From the NCBI RefSeq assembly GCF_000422285.1, contig NZ_AULM01000028.1, positions 1-51,693 on the forward strand: a DNA stretch of 51,693 nucleotides, given 5' to 3'. This DNA is from Desulfatiglans anilini DSM 4660 (GTDB lineage Bacteria > Desulfobacterota > DSM-4660 > Desulfatiglandales > Desulfatiglandaceae). Made by a program: the position numbers and the translations under genes. The notes under the pieces were generated by a model. It did no database searches, was not told the origin of the DNA, and worked only from the letters and a program-made list of their open reading frames with translations. Position 1 is the first letter of the stretch; the number at the start of each line of letters is the position of its first letter. Of this stretch, positions 1-51,693 are shown piece by piece.

Positions 1-477
1 CGCTTCCAAAGGGTGATGCGGGCCGTTGAGCGCACCAGCGACAAACGCGGTCAACTGCTGCTCAAACCGGACATCGAGGTGGAGGCCTGGTGGACCACGC
101 TCGATCTGCCGGATGAAAAGGTGATCCGGCTTTACGAGGACCACGCCACCAGCGAGCAGTTCCACAGTGAGATCAAATCCGACATGGACATGGAACGCCT
201 GCCATCGGGCAAGTTCGCCACCAATGCCCTGATCTTGACTTTGGCCGGTCTGGCCTACAACATCCTGCGTTTCATCGGGCAGTTGGGCCTCGTCGGAGAC
301 CGGTCGCCCTTACGCCATCCGGCCAAAAGGCGCCGCATCAAAACGGTCATCCAGGAACTGATGTATCTGGCTGCGCGGCTGGTCACAACCGGCCGGCGTT
401 TGAAAATCGTCTTCAGCCGACATTGTCCGGCTTTTGAAGCCTTCGGGGCTGTGTACAACCGCCTGGCATGCGGCTAG
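1..477 (+). CDS. IS1380-family transposase, C-terminal part (5' end outside window)
   Basis: The reading frame is open from base 1 and ends at TAG 475-477, so this is the 3' part of a longer gene cut by the window edge. The visible ~158 residues carry the C-terminal signature of IS1380-type DDE transposases: the EQFHSEIKSDMDMERLPSG stretch with the last catalytic Glu region, followed by FATNALILTLAGLAYNILR. These enzymes cut and paste their own IS. A GTG at 13 and an ATG at 16 are internal codons, not credible starts. No inverted repeat marking the element's right end could be fixed in the following 380 bp, so whether the IS is intact is unknown. Family assignment comes from motif recall. Confidence 0.8.
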   Translation, partial: RFQRVMRAVERTSDKRGQLLLKPDIEVEAWWTTLDLPDEKVIRLYEDHATSEQFHSEIKSDMDMERLPSGKFATNALILTLAGLAYNILRFIGQLGLVGDRSPLRHPAKRRRIKTVIQELMYLAARLVTTGRRLKIVFSRHCPAFEAFGAVYNRLACG

Positions 478-857
478 ATCCGCAAACCAGGAAGTTTCAT
501 CAACCAAGATAGGTTATCTCAGGGTGAATCATGCCTAAAAAAAGCCATAAAACATAAATATTTAGCAAAGAGCATAAAGAAGGACTCAAATAGTGGGTGT
601 AAAAGCTTCAGAACACTCACATCTACCGGCGGACAGGTCGATATTACGCTTCTGAGCCTGAAACCGGACGACTGTTTACTGGAGTCTCACGGATTCAGGA
701 CCTTGTTAAGAAAGCATCGGAAGATAGACAGCGCTCGCCCATCAAAGACTTGCTTTCACACAGATCAATCACTGAAAAAAAATGCGATTAATAATTTAAA
801 TAATAGGCAGATACCATGAGAAAATGACTGAACACAATCCTAAATATGGAGAAAAAA
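478..857. other. Gene-free AT-rich stretch between the two transposases
   Basis: No credible coding region was seen. The stretch should contain the right end of the IS1380-type element and the promoter of the RAYT gene. A string at 502-515 (AACCAAGATAGGTTA-like) partly resembles the inverted core of the repeat family described below, but it lacks the GGTCGGACC palindrome. I do not count it as a copy. Confidence 0.4.
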
Positions 858-1664
858 ATGCCTAGGGCAAACCGACACTACATTCCAGGTCACGCATGGC
901 ATCTCACACACAGATGCCATAAAAGAGAGTATCTGCTGAAATTCTCCAGGGATCGGCAGGGATGGATCCATTGGCTTTTCGAAGCCAAGAAGCGATATGG
1001 ATTGACCATCCTGAATTACACCGCAACCTCCAATCACATTCACTTGCTTGTCTATGACCAAAACGGTGGAGATACCATTCCAAAAAGTATTCAGTTGGTA
1101 GCAGGACGTACGGCTCAGGAGTATAATCAAAGAAAAAATCGAAATGGCGCTTTTTGGGAAGATCGCTACCACGCAACAGCCATACAAACAGATAGTCATT
1201 TGGTTCAATGTCTTGTTTACATAGATTTGAATATGGTCAGGGCCGGCGTCGTCAAGCATCCATGTGACTGGCCTCACGGAGGCTATAGAGAAATCCAGGA
1301 AAATCCAAAGCGATACAGATTGATCGACCGTGAAGTATTAATGCATTTGCTAGGCATTAGAGACGGCGATCAATTGACACTGTCACACCAAAGATGGGTC
1401 GAGAAGGCGCTTCAGACCACGGAAAATGTTCGGGAAGAGAGATGGACAGAGAGCGTCGCTGTTGGAAATCTTTCTTTTATTGAAGACATAAAAGAAAAAT
1501 TGGGTGAAAGAGGAGTCGGCAGGAAAGTCGTGGAAAGCAGAAAAAGCTGTGAACTCAGAGAGTGCCGGTTTCCTTATAATGGCGATTCTGACCCTGAAAA
1601 CGCTGTTTTAAGGCTTGAAAACGAGATATTTTGGGATGATAGCCAATTAATTTCAACTAGATAA
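858..1664 (+). CDS. REP-associated tyrosine (Y1, HUH) transposase, RAYT
   Basis: This is a single-strand DNA transposase of the Y1_Tnp (IS200-like) superfamily, in the REP-associated RAYT branch. The HUH metal motif is in SNHIHLLVY (about residues 60-66). The GAFWEDRYHA block follows, then the YIDLNMVRAGVV helix whose Tyr (about residue 121) is the candidate nucleophile. The open frame begins at ATG 846, but a GGAG at 848-851 sits 6 nt before ATG 858, so 858 is preferred (268 aa). Such proteins lack their own IS ends and act on short palindromic repeats in trans. Here the last ~28 codons lie inside a copy of a dispersed repeat, and the stop TAA 1662-1664 abuts its CTTGGTCCGACCCC core. The 3' end overlaps livM antisense by 12 bp. 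The gene is more AT-rich than its neighbours, consistent with transfer. Confidence 0.88.
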   Translation: MPRANRHYIPGHAWHLTHRCHKREYLLKFSRDRQGWIHWLFEAKKRYGLTILNYTATSNHIHLLVYDQNGGDTIPKSIQLVAGRTAQEYNQRKNRNGAFWEDRYHATAIQTDSHLVQCLVYIDLNMVRAGVVKHPCDWPHGGYREIQENPKRYRLIDREVLMHLLGIRDGDQLTLSHQRWVEKALQTTENVREERWTESVAVGNLSFIEDIKEKLGERGVGRKVVESRKSCELRECRFPYNGDSDPENAVLRLENEIFWDDSQLISTR

Positions 1665-1678
1665 CTTGGTCCGACCCC
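1579..1678 (+). repeat. REP-like element, copy A (inside RAYT 3' end)
   Basis: This ~100 bp unit begins near AATGGCGATTCT, contains AAGGCTTGAAAACGAG, and ends in the core CTTGGTCCGACCCC at 1665-1678. The core holds the palindrome GGTC-C-GACC. The last ~28 RAYT codons and its stop lie in this copy. On the other strand the same bases give livM its last residues and stop. The left boundary is approximate, set by comparison with the other copies. Confidence 0.75.
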
Positions 1679-2585
1679 AAAATCGGAAAATTCCTCGTCT
1701 GAACATCATGATCGAAGCTACATAGAGAAGGCCCAGGATGAGGGGCCAGACATTGGTGTAAGTGCTCAGAAGATCCTTCAGGTAAACAAGTGACAGAGCG
1801 CCCATGACGGGACCGTAGAGGGTGCCCATGCCGCCTACCAACGTCATGAGCACGATGTCGCCCGACGTGTCCAGACTCAAAGTGAAAAGCGGCACGAAAT
1901 TCTGGAGTGCGGCATACAACCCTCCGGCCAAGCCGGCAAAACCGGCCGACAACGCAAAGGAAATGAGCTTGAAGAATTTTGGGTTGTACCCGATGTTCAT
2001 GGCACGGGTTTCATTCTCTCTGAGGCATTCGAGGGTTTTCCCGAAGGGGGAGTGAATGATGCGCAATCCAAGGATGACAGCCAGGACGAAACAGAACAAA
2101 ATGAAATAGTACATCACCAGTTCCGATGTGAAATCGATCGGGCCCAGAGGCGGCCTCGGCACACCGTGCAAACCGTCGTCTCCGCCCGTGAGCGAACGCC
2201 ACTTGAAGGCGACAAAGTAGATCACCTGCGCGAAGGCCAACGTCACCATGGCGAAATAGATCCCGCGCCGCCGTATGGACAGAAACCCTATCGGGAACGC
2301 CGCCGCCGTGCTCACGAGAATGCCGGCCAGCAACCCCACGGGAAGAGGCACGGCGAAATGGATAAGCATCAGTCCCGTCGTATACGCGCCGAGACCGAAG
2401 AAGGCGGCATGGCCAAACGAGAGCAGGCCCGTATAGCCGAAACAGATGTCATAACCCAGCGCAAAAATGGCGAAGATCAGCATCTGGCTGGCCAAGGCCT
2501 TATAGGGGGTCATAAACGGCAGAAACAGCAGCGCGATCGATGCCGCCGGAACGATCCAGTAAAGGTGATTCTTTTTTGTCTCCAT
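1653..2585 (-). CDS. livM: Branched-chain amino acid type ABC transporter, permease LivM
   Basis: This is the second membrane subunit of a LIV (HAAT-family) importer in the inner membrane. The protein is 310 aa with about eight to nine hydrophobic segments. It has the LivM signature YTGLLSFGHAAFFGLGAYT near residues 50-70 and ENETRAMNIGYNPKFFKL, the loop that contacts the ATPases. The start ATG 2583-2585 lies 15 bp after the livH stop, so it is last in the operon. Its 3' end is odd: the final codons read W-GRTKLSS and the stop TGA comes from repeat copy A, so a few native C-terminal residues appear to have been replaced. The same GRT(K/R)LS tail ends two unrelated genes in this window. The transport role is secure at family level; the substrate is unknown. 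Confidence 0.92.
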   Translation of the reverse strand: METKKNHLYWIVPAASIALLFLPFMTPYKALASQMLIFAIFALGYDICFGYTGLLSFGHAAFFGLGAYTTGLMLIHFAVPLPVGLLAGILVSTAAAFPIGFLSIRRRGIYFAMVTLAFAQVIYFVAFKWRSLTGGDDGLHGVPRPPLGPIDFTSELVMYYFILFCFVLAVILGLRIIHSPFGKTLECLRENETRAMNIGYNPKFFKLISFALSAGFAGLAGGLYAALQNFVPLFTLSLDTSGDIVLMTLVGGMGTLYGPVMGALSLVYLKDLLSTYTNVWPLILGLLYVASIMMFRRGIFRFWGRTKLSS

Positions 2586-2600
2586 CGAGCCCCACCCCGT

Positions 2601-3479
2601 CTATTCGAAGAATTCTGCCCGGCCGAAGAACCCCCGCGGCCGGATAATGAGGATGAACGCCATGAATGCATAGACGAGGACTTTGGCCATGGGAGGCCAG
2701 AAAACGATGCCCAGGGTAATCAATTCCCCGATGATGAGCCCCGCCAGGATCGACCCTCCGATACTGCCCATGCCCCCGATGATGACCACCACGAAGGTCT
2801 CCACGAGCATATCCATCCCCATGAGGGGCTGAACATTCTGAAGCGGCGCGGACAGGGCCCCTGCAAGGCCGGATAGACCCGCCCCAAACCCGAAGACCAG
2901 CGTGAAGGTCTTGGCGATGTCGGTTCCGAGGGCGCTGACCATCCCAGCGTCATCCGTTCCTGCACGAATGACAGCCCCGAGCCTAGTCTTCGAGATGAAA
3001 AACCAGACGCCGAAGGCCAATGCGGCCGTCAGCAGGATGATGAAGAGGCGATATTTAGGATACATGATGAAACCGAGGTCGACAACGCCCGACAGCACAT
3101 CCGGGATGTTGAACGGTTCGCCCTCCGGACCGAAGATGACCTTGATCCCGTCCTGGATGGCGAACATCAAACCGAATGTGAGGAGTAGATTGTAAAAGTG
3201 GGGCAGGTTGTAAAGCCTGCTGACGAGCGTCTTTTCCAGGAAAATACCAATCAGACCGACAACGATCGGACAGATAACGATGGCGGCGAAGAACGGCACT
3301 TGGAGCAGGCTCACGAATGTGTAGGCCGCGTAAGCTCCCAGCATGTAGAGGGCCCCGTGCGCAAAATTCACCACTCCGAGGGTGCCGAAAATGACCGTGA
3401 GGCCCAAGGAAAGCAGCACGTAGATGGAGCCGAGGATGAGCCCGTTGAAAAGCTGCACGACCAGAAACTGAATGCTCAT
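2601..3479 (-). CDS. livH: Branched-chain amino acid type ABC transporter, permease LivH
   Basis: This is the first membrane subunit of the LIV importer (292 aa, about eight transmembrane segments). Family features are LSLGLTVIFGTLGVVNFAHG near the N-terminus, the conserved VIRAGTDDAGMVSALG loop that docks on the ATPases, and GFGAGLSGLAGALSAP. It ends with the common RPRGFFGRAEFFE tail and was not touched by the repeat. It lies 15 bp upstream of livM and about 110 bp downstream of the binding-protein gene, with a hairpin in that gap. With LivM it forms the heterodimeric pore through which the periplasmic ligand passes. Confidence 0.93.
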   Translation of the reverse strand: MSIQFLVVQLFNGLILGSIYVLLSLGLTVIFGTLGVVNFAHGALYMLGAYAAYTFVSLLQVPFFAAIVICPIVVGLIGIFLEKTLVSRLYNLPHFYNLLLTFGLMFAIQDGIKVIFGPEGEPFNIPDVLSGVVDLGFIMYPKYRLFIILLTAALAFGVWFFISKTRLGAVIRAGTDDAGMVSALGTDIAKTFTLVFGFGAGLSGLAGALSAPLQNVQPLMGMDMLVETFVVVIIGGMGSIGGSILAGLIIGELITLGIVFWPPMAKVLVYAFMAFILIIRPRGFFGRAEFFE

Positions 3480-3531
3480 GACAGGAAGTCCTCGAAGAGA
3501 ATTCTGCGCACCGACTCACGCCCCCCGGGAT

Positions 3532-3574
3532 GGGGGCTTTCCGGACGGAGATCGTTTTCGGAAAGCCCGCCCCC
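3532..3574 (-). promoter_or_regulatory. Intercistronic hairpin between livK and livH
   Basis: GGGGGCTTTCCG at 3532-3543 pairs with CGGAAAGCCCGCCCC at 3559-3574, giving a stem of about 12 bp with one bulge around a 15-base loop. It lies in the 109-bp gap between the binding-protein stop and the livH start, and there is no U-run. Hairpins at this place in transporter operons often stabilise the upstream message or cause partial termination, so binding protein exceeds permease. That role is inferred here. Confidence 0.5.
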
Positions 3575-3588
3575 GGCCGAGGCTCGAT

Positions 3589-4788
3589 CTAATTCAACTG
3601 GCAGCCGAACTGGCCCGGCTTGCCGAAGGCTTGTTCCGCAGGCAGGGTTCCCACGATCTCGAAAAAGTCCTCTTTCTCCTTGATCTCATCGGGCTTTTTT
3701 GCCCGCAGGAGGAGGGCTTTAGCGACCTGCATGTGGTCCTCGGGCCGGATATACCCGGGATTCGCGAAGAGATCCGTAAAGGTATGCCCTTCCAAGGCCT
3801 TGATCACCGCATCGGGATCGGTGGTTCCAGCCCGTTTCACCGCCTCCAGATACTGCCAGGTGGCGCTGTAAACGGCGGCGGCCATAAAATGGGGCCTTTC
3901 GCCGTGCCGCTCCAGGTATTTATCCGCGTATTCACGAGCACCCGGATTATCCACTTTCCAGTTCCAGGATGCAGCCACATAGTTGTCGGCGAAAACTTCG
4001 GGGCCAGCACCCCGGATATCCGGCTCGAAAAGCAGGGCATGGACGATCTTGCACTTTTTCTTGAGGCCGTACTCCATGGCGGCCTTCGTTGAATTGACGG
4101 CGTCCTTCCCGACATTCAACAGTACCAGAACATCCGGGTTCGCGTTCATGGCGTTCAGGATATATGGGCTGTAATCGGAGGTCCCCAGAGCCACCATGTC
4201 GTTCCCGACATGTTCTCCGCCCTTCTCTTTCAGGGCGGCCGTGAAATGTTTCAGGAGATCATGGCCCCAGGCATAATCGGAGGTAATGGTATACCAGCGT
4301 TTTCCGAGATGCTCCGCACCCCAGAGCCCTACCGTGGTGGCGAGCATATAATCGTTGTAGTTCCACTTGATGACGTACTTGTTGCACTTGTCGCCGATGA
4401 GCGCAGTAGTGCCGGCGGAGGTCGAAATGAAAGGCTTTTTGTGGAGGCGTGCCTGCTCAGCGACGGCCAGTGCTGCAGCACTGTTCGGGCAGGCTATGAT
4501 GACATCCACATTCTCCTTCTCATAGAGTTCCTTGGCCTTTTCGTTCGCTACACCCGGGTTGTAGGCGTGATCCCTCGAAACCAGCTCGATCTTTTTACCC
4601 AGCACCGTCCCATAATCTTCGATCGCCATCTCGGCAGACCATTTCTCCCCGTTGCCAATGACAGCCAGCGGTCCGGACAGGACGCTGATCACCCCTACCT
4701 TGACCGTATCCGCTGCAAGAGCCTGAAAAACGGTCAAACAGTAGAAAAGACCGAACGTGACGACGCTTACCAAAAACTTTTTGCTCAT
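3589..4788 (-). CDS. livK: LIV-type ABC transporter periplasmic substrate-binding protein
   Basis: This is the periplasmic ligand receptor of the LIV system (PBP type I fold, about 399 aa). It has a clear signal peptide with cleavage predicted after FQALA, then DTVKVGVISVLSGPLAVIGNG, the usual opening of this family. SAAALAVAEQARLHKKPFISTSA is a ligand-loop region. Two ATGs are available. GGAGG on the minus strand is about 9 nt from the second (4786-4788) but only about 3 nt from the first (4792-4794), so MSKKF is preferred. Its place between livF and livH, in an operon opened by a beta-keto acid cleavage enzyme, suggests the ligand is related to that enzyme's substrate. The specificity cannot be read from sequence. 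Confidence 0.92.
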   Translation of the reverse strand: MSKKFLVSVVTFGLFYCLTVFQALAADTVKVGVISVLSGPLAVIGNGEKWSAEMAIEDYGTVLGKKIELVSRDHAYNPGVANEKAKELYEKENVDVIIACPNSAAALAVAEQARLHKKPFISTSAGTTALIGDKCNKYVIKWNYNDYMLATTVGLWGAEHLGKRWYTITSDYAWGHDLLKHFTAALKEKGGEHVGNDMVALGTSDYSPYILNAMNANPDVLVLLNVGKDAVNSTKAAMEYGLKKKCKIVHALLFEPDIRGAGPEVFADNYVAASWNWKVDNPGAREYADKYLERHGERPHFMAAAVYSATWQYLEAVKRAGTTDPDAVIKALEGHTFTDLFANPGYIRPEDHMQVAKALLLRAKKPDEIKEKEDFFEIVGTLPAEQAFGKPGQFGCQLN

Positions 4789-4914
4789 GTCCATACCCCT
4801 CCTTTTTTGTGCATCCCTTTCAAGTATGCCGCATACAGCCCGTCTCCACGTATGACCCGCGGGATTTCACCTCCTTTCCTGGAACCATTCGACCAGCCGA
4901 TCTCAAGGCGCCTT

Positions 4915-5610
4915 CTATACGCCGAGATATCTCTTCTGCACGTCATGTGCTTGACGAAAAGCATCATTGCTGTCCGTGTAGACGATCTCACCGCCATAGA
5001 GAATGCAGTGGCGATCCGCCACCTGCGTAGCGAAGCGCGTGTTCTGTTCGATGAGCAGGATCGTGATGCCGCTCTTCTTGATTTCCTCGATGATGGACGC
5101 AATCGATCGAACGAGGATGGGCGCAAGCCCTTCGGTAGGCTCATCCAGAAGGATGATCTCCATTCTCGCCCTGAGGATCCGCGCGATGGCAAGCATCTGT
5201 TGTTCGCCGCCGCTCAGTTTCGAACCCGCATGTCTGCTGCGCGCCTTCAGAACAGGGAAGGCCTCGTACACCCTTTCGGCGGTCCATCCCTCCTGCCCTC
5301 GGCCCCATAAAGGAAGAGACAGATTTTCGAGCACGGTCAGGCTGGGGAAGATCCGCCGCTCCTCGGGAACGAAACCCACACCCCGCTTCGCAATCCGGTG
5401 CGGGGGCAGGCCGGTTATGTCCTCGCCTTTCAAGATCACCTTGCCCGAGCGAGGCGGGACCATCCCCATAATGCTCTTGCAGGTGGTTGTCTTGCCGGCC
5501 CCGTTCCTGCCTAGCAGCGTCACCGCCTCGTTCTCACGGATATCCATCGAAAGGCCCCTGAGGATATGGCTCTGATCGTAATAGGTGTGAATGTCTTCCA
5601 GAACGAGCAT
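4915..5610 (-). CDS. livF: LIV-type ABC transporter ATP-binding protein LivF
   Basis: This is an ATPase subunit of the importer on the cytoplasmic face. Walker A is LLGRNGAGKTT, the ABC signature is KLSGGEQQM, Walker B is IILLDEPTEGLAP, and the switch His is in LLIEQN followed by the ADRHCIL block. The protein is 231 aa, normal for LivF. The open frame can be extended two codons to a TTG, but ATG 5608-5610 sits in TGAGGATG directly behind the livG stop, with the GGAGGG of the livG 3' end as ribosome site, so it is chosen. It ends with YLGV, as is usual. Confidence 0.94.
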   Translation of the reverse strand: MLVLEDIHTYYDQSHILRGLSMDIRENEAVTLLGRNGAGKTTTCKSIMGMVPPRSGKVILKGEDITGLPPHRIAKRGVGFVPEERRIFPSLTVLENLSLPLWGRGQEGWTAERVYEAFPVLKARSRHAGSKLSGGEQQMLAIARILRARMEIILLDEPTEGLAPILVRSIASIIEEIKKSGITILLIEQNTRFATQVADRHCILYGGEIVYTDSNDAFRQAHDVQKRYLGV

Positions 5611-5612
5611 CC

Positions 5613-6365
5613 TCAAAACCCTCCCAGATATGCTTCCTGAACCCGCGCGTTGCGTTGGATATCCGCCGGGGTGCCGTCGGCGATAACCATCCCCTGGTTC
5701 AGAACCGTCATCCGGTCCGATATCGCCAGGACAAGGTCAATGTTGTGGTCGATGAGGACGACGGTCATCCTATCCGATATCTCTTTGACCAGTTTCATCA
5801 TCCATTGCATATCGGCGGACTGCAGCCCTGCCATCGGTTCGTCCAGCAGGAGCAGCTCAGGATCCGTGGCAAGTGAAATCCCGATGTCGAGGATCCGCTT
5901 TTCGCCATAAGAGAGGTTTTCTGCACGGTGGCCGCATTTGTCTGCGAGGCCGATCATCTCCAGCACACGGTCCGCTTTCCGCATCGCCTCCTTCAGTGCC
6001 GAGGCCTTGCGCAGAAAATTCCCCGCGTGTCCAAGGCGCGACTGCGCCGCCACCCGGATGTTTTCGTAGACGGAAAGGTCGGGAAATATGCTCGTGATCT
6101 GAAAAGAGCGGGCGATGCCCTTCCGCGAGATGCGAAACGGCGGCAGGCCCGTGATTTCCTTTCCTTTGAAAAGAATCGAACCGCTCGAGACGGGGAATAT
6201 CCCGGTCAACAGGTTGAAAAAGGTGGTTTTCCCCGCGCCGTTGGGGCCGATAATGGAGTGGATAGCCCCCTGTCTCACTTTCAGGTTGACGCCGCTAAGC
6301 ACTTCCAGCGCTCCGAAGCGCTTGGAAACCTCGACCGTTTCGAGGAGCACCTGTCGATCATTCAT
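5613..6365 (-). CDS. livG: LIV-type ABC transporter ATP-binding protein LivG
   Basis: This is the second ATPase subunit (250 aa). Walker A is IIGPNGAGKTTFFNLLTG, the signature is NLSYGEKRILDI, Walker B is ELLLLDEPMAGL, and the switch His is in VLIDHNIDLVL. The open frame continues upstream to 6785, but that extension reads the BKACE gene out of frame. The family N-terminus (VLLETVEVSKRFGALEVLSG) fixes the start at ATG 6363-6365, 14 bp after the BKACE stop. It is followed by livF with only two bases between stop and start, so the pair is translationally coupled. Confidence 0.93.
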   Translation of the reverse strand: MNDRQVLLETVEVSKRFGALEVLSGVNLKVRQGAIHSIIGPNGAGKTTFFNLLTGIFPVSSGSILFKGKEITGLPPFRISRKGIARSFQITSIFPDLSVYENIRVAAQSRLGHAGNFLRKASALKEAMRKADRVLEMIGLADKCGHRAENLSYGEKRILDIGISLATDPELLLLDEPMAGLQSADMQWMMKLVKEISDRMTVVLIDHNIDLVLAISDRMTVLNQGMVIADGTPADIQRNARVQEAYLGGF

Positions 6366-6379
6366 CACTCGCCCTGATA

Positions 6380-7303
6380 TCAGGTGGCAGGCTGCCGAGG
6401 GGGCAGCCCCAGGATTTTCCGGGCCTCCGCCGGAGTCGCAATCTCTCGGTCCAACTCCTTGGCCAGCCGCGCCACCTTGGCAACCAGTTCCGCGTTGCTC
6501 TTTGCAGGAACGCCTTTGGAAAGATAAATATTGTCCTCGAAGCCGACCCGCACATGTCCCCCCATGATCATCCCCACCGTCCCCATGTAGAACTCGTTCA
6601 GACCAATGGCGCAGACGGACCAGGGTGAGCCTTCGGGAATATTCCTGACCATATACTGAAGGTTTTCCACCGTGGCCGGGATCTGCCCGAGGACACCGAG
6701 AACACATTGAAAGTAGAGGGGCTCCTCGAGGGACCCCAATTCTTTCAGAACCTTGCAGTTGTTGATCATGCCGATATCGTAGCATTCCAGTTCAGGTTTG
6801 ACGCCATGCTCCTTCATGACCTGCGCCATGTGAACCATATCCGGAAAACTTTGGACCATGACAAATTTGAGCAGAAACTCGTCCGTCTTCCTGTTGTAAA
6901 TATCGATCACCGGCGATCCCGCGTTGAATGAGGCGATGTCGGGTTTCGTTTCAGGGTTTGCCGCCAATATCGGTATGACGCCTATCCTGCCTTTCACCGA
7001 CTCTTCGGGTATTTCTTTGTAAAGCCAGTCACCGTCTACGCGCCGCCCCGTACCCCCCGTAGAGACATTGACGAGGATATCGCAGCGTTCGCGTATACCC
7101 GAAACGGCCTCCGCATACCACTCCGGCCTGTTTTCCCCTTTGCCGGTCTGCGGGTTTCTCGGATGAAGGTGTACGATCGATGCCCCAGCCTCGTAGGCCT
7201 CGACCGTCGCCTCCACCTGCTCCCTCGGTGTTTTTGGAAGATAGGGATTGGACTCCGGAGACGCCCCCCCGGTGATAGCGGCTGTAATGATCAGTTTATC
7301 CAT
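6380..7303 (-). CDS. Beta-keto acid cleavage enzyme (BKACE, DUF849 / Kce-like)
   Basis: This is a zinc-dependent TIM-barrel enzyme. In characterised members it condenses a beta-keto acid with acetyl-CoA and cleaves the product to acetoacetate and a CoA thioester; the founding member, Kce, acts on 3-keto-5-aminohexanoate in lysine fermentation. The protein is 307 aa and starts MDKLIITAAITGGASP. The zinc pair is in IVHLHPRNP (His45, His47), and RCDILVNVSTGGTG is a further family block. GGAGG lies 8 nt before the ATG. It is the first gene of the LIV transporter operon, so the importer probably brings in its substrate or precursor. Family members differ in substrate, so lysine degradation is not claimed. 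Confidence 0.88.
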   Translation of the reverse strand: MDKLIITAAITGGASPESNPYLPKTPREQVEATVEAYEAGASIVHLHPRNPQTGKGENRPEWYAEAVSGIRERCDILVNVSTGGTGRRVDGDWLYKEIPEESVKGRIGVIPILAANPETKPDIASFNAGSPVIDIYNRKTDEFLLKFVMVQSFPDMVHMAQVMKEHGVKPELECYDIGMINNCKVLKELGSLEEPLYFQCVLGVLGQIPATVENLQYMVRNIPEGSPWSVCAIGLNEFYMGTVGMIMGGHVRVGFEDNIYLSKGVPAKSNAELVAKVARLAKELDREIATPAEARKILGLPPRQPAT

Positions 7304-7843
7304 CCAGAAAACCTCCGATCCGTTGCCTTTTGCACCTTCTTGCTCGACAGAAAACGTGCCTGTCCTCTCCTACCTTCACCGGGGTGCGCCAGCTTGTGCC
7401 ATGCACTCCACCTCAACCATCGAATAACTCTTCCTCAAGAGCTTGAATTCTCTGCCCTTCGGCGCTGCACTCCGACAAGTGCCAAGGAGGCGATCTTGGA
7501 GTTCATCTCCTCATTTCCCTTCGACTTCATGGCCCTCTTTAAAACATCAGCGCATCCTGGAAGTTCGGATCGCGCAAGCATCGAAACAAAAACATCTCTT
7601 TTCATAACGAAAAGTGCAGAAACCAAGCAATCGAACAATAATTATTTACCATGAATTGAAATTACACAGCATTTTTACACACTAAAGAGAAACTTCACAT
7701 GCAAAAAAACAATGCAATCAAAAGACTGCATTTGCCATCCACGGATGTCAGTCAGCCTGAAATCATTACCTGCCATAGGCAAAAGGTACAACGGAAAAAA
7801 TCAAATCTTCAACAGAAGGAGACAATCATTTTAATTATACAAA
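7304..7843. other. Gene-free, increasingly AT-rich upstream region of the BKACE operon
   Basis: No convincing gene was seen on either strand; a 67-codon minus-strand frame at 7435-7638 has no recognisable features. The stretch should hold the promoter of the BKACE-LIV operon, but no clear -35/-10 or -24/-12 pair was found. From about 7600 the base composition drops sharply in GC towards the ferredoxin gene. Confidence 0.4.
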
Positions 7844-8200
7844 TCATTGAACAAACAATCTTTCAATTTCTTCCATGGTTTTTTCGGCTACTTTCCTATT
7901 TTTAAGAAAATATCGCTGCAAACGATCGATAAGCTGTCTTTGCTTGTCTCTATCATCAAAATAATATTCATGTGATAAAAGTGTTTTTACCCAATTTAAA
8001 TTTTCTGCAACTTCATCCGGAATACGCTCACCATCATGGCGCACAGCATCATTTGGACATACATTGTGGCAAACACCACATCGGATGCACTTATCATCAT
8101 CTATAAAGGCTACATCCTCTATTATTGAAATGGCTCCAGCAACACATGAATCCACGCAAATCCGACAACCATCACAAAATTCTTTATTTATCCATGGCAT
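7844..8200 (-). CDS. Small ferredoxin-like protein with two 4Fe-4S motifs and a helical tail
   Basis: This 118-aa protein has two cysteine sets: Cys9-12-15-19 (CDGCRICVDSC) and Cys38-41-44-48 (CIRCGVCHNVCP), the pattern of a bacterial 2x[4Fe-4S] ferredoxin. The first set is followed by Val instead of the usual Pro. Residues ~60-118 are charged and helical (DEVAENLNWVKTLLSHEYYF and KNRKVAEKTMEEIERLF), an extension absent from plain ferredoxins that may bind a partner. The gene is strikingly AT-rich compared with its neighbours and stands alone between two transporter operons, next to repeat copy B, which suggests acquisition by transfer. The role in electron transfer is inferred from the cysteine pattern; the partner is unknown. 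Confidence 0.82.
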   Translation of the reverse strand: MPWINKEFCDGCRICVDSCVAGAISIIEDVAFIDDDKCIRCGVCHNVCPNDAVRHDGERIPDEVAENLNWVKTLLSHEYYFDDRDKQRQLIDRLQRYFLKNRKVAEKTMEEIERLFVQ

Positions 8201-8622
8201 TTGATCCTCTCTCCGCTCCTGCCATCTTTCAGCCCCAGCCGGGGTCGAGAAACCAACCTGCCAGACCCCTCGCTACGGCATATCTTATGGAATGATTTTA
8301 ATCATTTATACATGCACTGGCACGACAACCCCTGCGAGAGAAAACCGCAGACCAGCCGCTCCCACATCGATCGGGTCGATTCACTCGGCAGCACTCCTGA
8401 GTGAACACCTGAAATCGGTTTTCACACAGCGGAACTTCATTGATATCAGATAGAAAACGCACCACAATAAACAAAGGCAGAGCGCTCAAATCACTCAGCA
8501 GCACTTTGCTTAGAAGAGTCTTTCAGGAACCCAAATGGCGACTCTAAGGCTGAAAAACAGCGCCATTTAGAATGATAACTATTTATTTCCGAGCAGTTAG
8601 CTTGGTCCGACCCGAACTATAA
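8201..8622. other. Intergenic region between ferredoxin and dctP, with repeat copy B
   Basis: No gene is supported. The right part is repeat copy B. The rest should contain the ferredoxin promoter, which I could not define, and the terminator region of the TRAP operon. Confidence 0.4.
8533..8613 (+). repeat. REP-like element, copy B
   Basis: A stem formed by AAATGGCG (8533-8540) and CGCCATTT (8561-8568) encloses CTCTAAGGCTGAAAAA, a string shared with other copies. After about 32 bases comes the core CTTGGTCCGACCCG (8601-8614). The core ends 9 bp from the dctP stop codon, so here the element abuts but does not enter the gene. Confidence 0.72.
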
Positions 8623-9654
8623 CTACTTGCTGAATTCCTCCACCATTTCCTGGACGGCCTTGAAGACGGCTTCCCCGTCGACGCCTTTTGCGTTGGCGTT
8701 TTTGATGTAGGTATCGAAAACCGGTTTTACGGCCTCCTTGAACTTCGCCGATTCCTCGTCGGACAGTTCGATAAACTCATGACCGAGTTTCTCCACAAAT
8801 TCACGCCCTGATTCGTCGCTGTCTTCCCAGGCCTTGGCCGTTATGTTAGCGTATTTTTTGCTCACATCCGTAATGATCTGCTGCAGGTCGGGCGGGAGGC
8901 TGTTCCATTTCTTGAGATTCATAGCCACGAAGAAGCCCTGGGTGTATGCGCTGCTGTAGGTGAGCGTCGTATACTTGAGAACCTCTCCCTGTTTGAAGCC
9001 CTCGAGAGCCTCCATGGGCACCAGGGTCCCATCCACGATGTTTTTCCTGAGGGCGTCATAAGTCTCGCCTTGAGACATAGCCACAGGAGCGGCCCCATAG
9101 GCCCGCACGATCAACTGACTCGTGCCGGTCGAGCGGATCTTCAAACCCTGTATATCCTCGAGCTTACGGACGGGTTTGTTCACGGTGTGAAGCAGCCCGG
9201 GCCCATGCGCGAACAGGTAGCAGATGTGGACATCGCTCATCTCCTGCGGCTGGAACTTGTTGTACAATTCGTTGATCACCTTCGTAGCGATGTAGGCGTT
9301 GCGGTAGCCAAGCGGGTTGTCCACCGCCTCCATAATAGGGAAGCGCCCCGGGGAGTAGGCCAGGACGGAGGATCCGAAATCCGAAATGCCCTTCACCACC
9401 CCGTCATAGATCTGCGGGGCAGGCGTGAGAGACCCCCCGGTAAAGATTTTTATTTTTATCCTGCCGCTGGAAAGCTCTTCAATCTCTTTTGCCCAGGCTT
9501 GGGGCACCTTGGTCTGAATGTGGGTTGGAGGGAAAAACGTGCTGTAGGTGAAGTTGTAGGTTTCCGCCTGTGCCTGCGGAACGACCATCCCCATCGACGC
9601 AAGCAATGCACCGCATACCAGACACGCCACTGTGAACCAGAAATTTTTCCTCAT
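8623..9654 (-). CDS. dctP: TRAP transporter solute-binding protein, DctP family
   Basis: This is the periplasmic receptor of a tripartite ATP-independent transporter, which captures an organic anion for sodium- or proton-driven uptake. The protein is 343 aa with a signal peptide ending near VPQAQA, then YNFTYSTFFPPTHIQ. The conserved DctP stretch GLKIRSTGTSQLIVRAYGAAPVAM contains the Arg that usually binds the ligand carboxylate. The frame is open further upstream, but MRKNFW at 9652-9654 has GGAG about 7 nt ahead and starts the signal peptide. It is last in a dctQ-dctM-dctP operon, 112 bp after dctM. The ligand cannot be deduced. Confidence 0.92.
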   Translation of the reverse strand: MRKNFWFTVACLVCGALLASMGMVVPQAQAETYNFTYSTFFPPTHIQTKVPQAWAKEIEELSSGRIKIKIFTGGSLTPAPQIYDGVVKGISDFGSSVLAYSPGRFPIMEAVDNPLGYRNAYIATKVINELYNKFQPQEMSDVHICYLFAHGPGLLHTVNKPVRKLEDIQGLKIRSTGTSQLIVRAYGAAPVAMSQGETYDALRKNIVDGTLVPMEALEGFKQGEVLKYTTLTYSSAYTQGFFVAMNLKKWNSLPPDLQQIITDVSKKYANITAKAWEDSDESGREFVEKLGHEFIELSDEESAKFKEAVKPVFDTYIKNANAKGVDGEAVFKAVQEMVEEFSK

Positions 9655-9766
9655 ACCGACTCTCCTTTCGATCTTGAAGTTCACCGCCTCTGAAATCCCT
9701 CTCGCACTCCAAAAAAATTCATCGAAAAGCCGCTTGAAGCACAACCTCCGTTTCCAATTGAAGAGA

Positions 9767-11071
9767 TCAATACGCCAGAAAACTTGGCAAGAACAGAGCG
9801 ATCTGCGGAAAGAAAATCATAATGACGATGTAGGTGATCAGCGTCAAAACAAACGGGAAAGTCCCTTTGAAAATGACCTCCAATGGCACCCCCTTTGCGA
9901 TTCCGCTCACGACATACACATTGATGCCTACAGGCGGCGTAATGACGCCAAGCTCCGTCACGAGCACGATCACCACCCCAAACCAGATCGGATCGTAGCC
10001 AAGGGCGACCGCAACCGGGAAGAATATGGGGATTGTCAGGAGGATCATTCCGAGGGCGTCCATGAAACATCCCCCTATGAGGAAAAAAAACATGACGACG
10101 ATCATGATGGCCCAGTGAGGCAGGGGAAGCTCCACGACCCACCCCGACAAGGTGCTCGGGATGGTGGTCACCGCCAGAAAGTGGCCGAATACCGTCGCCC
10201 CTGCGACAATCATGAAGATCATGCAGGTCGTGCGCGTCGAGGAGTAGAGTGCATCCCGAAACCCCTCCCAGCTGAGCTGATTCCTCACGAGAGGAATGAC
10301 CAGGCCTCCGAAGGCGCCTACCGCGCCCGCCTCCGTCGGGGTGAATATGCCCAGGAAGAGCCCGCTCATGACCAGCAAAAACAGGATGATGACCTCGACC
10401 AAGCCCGTCAGGGACTTGATTCTGGTTCTCAACCCTTGCTTTTCGACCAGTGGGGCGATCTCCGGCCTCAACGAGACCCAGATGTAGATGGTCAGGATGA
10501 AGAGGATGGAAAGCAGGATCCCGGGAAGAATCCCAGCCATGAAAAGTTTTCCGATGGATTGTTCGGTCTGGATCCCGTAGACGATGAAGATTACGCTGGG
10601 CGGGATCAGAATTCCGAGGCTCCCCCCGGAGGCCACGACACCCGTAGCCAATTCATCACGGTATTTCAGCCGTTTCATCTCGGGAAGCGCGACGGAGGCC
10701 ATGGTCGCCGCCGTCGCGTTCGTGGATCCGCAGATGGCGGAAAACCCCGCACAGGCTCCGATCGTCGCCATCGCGAGGCCGCCCTTGTAATGACCGACCC
10801 ACTTGAAAGCGGCATCGTAGAGTTTGCGGCTGATGCCCGAGTAGAAGAGAATTTGTCCCATAAAAACGAACAGCGGGACGACCGTCAAGTCATATGAGCT
10901 GTAAACCGTATAAAAATCTTTCACGGTGATGTTCAGCGCCGCAGCAGGGCTCACCAGGTACCCGAAACCGAGCAGCCCCACAAGGGCCATGCAGAAGGCA
11001 ACCGGAAAACGTGAAAATAAAAGAATGACGAGAAATAGAACGCCAAGGAGGCCGACATGGACTGGATTCAT
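9767..11071 (-). CDS. dctM: TRAP transporter large permease, DctM family
   Basis: This is the 12-segment membrane subunit that carries out ion-coupled transport (434 aa). Family blocks are AGFSAICGSTNATAATMASV, GILIPPSVIFIVYGIQTEQS, and ELGVITPPVGINVYVVSGIA near the C-terminus. Its ATG overlaps the dctQ stop by four bases (ATGA), so the two subunits are translated together, as their one-to-one complex requires. The protein appears intact at both ends. Confidence 0.94.
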   Translation of the reverse strand: MNPVHVGLLGVLFLVILLFSRFPVAFCMALVGLLGFGYLVSPAAALNITVKDFYTVYSSYDLTVVPLFVFMGQILFYSGISRKLYDAAFKWVGHYKGGLAMATIGACAGFSAICGSTNATAATMASVALPEMKRLKYRDELATGVVASGGSLGILIPPSVIFIVYGIQTEQSIGKLFMAGILPGILLSILFILTIYIWVSLRPEIAPLVEKQGLRTRIKSLTGLVEVIILFLLVMSGLFLGIFTPTEAGAVGAFGGLVIPLVRNQLSWEGFRDALYSSTRTTCMIFMIVAGATVFGHFLAVTTIPSTLSGWVVELPLPHWAIMIVVMFFFLIGGCFMDALGMILLTIPIFFPVAVALGYDPIWFGVVIVLVTELGVITPPVGINVYVVSGIAKGVPLEVIFKGTFPFVLTLITYIVIMIFFPQIALFLPSFLAY

Positions 11072-11565
11072 CTTTTCGCCTTCTTCCAGAAGTCTATGAG
11101 GTTATGCAGAATGGCGAGGCATAGGCCGAAAAAACAAAGTCCAATCAAATAAATAAGTGGATAAAACGGAATATGCAGGATCGGTGTGATCTCCCCCGCC
11201 GCCTTCATATCGAGGCCCAACTCGACGGACTGCCATACCAGCACAAGAAAAAAGAGGATGCCGAGAATGTGTGTCACGGTTTCGATGACGAGCTGTTTGC
11301 CCCGCGAGAGGCTCTTGACCAGGATGTCCACCGCGACATGCCCCTTCTGCAGCATCGTATAAGGCATCGCAAAGGCAGCCACGACAGCGCCCAAAATGCT
11401 CACGATTTCATAAGTCCCGGGGATTGGACGACTGAAGAGATACCTCATGGAGATATCGAAACAGGTAAGCAGCATGATCACCAGAAGCGCCAGAGAGGCG
11501 ATCAAATTGAACAGGCTGCTAAGCCCTGCAGTCTTTCTGACGACCTTGAAGCTCTCTTTTTCCAT
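11068..11565 (-). CDS. dctQ: TRAP transporter small permease, DctQ family
   Basis: This small membrane subunit (165 aa, four hydrophobic segments) forms a complex with DctM. It shows the typical FDISMRYLFSRPIPGTYEI stretch and the VAAFAMPYTMLQKGHVAVDI block seen in DctQ proteins. It opens the TRAP operon and overlaps dctM by 4 bp. Upstream is the long AT-rich gene-free region; no promoter could be fixed with confidence. Confidence 0.9.
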   Translation of the reverse strand: MEKESFKVVRKTAGLSSLFNLIASLALLVIMLLTCFDISMRYLFSRPIPGTYEIVSILGAVVAAFAMPYTMLQKGHVAVDILVKSLSRGKQLVIETVTHILGILFFLVLVWQSVELGLDMKAAGEITPILHIPFYPLIYLIGLCFFGLCLAILHNLIDFWKKAKR

Positions 11566-12646
11566 AAGACCCGCTCATCAACACTAACCATGAACGAAAA
11601 GATCTTTTCAAACCAAGACGCGGCGGTTGAACTCGATGGAACTTCCAATCGGGATACACGATTTCAAGCTGCAAAAGCCCTGCTCGGCTGTTTTCGATAT
11701 TCCCTCAAGTAGGACAACCACCTCACCTACCCCATGCAAACGCCACCATACCGGATTGCAGCTGAAAACTGCATATATGCCCGGAATATATGGATTAAAT
11801 GTTAAAGCTTTACGATAGACACCGAGCAGCGCTCAGCGGAGCACTTCTCATCCGGAAACCCCTGGATAACGGCAACAGTCAACGAGGTTTTCCCGGCAAC
11901 TCGATTTGAAAAAAATTTTGATACGCTTTATTGGGACAACGGACACCCTTGAAGATGCCCTGTACTTTTACAGATTGAAATGAGAAGAACATGAAGGTTA
12001 GAAAACAATAGAGACTTAACGAATATAGCTCGTCTAATGTATTAGGAAGGCGTACCTAGACGCGAACTTCACCATTTGTTCGCATATCGCAAACCGAAAG
12101 GATCATCAGCCGCAAGCCGTAACGCCTTCCCTCCTTTTTGAAAAAAATAGAAGACCTGTTTGAAACCAATGACTCTTTCTTGAAAGAAGATGCTCGAAAA
12201 GCAGCCAAGATTAAACTTCCCGTTAGACTTCTAGAATACGCATCCTTCTTTTGTCAAGCCCTATTTGGGGTCGGACCAAGATAGGTACCTGGATAGACTC
12301 GAAAAAAAATCGAACACGGGCCAGTTTTACCCCTTAAAACCGCCTTTTGAACCTGAAAAAACCTGTTTTAAGCCATTGAACGATCCTTCTGAAAACCTGA
12401 ACAAAAACGATCCTCAACCCGAGATCCTCAACATCTGCAAATGATTCGAGGCAATAAACCTCAGCCCAGCCCAACAGGGATACAAGGAGCCTGGACGCGA
12501 ATCCGAGCAACGCTTAAAGCTTTCAGCAGGTGTCCATCATATCCCCCTGCCTTGCATCTACATCTGCTTAAAACCGTCATTTGGGCCTTGAAAAGGCCAT
12601 TCTAAGGCAGCAAAACACCATGTTTTCCGGCAATAACAATGTGATT
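11566..12646. other. Long AT-rich gene-free region with two opposed REP-like copies
   Basis: About 1.08 kb without a supportable gene on either strand. The part nearest dctQ should hold the TRAP operon promoter. Repeat copies C (minus) and D (plus) occupy the far end, with their cores facing outward. The stretch is much more AT-rich than the coding flanks and may be decayed or transferred DNA. Confidence 0.45.
12267..12375 (-). repeat. REP-like element, copy C (inverted)
   Basis: The core is present in reverse as GGGGTCGGACCAAG at 12267-12280. Reading on the minus strand, the preceding ~90 bases include CTTAAAACAGG and GGCGGTTTTAAGG strings similar to the body of the other copies. The far boundary is approximate. 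It forms a divergent pair with copy D. Confidence 0.6.
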
Positions 12647-12672
12647 TCAATTGGATAACCTGGTCCGACCCC
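12576..12672 (+). repeat. REP-like element, copy D (enters AI-2E-type permease 3' end)
   Basis: The body has GGCCTTGAAAAGGCC, a perfect short inverted repeat, then TTCTAAGGCAGC and TGTTTTCCGGCAATAA, the latter shared with copy E. The core is CCTGGTCCGACCCC (12659-12672) with one change from the consensus. On the minus strand it encodes the last residues GRTRLSN and the TGA stop of the permease gene. Confidence 0.75.
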
Positions 12673-13702
12673 ATTGGTTGATGATGGCTTGGACGAGGGT
12701 GGCGAGGGGGATGGCGAAGAAGATTCCCCAGAAACCGAGGACACCGCCGAAAAAGAGGACTGCGACGATGATGGCGATGGGGTGCAGGTTGACGGCCTCC
12801 GAGAAAAGGAGGGCGACCAGCACGTTCCCGTCAAGTATCTGGATGAGAAGATACGCGCCGACGGTATAGAAAAAAGGCGCGGTCGGCCCCCATTGGAAAT
12901 AGGCGATGAAGGCCACGGGAAACGTCATCACGGTGGCACCGATATAGGGGATCAGAACGGAAAGCCCGACGAAAAGACTCAGCAGCATTGCAAACTCGAG
13001 ACCCAGGAGTGAAAAGGTGATGAAACTGACCACCCAGACGATGAGGATCTCCCAGGCCTTCCCGCGTACATAGTTCCCTATCTGGCGGTCGACCTCTTGC
13101 CAGACCTCGCTGGCCAGCCGCCTTTCCGCCGGAAGAAATCGTCGCACCCATTCGAGCAGGCGATTCTTGTCTTTCAGGAAGAAAAACACAAGCATAGGTA
13201 CAAGGAACATATAGACCACGATCCATACGATCAAGCGGGCCGAAGCGATCGACAAGGAAACGAGCCGCTGCCCGGCATGGGCAAGCTCGGAGCGCAGCAT
13301 GGCCATGAAATCCCGGATCTGCTGCTCACTGAAAAACTCGGGGTACCGCTCCGGCAATTGCATCAAGGCATCCTGTGTCCAGGATATCTTGGAGGGCAGC
13401 CCCTGGATGAGCTGTACCAACTGCTGCCAGAGAAGCGGGATGAGCGCCAGGAAGAGAAAAAGCAGGCCGGCCATGAAAAGCACGAAGATGATCACTACGC
13501 TCAAGATGCGGGGAATTTTCAAACGCTCGAAGAATTTCACCAGCCCTTCGAGCAGATAGGCAACGACAAGGCTGACCAAGACGGGGGCGAGGATCTCGCC
13601 CAGTGCCAGGACGAGGACCCCGCCGATTACGAGAAGCACCCCGAGGATTACGATCTGGGGATCGGAAAGATGTCTGCGGAACCAAGCTATAACGGGATTC
13701 AT
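12647..13702 (-). CDS. AI-2E / PerM family membrane transporter
   Basis: This polytopic inner-membrane protein (351 aa) belongs to the AI-2E transporter family (PF01594). Members export autoinducer-2 or act as Na+/H+ or metabolite exporters, so the name does not prove the substrate. Features are paired N-terminal helices, a long soluble segment around residues 100-150, GNYVRGKAWEILIV, and the conserved C-terminal LIPYIGATV and GGVLGFWGIFFAIPLATL. The start ATG 13700-13702 has GGAG 7 nt ahead, so 13 codons of the longer frame are rejected. The C-terminus IINQW-GRTRLSN and the stop come from repeat copy D, implying loss of the original tail. It is probably last in the GAF-kinase-UspA operon. 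Confidence 0.9.
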   Translation of the reverse strand: MNPVIAWFRRHLSDPQIVILGVLLVIGGVLVLALGEILAPVLVSLVVAYLLEGLVKFFERLKIPRILSVVIIFVLFMAGLLFLFLALIPLLWQQLVQLIQGLPSKISWTQDALMQLPERYPEFFSEQQIRDFMAMLRSELAHAGQRLVSLSIASARLIVWIVVYMFLVPMLVFFFLKDKNRLLEWVRRFLPAERRLASEVWQEVDRQIGNYVRGKAWEILIVWVVSFITFSLLGLEFAMLLSLFVGLSVLIPYIGATVMTFPVAFIAYFQWGPTAPFFYTVGAYLLIQILDGNVLVALLFSEAVNLHPIAIIVAVLFFGGVLGFWGIFFAIPLATLVQAIINQWGRTRLSN

Positions 13703-13799
13703 GCGGGCTCCCTGCGCACCGCTGCTGATCGCCAACGGCATTCCAGCGGCAGCGTGGTTCAGGCCGATTCAAAGGGAAGCCGCCTGTACGGAGGGCCCC

Positions 13800-14246
13800 T
13801 CACTTCGACTTCACGACCAGGATGGCGGCTCCCTCGAGGGCCCGCAGCAGTTTTACGCTGACGTCCCCCATGACAAACTCCTCGGCCTTGGTCATCCGCT
13901 TGCGCCCGATGACGACCATATCATACTTATCTTTACGAAACTGATCGATGATCCCGTCGGAAATCGTCGGATAAGGCTCGCTGATCATCTTGATCGTAAT
14001 GTGGTCAGGCGTGAACCCGGCTTCGATCAGACGGTCCTGCGCCTTTTCGAGCACATCCTGATAGCGCGCCGACATTTCCTCCGTGAACTTCTTTCCCATC
14101 AGCTCTTCACTCGCGGAGGGCTTGCGGAAAAGATGCATCAGAACGACGTTCCAGTCTTCCGGACAGAAAGGGAGATTCACCAGGTAGTCGACCACCGCCC
14201 GGGAACTCACAGAGTCGCTGAGAGGTACAAGTACATTCGTTGTCAA
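13800..14246 (-). CDS. Universal stress protein (UspA family), single domain
   Basis: This 148-aa Usp domain protein has NVLVPLSDSVSSRAVVDYL at the N-terminus and DMVVIGRKRMTKAEEFVMGDVSVKLL at the C-terminus. The nucleotide motif is G-R-K-R rather than G-x2-G, so ATP binding is uncertain. These are small cytoplasmic proteins that often modulate membrane transporters or signalling. It starts 13 bp after the kinase stop with a GGGGAGG about 12 nt upstream, and is followed by the AI-2E-type permease about 97 bp later. The order kinase-Usp-permease suggests that the Usp or kinase controls the transporter; that is inference. Confidence 0.9.
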   Translation of the reverse strand: MTTNVLVPLSDSVSSRAVVDYLVNLPFCPEDWNVVLMHLFRKPSASEELMGKKFTEEMSARYQDVLEKAQDRLIEAGFTPDHITIKMISEPYPTISDGIIDQFRKDKYDMVVIGRKRMTKAEEFVMGDVSVKLLRALEGAAILVVKSK

Positions 14247-14259
14247 AGGATGCCTCCCC

Positions 14260-15168
14260 TCACTCGAATACCGAATAAAGACAGCGATTGAGATCTTCTA
14301 TGATTTCTTCGGTAAATTCATAATATACGTTCGCAGATTTCGAAAAATGCATCAAAATATCATTCAACGGTTTGGGTATCTCGGGGTAGAGTTTCTTGAG
14401 ATTCACCAGCCGCCTCTTGTGGATGATTGAAAAATCGCCCGGTTCGAGCCGCTCAGCCACGTCTCCATAAGTGGACTTCTGCTGCATGATCATGTGCATG
14501 TCGTGCAGGCCCTTCCCGATGGCATTCATCAAAATGCTTCCCAGGCCGAAGAGATCCAGTGCGAAAGGGTTTTCCGTCGCTTCGAAATCGTAGTCGAAAT
14601 CGATCCAGACGTATCGCCCTGTTTCCTTTTCAACAATGATATGGTCATTGCGGATGTCCCCATGCCTGAACCCGTTGATGTGCAAAAAACGGATGGCCTC
14701 GAACGCCTTGACGATGTGCCTGAGGATGGTCGGAAGGTATTTCTCTATGTACTCCCGGTACGGCATGGTGAACTCGTCCAGGTAAAGCAGAAAGTTGGTC
14801 CCGTTGACGATATCCAGAATCCGCAGCACGTTTCCCTTTTCATCGAGGCTCGATGTCCCGTGCATGAAATACGGGTGATCCTTGACCAAATCAAGGATCT
14901 CAGCCTCCTTGGCCGGGTTCCGGAAGCAGTTGACCTTCACCTCCCCATAAGAAGCCACAAAGGTCTCCAGGAAAGACAGTTTGATGAGCTTCCTTTCTCC
15001 GGTTTCCTCATCCACCACCCGCTTCACCCAGAATTTCGGATCGTCCATCCCGAAGCGGCGTTCCCTTTCGTGACCGGTGACGACATAACGCTTTCCCCCG
15101 ACCTCGATAATGTCTCCGTGGTCGATCACAAAAATGGGGGTGGTATCTTTGAAGACCTTCCCCGCCAT
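14260..15168 (-). CDS. Protein kinase-like protein
   Basis: This 302-aa protein has a protein-kinase fold. The catalytic loop is HGDIRNDHI (about residues 168-176; HRD variant with HGD) and the magnesium loop is WIDFDYDF (DFG variant DFD). A likely beta-3 lysine lies in ERKLIKLSF. The Gly-rich loop is poorly formed (VTGHERERRFGMDD), so activity is probable but not certain. It is cytoplasmic with no membrane segment. ATG 15166-15168 follows the GAF gene stop within two bases, so the two are co-translated, and the UspA gene follows 13 bp on. It could phosphorylate the Usp or the permease; this is inference. Confidence 0.82.
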   Translation of the reverse strand: MAGKVFKDTTPIFVIDHGDIIEVGGKRYVVTGHERERRFGMDDPKFWVKRVVDEETGERKLIKLSFLETFVASYGEVKVNCFRNPAKEAEILDLVKDHPYFMHGTSSLDEKGNVLRILDIVNGTNFLLYLDEFTMPYREYIEKYLPTILRHIVKAFEAIRFLHINGFRHGDIRNDHIIVEKETGRYVWIDFDYDFEATENPFALDLFGLGSILMNAIGKGLHDMHMIMQQKSTYGDVAERLEPGDFSIIHKRRLVNLKKLYPEIPKPLNDILMHFSKSANVYYEFTEEIIEDLNRCLYSVFE

Positions 15169-15170
15169 GG

Positions 15171-15737
15171 CTAGAGCCCTTCCAAGGCCCTCAGCGGCAG
15201 GCTTTCCAAGGCCATTTTCACCCTTTCGAGAAAGTTTTTAAGGCCGTTGTTCTCGATCACCACACCGAGTTGTTCAGCCAAAACGCACAAGGTTTCGATA
15301 TCAGCCTCGTGATACTCCCACGGCTCGGCATGGTAGACTCGGATGACGCCGATGACGGCGCCGTGGTACTTGATCGGCACGGAGAGCATGCTCACGATCC
15401 CCTCCTTGGCCGCGGCCTCCGGGTACTGGACCCTCGGGTCCTTCTGCATATCCCGGATCAGGACCGGCTCACCGGTGCAGGTTACGCACGACTCTTTGTT
15501 CAGCACGAGCGGCCCTTTGTTCAAATACTCGTCACTGATCCCATAGGTGCTGACGTGAACCAACTGGTTCTCCCTGTCGTCCACCAGGAAGATGCTGCAA
15601 CCCTTCGCCTCGAAGGTTCTGCTGGTCCCCTCGCTCAGGTGATTCATCAGGAGCGCCAGATCTTCATAAATCGATATGGCGTGGCTGATTGCCTTGAACT
15701 CCTTCAAATAAAATTTTCTCTCCGGTTTTCGCCCCAT
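15171..15737 (-). CDS. GAF domain sensor protein
   Basis: This is a stand-alone GAF domain of 188 aa. The core runs from FEAKGCSIFLVDDRENQLVHVSTYG through LSVPIKYHGAVIGVIRVYHAE to LCVLAEQLGVVIEN. The pair CVTCTGEPVLI gives Cys residues that could bind a metal or sense redox state. GGAG lies 6-7 nt before the ATG. It is the first gene of an operon with the kinase, UspA and permease genes, so it is the likely sensory input. The ligand is unknown. Confidence 0.88.
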   Translation of the reverse strand: MGRKPERKFYLKEFKAISHAISIYEDLALLMNHLSEGTSRTFEAKGCSIFLVDDRENQLVHVSTYGISDEYLNKGPLVLNKESCVTCTGEPVLIRDMQKDPRVQYPEAAAKEGIVSMLSVPIKYHGAVIGVIRVYHAEPWEYHEADIETLCVLAEQLGVVIENNGLKNFLERVKMALESLPLRALEGL

Positions 15738-15878
15738 GGCTTTCTCCTTCCAAACGGCATGGCATGTCCACGGTCAAATAATTCCCCTCTGGAACTGAAG
15801 GTGCGCCCTGGTCCATGATAGCCGATCGGCTGTCCCCAATGCAAACAAACCGGCGCCGAAAAGGCCTCATAGCCTCTT

Positions 15879-16553
15879 TTATCGGACAGGCTCTCCCGTG
15901 CCGCCAAAAAAATACGTCATCCCCACGAGTCCCCCGAAGGCATTGAGTCCCCTGTTTCGCATCGACAGGCCGGCGTTTGAGACATGATGGAACATGACCT
16001 CGCCGTTCAGCGCCCAATGCGGAGAGAGCATGAACCGTAATCCCGCACTGCCCTGCGGAGTGAACTCGACGGCCTGTCCGAGGTCGATCTGATTCCCGTC
16101 GCGATAGGCGTCGTTCAGGACCACCCCCACCCCAGCCTGGAGGTAAGGAAAGCAGCGCGCACCGGGCTGGACGAAATTGTAGCGGATAAGTCCGGTAATG
16201 CCTCCCATGACGTTGCCTGCCCCCTTATAAATATACGAGTAAGTCAGTTCGCCGATCAGTTCCCAATTCCCCCGGAGAAGCGACCTGTCGGGCCCCGGCT
16301 TCGTCAGCATTTTCGAAAGGCGCAGATTGGTCTGCCAATAATCCATGACAGACGACCGCTTTGCCAACATGGTCGGTGAGAAAAGAAGGCCGGACGCAAG
16401 CTGCAGTGCGACCTGCCCCTTTCTGAAAGGCGCATCGAATGCCGCATCGCCGGCGCAGAGCTCCATGGCGCGGGACTGCCCCGCTCCGGCCATCAAAGGC
16501 AGCATGAAGGCAATGACGATCCAAGCCTTCTTCCGATTGCACACCACCCCCAT
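15879..16553 (-). CDS. pagL: Lipid A 3-O-deacylase, PagL family
   Basis: This is an outer-membrane beta-barrel esterase that removes the 3-O acyl chain from lipid A. From ATG 16551-16553 the protein is 224 aa with a signal peptide ending near GQSRA. Alternating beta strands follow, with the family block MFHHVSNAGLSMRNRGLNAFGG. His190 and Ser192 match the catalytic His-x-Ser of PagL. The protein ends in an aromatic strand, LVGMTYFFGG. The start is uncertain: the frame extends to a TTG at 16691, but no good ribosome site was seen at either place, and the chosen ATG is the one that begins a signal peptide. It stands alone, about 140 bp downstream of the GAF gene start region on the same strand. 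Confidence 0.82.
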   Translation of the reverse strand: MGVVCNRKKAWIVIAFMLPLMAGAGQSRAMELCAGDAAFDAPFRKGQVALQLASGLLFSPTMLAKRSSVMDYWQTNLRLSKMLTKPGPDRSLLRGNWELIGELTYSYIYKGAGNVMGGITGLIRYNFVQPGARCFPYLQAGVGVVLNDAYRDGNQIDLGQAVEFTPQGSAGLRFMLSPHWALNGEVMFHHVSNAGLSMRNRGLNAFGGLVGMTYFFGGTGEPVR

Positions 16554-17067
16554 CTTTCGAACCTTCGCCTCCTTGCCGTATTTTGGCGTTTGCATCTGTT
16601 TTGAACCTGTCGCCATCGAGCGTCGCGTGCGGCCGCCCACGCGGCTCCAATTTTCAATGCCTCCCCAACCATTTCTTTTGACTTTATCCAAGGCCCTGCG
16701 CTAGTTTTTCCCTGGGAAAGGGCTTCTTTCACCGCCTCTGGGTGGTGGTGCGCCTCTTGGCGCCGCATGGATCCTGACCGTGCGACATCCCCACAGGCGA
16801 CCGCATCCCCTCCATGCACCATGAAGCGGGACCTGTCCCAAAGTAGTCGAGAGAAGTTCCCGCGCGGCGGATGAAAGCGGTCCTCTTCTGTGGATGCGGG
16901 GCGCGTCCCCGCTGCTAGGCTTTCCCACATGAGACCGCACAGGGTCGACGAGGGAAAGAGGAGCTTGTACACCCCGTGTGCCAACGCACGGTGATGCGAT
17001 ATTTGCCGGCCGGACAACCTGGTAAGCAGCCTTCTCCGGCGAAGGCACCACGCAAAGGAGGGCGGTT
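16554..17067. other. Intergenic region between pagL and the flavodoxin-ferredoxin gene
   Basis: No gene is supported; the part near 16554 may be the true N-terminus of PagL if it starts upstream. At 16828-16840 there is a palindrome, GGGAC-CT-GTCCC, which resembles the tag at the 3' end of the MscS gene. The divergent promoters of pagL and the downstream plus-strand gene must lie here but were not resolved. Confidence 0.4.
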
Positions 17068-17916
17068 ATGCCGATGGCCATCCGCAAAGCACTGATCGCT
17101 TATTTCTCACCCGCAGGCACCACCCGCCGCATGGCCCGCGCGTTCGAAAGCACCCTCCGAGCCGCGGGGACACCTGCCGTCATGATCGACCTCGGACGGG
17201 ACGACGACATTCCCTTCGTTATGTCCCAGATGGGCGCGGCCAGGGACAACATCTGCATCTATGTCGGCTCACCCGTATACGCCTCCTACGCAGCACCGCC
17301 CGTGACGGCTTTCCTTTCCGGGCTGCCCCCGGCCTGCAACGGATTTTCCGTCCCCTTCGTCACGTGGGGGGGCGTCAACAGCGGACGGGCTCTATACGAC
17401 ATGGCCTGTACGCTTCAGGAAAAAGGTTATCCCGTGCTCGGTGCCGGTAAATTCGTAGCAGAACACTCGCTCATGTGGGCCCTCGATGAACCCCTGGCGA
17501 AAGGCCGCCCCGACCGGAGCGACGCCCTGCTTGCCGAACAGCTGGTCACCTCCGTCGAAGCCAAGATGAAGACCCTCGAACCGGCTGCGATCGCCGCCGA
17601 CGCGCTCGCTCCTGATCCGCAAGCGCCCCCGCAACCCGATCCCGAAGGGTTTACGCGGGCGAAGGCCCACTTCCCCACCCGCACCCTCGACCAGGAACGC
17701 TGCACCCTTTGCAACCTATGCGCGGACCAATGCCCCGTCCAGGCGATCCGCCTCACCCCTTACCCGGAATTCGGCCCGGAGTGTATCTTCTGCTTCAACT
17801 GCGTGAGATATTGTCCCGAAGGCGCCATCCGGGCTGAACTTGCCCCACTCCACGTGCGGATCCGAAAACTGAGGGAGCGGTTCGCGGAACCGGCCGAAAG
17901 CAAAATCTACCTCTAG
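17068..17916 (+). CDS. EFR1-type flavodoxin-ferredoxin fusion protein
   Basis: This 282-aa protein fuses a flavodoxin-like domain (residues 1-165; FMN phosphate loop region YFSPAGTTRRMARAF, then YVGSPVYASYAAPPV) to a two-cluster ferredoxin (residues 205-255). The cysteine sets are 212-215-218-222 (CTLCNLCADQC) and 239-242-245-249 (CIFCFNCVRYC). An Ala/Pro-rich linker joins them. Such proteins shuttle electrons between ferredoxin and unknown acceptors in anaerobes. AAAGGAGGG precedes the ATG by 6 nt. Its last four bases overlap the end of the convergent MscS gene. The electron acceptor is unknown. Confidence 0.85.
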   Translation: MPMAIRKALIAYFSPAGTTRRMARAFESTLRAAGTPAVMIDLGRDDDIPFVMSQMGAARDNICIYVGSPVYASYAAPPVTAFLSGLPPACNGFSVPFVTWGGVNSGRALYDMACTLQEKGYPVLGAGKFVAEHSLMWALDEPLAKGRPDRSDALLAEQLVTSVEAKMKTLEPAAIAADALAPDPQAPPQPDPEGFTRAKAHFPTRTLDQERCTLCNLCADQCPVQAIRLTPYPEFGPECIFCFNCVRYCPEGAIRAELAPLHVRIRKLRERFAEPAESKIYL

Positions 17917-18755
17917 GTGCCTGTCCCTGATAAGCCCCGAACTTCATTCTCCGAGCCCGGGGGCCAGGGCACCCGGATCGGGCGTCCTCCCGCCTCGGAG
18001 ATGCTTCTCCTTCCCCTCGCCGTCAAATCGCTGATAAACAGGAACTGCTCCCGCGCGTCGATCGGATACGCCCTGATCCGATGGCGCGTTCCCCAGGGAT
18101 TTTCAGAAGTCACTACGATGATCGGGTGATCCAGGTTCACGTAAGGACTTGTCAAGGCTACGTCATGGAGTCTCTGGCGCATCAACGATCCGTCATGATC
18201 GCTGTCCAGATAAAAATCCGCTGTGCACTGCAGATCCCGCTTCCCGTCGTTGTGGTTACGGATAGCGCTTTGCCACATCCTGGTGTGCGGGATATGCACC
18301 ATCGTGTCATCGGGGGTCAGGAGCCGCACCGACCTGGCGCTCACCGATTTCACCTCCCCGTAGTCGCCGTCGATCTCGACCCAGTCACCTACACGATAGG
18401 GCCGTTCGTAAACGACCAGCAAACCGCCGATGATGCCGCTCATGTAATCCTTGAAGGCGAAACCTATAGCGAGGCCCGCCGCCGCGAGGATGGCAACCAG
18501 GTTTTGGAACGACGGTTCGATGATCAGGGGAACGATCAAAACCATCGCAAGGGCGAAAATCATCAAACGGACGATCGTGACCACCGGCAATACGTGCAAC
18601 CGGAACCTGGCCGGGAGCCGCTCTGCAACCCAGGGGAAAAGACGGTCGGCAATCTTGATCGCGGCCCATGCCGCAACGGCGATCAGGATAATCGGCAGAA
18701 GCTTGACGTGGCTCAGTTCACGAAAGGCATCGGCGATTTCTGGATTGGGTGACAT
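17913..18755 (-). CDS. Small-conductance mechanosensitive channel, MscS family
   Basis: This inner-membrane channel opens under membrane tension to release solutes on osmotic downshock (280 aa). Hydrophobic segments lie at about 18-34, 54-80 and 84-115. The last is the Gly/Ala-rich pore helix (VAILAAAGLAIGFAFKDYMSGIIGG), followed by the MscS beta domain (YRVGDWVEIDGDYGEVKSV). The C-terminal end RGLSGTGT and the stop fall within a GGGACAGGCACC string that may be a mobile repeat tag, so the native tail may be altered. It lies 9 bp downstream of the 438-aa unknown gene, with which it is presumably co-transcribed. Confidence 0.9.
   Translation of the reverse strand: MSPNPEIADAFRELSHVKLLPIILIAVAAWAAIKIADRLFPWVAERLPARFRLHVLPVVTIVRLMIFALAMVLIVPLIIEPSFQNLVAILAAAGLAIGFAFKDYMSGIIGGLLVVYERPYRVGDWVEIDGDYGEVKSVSARSVRLLTPDDTMVHIPHTRMWQSAIRNHNDGKRDLQCTADFYLDSDHDGSLMRQRLHDVALTSPYVNLDHPIIVVTSENPWGTRHRIRAYPIDAREQFLFISDLTARGRRSISEAGGRPIRVPWPPGSENEVRGLSGTGT
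17916..17930 (+). repeat. Possible short tag at the MscS gene 3' end
   Basis: GGTGCCTGTCCCTGA abuts the EFR1 stop and encodes the MscS C-terminal GTGT on the minus strand. A related palindrome, GGGACCTGTCCC, is at 16828-16839. With only two weak examples this is suggestive only. Confidence 0.25.
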
Positions 18756-18764
18756 TCTGGCCTC

Positions 18765-20081
18765 CTAAAAGGCTCCGGCAAGGTATCCCTCGCCTCTCAA
18801 GGCATCATCCACTGCAGGGTATCCAAGCGCACTCACTTGCCAGGAACCGTCCGGGACGGCCTCCACCACCCCGCATCCGACGAGAGTCGCAAGCCCTGCC
18901 ATGATATCCGTGCCGGACAGCGGCAGGATCCTCTGCAGCGTCCGCCCTTCCAGGCGGCCGTGCAGGAGGAGGGCGTGCAGGATCAGGTGGAGCGGAACCT
19001 GACGTCCGGCAGGCAGGGAAGGCAACGTGACGCGGGGCCACGGCTTGACCCAGATGGTGGCACCCCTGTCGACAGCGGCCGCCTTCTGCGCCTTTTCCTC
19101 CACCTCGGCCTCATAGGCAAACCGCAGGCTGAAGCGCCAGATCGCCACCGCAACACCAGGCAATCCGCGGCTGTACGCGGCGACATGCCGCAGAAAATCC
19201 GACACATCCACCGGTACGTCCCGCTTTTCACCCTCCTGTTCGGAATCCCCGCATCCGCTCCCCGGTCCGTTCTCCGGTGCTGTCCTCAGCACGTATCTCC
19301 CGCTGTCCGCCTGCCTGAAGGAAAACCCCCTTTGGAAGGCCCCGGCCGCAGCCTGACCGAACCACCTCTGCAACCGCTCCCCGTCGAAGGCCTCGAGCGT
19401 ATAGACCGTCTTCAGGATGCGGTCGACACCCACCGACCGGCTCAAAAAGGCCCATGCCCAACTGTTGCAGCCCACAATGCAACGCCGCCCCGTGACCACA
19501 AGGATCTCCAAAAGGCGACGAAGAAAGCCGAAACCCAGGTGATGCCTCAAATAGAAGGACTCAAACTCGGGAATGGCCAACGGAACATCCACGTTGCGAA
19601 GCAGGCTTTCGAGAAATGCCTCCCCACCCGCCAGGATCTCCTCGGCCTTCAATGCCGGCGGCACCGACCAACCCTCTTCCTCGGCCATGGCGCGAATCCC
19701 CGAGGCTATGCCATCTCCAGGAGCCCGCAGCACCGCAAAACCGTTCACCGCCGCGGCCCCGCCATTGGAAACGGCTCCCTGCAAACGTTTCAGTTCTGCC
19801 GCGACCTCCCTATGGTGGTCGCCCGGCAGGACGTCCTTCAGGAGATCCTCCGGCAGAACGCAGAGATCCTTTTCAGCCACCGCCTCCTCGGCTGCTTTGG
19901 AAGATCCGCGCAGACGATCCCAGAGCCCGAGCAAACCTTTGCGCACCGCCTCGGCGGCCGGCCTTGTAGGCCGTCTGAACTCTTCGAGGCGAACGAGTGT
20001 CCAGAGGCCGTTTCGCTCCACCTCGGCACACGTAGCTGGATCCATCCTCTCCGTCATAGGCCTGTACCCCGTTTTCATCAT
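18765..20081 (-). CDS. Unknown protein paired with MscS (possible degenerate ATPase-like protein with C-terminal winged helix)
   Basis: I do not recognise this ~438-aa protein with certainty. It is soluble. Residues ~165-240 (from VPLAIPEFESFYLRH through RRCIVGCNSWAWAFL to LEAFDGERLQRWF) resemble the Walker B / sensor half of a P-loop ATPase, but no Walker A motif is visible. The last ~75 residues (LHALLLHGRLEGRTLQRILP through VAVPDG-type strands) read like a winged helix. The start is ATG 20079-20081, overlapping the stop of a small upstream frame as ATGA; a TTG four codons further up is less likely. It precedes mscS by 9 bp, so a role in channel assembly or gating control is possible but unproven. 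Confidence 0.7.
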   Translation of the reverse strand: MMKTGYRPMTERMDPATCAEVERNGLWTLVRLEEFRRPTRPAAEAVRKGLLGLWDRLRGSSKAAEEAVAEKDLCVLPEDLLKDVLPGDHHREVAAELKRLQGAVSNGGAAAVNGFAVLRAPGDGIASGIRAMAEEEGWSVPPALKAEEILAGGEAFLESLLRNVDVPLAIPEFESFYLRHHLGFGFLRRLLEILVVTGRRCIVGCNSWAWAFLSRSVGVDRILKTVYTLEAFDGERLQRWFGQAAAGAFQRGFSFRQADSGRYVLRTAPENGPGSGCGDSEQEGEKRDVPVDVSDFLRHVAAYSRGLPGVAVAIWRFSLRFAYEAEVEEKAQKAAAVDRGATIWVKPWPRVTLPSLPAGRQVPLHLILHALLLHGRLEGRTLQRILPLSGTDIMAGLATLVGCGVVEAVPDGSWQVSALGYPAVDDALRGEGYLAGAF

Positions 20082-20209
20082 TTGTTCTGGCAAGGCTTTC
20101 CAGCCGCCGGCCGAAAGGCCTTCTCATCCCGGGCCAGGCCCAAGGGCAGAAAGAAGCGACTCACCAACTCGGCGGAGCGGGCAAGCCCTTTCTCCATAAG
20201 GTCTGCCAT
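20078..20209 (-). CDS. Small hypothetical ORF (43 aa) coupled to the MscS-partner gene
   Basis: This frame starts at ATG 20207-20209 (MADLMEKGLARSAELVSRFF...) and stops at TGA 20078-20080, overlapping the next start as ATGA. That arrangement is typical of translational coupling. The peptide is predicted to have an amphipathic helix (about residues 3-22) and a charged tail. No ribosome site is evident and no family is recognised, so it could be a leader peptide or chance. Confidence 0.35.
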   Translation of the reverse strand: MADLMEKGLARSAELVSRFFLPLGLARDEKAFRPAAGKPCQNK

Positions 20210-20687
20210 CGGTGTTTGCGGCGCGGGCGGGACCGCCCTGCACCCGCGATCACGAAAGATCCGGCTGGCAAACGGTTCCGATGTCTATTTGGTAGCAAGA
20301 TACCGGGTCATAATCAACCGGTTTTTCGTCCAAGGCTACCACGAGGCCCTCCGGAAAGCGTGCCGCAAAGACGCGGCCTGCCCGCCTGCACCACTCATAT
20401 GTGTGGCTCGAACGGGAAACGCCAGTAGCGATAGGGATCCGCCCCCCGTGGCCGCCCTGATCACCGGAAGGATGTGGAGAAAATGACTCTCTTCTCCGCA
20501 TGGAGACGGACTGAGAGAGAACTCTGTTAACCCATAAGGCTGCAGGCTCTATTGCTCTATTGTAATCGTCATTTTAGCGGCGAAAAGCTGCTTCTAAGCT
20601 TGAAAAACGAGGTCTTTTCCGGCAATAATGGAATTATTTCAAAGAGGAAGCTTGGTCCGACCCCAATACTACAATAAAGGAGGTGTC
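20210..20687. other. Intergenic region upstream of the DJ-1/PfpI gene, with repeat copy E
   Basis: No firm gene was seen. A minus-strand frame of 83 codons (20250-20501) has some protein-like texture but no family match and no ribosome site. The right 100 bp is repeat copy E, which lies immediately before the PfpI ribosome site, so that gene's promoter must lie within or before the repeat. Confidence 0.4.
20567..20664 (+). repeat. REP-like element, copy E (5' of DJ-1/PfpI gene)
   Basis: The body CATTTTAGCGGCGAAAAGCT with TTCTAAGCTTGAAAAACGAG is followed by TCTTTTCCGGCAATAATGG and the exact core CTTGGTCCGACCCC at 20651-20664. GCGAAAAG can pair with CTTTTCCGGC to form a hairpin. This copy sits at a gene's 5' side, 23 bp before the ATG, unlike the copies that abut gene ends. 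Confidence 0.75.
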
Positions 20688-21200
20688 ATGAGTCGAGTGG
20701 CGGTAATCATCACGGATCTATTCGAGGATTCGGAGTATACGGAACCTGTCAAGGCCTTCCAGCAAGCGGGGCATACGATCGTTCGCGTAGGATTGAAGGC
20801 GGGTCAGATAGTAAAGGGGAAAAAGGCGGGCACTCCCGTTACGGTCGACAAGGCCGTCAACGATGTTTCAGTGTCGGACTTCGACGCCCTGCTGATACCG
20901 GGAGGCTACTCCCCTGACAAATTGCGCGTGGACGAGGACGCGGTGAATTTCGTGCGGGAGTTCGTCCAAAGTGGAAAACCGGTCTTCTCGATCTGCCACG
21001 CGCCCCAGATCCTCATCACGGCTGATGTCATCCGCGGCCGGAAGATGACCGGGTGGAAATCCATCATCCAGGACATCAAGAATGCAGGGGCCACATTCAT
21101 CGAACAGGAGCTCGTGATCGACGGCAATCTGATCAGCAGCCGGCAGCCCTCGGATCTGCCGCCTTTTATCGAGGCGTGCCTCGCCGCGCTCTCAAGCTGA
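20688..21200 (+). CDS. DJ-1/PfpI family protein (YhbO/PfpI-type)
   Basis: This 170-aa cytoplasmic protein of the DJ-1/PfpI superfamily opens VAVIITDLFEDSEYTEPVKAF. The nucleophile elbow is SICHAPQIL (Cys103-His104), and PGGYSPDKLR lies ahead of it. Members are described as intracellular peptidases, glyoxalases or protein deglycases; which applies here cannot be told. AAAGGAGG at 20676-20683 is well placed before ATG 20688. The gene is bounded on both sides by direct copies of the GGTCCGACC repeat (E and F), so it could have been carried or isolated by them. Confidence 0.9.
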   Translation: MSRVAVIITDLFEDSEYTEPVKAFQQAGHTIVRVGLKAGQIVKGKKAGTPVTVDKAVNDVSVSDFDALLIPGGYSPDKLRVDEDAVNFVREFVQSGKPVFSICHAPQILITADVIRGRKMTGWKSIIQDIKNAGATFIEQELVIDGNLISSRQPSDLPPFIEACLAALSS

Positions 21201-21256
21201 AGGAACCGGCTATATCCGAACCATCCAAGAAGGCCGCCAGGAATCAGATTCAGACA

Positions 21257-21275
21257 GCCGGCGCCTCCAGCGCCG
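21257..21275 (+). terminator. Hairpin downstream of the PfpI gene
   Basis: CCGGCGC (21257-21263) pairs with GCGCCGG (21269-21275) around a five-base loop, about 57 bp after the PfpI stop. A U-run is lacking, so it is at best a weak terminator or an RNA-stabilising hairpin. Confidence 0.35.
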
Positions 21276-21362
21276 GTGAAAATCATTTCCGGTAGACGGC
21301 CGCGTCGGGCGGGGGAAATGGGCAAAGAACGCCGGTGCCAGAAATCTTTCTTATCAGGATCA

Positions 21363-21455
21363 TTTTGGCGGTAAAAAGCTGGTTCTAAGCTCGAAAAACG
21401 GGGCTTTTTTGTACCATAATAAAGTTTTTTCAAATAGATAGCTTGGTCCGACCCC
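21363..21455 (+). repeat. REP-like element, copy F (enters FAD oxidoreductase 3' end)
   Basis: The body reads TTTTGGCGGTAAAAAGCTGG then TTCTAAGCTCGAAAAACGGG and GCTTTTTTGTACC, so that AAAAAGC and GCTTTTT pair. The core CTTGGTCCGACCCC is exact at 21442-21455. On the minus strand it supplies the last codons GRTKLSI and the TGA stop of the FAD oxidoreductase gene. The hairpin with its T-run may act as the terminator for that gene. Confidence 0.78.
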
Positions 21456-22788
21456 TTTTGATGATGGATTCGGCGGCGAGGATGCCGCTTGCGGAGGCCT
21501 GGAGGAGGCCGCGGGTGATCCCGGCGCCGTCGCCGACGGCAAAGAGGTTCTCCACACCGGTTTCCAACTCGGGGGAAAGCGCGATCCGATTGGAATAGAA
21601 TTTGACTTCCACCCCATAGAGGAGGGTGTGCCGCGAGTAGACGCCTGGGGCCAGGCGATCCAGGGCCTGGAGCATTTCGATGATGCTCAGCATGTGCCGG
21701 TAGGGGAATACGAAGCTCAAATCCCCCGGGGTCGCCTTCGCCAGCGTCGGGCGGGTCAGGCACCGCTCCAGGCGCGAGGCTGTTGTGCGTCTCCCGGCGG
21801 AAAAATCCCCCAGCCGCTGAACGATGGCCCCACCGCCCAGCAGGTTGGCCAGTCGTGCGATGTACAGCCCGTAGGCGATCGGATCGTTGAACGGCTCCGT
21901 AAACCGGCTGCTCACGAGGATCGCAAAATTGGTATTCGCACTTCGTTTTTCGGCGTGGCTGTGGCCGTTGACGGTGGTGATCCCCTCGTAACGCTCAGTC
22001 ACCACCTCCCCGTAGGGGTTCATGCAGAAGGTCCGCACCTTCTCGTCGAAGGTCCGGGAGTAGTAGATCAGCTTCGCCTCATAGGCGATATCCGTAACCT
22101 CCCTCAGAACTGCAGCCGGGAGTTCCACCCGGACCCCGATATCCACAGGGGCCGAACTCGTCCTGATCCCGAGCCGGTCGATCTGCTCCTTCATCCAGCC
22201 CGCGCCGGAGCGTCCCGGAGCGGCGATCACGAAACGCCCCTCGACGAAGCGTCCGTCCCCCAGTTTGACCCCTCTTACGCGCCCATCCTCGCAGATCAGA
22301 TCCGCGACACGGGTTTCGGTCCAGGTCTCTACGCATCCCTCCAGTTCGCGCCGGAAGGCGTCGAGGATCAGAACGCAGTTTTCGGTCCCCATGTGGCGGA
22401 TCCGGGTCGGAATCAGTTCGAGATCCGCCAGTCGCGCCCGTTCCTGAAGCGCCTCCATCTGCGGGGTCCACTCCCCGAAAATGCGCTGGGGCGCCCCGTG
22501 GGCGGCATAAAGCCCGTCGGCGGCCTCGAGCAGCCGGCGCAGTTCCCCTTCCTCGACGAAATCCCCGAGGACCCCTCCGACATCCGTCGAAAGGGTCAGC
22601 TTCCCGTCGCTGTAAGCGCCCGCTCCTCCCCAGCCGCAGATGCGGTCCCGCGCATCGTCCCTTCGGCGCGCGGGGAGGTCCTTGCCCTGTTCAAGCAGGA
22701 GGACCTTTTCGACGCCCGAGCGGGCCAGCGTCAGCGCCGCAAAGATCCCGGCCGGCCCCCCTCCAGCGATGATCACGTCGTATTTCAT
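21430..22788 (-). CDS. FAD-dependent oxidoreductase / dehydrogenase (COG2509-like)
   Basis: This cytoplasmic flavoprotein (452 aa) has an N-terminal dinucleotide-binding motif, DVIIAGGGPAGIFAALTLARSG, and a C-terminal flavin motif, LFAVGDGAGITRGLLQASASG. The middle resembles uncharacterised FAD-dependent dehydrogenases whose substrate is unknown. The family N-terminus sets the start at ATG 22786-22788, dropping 15 codons of the longer frame. The C-terminus IIKR-GRTKLSI and the stop derive from repeat copy F, so the last native residues have been replaced. It stands alone. Confidence 0.85.
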   Translation of the reverse strand: MKYDVIIAGGGPAGIFAALTLARSGVEKVLLLEQGKDLPARRRDDARDRICGWGGAGAYSDGKLTLSTDVGGVLGDFVEEGELRRLLEAADGLYAAHGAPQRIFGEWTPQMEALQERARLADLELIPTRIRHMGTENCVLILDAFRRELEGCVETWTETRVADLICEDGRVRGVKLGDGRFVEGRFVIAAPGRSGAGWMKEQIDRLGIRTSSAPVDIGVRVELPAAVLREVTDIAYEAKLIYYSRTFDEKVRTFCMNPYGEVVTERYEGITTVNGHSHAEKRSANTNFAILVSSRFTEPFNDPIAYGLYIARLANLLGGGAIVQRLGDFSAGRRTTASRLERCLTRPTLAKATPGDLSFVFPYRHMLSIIEMLQALDRLAPGVYSRHTLLYGVEVKFYSNRIALSPELETGVENLFAVGDGAGITRGLLQASASGILAAESIIKRGRTKLSI

Positions 22789-22845
22789 GGGCCCGAAAGA
22801 CCTTTCCCGATGCCGCCTGCAGGAAGGCAGCACGTGAGGGAGGCG

Positions 22846-23844
22846 CTACCAGCCGATGGCGAGGCTGCGCCGCTGATTGTCTTCAATGACCCTTTGGAGG
22901 CGGCCGGCTATCCGGAGCGCCTCATCCAGCGCATCCTGCTGCGGCCCCGGCACGGACGGAGACCAGCAGCCTTCCACCCATTCCATAAAGACGATCGCGG
23001 CATCGAGGACCTTCTCCATCGCGTCCTTCCGATCGATTAGGTCATCGCCGTTGAAATCCCCTTTGTCCGAACGCTGCTGCCACTCGCGGGTGTACCAATC
23101 GGCGAACAGCTGCACATCCCGATCCGCACGCTCCTGAAGATCCAGCATGTCGACGATGCCGTCCTCGTTGAAATCGGCCCCGCATGCAGCGCTGTAGGTC
23201 CACACCGTCAGGTCATCCAACCAGAATAGCGGCCGGTCTTCCCCAGGGCCCTTGCCGCAGATCTGAAACCGTGTCGATGGATATGCCGCTGAATCGACCT
23301 CGGAGAACGTCGCGAACTTCAAGACGCCGTCCCGGTAAAAACGGACATCGCCCTCCGGCGTCACGGTGATCTGGAAGAGATGCCACGCGTCGTCGGGGCA
23401 GGCCTCCCAAAACACCGCATGCTCGGTGGCATAAAGGATCCCCTGGGACGGCGGCGAGGTCAGCGTCACCGAGGCCAGAAAGGATGGAAGAGACTCGTTT
23501 TCGTCGGCCCCGGTAAACCCCGCCGCCAGCTGCGCCCCGTCCGGCAGATCCGGCGAGGCCTTGAGTTGGAAGGCCGCAGAAAGGCCGCCCTCCGTCTCGA
23601 AGGTCTCCGTTGTCAGAATTCCTTCGAGACGCTCTGCGCCCACGCCTGCCGTCAAAGCGCCGCTGCTCTCGTAACCCGGAAGACAGACCTCGGCCCCTTC
23701 CATGCTCGTTCGGAACCATTTTTCCGCATCGATGCCCGCCTCCCAGCCCTCCGAAAAGAGCGCTTCGGCCGCCGCGGCACCATGCAAGGACACTGCCAGA
23801 AATATGGCAATGATTAGGCTGATCCATCTTTTCATCGTTTTCAC
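22846..23844 (-). CDS. Secreted protein with lectin-like domain and two calcium-loop-like repeats
   Basis: This exported protein (332 aa) has a signal peptide ending near HGAAAA. Residues ~30-210 look like a concanavalin/LamG-type beta-sandwich (SEGWEAGIDAEKWF, then ILYATEHAVFWEACPDDAWHLF and VRFYRDGVLKFATF). Two EF-hand or dockerin-like loops follow: DFNEDGIVDMLDLQ and DFNGDDLIDRKDAM. Dockerin loops normally dock onto cohesins, but no cohesin or cellulosomal gene is in the window, so calcium-stabilised structure is an equal possibility. The C-terminal ~60 residues are helical. Function unknown. Confidence 0.75.
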   Translation of the reverse strand: MKTMKRWISLIIAIFLAVSLHGAAAAEALFSEGWEAGIDAEKWFRTSMEGAEVCLPGYESSGALTAGVGAERLEGILTTETFETEGGLSAAFQLKASPDLPDGAQLAAGFTGADENESLPSFLASVTLTSPPSQGILYATEHAVFWEACPDDAWHLFQITVTPEGDVRFYRDGVLKFATFSEVDSAAYPSTRFQICGKGPGEDRPLFWLDDLTVWTYSAACGADFNEDGIVDMLDLQERADRDVQLFADWYTREWQQRSDKGDFNGDDLIDRKDAMEKVLDAAIVFMEWVEGCWSPSVPGPQQDALDEALRIAGRLQRVIEDNQRRSLAIGW

Positions 23845-23907
23845 CTCGTATGTCGTCTATCAGTCATTTTAAGCATCGTGATGCACTCAAGTCAACAGCA
23901 ACGGGAG

Positions 23908-23936
23908 TTGCAAAGCGGGCAACACTCTTTTAAACT
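23908..23936 (+). promoter_or_regulatory. Sigma70-type promoter of the glycerate kinase gene
   Basis: TTGCAA (23908-23913) and TAAACT (23931-23936) are separated by exactly 17 bases, 45 bp before the ATG. Just upstream is a palindrome, GCATC-GT-GATGC (about 23873-23884), that could be an operator for either divergent gene. Confidence 0.6.
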
Positions 23937-23981
23937 CTTGGATATCGTAAGAATGAAGGATGGATCCGGAAGGAGACCAAC

Positions 23982-25334
23982 ATGCACGAAAAAACGCTTG
24001 ACGCTATGCGAATCGACGCCCGCCGCATTTTCGAGGCCGCCGTCGAGGCCGTCGATCCCTACGCCGCCGTGCGAGGCCATTGCACCCTCGACCAGGCACA
24101 GCTCACCGTGCGGTCCGGCGAGGAGGCCTTCTTCACTCTCGACCTCGAACGCTTCCGGCGGATATGGCTCGTCGGAGGAGGCAAGGCGACCGCGCCAATG
24201 GCCAAGGCGGTGGAGGATCTTCTCGGCGACCGCATCACCCGCGGCGTCATCGTGGTCAAATACGGCTTCGGGGAGGCCCTGCGGGCCACCCGCATCATCG
24301 AGGCGGATCACCCCGTACCCGATCGGAACGGCGTGGCGGGGGCAAAGGCGATCCTCGATCTGCTAGGGGAGGCCGGCGAAGACGATCTGGTCTTTTCGCT
24401 GATTTCCGGGGGAGGTTCGGCGCTGCTCCCGCAGCCGGCCGAAGGGATCCGGCTCGAAGAAAAGCAGGCATTGACACGCAGCCTGCTCGCCTGCGGCGCG
24501 AGCATCGACGAAATCAACGCCGTCAGGAAGCACATATCGGCCCTGAAGGGCGGGCAGATGGCCCGCGCCGCCTACCCGGCCGCCACCTTGAACCTGATGC
24601 TCTCGGACGTCGTCGGCGACCGGATCGACGTCATCGCGTCCGGCCCCTTCACGCCCGATCCGTCAACCTTCGGCGAGGTGGCTGCGATCCTCGAGAAATA
24701 TGAACTGGACGACATCCCGAATTCCATCCGCCGGCACATCCGGGCCGGTGAGGAAGGGCGGCTCCCCGAAACCCCCAAGCCGGGCGACCCGATCTTCGAG
24801 AAGGTCCATCACACCGTTGTGGGAAGCAATATCCTGGCTCTCGAGGCGGCCGAGCGGCGGGCGAAGGCGCTCGGATACGGCGCCCTGATCCTTTCGTCCA
24901 TGGTGGAGGGGGAAACGCGCGACATCGCAAGGATGCACGCGGCCATCGCCAAGGAGTGCCTCAAATCGGGGTATCCGGCCCGTCCGCCGCTCTGCGTCAT
25001 CTCCGGCGGGGAGACCACCGTCACGATCCGGGGCGAAGGCCTCGGGGGCAGGAACCAGGAGTTCAGCCTGGCGGCTGCGCTCGACCTCGAAGGCGAGCCG
25101 CCGCGCGTGGTCGTCCTGAGCGGCGGGACGGACGGCAACGACGGCCCGACGGATGCCGCAGGGGCCGTCGTCGACCCCCTGACCGTTTCGCGGGGCCGCG
25201 CCGCCGGCGTCGAAGCCGTGCAGGCGCTGAGGGAAAACGACGCCTACCCCTTCCTTCAAAAAACGGGGGATCTCCTGGTGACAGGTCCGACGCGGACCAA
25301 CGTCATGGACGTGCGCCTCGTCCTCGTCCGGTGA
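23982..25334 (+). CDS. Glycerate 2-kinase, type 2 (GckA/TtuD, DUF4147-MOFRL)
   Basis: This cytoplasmic kinase phosphorylates D-glycerate to 2-phosphoglycerate with ATP. The protein is 450 aa. The N-terminal DUF4147 part has RIWLVGGGKATAPMAKAVEDLLG, then LVFSLISGGGSALLPQPAEG and MLSDVVGDRIDVIASGPF. The C-terminal MOFRL part has GGRNQEFSLAAALDLEG and LSGGTDGNDGPTDAAGA. GGAG precedes the ATG by 8 nt and a good promoter lies just upstream. The gene converges on the glycosylglycerate operon; glycerate released when that solute is broken down would be this enzyme's substrate, so a functional link is plausible. The usual role in glycerate or serine-cycle metabolism is equally possible. Confidence 0.92.
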   Translation: MHEKTLDAMRIDARRIFEAAVEAVDPYAAVRGHCTLDQAQLTVRSGEEAFFTLDLERFRRIWLVGGGKATAPMAKAVEDLLGDRITRGVIVVKYGFGEALRATRIIEADHPVPDRNGVAGAKAILDLLGEAGEDDLVFSLISGGGSALLPQPAEGIRLEEKQALTRSLLACGASIDEINAVRKHISALKGGQMARAAYPAATLNLMLSDVVGDRIDVIASGPFTPDPSTFGEVAAILEKYELDDIPNSIRRHIRAGEEGRLPETPKPGDPIFEKVHHTVVGSNILALEAAERRAKALGYGALILSSMVEGETRDIARMHAAIAKECLKSGYPARPPLCVISGGETTVTIRGEGLGGRNQEFSLAAALDLEGEPPRVVVLSGGTDGNDGPTDAAGAVVDPLTVSRGRAAGVEAVQALRENDAYPFLQKTGDLLVTGPTRTNVMDVRLVLVR

Positions 25335-25359
25335 GGACCGCCAAGGCGGCCGGGCGGCA

Positions 25360-26592
25360 TCAGCCGCGCTTCTGCTGCCAACGCTTCACGAGATAGGGCT
25401 TGGTCATCTCGAAGGTCATGCAGTCTTCTTCGATGGCCTCTTCGGCCTGCTTGATGTTCATGCTCCGGGTCTTTTTGACGAAGGACAGCGTTCGGCCGAA
25501 GTAGAGCGGGATCAGCGATTCCATCATCTCATCGCAATCGTGGACCGCATCCCTGTAGGCGACGGCCGTATCGAAGAGGATGCGCGCCCACAGGTCCGTC
25601 GGCACATCGAAGACGTTTTCCTTCATATCCTTGATCTCCAGAAGCTTCTTGTAGACATCCGGGGTCAGGACCGTCTTCCAGAGGCCGTCGAAGTCATCGA
25701 AGCCCTTCCGGAACTGGCGCAAGAGGTTCGCGGTGTCGACCGACACCTTGGGAGGCATCTCCGTCTCGCCGAGGCCGAAGCCGTAGATGGCGGTCGGCCG
25801 GCTGTATTTCACCTTGAGCCACAGGTCCTCGAGGCGCCCCATCAACGAAAAGATGGTGCCCACCACCTGACGGAACATGGGGCCGAGGTGGGCCCCCGGG
25901 TCTTTGGTGCGGTGGATCTTGGGCCGCCCCATGAAGGATTGACAGATCTGGACCTTCTGCCGGATGGCCACCGTGGTCATCCAGATATCGATCCCGAAAT
26001 GCGCTACGGCCTCGTCCCAGATCTCGCACTCCGCATAGGCCCTGGCCATTTCGCCGCTGAAGCCGAAATCGCCCCCGATCGGCTGGCGCACCCGCCGTCC
26101 ATAGAGCGACCGGGTCAGCGGATAGGCGATGCCGTTCGTGATGGTCCCATCGTACTTGTGACGGATATAGAGCGGCGCCACGTAGGAAAATCCGTTGTAG
26201 AGCGGCTCGCCGAGGTGCCTGATCCACTCCGGGGTGATGCTTTTCAGATCGGCATCGACGACCACCACGGCCTTCGCACCCAGTGCGACCACCTTTTCGA
26301 ACAGATTCTTGAAGTTGTTGCCCTTGCCCTTGACGCCCGGAGGCGTCGAGAGGTAGATCTTGGGCGTTACGGTCTCCGTACCCAGGAAGACGGCCTTCGT
26401 CTCGTCGGGCGAATCATTGTCGCAATTGATGATGACCGCACGCTTGTCGCCGAAATATTTCTTGAGGCCCTCGTCCGCCTGCTTGATCGGATACGCTATG
26501 GAGTCGGCCTCCTTGTAGGACGGGATGCAAACCACCATCTCGGCCTTCTCGATATTCTGCGGGTTGACCTCTCTTTCAAAGCCTTCCGTCAT
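25360..26592 (-). CDS. Mannosylglycerate-synthase-like glycosyltransferase
   Basis: This GT-A fold glycosyltransferase of 410 aa opens MVVCIPSYKEADSIAYPI. The metal motif is VVVDADLKS (DAD), followed by EWIRHLGEPLYNGFSYVAPLYIRHKY and QPIGGDFGFSGEMA. This arrangement resembles the mannosylglycerate synthase (GT78) type and the sugar transferases that add mannose to glucosylglycerate. It overlaps the upstream phosphatase gene by 17 bp, so it is translated with it. The likely step is transfer of mannose or glucose from a GDP- or NDP-sugar to (glucosyl)glycerate; the donor and acceptor cannot be fixed by eye. No membrane segment was seen. Confidence 0.75.
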   Translation of the reverse strand: MTEGFEREVNPQNIEKAEMVVCIPSYKEADSIAYPIKQADEGLKKYFGDKRAVIINCDNDSPDETKAVFLGTETVTPKIYLSTPPGVKGKGNNFKNLFEKVVALGAKAVVVVDADLKSITPEWIRHLGEPLYNGFSYVAPLYIRHKYDGTITNGIAYPLTRSLYGRRVRQPIGGDFGFSGEMARAYAECEIWDEAVAHFGIDIWMTTVAIRQKVQICQSFMGRPKIHRTKDPGAHLGPMFRQVVGTIFSLMGRLEDLWLKVKYSRPTAIYGFGLGETEMPPKVSVDTANLLRQFRKGFDDFDGLWKTVLTPDVYKKLLEIKDMKENVFDVPTDLWARILFDTAVAYRDAVHDCDEMMESLIPLYFGRTLSFVKKTRSMNIKQAEEAIEEDCMTFEMTKPYLVKRWQQKRG

Positions 26593-27436
26593 CTATTTCT
26601 CCCTCCTTCATCTCTCCCAAAATCGCCGAGACCGTCTCGTTCCAGCCCTCAGGGCCCATCCGGCTGCTGATCATCAGATTGGGAATATGTTTCTTCAAGT
26701 AACTGTAATCCCGCGCCGATCGGATCAGTACGGGGAATTCGACCTGTTCGAGCATGGAAAAATCATTCGGACTGTCTCCCAATGCGATCGACCAGACGGG
26801 GGTGCGAAGCCGGCGGTAGTGCGCCATCAGCATCCTCACCGCTCTCCCCTTGTCGTTCGAGCCTTGGAGATGAAAAAACCGCCCGCCAGCCAGGATCTGC
26901 AGCCCGCGGGCGCGGGCGGCTTCTTCGAGCGCCCGGCTGCCCCCGCCGGAGGCCGTTTGAACAATGAACGGTTCGTCGTACTCCCGCCGGGCGGCAAGGC
27001 GCGCATCCTCGAGGCCCAGGCCCGTCAGTTCCGCGATCTCCTCCGCGCGCATATCGGAGAAGCCTCTGACAGGCAGCCCGGTCTGATTGCGGATCTCGGC
27101 GAGCGCCTGCACCAGGCGCGGATAAGGCTCGCCGAAACGCCAGACCCAGAAGCCGTCCTCCGGCGAGGCGCCTTCGGGCCGGGGATTCCCGCCGTCGAAA
27201 AAGACCGCACCGCCGTTCTCCACGACGAACGGGTCCGAGAGGCCCAGCGCCTGGCGCAGCGGCTGCATCTCGGCCCGGGTCTTGCTCGAGACGAGGACGA
27301 CCGGCACCCCTAGGCGCCGGCAAAGGCGAAGGGCGGGCGCGGCCGCTTCCCACGCGTAGGTGTCGTGATCCAGCAGGGTCCCGTCCAGATCAGTGAAAAC
27401 GATATAGGAATCTGTCAGCCCACCCGAATGTTTCAT
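26576..27436 (-). CDS. Mannosyl/glucosyl-3-phosphoglycerate phosphatase-like HAD protein
   Basis: This HAD-superfamily (Cof/MPGP type) phosphatase has 286 aa. Motif I is FTDLDGTLLDH, the Ser of motif II is in VVLVSSKTRAEM, the motif III Lys is in GSNDKGRAV, and motif IV is ALGDSPNDFSML. FVVENGGAVFF is typical of mannosyl-3-phosphoglycerate phosphatases. It removes phosphate from the sugar-3-phosphoglycerate made by the next gene upstream. It lies 20 bp after the synthase stop and overlaps the glycosyltransferase start by 17 bp. Whether glucosyl- or mannosyl- is preferred is unknown. Confidence 0.85.
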   Translation of the reverse strand: MKHSGGLTDSYIVFTDLDGTLLDHDTYAWEAAAPALRLCRRLGVPVVLVSSKTRAEMQPLRQALGLSDPFVVENGGAVFFDGGNPRPEGASPEDGFWVWRFGEPYPRLVQALAEIRNQTGLPVRGFSDMRAEEIAELTGLGLEDARLAARREYDEPFIVQTASGGGSRALEEAARARGLQILAGGRFFHLQGSNDKGRAVRMLMAHYRRLRTPVWSIALGDSPNDFSMLEQVEFPVLIRSARDYSYLKKHIPNLMISSRMGPEGWNETVSAILGEMKEGEIDDGRL

Positions 27437-27456
27437 CGCTGATCCGCCGCGGGGTC

Positions 27457-28824
27457 TCAGTGCGCAAACCGCTGTTTTTCCCGTTCCACAACCTCGATGA
27501 TCTGAAAAAAGATGTCGGGCAGTTTGTTGTGGACCCGTTCCCAGGAGACTGTCTGCGGCATGTCGAAGCCGCCTTTTTCCGTCCGCCGCTCAACGGCCAG
27601 GACGGCATCCGCCAGACCCTGCTCCAGGAATGGGGCGAACTCCTCGTGCGTGTGCAGGAAACGCAGGAAACGCTCGGTCATCCGGTAGGGCGCCGTCAGC
27701 ATCTCGCCGGCGTGGATGATGCTGTGCCGGAAGACATCCTTGATGAGCGACTCTTCCGCATCGCGGTCGTACTTCAGATTGCTGAACCCGGCATCGTCCG
27801 AATACTTCTTCACGTGCTCTTCGGCCACGGCCTGGTAAGTCACGGCAAGGTCCCGGAAGAAGGTATCCGAGATTTCGAGACCCTCTTCGATGACCAGCGC
27901 GTTCATGAGGGTCGCGACGATGTCGATGGCCATCCGGTTCAGGCCCCTGGCAGGGTCGCCGGACGAACTCACCTGGTGCTTGTGGTCGAAAGGCCGATCG
28001 CTGAACATGACCTGGGCGGCCGAAGAAGCCTTGCGATACACCTCGATCAGCGTGAAAATCTCGACCCCCCAGTTGGTGGCGAAGCGCATCCGCTTGAGCA
28101 GATCGGAGTGAAAGGCCACCTCGCCCGAAAGCTGGTACTTGAAGGCCAGGAGGAAATCGATCAGCCGGAGCATTTTCTCTTCCCGGCTTTCCGTGAATTT
28201 CCGTTTCAGCGCCAGGAGCAGCGGGTCGAGCAGCAGCCGCTTGACCCGTCCGTAGATCTGCTTGTTCATCAACCTGGCGTAGTAGGCCTTCGAGAAATCG
28301 TAGTTGAGGGCGACCACCGGATAGAACAGGCGGTCGAGCTGAATCCGCTTGAAGGTGCGGATGTCGGCATCGATCAACCCGATGGAGTGCGCACCCAGTG
28401 CCAGCGCTATCCCGAAGCTCAGGAACATGTTTTTGCCCTTCCCGGGCTCGCTGATATCGAATCCGGCCTCGTTCAGCCGGGCATAGATCCCGCTGAAACC
28501 CGGACCGTCGTTCCACTGGATCAAGGCGTTGCGGATCCCCGCCTCGTCGATGAGCCGCCTGAGGTGAAAGGCGTCCTCTTCGCCCGCGCGGTCGAGTCCG
28601 AAAATGATGGTCGAAAGATAGACGATACTGCGAAGCTGGTTCAGGATGTTCCTGAACACCGGCAGGTTGTCGGGGTCCGTGAATTCAGAGGCGAGGCACG
28701 GGATGATGAGGACGGTCTTCTTCCATCGCGAATGAAGGCGCAGTTGGGTCTTCAGGTGGTTCCGGTCCGTCTGCAGGATGTGAAAGGTCGTGATCTGCCC
28801 GCTGTGCTGGGAGAAATCGCTCAT
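27457..28824 (-). CDS. gpgS: Glucosyl-3-phosphoglycerate synthase-like glycosyltransferase
   Basis: This first gene of the operon encodes a 455-aa GT-A glycosyltransferase. TVLIIPCLASEFTD leads to GKGKNMFLSFGIALALGAHSIGLIDADIRTF, with the DAD metal motif, and later to the FATNWGVEIFTLIEVYRK block of glucosyl/mannosyl-3-phosphoglycerate synthases. It would transfer a sugar from an NDP-sugar to 3-phosphoglycerate. With the phosphatase and second transferase downstream, the pathway product should be glucosylglycerate or a mannosyl derivative, a compatible solute. The start ATG lies 20-30 bp after GGGG, a weak ribosome site. Assignment to GpgS is by motif recall. Confidence 0.78.
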   Translation of the reverse strand: MSDFSQHSGQITTFHILQTDRNHLKTQLRLHSRWKKTVLIIPCLASEFTDPDNLPVFRNILNQLRSIVYLSTIIFGLDRAGEEDAFHLRRLIDEAGIRNALIQWNDGPGFSGIYARLNEAGFDISEPGKGKNMFLSFGIALALGAHSIGLIDADIRTFKRIQLDRLFYPVVALNYDFSKAYYARLMNKQIYGRVKRLLLDPLLLALKRKFTESREEKMLRLIDFLLAFKYQLSGEVAFHSDLLKRMRFATNWGVEIFTLIEVYRKASSAAQVMFSDRPFDHKHQVSSSGDPARGLNRMAIDIVATLMNALVIEEGLEISDTFFRDLAVTYQAVAEEHVKKYSDDAGFSNLKYDRDAEESLIKDVFRHSIIHAGEMLTAPYRMTERFLRFLHTHEEFAPFLEQGLADAVLAVERRTEKGGFDMPQTVSWERVHNKLPDIFFQIIEVVEREKQRFAH

Positions 28825-29656
28825 CGCTACCCCCTGGCGCCCCCGATCCCGCCCCCCAGGACGTGACGAGGACGAAAACGGGCCCTTGGGCGATGCGCCG
28901 CTCCGCCGGGGCGCGGCCTCATGGCAAAATACGCCGTCCGCGCGGCGGCCCCAAGGGTCGCATGTAAAAATGGCTCGATCCTATCCGGTTTCTTGATGGA
29001 ACCTAGCGAATTTACCCCCCGATGTCAATGCCGTTCGGGGCGACGCCCTCCCCGGGCTGCAAGCGCCTGACCGTTTTTCAAGCCCTGAGCCGGTCAGGGG
29101 CCTTGCTGCCCTCTTCGGCCGCAAAGGGGTTGGTGCGGCCCCGATTGTCGACAACCGGGAGCGGATGAGGGAGGAAGGGATCCCGTCCTTCAAGGAGCAC
29201 CCGGCCGCCGCAACCGGATGTCCGCCGGTGCGCACCGGCTTGCATGACATCCCGAAAAGCTGTAGGCTCATCAGGACCTGCAGGCACCGATCCCGAGCGC
29301 CTTTCCTTGCACGGGTGGCGTTGCCCATCAAGGCGCTGACTGGAATGGAAGGTGCCTTTTGAGCCGTGACCGTCCGCGGTCAGCGGGCTTCTAGCCGAAA
29401 ACACCCGTTTGAGGGTTGAAAACAGGACGGAAAAAGATCATTTTATGGCTATAGGTGCATGCGTCCCGCCTGTGGTGAAACATCCCCGTCGGCAAACACG
29501 AAACCCTGCCGCCCCGGGGCGTCCTTTCTGGAGAGGCTGGAGTTTGCAGAATGCCGTGAAAGGACGCATGCCATCATCATTACCCACTCGGAGCGGACGC
29601 CGGCGGGCCCCTTTCGGCGTTCCTTTTGCGAGGGAGAGAGCCGGAAAGAGAGCACT
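28825..29656. other. GC-rich gene-free region between two divergent operons
   Basis: About 830 bp without a supportable gene; the open frames here lack family motifs and ribosome sites. It should hold the promoter of the gpgS operon and that of the HD-domain operon. Two small hairpins are present: CCTGACCG/CGGTCAGG at 29066-29098, and TGACCG/CGGTCA at 29367-29382. No riboswitch fold was recognised. Confidence 0.4.
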
Positions 29657-30232
29657 ATGATTCCAAGCTATGAAACATGTCTGGAGGCCTGGGACCAGCA
29701 CAGAATGCTGGACAACATCCGGGCCCACAGCCTGATCGTCGCGCGCGTGGCTCATTTTCTAGCGGAGACTCTGCTGGCCCAGGGGATCCCGGTGTCGGTC
29801 GCCAAGACCACAGCGGGGGCCCTCATGCACGACATCGCCAAGACTCCGTCGCTCCAGTCGGGCGAAGACCACTCCGAACTGGGGCGCCGGATCTGCCTTC
29901 AACACCACTTCGACGAGATCGCGGACATCGTCGCCGAACACGTGAGGCTGCGGAGCTTCGATCTGAACGGCGTATACTCCGAAAAGGAACTCGTATACTA
30001 TGCCGACAAACGGGTGAACCACGACCGGATCGTCAGCCTCGATCGAAGGCTGGACTATATCATCGAACGCTACGGCGCCGGCGACCCGGACAGATGCTCC
30101 GCCATCCGCCTGAACTTCGGCCGTTGCCGATTGATCGAAGGGAAGATATTCAGTAAACTCGCTTTCGGACCGGAGGCCCTGAAACACCATGTCTTGAAGG
30201 GACCTGAAGAACCGGTCTTCACCACGTCCTAG
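29657..30232 (+). CDS. HD-domain phosphohydrolase
   Basis: This cytoplasmic metal-dependent phosphohydrolase has 191 aa. The HD motif residues are His24 (RAHSLIVARVA), His58-Asp59 (GALMHDIAK) and Asp117 (YYADKRV). The short length, about one HD domain, fits the family that acts on small phosphorylated molecules. The substrate is unknown. AAAGAGAG lies a few bases before ATG 29657. It is followed by a 66-aa protein 10 bp later and then dsbD, so a co-transcribed unit is likely. Confidence 0.88.
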   Translation: MIPSYETCLEAWDQHRMLDNIRAHSLIVARVAHFLAETLLAQGIPVSVAKTTAGALMHDIAKTPSLQSGEDHSELGRRICLQHHFDEIADIVAEHVRLRSFDLNGVYSEKELVYYADKRVNHDRIVSLDRRLDYIIERYGAGDPDRCSAIRLNFGRCRLIEGKIFSKLAFGPEALKHHVLKGPEEPVFTTS

Positions 30233-30242
30233 AGGTCCGTCC

Positions 30243-30443
30243 ATGTCCATCAAGCTGATAGCGAGAGACCTGTACCGGATGAAAACCGAGGTTGCACGGC
30301 TCGAAAAGGAGATCGAGCGCGCCCCGCGCGACCGGCAGGATGCCCTCATCGAGGCGCTGCGCAGGGCGCGGGCGGACCTCGGCCGGCTGGAGCGCATGCT
30401 CGACGGCGCCAAGACCCCGCCGGATTACCGGCAGCCCCGCTGA
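30243..30443 (+). CDS. Small coiled-coil protein (66 aa)
   Basis: This protein is rich in Glu/Arg/Lys with heptad spacing (LYRMKTEVARLEKEIE, then LIEALRRARADLGRLERML), predicted to be a helical hairpin. It starts 10 bp after the HD gene stop. No known domain is recognised. It may be an adaptor for a neighbouring protein; the short length and the absence of a strong ribosome site keep the confidence moderate. Confidence 0.6.
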   Translation: MSIKLIARDLYRMKTEVARLEKEIERAPRDRQDALIEALRRARADLGRLERMLDGAKTPPDYRQPR

Positions 30444-30525
30444 AGGCCGGCCGCCGGCGCTGCGGGCATCACCGGCCATGCCGGAAAACCCGCGGCATCC
30501 CCTTGAAACCCATCCGGAATCTACC

Positions 30526-32325
30526 ATGAAAACCGACCACACTCCCTCTCGAAAACCTGGCCGGCCGGTGCAGAAGAGCTTTCTGCGGCTCCTTCTGCCG
30601 GCTTTCTTCTTCATCGCCTGTGCCATGTCCGCGCCCCCTTCCTGGGGCGCCACGGCCTCCATCGAGGCGATCCAGCCGGAGAAAGGCTTCCCGGCCGGCG
30701 GCGCCTATCCCCTGCGATTCAAGGTCGCCATCAGCGAGTCCTGGTTCATCCACGGACTGGAAGAATCGGAAGGGATGCTCGCCACCCGCCTGGACTTCCC
30801 GGGAGAGGATCCCGTCCGGATCTCCCAGATCTGCTTCCCGCCGCCGAAGAAGGTCCGCTTCCCGTACCTCGACCAACCGATCGAGGTGTATGACGGCGGC
30901 TTCACCGTGTCGGCCGCCCTCGAGGTGCCCGGTGATGCGAAGCCCGGTCGATACCGGATCGAAGGGGTCTTTTTCTTCCAGGCCTGTTCGGAGGCAACCT
31001 GCCGCCCGCCCGAGGAGATCCGCTTCCCTCTCGAGATCGAGGTCCTGCCGCCCGGCGCCGTTGCAGGCGGGGTGGAACCTCGGCCAGCCGATGCGGACGC
31101 CGCAGCCGCCAAATCCGGAGACGGACGGTGGAGCGGCTTCTGGTGGACCATCCTCGGCATCTTTCTGGGGGGCCTCGCCCTCAATCTGACCCCCTGCATC
31201 TATCCGCTGATCCCCATCACGGTCTCCTACTTCGGGGGAAAAGGCGGCACCCTGGGAGGGCATCCGCTTCTGCACGGCCTCTTCTACATCATGGGGCTCG
31301 CCGCCACCAACGCCGCCCTCGGAGCCGCCGCCAGCCTGTCCGGGGGGCTCCTCGGCGCCGTCCTGCAGAGCGCCTGGGTCCTCACCGGGATCGCCCTGCT
31401 GCTGGTCCTCCTCGCCCTGAGCTTCTTCGGGCTCTGGGACCTGCGGCTGCCCCCTCAGCTCACCCGCCTGGCCGCAAAGAACTACAGCGGTTATTTCGGC
31501 ACGCTCTTCATGGGCCTGACGCTCGGCATCGTGGCCGCACCGTGCCTCGGGCCGTTCATCCTCGGGCTTCTCACGATCGTCGGGCAAAAGGGCGATCCCG
31601 TCCTCGGGGTCCTGTATTTCACCGCCCTCAGCATCGGCATGGGGCTGCCGTTGACGATCCTCGGAATCTTTTCCGGCGCACTGAACCGTCTGCCCATGTC
31701 AGGGGACTGGATGGTCTGGGTGCGCAAACTGCTCGGCTGGGTGCTGATCGGGATGGCCGCCTACATGGTCTTTTCGCTGATCCCGGGCAGCCAGGCCAGA
31801 GCCGCGCTCGTCGCCGCCATCCTCATCGCGGCTGGGCTGCACCTCGGGTGGATCGACCGCAGCGGCAAAGGGACCGGGGCCTTCGACATCGCCAAGAAGG
31901 CCCTCGGCCTGGTCGGCATCGCCGCCGCCCTCGTCTATCTTTACACCGGATTCCAGTCCCGCCCCGGCGTCCCGTGGGTCCCCTACGAGCCCGCCAGGCT
32001 CGAAGAGGCTGCATCCAGGCGCATGCCGGTGATCCTCGACTTCTATGCCGACTGGTGCACCCCCTGCCGCCAGATGGACGCAACGGTCTTCAGGGATCCG
32101 GAGGTCGTCCGCCTGGCGGAGGGATTCGTTCCGCTGAAGATCGACCTGACCAGACGCCACCCCCGGCAGGACGAACTGCAGCGGCGCTACGGCCTCAAAG
32201 GGGTTCCGACCATCATCTTCATCGGCCCGGACGGGAATGAATTGGAGGGGTTGAGGATCGAATCCTACACGGACAAGGCGGGAGTGCTGGAACGGATGAA
32301 AAGGGCCCTTGGACCGCCCCCTTGA
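30526..32325 (+). CDS. dsbD: Thiol:disulfide interchange protein DsbD
   Basis: This membrane protein passes reducing power from cytoplasmic thioredoxin to periplasmic proteins (599 aa from ATG 30526). It has a signal-like N-terminus (LLLPAFFFIACAMSA), a periplasmic alpha domain with Cys154 and Cys159, and a transmembrane domain of eight helices. Its two reactive cysteines are Cys224 (LTPCIYP) and Cys340 (AAPCLGP). The C-terminal thioredoxin-like domain carries WCTPC (Cys511, Cys514). All six redox cysteines are present, so it is complete. The frame is open upstream, but the first sensible Met is 30526. It is the third gene of the HD operon and could serve cytochrome c maturation or periplasmic disulfide isomerisation. 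Confidence 0.92.
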   Translation: MKTDHTPSRKPGRPVQKSFLRLLLPAFFFIACAMSAPPSWGATASIEAIQPEKGFPAGGAYPLRFKVAISESWFIHGLEESEGMLATRLDFPGEDPVRISQICFPPPKKVRFPYLDQPIEVYDGGFTVSAALEVPGDAKPGRYRIEGVFFFQACSEATCRPPEEIRFPLEIEVLPPGAVAGGVEPRPADADAAAAKSGDGRWSGFWWTILGIFLGGLALNLTPCIYPLIPITVSYFGGKGGTLGGHPLLHGLFYIMGLAATNAALGAAASLSGGLLGAVLQSAWVLTGIALLLVLLALSFFGLWDLRLPPQLTRLAAKNYSGYFGTLFMGLTLGIVAAPCLGPFILGLLTIVGQKGDPVLGVLYFTALSIGMGLPLTILGIFSGALNRLPMSGDWMVWVRKLLGWVLIGMAAYMVFSLIPGSQARAALVAAILIAAGLHLGWIDRSGKGTGAFDIAKKALGLVGIAAALVYLYTGFQSRPGVPWVPYEPARLEEAASRRMPVILDFYADWCTPCRQMDATVFRDPEVVRLAEGFVPLKIDLTRRHPRQDELQRRYGLKGVPTIIFIGPDGNELEGLRIESYTDKAGVLERMKRALGPPP

Positions 32326-32542
32326 GGAGAAGCATCGTCCCGGAGGATCCTCGCGCCCAAAGAGGCGGCGGGCCTTTAAAAGCGCGATCCCACGCGAGAA
32401 TCGGGCTTTCAAACCCTGAACCTGCATGCGCGACGGGGTGGCTCTTTTTCCGTAAAAAAGGGCATCCATGCCGTGCTGCCGACGTTCGAAGAGCAGGAAA
32501 AGAGCCCCGGCGCAAAAGGAGGCGAGAGTCGCCCCAGCGCCG

Positions 32543-33349
32543 TCAGAGGCCTTCGATGAAGGCCTGCACCGCTCGATTGAGGATCGTGGGCGACTCCACC
32601 ATCACCATGTGCCCCGCCCGCGGGATGAACTGGACCGAGGCGCGCTGCAGGAGCCTTCCCAGTTCTTCCGACAGCTTCGGAGGCGTCAAGCGGTCCGTCT
32701 CCCCGCAAAGGACAAGGGCCGGGCAGGCGATGCGGCCTGCTCTCTCCCGGCAGTCGAACCGGCTGCAGGCCTCGAAATCGCCGGACACCACGGACATCCC
32801 CGAATCCTTCATCATGCGCGCCCCTTCTTTCAGCAGTTCCTCGGGGGCCCCCGGCGCATAGGCATAGCCTATGATGGCCTCGATCGTTTCCTCAAAACGG
32901 CCCCTCAGGCCCTTCAGAAAATCGGGCGCGACGCGCAGCCGGGCCCCGGTCCCGACCAGGATCAAGGCCTGGATGTTCATGGCCCCCCGCAGGGCCGCCT
33001 CGAGCGCGACGGCCCCACCCATGGAATGCCCCATCAGGACGACGCCGGCCTCGAAGGCGGGGGCGACTACCTCCTCGAGCCATGCGGCATAGCCGCCGAT
33101 CTCGTCATGCGACGGGCCCGCGGTGCCGCCGTGCCCCGGCAGATCCACCGCGACCGTGTTCAGGGTCCGCCCGAGCGGACCGGTCTGATTGAGCCAGTGC
33201 GCGCCCCGCCCGCCAGCGCCGTGCACCATCAGAAGGGTCGGCCGGTCCGGGAAGAACCGGTTCGATCCCGCTTCGAAGCCCACGCCCGCCCGCGTGAGGA
33301 CGGTGTAAGGCGAATGATTCCCATCGGTTCCTGCTTCCCTTTTTTCCAC
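32543..33349 (-). CDS. Alpha/beta hydrolase
   Basis: This alpha/beta hydrolase (268 aa) has the oxyanion region LLMVHGAGGRGAHW, the nucleophile elbow LMGHSMGG (Ser109), Asp219 (CGETDRLTPP) and His247 (RAGHMVMVE): a full catalytic triad. The frame runs far upstream, but GGAGGA 7 nt before GTG 33347-33349 and the end of the acyl-CoA ligase two bases earlier fix the start. It is coupled to the ligase and may act on its acyl product, for example as a thioesterase or esterase. That is inference. Confidence 0.85.
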   Translation of the reverse strand: MEKREAGTDGNHSPYTVLTRAGVGFEAGSNRFFPDRPTLLMVHGAGGRGAHWLNQTGPLGRTLNTVAVDLPGHGGTAGPSHDEIGGYAAWLEEVVAPAFEAGVVLMGHSMGGAVALEAALRGAMNIQALILVGTGARLRVAPDFLKGLRGRFEETIEAIIGYAYAPGAPEELLKEGARMMKDSGMSVVSGDFEACSRFDCRERAGRIACPALVLCGETDRLTPPKLSEELGRLLQRASVQFIPRAGHMVMVESPTILNRAVQAFIEGL

Positions 33350-33351
33350 GA

Positions 33352-34917
33352 TCAGCTCCTCCCAGCCGCACCTTTCCGCAGAAAACGCTCCATCAGAACG
33401 GCCTTCCGGACCTTCCCGAGCGATGTGCGGGGAAACTCTTCGAAAAACATAACCCGCTTCGGGATCTTGTAACGGGCCAGTCTTCCATCGAGGTAGGACA
33501 GCACCTCCTCCTCCGTCAGGCTTTGGCCCGCGCGCAGGACGATGCAGGCATGGCCCGCCTCGCCCCACTCCGCATCGGGAACCCCCATCACAGCGACGTC
33601 TTCGACCTTGGGGTGCGCCCGCAGTTCCCGTTCGATCTCGGCGGGGTAGACATTCTCGCCGCCGGAGATGTACATGTCCCTGGCGCGGTCCACCAGATAG
33701 AAATAGCCGTCCTCGTCCTGGTAGGCCAGATCCCCCGTGTGCAGCCACCCGTTGCGGATGGTCGCCTCGGTCTGAACCGGGTCCTGCCAGTACTCCTTCA
33801 TCATGACGGAGCCCCGCACGACGATCTCCCCGATCTGGCCCGGGGCGGCCTCCCTCCCCTCGCGGTCGAACAGCGCCACCTCGGCATGGAAGACCGGGCG
33901 CCCGACCGTCCCCGGCTTCCGGAGGGAATCCTCCTCGGAGGCCCACAAGAGGATCGACGTCTCGGTCTGCCCCATGATCTGCCGCGCCCAGAATCCCGCT
34001 TCCTTGCAGGCGGCCAGGAGCTCCGGGGTCACCTTCTCCCCGCCGACGGCGCAGACCCGGAGGGAGGACAGCTGATGCTCCGGTTTCGGACCGACCTTCA
34101 AAAGGGCGCGGTACACCGTCGGGACCCCGAGAAACTTGGTCACGCGGTAAGCGGCGATATCCGCGTAGGTCTTGAGGGGATCGAAGCGTGGATGGATCAC
34201 CATGGTCGCCCCCTTGTAGAGGGTCGGCGATGCCTGGATGAAAAGGCCCCCGGAGTGGAACATGGGCAGGATGACGAGCATGACGTCGTCGAAATGGAGC
34301 TTGAAAAAGATATCCGCATTGAGGCAGTTGAAAAAGGTCTTGCGGAAGGAGAGCACGGCGCCTTTCGGCCGGCCCGTCGTGCCGGAGGTGTACATAATCA
34401 CCTGGGGCTCTTCCGGATCGGCCGGCGCGAGGGATCGAGTCAGGAAGGGGCGGCACCCTTTGAACTCCGCCCGCTCCTTGAGGTAGTCGAGGCAGCCGGC
34501 CGGCGCCCCCTCGGCCGCTACACAGGCGAGCAGCATGGGAGGGCGTGAGCGGGCGAGGTCCTCGATGCCGATCTTCGCCGCGGCCCGCTTGCCGAAGACG
34601 AACAGCCGAGGCCTGGCGTTGGCCAGCAGGTAGCGCAGCTCATGAACCGTAAACCTGAAATTGAGAGGCACGAAGATGGCGCCCAGGCGCGCGCACGCCA
34701 GATAGAGCTCGAGAAACTCGAGGCCGTTGTGAAGCATCACCGCGACCCGGTCGCCCTTCTCGATCCCCACGGACTGCAGCCAGCACCCGCACTGGCTCAC
34801 CCTCTCGTGGAGCTCCGCATAGCTGACGGAGGCCCCTTCGAAGAACACGGCGGTCTTCCTGGGATGCAACTCGCTCCAGCGCTGCACCCACCAGGCGATA
34901 TTCATCGATTCAATCAT
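33352..34917 (-). CDS. Acyl-CoA synthetase (AMP-forming ligase)
   Basis: This enzyme is a member of the ANL superfamily. It activates a carboxylic acid to its acyl-adenylate and then to the CoA thioester (521 aa). The P-loop-like motif is VIMYTSGTTGRPKGAV, the ATP motif is WLHTGDLAYQDEDGYFYLVDR, and the C-terminal lysine region is LARYKIPKRVMFFEEFPRTSLGKVRKAVL. The open frame starts at 35007, but the enzyme fold begins at MIESMNIAWWVQRW, so ATG 34915-34917 is used; ATG 34905 is equally possible. The substrate acid is not evident. It ends two bases before the GTG of the hydrolase. Confidence 0.88.
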   Translation of the reverse strand: MIESMNIAWWVQRWSELHPRKTAVFFEGASVSYAELHERVSQCGCWLQSVGIEKGDRVAVMLHNGLEFLELYLACARLGAIFVPLNFRFTVHELRYLLANARPRLFVFGKRAAAKIGIEDLARSRPPMLLACVAAEGAPAGCLDYLKERAEFKGCRPFLTRSLAPADPEEPQVIMYTSGTTGRPKGAVLSFRKTFFNCLNADIFFKLHFDDVMLVILPMFHSGGLFIQASPTLYKGATMVIHPRFDPLKTYADIAAYRVTKFLGVPTVYRALLKVGPKPEHQLSSLRVCAVGGEKVTPELLAACKEAGFWARQIMGQTETSILLWASEEDSLRKPGTVGRPVFHAEVALFDREGREAAPGQIGEIVVRGSVMMKEYWQDPVQTEATIRNGWLHTGDLAYQDEDGYFYLVDRARDMYISGGENVYPAEIERELRAHPKVEDVAVMGVPDAEWGEAGHACIVLRAGQSLTEEEVLSYLDGRLARYKIPKRVMFFEEFPRTSLGKVRKAVLMERFLRKGAAGRS

Positions 34918-35296
34918 CAGGCGCGTCCGTCCGGAAAGAGAATCGTCCAACAGGACCAGGTTTTCAACACCAAAAGGCCATGCCCGCCGAACCAGCGCCA
35001 CCGTCAATGCCCGCTCGTTCGGCGGCCGTCACGCCGCTCCGCTCACTGGGGGTCCGGCTGAACACCCACGGCGCATCGCGCTTTTCGACGAAGGGCAAAT
35101 CGGCATGGTGCGGCAGACCTGGAAGGGCAGGCCTCGGAGCGCCCGCTCCAGGGCGGAACGTGGCGGGTAAAAGGAAGCCGGATCCCATGGTGTGGGCTCA
35201 TGCGCGTTTTGGTGCGAACGCACCGGGATCAGGAGACTCTTCGGCGCCGGCTGCGGGGCGCCCGGTATCAGGCAGCACTTCCTCGAAAAAGCGGCC
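34918..35296. other. Intergenic region between acyl-CoA synthetase and fabH
   Basis: No gene is supported. It contains the upstream sequence of the ligase-hydrolase pair, and part of it may be coding if the ligase starts further upstream. The promoter was not resolved. Confidence 0.35.
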
Positions 35297-36295
35297 TCAG
35301 ACGGACGCCCACCTGACGAGGGCGCTCCCCCAGGTCAATCCGCCTCCGAAGACCGGCAGGCACACCAGGTCTCCATCCCTGATGCTGCCGTCCCGCACCG
35401 CCTCGTCGAAGGCAATGGCACAGGATGCCGAAGAAATATTCCCGTATTTATTGAGTGTTACGTAAAATTGTTCCATCGGAACATCCAAAAATTTCGCGAT
35501 GGATTGAAACATCCGCAGGTTGGCCTGATGAGGGATGAACCACGAGACATCCTCCACACGCAACCCATTGAAATCGAGGGCCTCCCGGATCGACTCGATG
35601 AAGTGGCGCACCGCCACGCGGAAACTGGCATTGGCCTCGATCATATTGAGCGTGTGGAGCCCTTTGTCGACGCTTTCATGCGAGATGGGCGTCGTTTTGG
35701 ACCCCCCGCCCGGCATGAGCAGGTCGCGGCCGTTGGCCCCATCCGTGTGGATATGCGTCGAGAGGATCTCCGGCCCGGCATCCCCGGCCGTCAGGACAGC
35801 CGCGCCCGCACCGTCGCCCCAGAGGATGCAGGTCGAACGGTCCTTCCAGTTGAGCGTTCGGCTCATCACCTCGGCCCCGACGACCAGGATCGTCCGGTAG
35901 ACCCCGTTCTTGAGGTACTGCTCGGCCACGTTCAGACCGAAGATAAAGCCCGAACACGCGGCGGTCACATCGAAGGAGGCCGCCTGAGGGGCGTCCAGAT
36001 GGGCCTGCAGCCAGTTGGCGGCCGAAGGGCAGCAGGTGTCCGGGGTGATCGTCCCCACGATGATGAGGTCCAGGTCCTGGGCGGTCAACCCCGCCATCTC
36101 GAGGGCGCGGAGAGAGGCCTGATAGGCGAGATCGGACGTCGCAACATCAGGATCGGCGATCCTCCGCTCGCTGACTCCGGTTCGTTTGACGATCCACTCA
36201 TCGGTCGTATCCAGGCCCATGGCCTGGAGGTCGAAATTCGTCAACACCTTGGGCGGGACGTAGGACCCGGTCCCGAGAATCCGTATGTTTCCCAT
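35297..36295 (-). CDS. fabH: 3-oxoacyl-ACP synthase III (FabH)
   Basis: This beta-ketoacyl synthase III condenses an acyl-CoA starter with malonyl-ACP to begin fatty acid or acyl-chain synthesis (332 aa). The catalytic triad is visible: Cys114 (VTAACSGFIFG), His256 (FIPHQANLRMF) and Asn286 (YGNISSAS). DEWIVKRTGVSERR near residue 33 is the usual FabH block. It lies 6 bp after the ppsA stop. No other fatty acid synthesis genes are nearby, so a role in a specialised acyl pathway is possible. Confidence 0.93.
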   Translation of the reverse strand: MGNIRILGTGSYVPPKVLTNFDLQAMGLDTTDEWIVKRTGVSERRIADPDVATSDLAYQASLRALEMAGLTAQDLDLIIVGTITPDTCCPSAANWLQAHLDAPQAASFDVTAACSGFIFGLNVAEQYLKNGVYRTILVVGAEVMSRTLNWKDRSTCILWGDGAGAAVLTAGDAGPEILSTHIHTDGANGRDLLMPGGGSKTTPISHESVDKGLHTLNMIEANASFRVAVRHFIESIREALDFNGLRVEDVSWFIPHQANLRMFQSIAKFLDVPMEQFYVTLNKYGNISSASCAIAFDEAVRDGSIRDGDLVCLPVFGGGLTWGSALVRWASV

Positions 36296-36301
36296 GCGCT
36301 G

Positions 36302-38779
36302 TCAGTTCTCCACCTTGATCCCAAGGGCCTTTTCCTTTTTCGCGACCAGCAGCCTCGTCCGTATCACGGTGTCCGGTATGAGGCTCATGGAATCGATCCC
36401 GCATTCCACCAGGAACTCCGCGAATTCAGGAAAATCGCTCGGCGCCTGCCCGCAGATCCCGATCTTCCGCTTTTTTTCCTTGGCCGTCTTGATGACCTGG
36501 GCAATCAGACGCTTGACGGCATCGTTGCGCTCGTCATAAAGGTGCGAAACCAGCGACGAGTCGCGGTCGAGGCCGAGGGTCAGTTGGGTGAGATCGTTGG
36601 AACCGATGGAGAAGCCGTCGAAGATATCCGCGAACTGATCCGCGCAGATCACATTGCTCGGGATCTCGCACATGACATAGATCTCGAGGCCGTCCTCCCC
36701 CTGCGTCAGCCCGAACTGCTTCATCAGGTCGACCACCCGCCGGCCCTCCTCCGGCGTACGGCAGAAGGGCACCATGACCTTGATGTTGTTCAGCCCGACC
36801 TCGCTGCGCGCCTTGTGCAGCGCCAGGCACTCCAGCTCGAAGGCCCGCATGAAGTTCTTGTCGTAGTAGCGCGAGGCCCCGCGCCAGCCGATCATGGGGT
36901 TGCTTTCCTGCGGTTCGTAGAGGTAGCCGCCCAGCAGATTCTCATACTCGTTCGTCTTGAAATCGGAGAGTCTTACAATGACATCGTTCGGATAGAAGCC
37001 GGCGGCGATGCGGCTCACGCCCTCGGCCAGCTTGTCGATGAAGAACAGACGCTTGTCGTCGTAAACCGAGGTGATCTGGTCGATCTTGTAAACCACCCCC
37101 GCGATCTTCTGGTCCGACTGGGCCCGGTCCTTCAGCTCCGCATAGTCCAGGAGGGCCAGCGGATGGATCCCGATGTGCGAGTTGATGATGAATTCCTCGC
37201 GCGCCAGCCCGACCCCGTCGTTCGGGATCATCCCCTGGGCGAAGGCCTTCTCGGGCATGCCGACGTTCATCATCACCCTGGTCCTGGTCTTGGGGACGTC
37301 TTCGAGGTCGATCTTTTCCACCTCGTATTTGAGGAGCCCCTTGTACACATTGCCGGTCTCGCCTTCGCAGCAGGAGACGGTCACCTCCATGCCCGGCTTG
37401 ATCACTTCATCGCCCTTTCCGGTACCGATCACACAGGGGATGCCAAGCTCCCGGGAGACGATCGCGGCGTGGCACGTCCGCCCGCCCTTGTTGGTCACGA
37501 TCGCCGCGGCGATCTTCATGATCGGCTCCCAGTCCGGGTCCGTCATGCTCGTCACCAGGACCTGGCCCTTTTTGAATTTGCCCATATCGATCGTCGAGTG
37601 GATGACGTTGGCCTCCCCCTGGCCGACCTTGGTCCCCACCGCCGTTCCGCTGACCAGCAGGTCGCCCTCCTGGACCAGATAGTAGTTTTCGTAGGTCTTC
37701 AGGTCCTTGCGGCTGTGGATGGTTTCAGGACGCGCCTGCACGATGAAGAGCTTTCCGGTCCCTACGTTGACGCCGTCGCCGTCCTTGGCCCACTCGATGT
37801 CCATCGGCTTGAAGTAGCCCGACTCCTTGGAATAGTGCTCCTCGATGATGCAGGCCCATTCCGCCAGCTGCAGGATCTCGTCGTCGGTGAGGACGTAGCG
37901 GTGCCGCTCGGGCAGCGTGATCGGCACGTTCTTGACCGTGGCGTCGTCCTCCATCGAGTAGGCCATCTTGATGTCGCGGTCCCCCACCTTCCGGCTGACG
38001 ATGGCGCGCTTGCCCTGCTTCAGCGTCGGTTTGAACACATAGTACTCATCGGGGTTGACCACGCCCTGGACCACGTTTTCACCCAGGCCGTAGGCGGCCG
38101 TGATGAAGACCGCGTCCTTGAACCCCGTCTCCGTGTCGATCGAAAAAATGACGCCGGAATAGGCTGAATCGCTCCGGACCATCTTCTGGACCGCGATGGA
38201 AAGCGAGACGTCGAACTGTCCGAAGCCCTTGTCGTGGCGGTAGCTGATCGCCCGGTTGGTGAAGAGGCTGGCAAAGCACTTGCGGCAGGCATCGAGGACG
38301 CTCATCCTCCCGCGGATATTGAGATAAGTGTCCTGCTGGCCGGCGAAAGAGGCGTCCGGCAGGTCTTCCGCCGTCGCCGAGGACCGGATGGCCACATCGA
38401 CCGCATCCTGCCCCTGCAGTGCGAACTCCTCGGCCAGTTTGTCGTAGTTCGTGTAGATCGCCTGGGTGAGATCGGGGGGGAACTCGGCGTGTACGATGGT
38501 CTCGCGGACCTCCCGGCCCTTGCGCATGAGGCCTTCGATATTGCTCGTATCCAGGTTCTTGAGGATCTTCTTGATCTCATCCTCGATGCCGGCGTACTTC
38601 AGGAAATAACGATAGGCATAAGCCGTGATGGCGAAACCGTTCGGGACCTGGATCCCCCGGCTGTGCAGTTTCTGGTACATTTCTCCGAGCGAGGCATTCT
38701 TGCCCCCGACGAGGGGGACGTCCCGTATGCCGATCTCGTTGAACCAGAGTATAAACTTCTTCTCATTATCTTTTGCCAT
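36302..38779 (-). CDS. ppsA: Phosphoenolpyruvate synthase
   Basis: This enzyme makes PEP from pyruvate, ATP and water, for gluconeogenesis (825 aa). The N-terminal nucleotide-binding domain has VPLVGGKNASLGEM and VAIRSSATAEDLPDASFAGQ. The phosphohistidine is His437 in GGRTCHAAIVSRELG. The C-terminal barrel has FSIGSNDLTQLTLG and the Cys in GICGQAPSD. GGAG precedes ATG 38777-38779 by about 7 nt. The 221-227 bp terminal-inverted-repeat element (copy 1) sits 28 bp upstream of the start, in the leader or promoter. The gene is first in a pair with fabH. Confidence 0.93.
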   Translation of the reverse strand: MAKDNEKKFILWFNEIGIRDVPLVGGKNASLGEMYQKLHSRGIQVPNGFAITAYAYRYFLKYAGIEDEIKKILKNLDTSNIEGLMRKGREVRETIVHAEFPPDLTQAIYTNYDKLAEEFALQGQDAVDVAIRSSATAEDLPDASFAGQQDTYLNIRGRMSVLDACRKCFASLFTNRAISYRHDKGFGQFDVSLSIAVQKMVRSDSAYSGVIFSIDTETGFKDAVFITAAYGLGENVVQGVVNPDEYYVFKPTLKQGKRAIVSRKVGDRDIKMAYSMEDDATVKNVPITLPERHRYVLTDDEILQLAEWACIIEEHYSKESGYFKPMDIEWAKDGDGVNVGTGKLFIVQARPETIHSRKDLKTYENYYLVQEGDLLVSGTAVGTKVGQGEANVIHSTIDMGKFKKGQVLVTSMTDPDWEPIMKIAAAIVTNKGGRTCHAAIVSRELGIPCVIGTGKGDEVIKPGMEVTVSCCEGETGNVYKGLLKYEVEKIDLEDVPKTRTRVMMNVGMPEKAFAQGMIPNDGVGLAREEFIINSHIGIHPLALLDYAELKDRAQSDQKIAGVVYKIDQITSVYDDKRLFFIDKLAEGVSRIAAGFYPNDVIVRLSDFKTNEYENLLGGYLYEPQESNPMIGWRGASRYYDKNFMRAFELECLALHKARSEVGLNNIKVMVPFCRTPEEGRRVVDLMKQFGLTQGEDGLEIYVMCEIPSNVICADQFADIFDGFSIGSNDLTQLTLGLDRDSSLVSHLYDERNDAVKRLIAQVIKTAKEKKRKIGICGQAPSDFPEFAEFLVECGIDSMSLIPDTVIRTRLLVAKKEKALGIKVEN

Positions 38780-38807
38780 CGACTCTCTCCTCTTCCCAAG
38801 CAAACTG

Positions 38808-39034
38808 GTTTCCATCCGGAAATGGTCGTTTCGCCGATCTCGGCGTCAATCTGCACGTTGGCTTGTGCGTCAACCTATAGGCCGCCTCCGCGCAAGCGCT
38901 TGATGTCCTCGATTTCAGCAAACCAGGACCCGCCGCGAAGCGGCGTGTCTGTGCACGCTCAACGTGAAAAGAAAAAATCCTCGTTTCAGGGTTGGGGACC
39001 GGGTTGTACCGGAACATCCTTTCCGGGTGGAAAC
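38808..39034 (+). mobile_element. TIR element (MITE-like), copy 1
   Basis: The left end GTTTCCATCCGGAAATGG and the right end (reverse complement GTTTCCACCCGGAAAGG) form imperfect terminal inverted repeats. The interior has the shared TCTGCACGTTGGCTTGTG, TCCGCGCAAGCGCTTGAT and ACCCGCCGCGAAGCGG strings. It has no coding capacity. It lies 28 bp upstream of the ppsA ATG, so it may carry or disrupt its promoter. Confidence 0.75.
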
Positions 39035-39613
39035 AAACGAACATCTCCGAATCGGAAACCCGGTCATGCCGAATCGCATCTCCCGGATGGGCACCGATTG
39101 GCGCCTCCGTCCGGGAACGGGCCTGTTCACCTGCCTCCGCGCCGATCCGCAGACTCCACTCACCGCGGCCCGGCGGGCGCCCCGGACATTCGGTTCCGGG
39201 TTTTCCTCTGCCGCCGGGATCGGGGACTCGAGGGCGATGCAAACCCGGGAAAGCGCGGCGGAAGCGGGGATTTTCCCTATCGAACGGGGTGAACGGCCGG
39301 CTCCGAAGACCGTTCCTGTATCCACCGGCAACAGCCACCAAATGCAAACAGGCATCTGCTCAAGCCGATGCCCGTCCAGAAACGACATCCGGGCACGATC
39401 CCCCTCTGCACCGCCGACCGGCGGCGATCCAGCCCGTGCAACCACGGTCTAGACCTACCATCAATGGAATTTGTTGTCAATTCAGAAAAATTGCGTTAAA
39501 AGGCGCCTGTAGGCCGTTTTTTCCCGCCGGTCGATGCATGACGGCGCCCGATCGGCAGAGAACGCTGCAGACCTGCAGCCTGTTGATTTCCCCGTTCTAT
39601 CAGGATTCCTTCG
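39035..39613. other. Intergenic region upstream of the desulfurase gene
   Basis: No gene is supported. The best regulatory site is the plus-strand promoter candidate given separately. The rest is GC-rich with no clear structure. Confidence 0.4.
39474..39501 (+). promoter_or_regulatory. Candidate sigma70-type promoter of the desulfurase operon
   Basis: TTGTCA (39474-39479) and TTAAAA (39496-39501) are 16 bases apart, about 112 bp before the desulfurase ATG. Confidence 0.4.
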
Positions 39614-40771
39614 ATGCATTGCGCACAACACCAACCCATTTACCTGGACCACAACGCCACGACACCCATCGCCCCCGAGGTGCGTGAAGCCATGCTCCCT
39701 TTTCTCGGGGAGGCGTTCGGCAACCCCTCGAGCGGCTATCCGCTCGGCCGGCGGGCCAAGGATGCCCTGGAAGAGGCGCGGGCCGACGTCGCCCGCCTTC
39801 TCGGCTGCAAGCCGCAGGAGATCGTCTTCACCTCCGGCGGCAGCGAGGCGAACAACATGGCCCTCAAAGGCCGCGTGGACTTCCGCCGTCCGGGGGCCTT
39901 TCACCTCGTGACGACGGCCGTCGAGCACCCGGCGATCCTCAACCCCGCGCTCTACCTCGGCGAACTCGGTGCAACCCTCACCGTTTTGCCGGTCGACGGC
40001 CGCGGACGGGTCGATCCGGACGCGGTCCGGCGCGCCCTCACGCCCGGCACCGGGTTGATCAGCGTCATGCTGGCCAACAACGAGACCGGAACGCTCCAAC
40101 CGGTCGCCGAGATCGCGGCGATCGCGGCGGAGCACGGGGTCCCGCTCCACACCGACGCCGCGCAGGCGGTGGGAAAGATCCCCGTCGACGTCGATGCCCT
40201 CGGCGTCGCGCTCCTGAGCGTCGCGGGGCACAAACTCTACGCCCCCAAAGGCGTGGGGGCCCTCTACATCCGGGAAGGCCTCGAAATCACGCCCCTCATC
40301 CACGGCGCGGGGCAGGAGTCCGGCCGGCGCGCCGGCACGGAAAACGTCCTCCTCGCCGTGGGGCTGGGCGCGGCCTGCCGGCTGGCGGCCGAGACCCTCA
40401 CGGCCGAGCGCCGCAGGGTCGAACGGCTCAGGGACACGCTGCAGGAACGCCTCTTCGCCGGCATCGACGGGCTCGTCCTGAACGGCGACCCCTCCGAGCG
40501 TCTTCCGAACACCCTCAACGTCTCGGTGCCCGGTCTGCAGGGCGGAAGGATCCTCGAAGCCCTCCCGAACATCATGGCCAGCACCGGGGCCGCCTGCCAC
40601 GACCGCAGCGTAGCCCTCTCCCATGTCCTTTCCGCGATGGGCATCGAGCCTGCCACGGGCATGGGCGCCCTGCGTCTGTCGCTCGGCAGGTCCAACACGC
40701 TGGATCAAATCATCGAGGCCGCCGGCCTCATCATCGACCAGGTTAAAAGGATGGATCATGAACGACTTTGA
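39614..40771 (+). CDS. Cysteine desulfurase / selenocysteine lyase-like PLP enzyme
   Basis: This class V aminotransferase-fold enzyme removes sulfur (or selenium) from cysteine (selenocysteine), 385 aa. LDHNATTPIAPEV starts the fold. His105 (AVEHPAIL), Asp181 (LHTDAAQA) and PLP Lys207 (SVAGHKLYAPKG) are in place. The active Cys328 sits in ASTGAACHDRSVALSH, a form that resembles selenocysteine lyase (GAACHS) more than the usual SGSACSSG of IscS. The ATG at 39614 has AGGA about 7 nt ahead. The next gene starts inside its last codons. No iscU or nfuA-type scaffold gene is next to it, so it is not a standard Fe-S operon. Confidence 0.88.
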   Translation: MHCAQHQPIYLDHNATTPIAPEVREAMLPFLGEAFGNPSSGYPLGRRAKDALEEARADVARLLGCKPQEIVFTSGGSEANNMALKGRVDFRRPGAFHLVTTAVEHPAILNPALYLGELGATLTVLPVDGRGRVDPDAVRRALTPGTGLISVMLANNETGTLQPVAEIAAIAAEHGVPLHTDAAQAVGKIPVDVDALGVALLSVAGHKLYAPKGVGALYIREGLEITPLIHGAGQESGRRAGTENVLLAVGLGAACRLAAETLTAERRRVERLRDTLQERLFAGIDGLVLNGDPSERLPNTLNVSVPGLQGGRILEALPNIMASTGAACHDRSVALSHVLSAMGIEPATGMGALRLSLGRSNTLDQIIEAAGLIIDQVKRMDHERL

Positions 40772-41342
40772 AGCGGACAAGCCCGCCCTGCTGATCATCG
40801 ATATGGTCAAGGACAACTTCATCGAAGAGAGGCATCTGCCCATCACGCCTCTGGCAAAGGCCATCATCCCTCCCATCAACACCCTGAGCGCCGCCTTCCG
40901 GGAGGCCGGTTGGCCGGTGGTCTTCGCAACCGACGCCTTCCACGCGGAGGATTTCATCTTCAAGGGGCGTATGAGCCCGCACTCGCTGGCGGGCACCGAA
41001 GGCGCCGAGGTCGTAGACGAACTGGACCGCCGCCCGGAGGATTACTGGCTGCCGAAACCCCGTTTTTCAGCCTTCTTCAAGACAGGACTCGAACACTGGC
41101 TGAGGGAAAGGGGCGTCACCGTGTGCGCCGTAGGAGGCATCGCCACCAACTTCTGCGTCCTCACGACCGTCATGGACGCCCTGTGCCACGACTTCAAGGC
41201 CGTCCTGCTCGAGGACTGCGCGGCGGCGGCCTCCGCGGAAACGCACCGGCAGACGCTCGACCTCTACCGCCGCAACCCCCTTCACCCGCTTTTCCAGGTC
41301 ATGCGCGCACCCGCTCTGCTGGAAGCGCTCAAACCGTCGTGA
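40758..41342 (+). CDS. Isochorismatase-fold cysteine hydrolase
   Basis: This cysteine hydrolase of the isochorismatase / nicotinamidase superfamily has 194 aa. The catalytic triad is Asp15 (LLIIDMVKDN), Lys100 (YWLPKPRFSAF) and Cys133 (IATNFCVLTT). The preceding cis-peptide segment GGIATNFCV is typical. Members include nicotinamidases and other amide hydrolases. The ATG lies in the last codons of the desulfurase gene (14 bp overlap), so the two are co-translated. The substrate is unknown. Confidence 0.88.
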   Translation: MNDFEADKPALLIIDMVKDNFIEERHLPITPLAKAIIPPINTLSAAFREAGWPVVFATDAFHAEDFIFKGRMSPHSLAGTEGAEVVDELDRRPEDYWLPKPRFSAFFKTGLEHWLRERGVTVCAVGGIATNFCVLTTVMDALCHDFKAVLLEDCAAAASAETHRQTLDLYRRNPLHPLFQVMRAPALLEALKPS

Positions 41343-41349
41343 GCCCTAC

Positions 41350-42687
41350 ATGAACCGGAAGCCCCCTTCCGCACCACCCGAGAGCGACCCGATGGCGGCC
41401 TTTTACGAAGGCCTGGAAGACCTCGCCATCCAGCAGGCGCGGCGGCTGATCAACCTGTCGATCTACAGCAAGGCGCTTCTGTCCATGCTGCCCGTGGCGC
41501 TGATCGCCACCGACAGGGACGGCCTCGTCCGGATGAGCAACAAGGCCGCCCAGGATATCCTGGGATTCCAGGAGGAGGAACTCACCGGCAAACCGGCGGC
41601 GGAGATCTTCGGGCCCGAAAGCGAGGTCGGGCGCAGGCTCCTGCGGGCTCTGGAAGACGCCGAGCCCGCCCACCTGGCCTCGCGCAGCCTGAAACTGCCC
41701 TCCGGCAAGACCCTGGTGGGAAATCTGTATCTGCAGCCCTTCAGGGATGAGGAAAACGCCCTGCGCGGCCTGCTGGTGACCGTCGAAGACCTCTCCTATG
41801 TGCACTTCCTCCACGACGCCTTCAAGCGCTACGTGCCGCCCTCGGTCTCGGAGATGATCGCCCGCAACCCGCAGGAGCTGCGGCTCGGGGGTGAAGAGAA
41901 GAACCTCTCGGTCCTTTTCGCGGACATAGAAGATTTCACCCGCTACAGCGAATCACACACCCCGAACGAGATGGTAACGCTGCTGAGCGAGTATTTCACG
42001 GTCATGACCGACGAGGTTTTCGCCTTTGAAGGTACGTTGAAGGAATACGTGGGGGACGAACTGATGGCGATCTTCGGGGCGCCGGTCGAGCAGTCCGATC
42101 ATCCATCGAGGGCCTGCCGCGCGGCCCTCGCCATGCAGGCGGCCCTCGGCGACCTGCGGCGGCGCTGGCGAGCCGCGGGTCGACCGGCCATCCGGGCCCG
42201 CATCGGCGTCAACACGGGTCCAATGCTGGTCGGGAATCTCGGATCGCCCTACCGCTTCTCCTACGGCGTCCTGGGGGACCAGGTCAACCTGGCCTCCCGG
42301 CTCGAAGGCCTTTGCGCCGTCTACGGAACGCCCATCCTGATCGGAGAGCGGACGGCGCAGGCGGCCGGGGCCGCCTTCCGCCTGCGCGAGATCGACTGGG
42401 TCCGGGTCAAGGGCCGCGTCCAGTCGGTGCGCATCTACGAGCTTCTGGGGGAAGCGGACGGCCCCCGGCCAGCACCCGCGCGCGAGGCGGCGCTGGCCTT
42501 TTACGCCGAAGCCCTCGAGGCCTACCGAAAGCGCAGCTGGGTCCGTGCCCTCCACGGCTTCGAGCAGGCCGCCGCAGCGGATCCAAAAGACGGCCCTTCC
42601 CGCGTCATGGCCGGGCGCTGCAAACACTTCCTCGACGCGCCGCCGCCTGAGGACTGGGAAGGCGTCTTCGAGCACACCCGGAAATGA
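41350..42687 (+). CDS. PAS domain-adenylate/guanylate cyclase
   Basis: This is a class III nucleotide cyclase with an N-terminal PAS sensor (445 aa). The PAS domain spans about residues 42-150 (LPVALIATDRDGLVRMSNKAAQDILGF). The cyclase domain starts at about 185, with metal Asp192 (LFADIEDFT) and Asp236 (KEYVGDELMAIFGAP). NTGPMLVGNLGSPYRFSYGVLGDQVNLASR is the later conserved strand-loop. A short helical tail follows. No membrane segment was seen. The gene begins 7 bp after the hydrolase stop. Cyclic AMP or GMP is the product; which one is not certain from sequence. Confidence 0.9.
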   Translation: MNRKPPSAPPESDPMAAFYEGLEDLAIQQARRLINLSIYSKALLSMLPVALIATDRDGLVRMSNKAAQDILGFQEEELTGKPAAEIFGPESEVGRRLLRALEDAEPAHLASRSLKLPSGKTLVGNLYLQPFRDEENALRGLLVTVEDLSYVHFLHDAFKRYVPPSVSEMIARNPQELRLGGEEKNLSVLFADIEDFTRYSESHTPNEMVTLLSEYFTVMTDEVFAFEGTLKEYVGDELMAIFGAPVEQSDHPSRACRAALAMQAALGDLRRRWRAAGRPAIRARIGVNTGPMLVGNLGSPYRFSYGVLGDQVNLASRLEGLCAVYGTPILIGERTAQAAGAAFRLREIDWVRVKGRVQSVRIYELLGEADGPRPAPAREAALAFYAEALEAYRKRSWVRALHGFEQAAAADPKDGPSRVMAGRCKHFLDAPPPEDWEGVFEHTRK

Positions 42688-42726
42688 ACCGCCCTTCAAG
42701 CCGTTCCCCAGTCCGCGCCACCCTTC

Positions 42727-43227
42727 CTAAGGCACCGGCTTGAACTTCTGCTGGACGGCGCCGCAGACCGGGCAGTTGACCGGCGGCTCATCCTCGGCGA
42801 TGTAGCCGCAGACCTGGCAGACGAAATAGGCGGTCTCCCGTTCGGCCAGCATGTCGTTCATCGCCCGCTTGTAAAGGTCGGCATGCTCGCTCTCGACATC
42901 GCGGGACTGGGTAAAGGCCTTCTCGACCGCGGCAACCCCTTCGTTCATCGCGTCCTGGATCAATTGGGGATACTCGTCCACATTCGCACGGATCTCGTTC
43001 TCGAACGCGGCCTGAAGGTTTTCCTCGGTGGATCCGATCTTCCCGCGCATCAAACGCAGATAGCGCTGCGCGTGGACCCCTTCAGCCTCACTGACGGCCC
43101 TGAAGAGGCGCGCGATCTGCGCATACCCTTCGACCTCCGCCTTCTGGGCGAAGGCGAGATTGCGGGCCGAGGCCTTCGACTCGGCCGCAAAGGCATAACC
43201 CAGGTTCTTTTCGGTCTTCTCACCCAT
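42727..43227 (-). CDS. rbr: Rubrerythrin
   Basis: This is a non-haem di-iron peroxidase that reduces hydrogen peroxide in anaerobes. The protein is 166 aa. The ferritin-like four-helix part carries the Glu ligands around AAESKASARN, EAEGVHAQRYL and DVESEHADLYKRAM. The C-terminal rubredoxin-like iron site is CQVCGYIAEDEPPVNCPVCG. GGAG lies about 8 nt before the ATG. It lies 24 bp downstream of the TraB-like gene and may be read through from the MoxR operon. Confidence 0.93.
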   Translation of the reverse strand: MGEKTEKNLGYAFAAESKASARNLAFAQKAEVEGYAQIARLFRAVSEAEGVHAQRYLRLMRGKIGSTEENLQAAFENEIRANVDEYPQLIQDAMNEGVAAVEKAFTQSRDVESEHADLYKRAMNDMLAERETAYFVCQVCGYIAEDEPPVNCPVCGAVQQKFKPVP

Positions 43228-43251
43228 TCGTCTTCTCCTTCATGGTTATTA

Positions 43252-45081
43252 TCAGACATAGCGATGCGCGTAGCGCCGCACAGGATGCCCGTCGAGCACG
43301 TGAAAGCTCCGCATCTTCCGCAGGGTCTCGGCGGAGAATATCCCGATCGGCAGGTAGAGAATCGTCTTCCCCAGCCGCGCCGCCACGCTCCGGCAGCGCC
43401 CGGACGGCGGCTCCGCCGCCACGTAGACGACGTGCTGTTCCAGGCTGTAGTCGATGGCCGCCATCAGCAGACGTTCGGGCTTGTTCCGGGCCTGGCCGAA
43501 AAACGGATCCTTCCAGATGTCGAAGACGCGCATGGGCGGATAGGTCAGCATAAACCCCCCGTGCTGGCAGAGGGAGATCCCCGGTCCCTTCATCACCTCC
43601 CCGGCCGGCGTGCTGTAGAAGGCCATGTCGGATTCCTGATCGTGCTCCCCCAGCCAGGTCACGCACCAGGGGTAGGCCTCCTTTCCCTCGCCGCCAGGCT
43701 CATCGGGGTCGAAAATGACCACCACGGACCCCACCCGGCCGCGCAGCGGGCGCTCTTCGCGCACATAGACCCGCCCCGTGGCCCACCTGCGGACCGTTTC
43801 CCGCACATCCAGTCCATCCTGCATCGAACCCGTGAACGGCTCGATGCGGACATTCTCCTCCGTCTTCACCTCGAGCGCCTTCTTCTTGAGGTACTGACCA
43901 TACCCTTCGATGACCAGATCCTCCGGCGGGTAGGAACAGATGGCCTCCCCCCTGAAGCTCCGCCGCCACTCGCCGGGCGCCGCCTCCCTCGCCCTGCGCC
44001 TGACGGGGACCGGGACGAGCCTTCGGCGCATCTGTTTGAGCCGCCGGTGAAAGCGGATCCGCTTCTGATCCAGAAAGAGATCTTCGCCTGAAAGGCGCAG
44101 AACCGGCAGATCCGGCTGCTCGGACTGCCATGGATAGTCGCTGCCGATCTCCCAGACCTCGTAGGCGAAATTGTCGTCGACCGCGCCCCGCGCCGCCACG
44201 AGCAGTTGGTAGAAATTCGGTACGAGCCTCGCGCTCAGAAGCGCATAATTGCGGGCGAAGCGGTTCAGAACGCGCAACTGCTGCACCGATAGCCGCTCCC
44301 GCGCGTGCTGCCACTGCCGCTCTCCAGCCAGCCGGACCATCCGCGCCTGAACCTCCAGACGATCGAGCCCCTCCGCTTCGCCCCCCGACCGCGCCGCTTC
44401 ATATTGCGCAGCCAGAAATGGGGTTTCGGAGAGGATCTCCCGGCTCGAATCCCGGTGCAGATGCGCCAGCATCACCCCGTCACGATGGGTCCTTCCGATG
44501 ACGCGGGCCTGGGGGGCCTCGATCTCGCGTCGGACCCCCGCCAGGTGGGCGAGTCCCCCTACGAAAAGCACCCGGCGGCCTTCGGCACTCAGCCTCTGCA
44601 GGTGATAGGCCATGGTCTTTTCGCGGAGAAGATCCTCCTGAACAACCGCCCCTGCAGCTGCATCCGAGCGCAGCCAGGCATCGCAGTAGGCCTGGTGGCC
44701 GATCCGCCTCACGGCGTAGGAGTCCGGAAACACTCTGAAATCGTAGGGGTAATCAGCGGTATCCCGATCGACGAAGTGGACGGGCACACCTTCGGCAAGC
44801 GCCAGGCGGAGCGCTTCCACCTGTCCGTCGGTCGGCTCCAGGACGAGATAGGTCAACACCCCGTCCTCTTCCTCGTAGCTCACGACCGACAGGAGGGGCA
44901 TACGCGCCACACCGCGCAGGATCGGCTCCATCAGGGTCTCGGGGTATTCGACGGCAACGACCTCCGGCCGGAACTCCCGAAACTGCCGCCGCACCTCCTG
45001 GGCGAATTCGAGCAGATTGTGCAGGATGGGGACGAAGCGGATACTTCCCCAGTCGAGGCTAGAGATCCTCTGGTTCGGCAT
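43252..45081 (-). CDS. Large protein with possible TraB/EreA-like N-terminus, coupled to MoxR ATPase
   Basis: This 609-aa soluble protein begins with a region like the TraB / erythromycin-esterase-type fold (PEVVAVEYPETLMEPI, VPVHFVDRDTADYPYDFRV) and RRVLFVGGLAHLAGV, where an esterase or hydrolase-like catalytic Glu/His set would lie. The C-terminal half is not recognised by me; SVVVIFDPDEPGGEGKEAYP and the terminal VVYVAAEPPSGRCRS are its strands. The ATG 45079-45081 lies 23 bases inside the end of the MoxR gene with GGAG 8 nt before it, so it is translationally coupled. The two may form an ATPase-effector pair. The family is DUF5682-like at best; certainty is low. Confidence 0.6.
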   Translation of the reverse strand: MPNQRISSLDWGSIRFVPILHNLLEFAQEVRRQFREFRPEVVAVEYPETLMEPILRGVARMPLLSVVSYEEEDGVLTYLVLEPTDGQVEALRLALAEGVPVHFVDRDTADYPYDFRVFPDSYAVRRIGHQAYCDAWLRSDAAAGAVVQEDLLREKTMAYHLQRLSAEGRRVLFVGGLAHLAGVRREIEAPQARVIGRTHRDGVMLAHLHRDSSREILSETPFLAAQYEAARSGGEAEGLDRLEVQARMVRLAGERQWQHARERLSVQQLRVLNRFARNYALLSARLVPNFYQLLVAARGAVDDNFAYEVWEIGSDYPWQSEQPDLPVLRLSGEDLFLDQKRIRFHRRLKQMRRRLVPVPVRRRAREAAPGEWRRSFRGEAICSYPPEDLVIEGYGQYLKKKALEVKTEENVRIEPFTGSMQDGLDVRETVRRWATGRVYVREERPLRGRVGSVVVIFDPDEPGGEGKEAYPWCVTWLGEHDQESDMAFYSTPAGEVMKGPGISLCQHGGFMLTYPPMRVFDIWKDPFFGQARNKPERLLMAAIDYSLEQHVVYVAAEPPSGRCRSVAARLGKTILYLPIGIFSAETLRKMRSFHVLDGHPVRRYAHRYV

Positions 45082-45934
45082 GCAGCAACTCCGAGAACAG
45101 GCGGGCCGCGTTGACATCGAGGATCATGGCTGCAGCCTCCCCCAAAACAGCGGGGAGCAGCTCGGAACGCTCCGTTCCGAGCTGCTTGCCATCCGCAGCC
45201 AGGCGTTTGAGGGCGTACCGCGCGATGTTGATCCCATCCCGGACGGAATAGCGCTCATCCCCCTCGTGGGCCGCCTGGAGGAAGGTCAGAACATATTCGA
45301 TGACCTCATCGTCGGAGAAGGGCAGATTGCTCTTCAGGATCCGGCGCTCCTCGTCGCGATCGGGAAAATCGATGTAGATCTGCGGTTGGAGCCGCGAGTG
45401 GATGTATTCGGGCAGTTCGAAGGTCGAGGCATCCTCGTTCATGGTGGTGCAGAACCGGAAGTCCGGATGCGCCTTGATCTTGACCCCGGCCACGATGGAT
45501 TCCACATATCGGCGGGCGTCCAGCAGGGGGGCGAGGGAGGCCCAGCTTTTCTCGCTCATCCGGTTGCCCTCGTCAATGATCGCCACCCCGCCTTTGATGA
45601 CCGCGCTGACCACGGGGCTCGCCATGTACCGGATGCGGCCCTGCTCCGCGATCACCGGGGTGATGACCAGATCCTCCGGACGCGTGTCCATGGTCGCTTG
45701 GAAAAGATAGACCGGGCGCTGCAGGATCCTGCCCGCGTGGTAGGCCAGAGTGGTCTTGCCGACCCCCGGCTTTCCGATCAACCTCGGATTCAGCGGGAGG
45801 TCTTCTTCCCCCAAAACGAGCCAGGCCGCCAGGACCTGGGTGACCAGCTCCGGCTGGCCCACCCAGCGGAGAGGGACATCGTCGGGGGCGGCGAGGTGGA
45901 TCTCCACCCCATCCAGGGTTACCGTTTCAGCCAT
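45059..45934 (-). CDS. MoxR-type AAA+ ATPase
   Basis: This AAA+ ATPase has 291 aa. Walker A is LIGKPGVGKTTLAY (residues 53-66), Walker B is VAIIDEGNRM (117-126), and the region around TTMNEDASTFELPEYI fits a MoxR-type pre-sensor-1 segment. Such ATPases act with VWA-domain or other partners to remodel or activate target proteins. The gene starts the operon and overlaps the next gene by 23 bp. No VWA gene is in the window, so the partner must be the large coupled protein or lie elsewhere. A well-formed promoter is about 130 bp upstream. Confidence 0.88.
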   Translation of the reverse strand: MAETVTLDGVEIHLAAPDDVPLRWVGQPELVTQVLAAWLVLGEEDLPLNPRLIGKPGVGKTTLAYHAGRILQRPVYLFQATMDTRPEDLVITPVIAEQGRIRYMASPVVSAVIKGGVAIIDEGNRMSEKSWASLAPLLDARRYVESIVAGVKIKAHPDFRFCTTMNEDASTFELPEYIHSRLQPQIYIDFPDRDEERRILKSNLPFSDDEVIEYVLTFLQAAHEGDERYSVRDGINIARYALKRLAADGKQLGTERSELLPAVLGEAAAMILDVNAARLFSELLHAEPEDL

Positions 45935-46064
45935 TCCAAATCCTCCATAGACAAGGCCACCCGCTCATCGGGGGGCCTGCAGATGCTTCCCGGACCCGGC
46001 CCGGGTTTCCCTTCCGGAAACACCGGGAAAGCTCCGGTCCTCGACGTTCATTTCACATCAGAAG

Positions 46065-46093
46065 ATTCTAATGGCGAGGCGGGCAAAATGCAA
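46065..46093 (-). promoter_or_regulatory. Sigma70-type promoter of the MoxR operon
   Basis: On the minus strand TTGCAT (46088-46093) and TAGAAT (46065-46070) are separated by 17 bases, about 130 bp before the MoxR ATG. Confidence 0.6.
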
Positions 46094-46247
46094 ATCCCGA
46101 ATCTCCCGGAAGCCCGGCCCCAAAGCAAAGGGATTTTTTACACATTGTAAAAAGGCTCAACAGAGGCCTCTACGCCAAAGGCCGCCGGCCGACCCATTGA
46201 CCGCAGGAAAAACCGGTCCGGGCGGCAGCCACCGGCCAGTCGATTGT

Positions 46248-46276
46248 TTGGCATATATGTTGCTTTGTGCTAAACT
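46248..46276 (+). promoter_or_regulatory. Sigma70-type promoter of the CBS-ACT gene
   Basis: TTGGCA (46248-46253) and TAAACT (46271-46276) are separated by 17 bases. The ATG is about 115 bp downstream, leaving a leader of about 110 nt. Confidence 0.65.
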
Positions 46277-46392
46277 GGGTTTCATTCGGAAAACGAGGGG
46301 ATGAAACCTGGCGTCCCCGCCCCGGCAGTCGGGTTTTCGGTGAAGGGGCGCGGGCAAACTTCGGGAAACGCTTCAGGGCAGGAGGTGCAGGC

Positions 46393-47082
46393 ATGCTCGT
46401 CAAGGATTGGATGAGCCGGAACGTGATCACGATCGACATCAACGACAACATGCAGGAGGCCACCAAGCGGATGAAGCAGCATGACATCGGCATGCTGCCG
46501 GTCATGAAACGGGGCAAAATCGTCGGTATCGTAACGGACAGGGATCTCAAACGGGCCTCCGCCTCCGATGCCACCACGCTCGAGGTGCACGAACTTCTCT
46601 ATCTGATATCGCGGATCAAGCTGGCCGATATCATGACCAAAGACCCCATTCTGGTTCCCTTCGACCACACGGTCGAGGAAACAGCGGAAATCCTCCTCAA
46701 ACACAGGATTTCCGGGGCACCGGTGGTCGACCACGACGGCAATCTCGCAGGGGCCATCACCAAGGGGGACATCTTCCGCTGCCTCATCAGCCTCACGGGC
46801 GTCGGGCACCGGGGCATCCAGTTCGGGTTCCAGGTGGAAGACACACCGGGCTCGATCAAGACCGTGGCGGACATCATCCGTAAATACGGCGGCCGCATGG
46901 TCAGCATCCTGACCAGCTACGAACGGGCGCCGAAGGGCTACCGCCAGGTATTCATCCGGATGTACGGGGTGGACCGCTCCAGGCTGGCCGAACTGAAAGA
47001 AGAACTCCGTCAGAAAGCTGCACTGCTGTATATGGTGGACCATCGCGAAAACATCCGAGAGATCTATGGAGAATCTGCCTGA
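46393..47082 (+). CDS. CBS-domain protein with ACT domain (AcuB-like)
   Basis: This 229-aa protein has two CBS motifs: DWMSRNVITIDINDNMQEA and IMTKDPILVPFDHTVEETAE, each followed by a GIVTDRDL-type or AGAITKGDI strand. An ACT domain is at the C-terminus (GFQVEDTPGSIKTVADIIRK). CBS pairs bind adenine nucleotides and ACT domains bind amino acids, so it should sense energy state and a small ligand. AcuB proteins in acetoin/acetate metabolism have this layout. GGAGG lies 7 nt before ATG 46393. It precedes the tandem UspA gene and the acyl-CoA synthetase, which may be regulated with it. Confidence 0.9.
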   Translation: MLVKDWMSRNVITIDINDNMQEATKRMKQHDIGMLPVMKRGKIVGIVTDRDLKRASASDATTLEVHELLYLISRIKLADIMTKDPILVPFDHTVEETAEILLKHRISGAPVVDHDGNLAGAITKGDIFRCLISLTGVGHRGIQFGFQVEDTPGSIKTVADIIRKYGGRMVSILTSYERAPKGYRQVFIRMYGVDRSRLAELKEELRQKAALLYMVDHRENIREIYGESA

Positions 47083-47138
47083 ACACGGGACCCCACCCGG
47101 CAGGCAGACCCCACCCTCTCACTTACAGGAGGCGGACC

Positions 47139-48038
47139 ATGGCTGAAACCCCCCAAAAACCGCTGCTGCTCGCACTCGACGGCTCCGAACGCGCCTTTCA
47201 GACCGTCAGGTACATCAGCGAAATCCCGTCCATGCGCAGCATGCCGGTCGTGCTCTTCAGCGTATTCAGCAGGATCCCGGAACCTTACTGGGACCTGCAG
47301 CAGCAGCCTCACGTCGGGCGCCGCATCGCGGAGGTGCACGCCTGGGCCATCGAAGAGGAGAAACGGCTCAAGGCCTATATGGAAAAGGCGCGCAAACACT
47401 TGTTGAAGGCCGGGTTTTCACCGGAATCGGTCAGGATCCTGATTCATGCGAGGGAGTCGGGGATCGCCAGGGACATCCTCAAACAGGCCGCAAAAGGATG
47501 CCACGCCGTGCTCGTCGGCCGCAAAGGCATGGCCCACCTGAGGCGAATCGTCCTCGGCAGCGTTTCCACCAAACTCCTCGAGGGGATGCATTTCACTCCC
47601 CTGATCCTGGTCGGAAAGGGGGCCCGCCCGGGCAAGGTCCTGATCGCGGTGGACGGGTCCGAAGGATCGCTGCGCGCTGTCGATTTTGCCGCTGCAACCC
47701 TTGACGGCAGCTCGATGGAGGTCACCCTGACCCATGTTGTCAGGGCCTCCACCAGAGAGACGATCGGAGAGGCCGAAATCGTGATCGGACGGTTTTTCGA
47801 CGAGGCCAAAGAGCACCTCATGGCCGGGGGGATGCGCCCCACCCAGATCAGCACCCAGGTCATCACGAATGTCCCGTCGCGGGCGGCCGCCATCGTGGAA
47901 GAGGCCCGAAAAGGCGGGTACGGCACCATCATCGCCGGCCGAAGGGGGATCAGCAAGGTGGAGCAGTTTTTTTTGGGCCGCGTCACAAACAAGCTGATCC
48001 AAATGGGGAAGGGCCTGGCGATATGGGTCATCAACTAG
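47139..48038 (+). CDS. Tandem universal stress protein (two UspA domains)
   Basis: This 299-aa protein has two Usp domains. Domain 1 (residues 1-160) ends VLVGRKGMAHLRRIVLGSVSTKLL. Domain 2 (about 165-299) ends IIAGRRGISKVEQFFLGRVTNKLI. Domain 1 keeps the ATP motif G-x2-G-x9-G-S; domain 2 has Arg in place of the Ser/Thr and may not bind ATP. GGAGG is 5-6 nt before the ATG. The stop is directly followed (2 bp) by TIR element copy 2. It is the second gene of a CBS-Usp pair and may be co-transcribed with it. Confidence 0.9.
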   Translation: MAETPQKPLLLALDGSERAFQTVRYISEIPSMRSMPVVLFSVFSRIPEPYWDLQQQPHVGRRIAEVHAWAIEEEKRLKAYMEKARKHLLKAGFSPESVRILIHARESGIARDILKQAAKGCHAVLVGRKGMAHLRRIVLGSVSTKLLEGMHFTPLILVGKGARPGKVLIAVDGSEGSLRAVDFAAATLDGSSMEVTLTHVVRASTRETIGEAEIVIGRFFDEAKEHLMAGGMRPTQISTQVITNVPSRAAAIVEEARKGGYGTIIAGRRGISKVEQFFLGRVTNKLIQMGKGLAIWVIN

Positions 48039-48040
48039 AT

Positions 48041-48261
48041 TTCATCCGGAAATGGTCTATTGGGCCAATCTCGGCGTGAATCTGCACGTTTGCTTGTGCG
48101 GCGACCTGCAGGCCGTCTCAGCGCAGCTATTTGATTTCATTGACATGACCCAGACCGGGACCCGCCGCGAAGCGGTGGGACTGAGCACGCGCAGCGTGTA
48201 AAGAAAAATCCTCCTTTTTGGATGGAAACCGGGTTCTACGGCGAAATCATTTCCGGATGAA
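48041..48261 (+). mobile_element. TIR element (MITE-like), copy 2
   Basis: Perfect 14-bp terminal inverted repeats TTCATCCGGAAATG (48041-48054) and CATTTCCGGATGAA (48248-48261) bound a 221-bp unit. Internal hairpins are CCCGCCGC/GCGGTGGG and CACGC/GCGTG. It has no coding capacity. It begins 2 bp after the tandem UspA stop and ends 55 bp before the acyl-CoA synthetase GTG, filling the gap between the two genes. Confidence 0.82.
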
Positions 48262-48316
48262 CACGCATGCGTGACCGAGTGGCTGTTTCTTCCAGATCGT
48301 GTACCGGAGGCAGGCG

Positions 48317-50995
48317 GTGAGTATCTACAACCTCGAGAAGATCTTCATGCCGTCGAGCGTGGCGCTCGTCGGCGCCACGGAGAAGGCCGGCACCATCGGC
48401 GAAGCGCTTCTGAGCAACCTGCTGGAGGCGCCCTTCAAAGGGGCCGTCTTCCCCGTCAACCCGAAGTACAAAGAATTGATGGGGACCCGGTGCTACGCAT
48501 CCCTCAGGGAGATCGGAGAACCGGTCGACCTGGCGGTTGTCGCCGTGCCCATCGAAAAGGTGCCCGCCGTCATCGATGACGGCGAGGCGGCAGGCCTTGG
48601 CGGTGCCATCGTGATCTCCGCCGGCGGGAAGGAAACCGGGGAGCGCGGCCGCGCCGTCGAAAGGGCTATCCGGGAGAGCGCCGACGCGGCCGGGATCCGG
48701 ATCATCGGCCCCAACTGCATGGGCATCGTATCCGCTTCCGTGAAGCTCAACGCGACCTTTGCCCACCGGGCGCCGCTCAGCGGCCGGCTTGCATTCATCT
48801 CGCAGAGCGGCGCCATGTGCGCCGCCATCCTGGACCTCTCTGAACGCGAGGGGATCGGTTTCCGCTATTTCGTCAGTATCGGGTCGATGCTGGATGTCGA
48901 CTTCGGGGACCTCGTCGACTACCTCGGGCATGACCCCGACGTTAGCGCCATCGTGCTTTACGTCGAAAGCCTGACCCATCTGCGCAAGTTCATGAGCGCC
49001 GCGCGCGCCGTCTCGCGGGTCAAACCCATCGTGGTGCTCAAAGCGGGCCGGTCGGCCGCCGGCGCCGCGGCGGCATCCTCCCACACCGGTGCGATGGCGG
49101 GGGAAGACGCCGTCTACGATGCCGCTTTCAAGCGGGCCGGCATGCTGCGGGTCGAGACCATGAATGAACTCTTCGACTGTGCCGAACTGTTCGCCAAGCA
49201 GCACAACCCGCGCGGAAACAGGCTGTGCATCCTCACGAACGGAGGCGGCCCGGGGGTCATGGCCGCCGACGCCCTGGCCTCCTACGGCCTCGAACCGGCC
49301 CCCCTCCAACCCGATACGCTGAAGGCGCTCGATGCATTGCTTCCGCCTTTTTGGAGCAGGCGCAACCCGATCGACATCCTGGGAGACGCCGTCCCCGAAC
49401 GGTGGAAGGCCGCAGCCGAGATCTGTCTTTCGGCCAAAGAGATGGATGCGCTCATGACCGTCTATGTCCCGCAGGGCCTGAACCCGACGGCCGAGGTCGC
49501 TTCCGCGCTCGTATCCGCCTTCCGGAACAAAAATCCGGACATGCCGCTCTTCTCCGTCTGGATGGGCGGTGAGGGGGCGGACCCGGGGCGGGAGGCCATG
49601 AATCAGTCCGCCTTCCCCACCTACGACTCGCCAGAACGCGCGGTCACGGCCTTTATGTACGCAGTTTCCTACGCCCGCAACCTGGAAATGCTCCACGAGA
49701 TCCCGCCGAAATTCGACCGCTCGCTCTATTTCGACGGGGTCACGGCAAAATCGATGATCGAGAAGGCCCTCGAGGACGGCGGCGGAATGCTTGACGAGCC
49801 CCTGTCCAAAAAGATCCTGAGCGCCTATGGGATCCCCGTCAATCCGACCGAAACCGCCCATGACGCCGACGAAGCGGCGGCCTTGAGCGCCCGGCTGGGC
49901 TTTCCGGCGGTGATGAAGATCCTGTCACGGGACATCGTCCACAAATCGGATGCCGGCGGCGTCGAATTGAACCTGAAAACGCCCGACGAGGCCCGGGAGG
50001 CCTTCGAGCGCATCCTCGCGGCCGCCCGCGCCTACAAGGCGGACGCACGCATAGACGGCGTCACCGTGCAGCCCATGGTCTCCCATCCGATGCACGAACT
50101 GATTCTCGGCAGCAAAATGGATCCCGATTTCGGGCCGGTGCTCCTTTTCGGCGCGGGAGGCATCCTCACGGAGCTTTGGAAGGACCACGCGCTGGCGCTG
50201 CCTCCGCTCAACCGGCTTCTGGCCAGGCGCCTCATGGAGGAGACCCGGATCCATCGGGTCTTAGAGGGCTATCGGAACATCCCCCGCGCCAACATCGAAC
50301 TGCTGGAAGAAGTCCTCGTGCGTCTGGCCCAGCTGGTCACGGATTTCCCGGAGATATCCGAACTGGACATCAACCCTTTCCTGCTCGACGCCCACCGCGG
50401 CCTCGCGGTGGATGCACGCATCCGCATCGCACCGCCCGCCGGGCCGTCCCCCGGGCATCTGGTGATCAGCCCCTACCCGAATCAGTACGAGGCCATGATC
50501 AACACCAAAGACGGAAGGCGTTTCTTCCTCCGCCCCATTAAACCGGAAGACGCGCCGCTCCTGGTCGAGCTCTTTTCGGCGCTTTCCCCCCGCAGCATCT
50601 ATTTCCGGTTTTTCAGCCCCTTGAAAGCCCTGCCGGCGAAGATGCTGGCCAGGCTGACCCAAATCGACTATGACCGCGACATGGCCCTTGTGGCCATCGA
50701 CACGGAGGTGGAGCACGAACGGATCCTGGCGGTCGCGCGCCTCATGAGCACCCCGCGGACGGAAGAGGCCGAATTCGCTGTCGCTGTGGGCGATCCCTGG
50801 CAGGGGCAAGGCATCGGAGCGGCCCTGATGGATCGCCTGATCGGGATCGCCAAGGAAAAGGGCATGAAAAGGATCACTGGACAGGTGCTCGCGGAAAACA
50901 CGCAGATGCTGGCGTTGGCCCGGCGCCTCGGCTTCGAGGTCAAAAAGGCCGCCGAAAACGGCCTGTATGCCCTCAGCCTCGAACTGAACGGGTGA
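48317..50995 (+). CDS. ADP-forming acyl-CoA synthetase fused to GNAT acetyltransferase (PatZ/Pka-like)
   Basis: This 892-aa protein has, in order: a CoA-binding domain (residues 1-140; SSVALVGATEKAGTIG, IIGPNCMG), a succinyl-CoA-ligase-like domain with candidate phospho-His256 (ASSHTGAMAGED), an ATP-grasp domain (about 480-700; LGFPAVMKILSRDIVHKSDAGG) and a GNAT domain (about 735-892; PWQGQGIGAALMDRLIGIA). In the PatZ/Pka group the ligase part has no, or reduced, activity and the GNAT acetylates acetyl-CoA synthetase. Here the catalytic His is kept, so ADP-forming ligase activity is possible. GGAGG at 48306-48310 is 6 nt before GTG 48317, so the earlier GTG is not used. Which reaction dominates is unknown. 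Confidence 0.9.
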   Translation: MSIYNLEKIFMPSSVALVGATEKAGTIGEALLSNLLEAPFKGAVFPVNPKYKELMGTRCYASLREIGEPVDLAVVAVPIEKVPAVIDDGEAAGLGGAIVISAGGKETGERGRAVERAIRESADAAGIRIIGPNCMGIVSASVKLNATFAHRAPLSGRLAFISQSGAMCAAILDLSEREGIGFRYFVSIGSMLDVDFGDLVDYLGHDPDVSAIVLYVESLTHLRKFMSAARAVSRVKPIVVLKAGRSAAGAAAASSHTGAMAGEDAVYDAAFKRAGMLRVETMNELFDCAELFAKQHNPRGNRLCILTNGGGPGVMAADALASYGLEPAPLQPDTLKALDALLPPFWSRRNPIDILGDAVPERWKAAAEICLSAKEMDALMTVYVPQGLNPTAEVASALVSAFRNKNPDMPLFSVWMGGEGADPGREAMNQSAFPTYDSPERAVTAFMYAVSYARNLEMLHEIPPKFDRSLYFDGVTAKSMIEKALEDGGGMLDEPLSKKILSAYGIPVNPTETAHDADEAAALSARLGFPAVMKILSRDIVHKSDAGGVELNLKTPDEAREAFERILAAARAYKADARIDGVTVQPMVSHPMHELILGSKMDPDFGPVLLFGAGGILTELWKDHALALPPLNRLLARRLMEETRIHRVLEGYRNIPRANIELLEEVLVRLAQLVTDFPEISELDINPFLLDAHRGLAVDARIRIAPPAGPSPGHLVISPYPNQYEAMINTKDGRRFFLRPIKPEDAPLLVELFSALSPRSIYFRFFSPLKALPAKMLARLTQIDYDRDMALVAIDTEVEHERILAVARLMSTPRTEEAEFAVAVGDPWQGQGIGAALMDRLIGIAKEKGMKRITGQVLAENTQMLALARRLGFEVKKAAENGLYALSLELNG

Positions 50996-51166
50996 ACGGC
51001 CAGGCCGCCTTGCGGCGGCCGGAGAAAGTCCGGACAGCCCTGCGGCGCGCAAGCTGCTGGATCGATCGGGTTGAACCCGGACCCGAATGGGGGGCTGGTG
51101 GCCTCCCGGAGCAGCAAGGCGGATCCGCCATTCGTAACAACGGGGATGTATCCGGAGGCAGAGGCG

Positions 51167-51586
51167 GTGGAAAGGATGTTCACGATTCTCGTTGCTGACC
51201 GTAATCCGCACATCAGGGACTTCTTGAAACGTGAGCTGGCCAACGACGGGTTCAAGGTCCATTTGGCCAAATCCGCAGCGGAGGTGCTCGATTGCGCCTT
51301 CGGACCCGAACGGCTGGACCTCCTGATCCTGGACCCAGATCTGCCGGACCTGAAGGAAAAGCAGCTCTACGAGAAGCTCGACAGCCGCATCCCCGCCCTG
51401 CCGGTCGTCATACACGGCTTCCTCCCCGTCGACGATCAGTGGTCCGAGATCCTGGACACCTTGGGATTTGTCGAAAAAATGGGGAATAGCATTGAACCGC
51501 TGAAAACTCTCATCTATAATCTGCTCCCGAATGACGGCCCCTCGCCGGACACCCCTTCCGCTGACGAGCAATGGTCCGGACCTTAG
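51167..51586 (+). CDS. Degenerate response-regulator receiver domain protein
   Basis: This single receiver-like domain (139 aa) has Asp56 as candidate phospho-acceptor (LLILDPDLPD), the switch Lys104 (FVEKMGN) and Asp11 as the sole acidic-pocket residue (ILVADRN). The usual acidic pair is reduced to one Asp, and the switch Ser/Thr position is occupied by His/Gly (VVIHGF), so phosphorylation may be weak. There is no output domain. GTG 51167 is preferred: GGAGG 51154-51158 is 8 nt ahead of it and 17 nt ahead of ATG 51176. The stop is followed 3 bp later by TIR element copy 3. Confidence 0.78.
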   Translation: MERMFTILVADRNPHIRDFLKRELANDGFKVHLAKSAAEVLDCAFGPERLDLLILDPDLPDLKEKQLYEKLDSRIPALPVVIHGFLPVDDQWSEILDTLGFVEKMGNSIEPLKTLIYNLLPNDGPSPDTPSADEQWSGP

Positions 51587-51589
51587 GGA

Positions 51590-51693
51590 GTTTCCGTCCG
51601 GAAATGGTCTTTTTGGCCAATCTCGGCGTCAATCTGCACGTTTGCTTGTGCGGCGACCACCAGGTCGCCTCCGCGCAAGCGCTTGATCTCCTT
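51590..51693 (+). mobile_element. TIR element (MITE-like), copy 3 (cut by window end)
   Basis: It starts GTTTCCGTCCGGAAATGG and continues with TCTTTTTGGCCAATCTCGGC, TCTGCACGTTTGCTTGTG and TCCGCGCAAGCGCTTGAT, matching the first half of copies 1 and 2. The other end lies beyond the window. It begins 3 bp after the receiver gene stop. Confidence 0.75.

Follow-up and report, generated by a model that had tools for sequence, protein, structure and literature searches.

The stretch of DNA analysed here, called the window below, comprises the 51,693 nucleotides of contig NZ_AULM01000028.1 of Desulfatiglans anilini DSM 4660. It begins with the 3' part of an IS1380 transposase gene (13..477, + strand; NF033539, E 4.8e-40), followed by a RAYT/TIRYT-type HUH transposase gene (846..1664, + strand), whose conserved start is probably the ATG at position 858, and by a livM-type ABC permease gene (1653..2585, - strand; PF02653, E 4.9e-46 over residues 31-288 of 310), in which the last seven codons and the TGA consist of repeat DNA. 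Two further genes on the reverse strand, coding for an AI-2E family permease (12647..13702; PF01594) and an FAD-dependent oxidoreductase (21430..22788), end in the same way. The C-termini of the three proteins are GRTKLSS (livM), GRTRLSN (AI-2E permease) and GRTKLSI (FAD oxidoreductase), each directly followed by TGA, which confirms the original prediction that three non-homologous proteins of the window carry the same tail. The tails are encoded by GGGGTCGGACCA[AG]G, read in all three cases in one common frame, as GG followed by the codons GGT CGG ACC A(A/G)G..., and the residues that precede them are ...FRFW, ...INQW and ...IIKR, respectively.

It had also been proposed that the shared tail originates from the repeat at the gene ends, and the comparison with relatives lacking the repeat bears this out, since unit-free orthologues of all three proteins have other termini. 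In the AI-2E permease the PF01594 domain is complete, with profile position 326 of 327 reached at residue 344 of 351, and the orthologues without the repeat terminate in KAWSQHRRKK... or NVWPRQ.... Most orthologues of the FAD oxidoreductase align only up to residue 445 of 452, immediately before the tail, and those without the repeat continue after ..AARAI.KR with 0-11 variable residues, while the nearest livM homologues have the terminus RGGIMSLLRDKLKLKI or similar. Between the three loci, homology is absent in the gene bodies and present in the repeat past the stop codon. A fourth gene, coding for a TRAP solute-binding protein, is also found at a repeat copy, with its stop at 8623, 8 nt short of the copy ending at 8614.

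The repeat was first described as 28 nt long (1653-1680); it is real, but the conserved unit is longer, extending over ~108 nt with an almost invariant outer tip. The sequence GGGGTCGGACCAAG occurs seven times in the window with up to two mismatches, against 0.66 in shuffles, and the 4.67-Mb genome has 23 exact copies, with none for the reversed control, and 37 copies when one mismatch is allowed. The unit begins with NGGGTCGGACCA, and its copies align over ~108 nt without the outer gene, showing a near-invariant tip and a degenerate body with motifs at fixed positions (nTAAC, TTGAAAT, AAAAA..C.TTTT, CTTA.AA, CTTTT, CAAAA and TTnTAAG). Six units are present in the window. The first, 1571-1678 (-), supplies the livM tail and constitutes the transposase element's right end, its placement relative to the transposase gene agreeing with the right ends seen in other genomes. 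The unit at 8507-8614 (-) lies 8 nt downstream of the stop of the TRAP gene, and those at 12267-12374 (+) and 12565-12672 (-) bound a 406-bp element, the latter unit containing the end of the AI-2E permease gene. The unit at 20557-20664 (-) precedes a DJ-1/PfpI gene, its outer end being ~32 nt from the gene start, and is thus a 5' neighbour that gives no tail, and a solo unit at 21348-21455 (-) is the source of the FAD oxidoreductase tail.

Genome-wide, 39 units were counted in the genome of the window (G000) and 42 in a congeneric sister genome (G039), using a model of the body only, with the tip excluded, which was itself trained on units initially found through their tip. All but a few of these units keep GGGTCGGACCA. 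Nearly every unit of the window's genome has an orthologue with matching flanks in the sister genome, which places most insertions before the split of the two species. No conserved RNA structure was detected in the units with RNAalifold or by shuffled folding (z -0.46), nor any Rfam match, and a conserved RNA structure for the whole unit was therefore rejected. The inner positions, ~65-107, form an imperfect palindrome of ~44 bp, and the model matches the reverse strand at many units, which suggests a predicted dimeric binding site. A second repeat family, composed of 105 nt plus 58 nt and containing ..ACCCGCCGCGAAGCGG.., is represented by three copies close to the ends of genes towards the right of the window (38806-38976, 48037-48208 and 51589-51693).

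The transposase matches NF047646 (E 8e-21, which is under the curated cut-off of the family) and Y1_Tnp (E 3.8e-9). Its HIH motif (residues 64-66) and the tyrosine Y125, in VYIDLN, are invariant in 15 homologues, except for one V at the middle residue of the motif, and the structural model finds its best fold match in 4ER8, where a RAYT is in complex with a REP hairpin. The model has helices at residues 162-223, in which respect it may be noted that TIRYT transposases have an extra C-terminal domain resembling helix-turn-helix profiles (PMC3733652, PMC6006769); no Pfam helix-turn-helix domain was found in the present protein at E-values up to 5. The last ~30 codons of the gene are inside the right-end unit, with the stop codon at the unit tip, and the corresponding residues have low confidence in the AlphaFold model (pLDDT <50 at residues 243-272), being probably disordered.

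The window's genome has a single intact RAYT of this type, which is 90% identical in the sister genome. Homologues were found at 35 named loci, including members of Desulfobacterota, Nitrospiria, SAR92 and Aminicenantes, and most of these loci have the same tip on the + strand ~100-140 nt (in few up to ~290 nt) before the ORF and an inverted one directly after it. The left and right tips co-vary within one element, as in the pair GGGGTCGGGCCACG / CGTGGCCCGACCCC. A unit model built from the genus only matches the left ends of the RAYT elements in these same lineages, completely and reaching the ORF start (E 1.4e-18 for the left end of locus L056), and also their right ends, on the reverse strand and overlapping the ORF end. 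Because both ends are matched by the unit model, the repeat corresponds to the terminal inverted repeat (TIR) of the element. The RAYT element of the window's genome has its left end at C17:68312 and its right end at 1678 of the window, and an IS1380 copy, whose remnant occupies positions 1-707, sits between the left end, on contig C17, and the RAYT gene. The contig break at the start of the window is due to this IS1380 copy, which spans it; contigs C17 and C26 are adjacent, joined via IS1380, in an order collinear with the sister genome.

The 406-bp element at 12267-12672 has inverted units at both ends and no gene called inside, and is thus MITE-like, lacking a transposase gene and sharing its ends with the autonomous element. 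No target-site duplication, a usual trait of MITEs that depend on DDE transposases, was seen by eye at its flanks (...CTATTT before and ATTGGT... after), nor was any evident by eye elsewhere; HUH transposases of the IS200/IS605 type are known to make no larger target-site duplications (PMC2817692). The element is conserved in the sister genome, where it is interrupted by IS21. The idea that end pairs bracket cargo at this site was rejected, since the longer interval in the sister genome is the IS21 inside the element. The interruption there consists of an istA/istB pair (L085 18085 to L086 1686; G039 3254084-3257586), apparently with a CCTTCT duplication.

These features match the TIRYT/TIRtron elements, described together with TIR repeat families by Di Nocera et al. 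2013 (PMC3733652), and subclass 2.1 of Quentin et al. 2018 (PMC6006769), which corresponds to RAYT group 1 of Bertels et al. 2017. As in those elements, a Y1 HUH transposase gene is placed between inverted terminal repeats, and not REP hairpins, the TIR lies over the 3' end of the gene (termed '3'ov' in PMC3733652), and dispersed TIR copies are moderately abundant, both single and grouped. Of the TIRYT traits, the HUH motif with the Tyr, a gene flanked by TIRs and dispersed repeats (39 and 42 units) were all found here. The TIR motif GGGGWSAS, reported for some of the described TIRs only, agrees with GGGGTCGG at seven of eight positions. The present repeat differs in being a separate sequence family, which occurs in this genus as well as in Desulfobacterota, Nitrospiria and further relatives, in having an end unit of ~108 nt that provides many genes with a stop and a C-terminal tail, and in that sequence constraint in situ was measured here between species. 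We found no reports in the literature of tail or stop supply, or of constraint in situ, for TIR families, and a search for stop-supplying inserts returned nothing specific. New here are a description of the sequence family, a count of the tails and their frames, and the constraint in situ.

The relationship to RAYTs with REP/BIME/REPIN sequences (Nunvar et al. 2010, PMC2817692) is also apparent, as the transposases belong to the same superfamily, and the repeats are in both cases clustered near the gene in some genomes, found near gene 3' ends, and kept by selection where they flank the gene. In contrast to REPs, the units have no GTAG/GTGG-tagged hairpin, form long inverted ends and show no predicted RNA structure as a whole; in particular, the canonical GT[AG]G tag 5' of a short stable hairpin is absent from the unit start. 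A classical IS200/IS605 element, which has subterminal hairpins and no terminal inverted repeats, was rejected given the inverted ~108-nt ends and an NF033573 score of 24 against a cut-off of 55. REPs lie mostly close to gene 3' ends, some of them at ORF ends (PMC3733652), and the coding-end REPs and the Rickettsia palindromic elements (cited in PMC3733652) likewise add peptide to unrelated proteins; here, however, the repeat is not inserted internally but read as a short tail with its stop, and it comes from an unrelated sequence family.

A search for further tailed genes was successful, with at least 13 distinct gene ends in the two genomes of the genus reading into units, though in all three frames. 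These belong to livM, the AI-2E permease, the FAD oxidoreductase, a beta-CASP RNase, an amine oxidase, a PfkB-like kinase, HisHF, MgtE, an outer-membrane efflux protein, a TIM-barrel protein, a truncated BKACE and two uncharacterised ORFs. The frames in use give tails starting with GRT, GVGP or GSDQ, so that the single frame expected from the window does not hold genome-wide: GVGP(R/S) is used by HisHF, MgtE and the PfkB-like kinase, and GSDQ is used as well. The identical frame at the three window genes is a small-sample coincidence, and a special role for the GRTKLS frame was rejected. The frame, and with it the tail, even differs between the two species, with GSDQAKPLI against GRTKSSH in the amine oxidase, ~31 residues starting at GSDQ against GVGPR in the efflux protein, and GRT against a long tail in the gene at C30:41919. 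Pfam domains are complete in nearly all tailed genes, indicating that little was lost. Given these complete domains and the different frames between species, the tail peptides look like by-products. In HisHF, a protein of histidine biosynthesis (L027:14744-16330 and L086:9283-10869), the GVGPR tail is present in both species and is supplied by the RAYT element's own left end.

The stop that had been envisaged as built into the repeat is indeed usual within 30 nt of the tip in two of the three frames, in 60 of 81 units for GRT and 47 of 81 for GVGP (14 of 81 for GSDQ), compared with about 33%, 31% and 25%, respectively, in a shuffled-body control. The conserved inner motifs nTAA (15-18) and TTGA (~23-26) put stops in these two frames. 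The RAYT element ends of other genera present the same stops (34/54, 27/54 and 6/54 in the same order), which are thus part of the conserved element end and older than its arrival at genes, not a feature acquired for gene ends. Insertion of the repeat into gene ends, which had been taken as the only explanation, holds as an origin of tails but not as the sole route. The sister genome lacks 4.94 kb (window ~1690-6633; L086 ~7419), exactly outward from the RAYT right end, a block comprising livM and neighbouring transporter genes; BKACE, which is full length in the window's genome, is cut in the sister genome at this deletion and has the tail GVGPSYLVEIN, showing that a deletion abutting a unit can also make tails.

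Regarding the position of the units, 19 of 38 outer ends in the window's genome fall in the interval from -100 to +20 nt around a gene 3' end, and in 12 of these cases the gene runs into the unit. Of the 26 outer ends that no gene enters, 7 follow a gene end at a distance of up to 20 nt, a zone that holds 3.3% of intergenic positions, an enrichment that is approximate because the simple codon model behind the gene calls misses genes (23% called intergenic). This model was trained on the window, and in other genera only long-ORF evidence was used. In the sister genome 19 of 42 units are found within 70 kb around the RAYT gene, against 0.6 expected. A clean pair of filled and empty insertion sites at base level was not found, nearly all copies being common to both species. 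In another genus (G050, locus L120), two GGGTCGGACCAAG tips, 28 nt apart, lie ~30 nt past the stop of the FAD oxidoreductase orthologue, and may be an independent or displaced copy at the end of this gene.

The excess of outer ends in the first 20 nt after a gene, relative to uniform intergenic insertion, could mean that the element actively targets gene 3' ends (terminators, stop-codon context or AT-rich tracts), as opposed to passive survival of copies there, and the ~436-bp element at C17:41534-41969, with gene 3' ends abutting both its sides, points in the same direction. The outer flanks, however, have by eye no clear consensus beyond A/T richness, and survival bias predicts the same trend, so active targeting is possible but rather doubtful.

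The comparison of orthologous copies, whose weight rests mostly on the two congeneric genomes, reveals a marked constraint on the tip. Among the 26 pairs of orthologous units that are free of register shifts, only 1 of 312 sites differs at tip positions 2-13, whereas the body columns of the same pairs differ at 17.8%, 13.8%, 10.4% and 4.0% with rising conservation among paralogues. Taking all orthologous pairs, differences amount to 11 of 455 in the tip (seven of them in one decayed copy), 371 of 3303 in the body and 759 of 4753 in the inner flank. This result was not produced by the search, because the body-only model left the tip out, and protein-level selection is excluded for the tip, because most copies are untranslated there or read in other frames. 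Selection on the repeat as DNA or RNA thus appears to maintain the tip, most simply through its putative recognition by the transposase, but the agent of its constancy may be the transposase, a host factor, copy-to-copy conversion or a local mutation bias. We tentatively consider, as the less probable case, that the TIR units of a group-1 RAYT element were kept at fixed sites of the chromosome, often at gene 3' ends, with strong purifying selection in the host on the tip NGGGTCGGACCA as DNA or RNA; the units would then form a domesticated array with a single-copy transposase, the tails being a side effect.

Similarly, the units could be host-domesticated 3'-end elements (a REP-like stabiliser of mRNA 3' ends, a terminator or a protein-binding site) that are selected at their present positions, with transposition as their origin only. 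The strong tip and graded body constraint in immobile orthologous copies, the fact that roughly half of the outer ends are found at 3' ends of genes, and the known location of most REPs no more than 20 bp from a gene 3' end (PMC3733652) would fit such a role, which is nevertheless unlikely considering that the units have neither a conserved RNA structure nor an Rfam match, and that about half of them are away from gene 3' ends, several facing gene starts. A function of the shared tail itself as a tag was one option of the original prediction; such a C-terminal tag, for instance for degradation or localisation and kept by selection on protein, is highly improbable. One peptide does occur on several unrelated proteins, and its first four residues show good conservation between the species in the AI-2E permease, the FAD oxidoreductase and the beta-CASP RNase, but the tip is equally strict where it is untranslated or read in another frame, tails occur in each of the three frames, and the frame, hence the tail, differs between the two congeneric species at the three genes mentioned above. 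Finally, a C-terminus shared by descent or chance, with the repeat unrelated, is refuted, as the three proteins belong to different families, their unit-free orthologues lack the tail, and the alignment of the units shows that homology ends at the gene body and goes on in the repeat beyond the stop.

In our view, the repeat is very probably the TIR of a TIRYT-type element, whose ends, moved in trans, survive at gene ends, with the tail as a by-product and the tip selected as DNA or RNA. Such an element would consist of the RAYT-like HUH (Y1) transposase gene between ~108-nt inverted ends, and, judging from linkage and homology, the transposase would cut and move unit ends in trans, with the unit tip NGGGTCGGACC as the candidate site of RAYT binding and cleavage. 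Copies falling in or just past the last dispensable codons of a gene would have survived and others would have been lost, a gene cut near its end being closed after about 5-9 additional codons, and some tails would derive from deletions abutting a unit.

Thus, the final codons and the stop of numerous unrelated genes, hisHF and mgtE included, can be rewritten cheaply by mobile-element ends, and common C-terminal peptides in annotated proteomes need not imply a common function. Two congeneric genomes with ~30 orthologous copies provide a measurable case of RAYT-linked repeat ends that are near-invariant in place, which bears on why RAYT-type transposases and their repeats persist.

Follow-up and report, generated by a model that had tools for sequence, protein, structure and literature searches.

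A conserved operon for glycosylglycerate synthesis, probably of mannosylglucosylglycerate, in Desulfatiglans anilini and other Desulfobacterota

The stretch of DNA analyzed here (the window; 51,693 nucleotides, contig 26 of a 4.67-Mb genome in 107 contigs) comes from Desulfatiglans anilini DSM 4660, a bacterium of the sulfate-reducer type, and carries a GpgS-like glycosyltransferase gene (gene C), a phosphatase gene (gene B), and a second glycosyltransferase gene (gene A) in a row, facing a glycerate kinase gene (gene D). This arrangement raises the question of which glycosylglycerate the operon makes, with how many sugars and in which order. With a confidence just past the halfway mark, we propose that it yields a glycerate solute bearing two sugars, for which mannosylglucosylglycerate (MGG) is the most likely candidate; the substrates, order of synthesis, and role we infer. 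A few bacteria are already known to have this type of pathway, and its breadth in this phylum is the point of interest.

GpgS, MggA, and MggS of Petrotoga mobilis are said to have been reported by Fernandes in 2010, and GpgS, MggA, and MggB of Rhodopirellula baltica by Cunha in 2013; diglucosylglycerate was reportedly found in Persephonella marina by Lamosa in 2013. Mannosylation before and after dephosphorylation are both known for MGG, with MggA acting before this step and MggS after it. The MGG pathway of R. baltica and P. mobilis would resemble the present operon in having a GpgS-like first transferase, a second transferase, and a phosphatase; the two differ in phylum and perhaps in the phosphatase, which here belongs to the MPGP family. 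In PMC3694870, MGG is reported from R. baltica, where it was 25-fold up under nitrogen limitation, and was known before that from only two Petrotoga species. The original prediction had named Petrotoga and Persephonella as sources of MGG; the former agrees with this paper and the latter, for which it has no place, looks wrong. Among titles and the beginnings of abstracts, in a body of literature outside of which most subscription journals lie, no description of the operon in this phylum was found.

Operon layout and the first two enzymes

The four reading frames C, B, A, and D were all found in the window. The operon begins with gene C (27457 to 28824, minus strand), which encodes a GpgS-like (GT81-like) glycosyltransferase of 455 amino acids, and continues with gene B (26576 to 27436, minus strand), encoding a HAD-IIB phosphatase of the MPGP family (286 amino acids), and gene A (25360 to 26592, minus strand), encoding a second glycosyltransferase (410 amino acids) with a predicted GT78 (mannosylglycerate synthase) fold. 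A gap of 20 nucleotides separates the stop codon of C (27457 to 27459) from the start of B (27436), and B and A overlap by 17 nucleotides, the stop codon of B (26576 to 26578) lying within the start of A (26592). This spacing on a common strand suggests co-transcription, and a single C-B-A transcript is very likely, in line with the coupled three-gene operon of the original prediction. Scanning for promoters and terminators gave one promoter-like site (1.1 in shuffled sequences) and eight terminator-like sites (4.6 in shuffled sequences), nothing of which was usable. Gene D (23982 to 25334, plus strand) encodes a class II glycerate 2-kinase of 450 amino acids, with PF13660 (DUF4147; 288.6 bits) and PF05161 (MOFRL; 133.6 bits) both above cut-off; it converges with A tail to tail, their ends being separated by 25 nucleotides.

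The product of C matched the profile GpgS_Meth (NF040724) with an E value of 1.4e-65 and 221.8 bits over model positions 2 to 364 of 402, which bears out the GpgS-like synthase first called for this gene; since this score lies under the curated cut-off of 700 bits, C is classed as GpgS-like only. As seen in the alignment, C has the GKG lysine, the DxD motif, and the pocket motifs LSGE, within QLSGE (S233), and GVE, within WGVE (E255). The acceptor motif GRVT of GpgS reads GRVK in C (G192 to K195), the acceptor-binding Thr187 of GpgS corresponding to a lysine (K195), a point against the MGG reading. Throughout the 74 aligned frames of the C family, position 255 is glutamate (74 of 74), while position 233 is serine in 54 and alanine in 20, and position 195 is lysine in 45 and threonine in 27. 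Our best reading is that C would glucosylate 3-phosphoglycerate. A predicted structure of C, built on 11 close sequences, was set aside as a poor model (pLDDT, 48.7).

B scored 250.3 bits with TIGR01486, the MPGP family model (cut-off, 164.75), as expected for the MPGP-type phosphatase that had been predicted, and 208.4 bits with the equivalog TIGR02461 (mannosyl-3-phosphoglycerate phosphatase), below the cut-off of 244.35. B is therefore regarded as a member of the MPGP family rather than as MPGP itself, and it is the sole TIGR01486 match at an E value of 1e-20 in its own genome.

Fold and sugar pocket of the second transferase

Profile matches of A were all below cut-off, with 49 bits for GpgS (NF010496), 22.3 bits for Glycos_transf_2, and 18.6 bits for MGS_GT (PF21969; gathering score, 27). 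PF21969 was matched at an E value of at most 0.01 by 40 of 50 A-family members, the best at 1.7e-8; because A itself scores below the gathering score, we class it as GT78-like and not as a mannosylglycerate synthase. When compared as profiles, A and C proved related (probability, 88%; E value, 2.8e-6 over 161 columns).

An AlphaFold model of A, generated from 50 sequences, had a mean pLDDT of 92.7. A Foldseek search with this model placed eight mannosylglycerate synthase chains on top and GpgS next. Using VIA-align 2, the model (residues 19 to 403) aligned with mannosylglycerate synthase at Z scores of 34.7 to 36.1 over 354 to 359 residues (best, Z 36.1 with 354 aligned), as against no more than 20.9 for GpgS, with some 225 residues aligned, and 20.0 over 239 residues for the mannosyl-3-phosphoglycerate synthase of R. 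xylanophilus. This full-length match, with a Z score of 36 versus 21 for GpgS, indicates that A, as modeled, is of the whole GT78 architecture, the C-terminal helical part included, and the second GT78-like transferase of the original prediction is upheld by this predicted fold. The GT78 mannosylglycerate synthase of Rhodothermus marinus (PDB 2bo4 and 2y4m) thus shares its entire fold with A, and the equivalents of its DxD motif, Lys76, Asp192, His217, and Thr139 are all found there. The two differ in that A is only 18 to 19% identical in sequence, falls below the PF21969 cut-off, and belongs to an operon with a GpgS-like gene and a phosphatase gene.

The aligned motifs of A are DAD (D113 to D115), QPIGGD (G173), FGID (D202), and H227. 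Among 106 frames of the A family, the pocket motif reads QPIGG[DE]F in 97, QPIAGDF in 3, EPIFGDY in 2, and EPLMGDF in 1, with no match in 3; GID or GVD is present in 103 of the 106. A also retains I151-T152; in mannosylglycerate synthase, this Ile-Thr pair binds the carboxylate of glycerate. Since this pair is kept, direct mannosylation of glycerate fits too, as does the fold itself, and the locus might then serve two separate solutes, C and B making glucosylglycerate and A making mannosylglycerate directly from D-glycerate, for which D would compete. We consider this unlikely, given the distribution of the genes described below.

The choice of sugar can be approached through the pocket residues. 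As given by Pereira et al. (PMC2581804), glucose use goes with PLSGE (Ser210) and Glu232 in GpgS, and mannose use goes with PLGGE (Gly) and Asp192 in mannosylglycerate synthase. By alignment under this rule, the pocket of C is of the glucose type (Q-L-S233-G-E and W-G-V-E255) and that of A of the mannose type (Q-P-I-G173-G-D and F-G-I-D202). The Ser/Gly half of the rule is not absolute, since the GpgS of M. hassiacum, a glucose enzyme, carries PLGGE and 20 of the 74 C frames have alanine at position 233, and the Glu/Asp half has few solved enzymes behind it. MGG is favored by these residues, with a putative donor and acceptor; to this extent the original step from two transferases to a disaccharide such as MGG stands as the best reading.

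A mannosyl donor must also be at hand. With 1e-30 as the E-value threshold, 13 of the 14 genomes that have a close C gave a match to GMP_PMI, in each case below the model cut-off. Its guanylyltransferase part was covered in 12 of the 14, the window's genome included, and in 10 of the 12 in which A adjoins C; the exceptions among these 12 were G252, with the C-terminal part of GMP_PMI only, and G349, with no match. These matches would allow a supply of GDP-mannose here, which is not in itself proof of its use. A PgmG-like mutase gene adjoins some A relatives; we weighed it as a pointer to mannose supply and discarded it, since such a name is used for glucose and mannose without distinction.

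If glucose were instead the second sugar of the same pathway, the product would be diglucosylglycerate, the compound reportedly made by P. marina. A resembles GpgS too, as its 49 bits with NF010496 attest, and its mannose donor is itself putative; where A adjoins C, 2 of 12 genomes lack the guanylyltransferase part at the threshold used. The pocket of A is, however, of the mannose type (G173 and D202), and the fold closest to A is that of a GDP-mannose enzyme, which makes diglucosylglycerate a rather improbable product.

Gene order and co-occurrence across relatives

Taking only loci with A beside C as the starting point, we found 26 distinct A genes that have C as one of the two genes upstream. 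Three of these, from L087 and L088, are of the a-type group and were left out, and the 23 counted all fall in one clade (27 rows including duplicates; SH-aLRT, 99) of a quick tree of A that leaves 32 of 99 inner branches open. In 21 of these 23 distinct loci, B stands between C and A, called in 19 and detected by tblastn in 2 (L044 and L108); the loci without it are L047/L113 and L109. At 14 of the 23 loci, D is the convergent neighbor of A, so that the glycerate 2-kinase predicted to face the operon is indeed present here and is a frequent rather than fixed neighbor, with a putative link to the pathway. Starting from C instead, 14 sampled genomes hold a C at least 70% identical, with A adjoining in 12 and the full C-B-A order in 11. 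As a point against the MGG reading, C genes at 74 to 77% identity stand without A beside them in G159, G293, and G397. On the short C contigs of the first two, with 1.4 and 3.4 kb of sequence downstream, tblastn detected neither A nor B; G397 (C, 77% identical) has its A relative at a great distance from C.

Among the best 80 of 579 relatives of A, the nearest ones with a name (67 to 77% identity) come from genomes titled Desulfobacteraceae, Deltaproteobacteria, Thermodesulfobacteriota, or Desulfobacterium; none of these 80, all at least 50% identical, was from Thermotogota or Planctomycetota by title. Elsewhere, a-type relatives adjoin C-like and B genes in varied gene order. Of 108 A genes, 36 have a receiver-domain gene directly after them; such a gene accompanies many A relatives of around 60% identity, some of which also have a divergent B. 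L058 and L061, two A relatives placed on a very long branch, are probably other transferases.

To evaluate how often the three genes occur together, 395 genomes of the phylum were sampled, with E-value thresholds of 1e-20 for C, 1e-40 for A, and 1e-20 for TIGR01486 (B). C-like genes were found in 134 genomes, A-like genes in 163, and TIGR01486 matches in 121. All three were present in 112, A and C in 12, B and C in 4, A and B in 3, C alone in 6, B alone in 2, A alone in 36, and none in 220. The A-B-C gene set is thus common across the phylum, and this co-occurrence, together with the gene order in 21 of 23 loci, argues that the set is more than chance. By taxonomic family, a count safer than genome-level Fisher tests, which ignore descent, A accompanies C in 45 of the 46 families that hold C, and 8 have A only (family total of 107, the highest family number seen).

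B appears to be the partner of C, since 116 of the 121 genomes with B also have C and B is rare (3 of 39) where A is present without C. In the 12 genomes with A and C and no MPGP-type B, the neighborhood of C was examined in 8, and a HAD-IA gene was found just before C in 7 (G037, G135, G162, G211, G233, G316, and G334), with one gene between the two in G135. It was absent from the neighborhood of the short-type C of G020. The HAD-IA gene looks like a replaced phosphatase, judging from its position beside C.

A was found without C in 39 of its 163 genomes, where a looser GpgS search gave weak matches only (25.0 to 28.6 bits, in 5 genomes). As 36 of these keep A without either B or C, which speaks against a strict unit, A can work without them; this would suit an enzyme that needs no phosphatase and makes mannosylglycerate on its own, and the glycerate kinase adjoining in 14 of 23 loci would suit competition for D-glycerate. 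Against two separate solutes, only 10 of the 134 genomes with C lack A, although C and B would suffice for glucosylglycerate, and A shares its operon with both.

Among 28 genomes chosen from those behind the A loci L114 to L179, 25 have a C-like gene, including all 5 Acidobacteriota, 1 Calditrichaceae, and both Aminicenantes tested; no C-like gene was found in a KSB1 genome, one Desulfobacterales (L129), and Desulforhabdus sp. TSK.

Product and order of steps

Under the MGG reading, C would transfer glucose from a nucleotide-glucose onto 3-phosphoglycerate, B would remove the phosphate, and A would transfer mannose from GDP-mannose onto the glucose, giving MGG. The action of A may precede that of B, on the pattern of MggA, or follow it, on that of MggS; the partnership of B with C and the gene order C-B-A fit dephosphorylation before the action of A. 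Under salt stress or nitrogen limitation, the product would act as an anionic compatible solute, and upon its breakdown D may route glycerate back to central metabolism.

Glucosylglycerate primes mycobacterial methylglucose lipopolysaccharide, and the glycosylglycerate made here might likewise prime a larger glycan or form its end group, and not be a free solute. A paralogous a-c pair in the window's genome adjoins glycogen synthase (L005), and UppP/BacA and PgmG-like mutase genes adjoin some A relatives in other genomes, as a role in glycan synthesis would suggest. Set against this, the flanks of the operon in the window are the glycerate kinase, a protein without a Pfam match, and an HD-domain protein, with no polymerase, transporter, or acyltransferase among them, and we regard a glycan primer as very unlikely.

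Were the operon to make MGG, the solute would belong to a large and mostly uncultivated group of anaerobes, for which the tight co-occurrence of A, B, and C offers a direct genomic marker for testing. The pairing of a glucose-type C with a mannose-type A also makes a good test of sugar choice in related glycosyltransferases. More tentatively, and as a possibility that we hold to be doubtful, A, B, and C might form a module that is widespread yet overlooked, both in Desulfobacterota (112 of 395 sampled genomes) and outside the phylum (A together with C-like genes in Acidobacteriota, Calditrichota, and Aminicenantes). Through this module, anaerobic bacteria of sediments would make glycerates with two sugars as major anionic solutes, the lineages of A varying in second sugar or acceptor and perhaps including an unknown diglucosylglycerate synthase.

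Plasmid searches returned an A relative in 1 record and a C relative in 11. The search with A gave no match in the Pseudoalteromonas and Leisingera records that hold a C relative. On these plasmids, whose putative enzymes are those of glucosylglycerate synthesis by GpgS and a phosphatase, the C relative (33 to 37% identity) adjoins a HAD-IIB hydrolase gene, as in the window, and has a sugar phosphorylase gene alongside, where the window has the second transferase instead.

A second glycosyltransferase pair and the phosphatase

The genome of D. anilini carries a second pair of the A/C type, a and c, at positions 7733-13442 of locus L005 (G000:C7:6000-25000). The a protein (419 aa) is 41% identical to A, the GT78-like transferase of the operon, and c (420 aa) is 35% identical to C, its GpgS-like transferase; c is nearer to GpgS, at 300 bits. 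For both pairs, the genome holds a single match to the TIGR01486 phosphatase family, that of B. Downstream of the a-c pair, we observed the glycogen synthase gene glgA and a CdaA-type c-di-AMP cyclase. In other bacteria, c-di-AMP is linked to osmotic balance.

Among genomes with A and C that lack the MPGP-type phosphatase, a HAD-IA gene lies beside C at seven loci (L054, L055, L057, L058, L061, L030 and L033), the first five of which additionally harbor an unknown gene, roughly 530 aa long. The HAD-IA gene is likely a replacement for the phosphatase.

Occurrence of A without C and genes adjoining A

In 36 genomes of the 395-genome phylum sample, A is present while B and C are absent. Genome G285 has A and B adjacent without a match to C, and in G393, A, B and a weakly GpgS-like frame of 474 aa all lie inside 4 kb.

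Directly 3' of A, a small response-regulator receiver protein (PF00072) is encoded for 36 of the 108 A genes (for example, L115:6769-7146), including many relatives near 60% identity to A (loci L114-L179). A more distant relative on a Halorussus plasmid (L099:4346-6131; 35% over 57%) overlaps a methyltransferase gene, and the two may perhaps serve a methylated glycoside.

Genes flanking the operon

Divergent from C lies an HD-domain gene (window 29459-30232), whose cluster comprises 18 loci, for the most part upstream of C in the clade with A beside C (23 distinct loci). Its proximity to C is probably synteny only. At window 22846-23844, a protein without a Pfam match has an N-terminus resembling a signal peptide and stretches that, judged by eye, resemble calcium-binding dockerin-type motifs.
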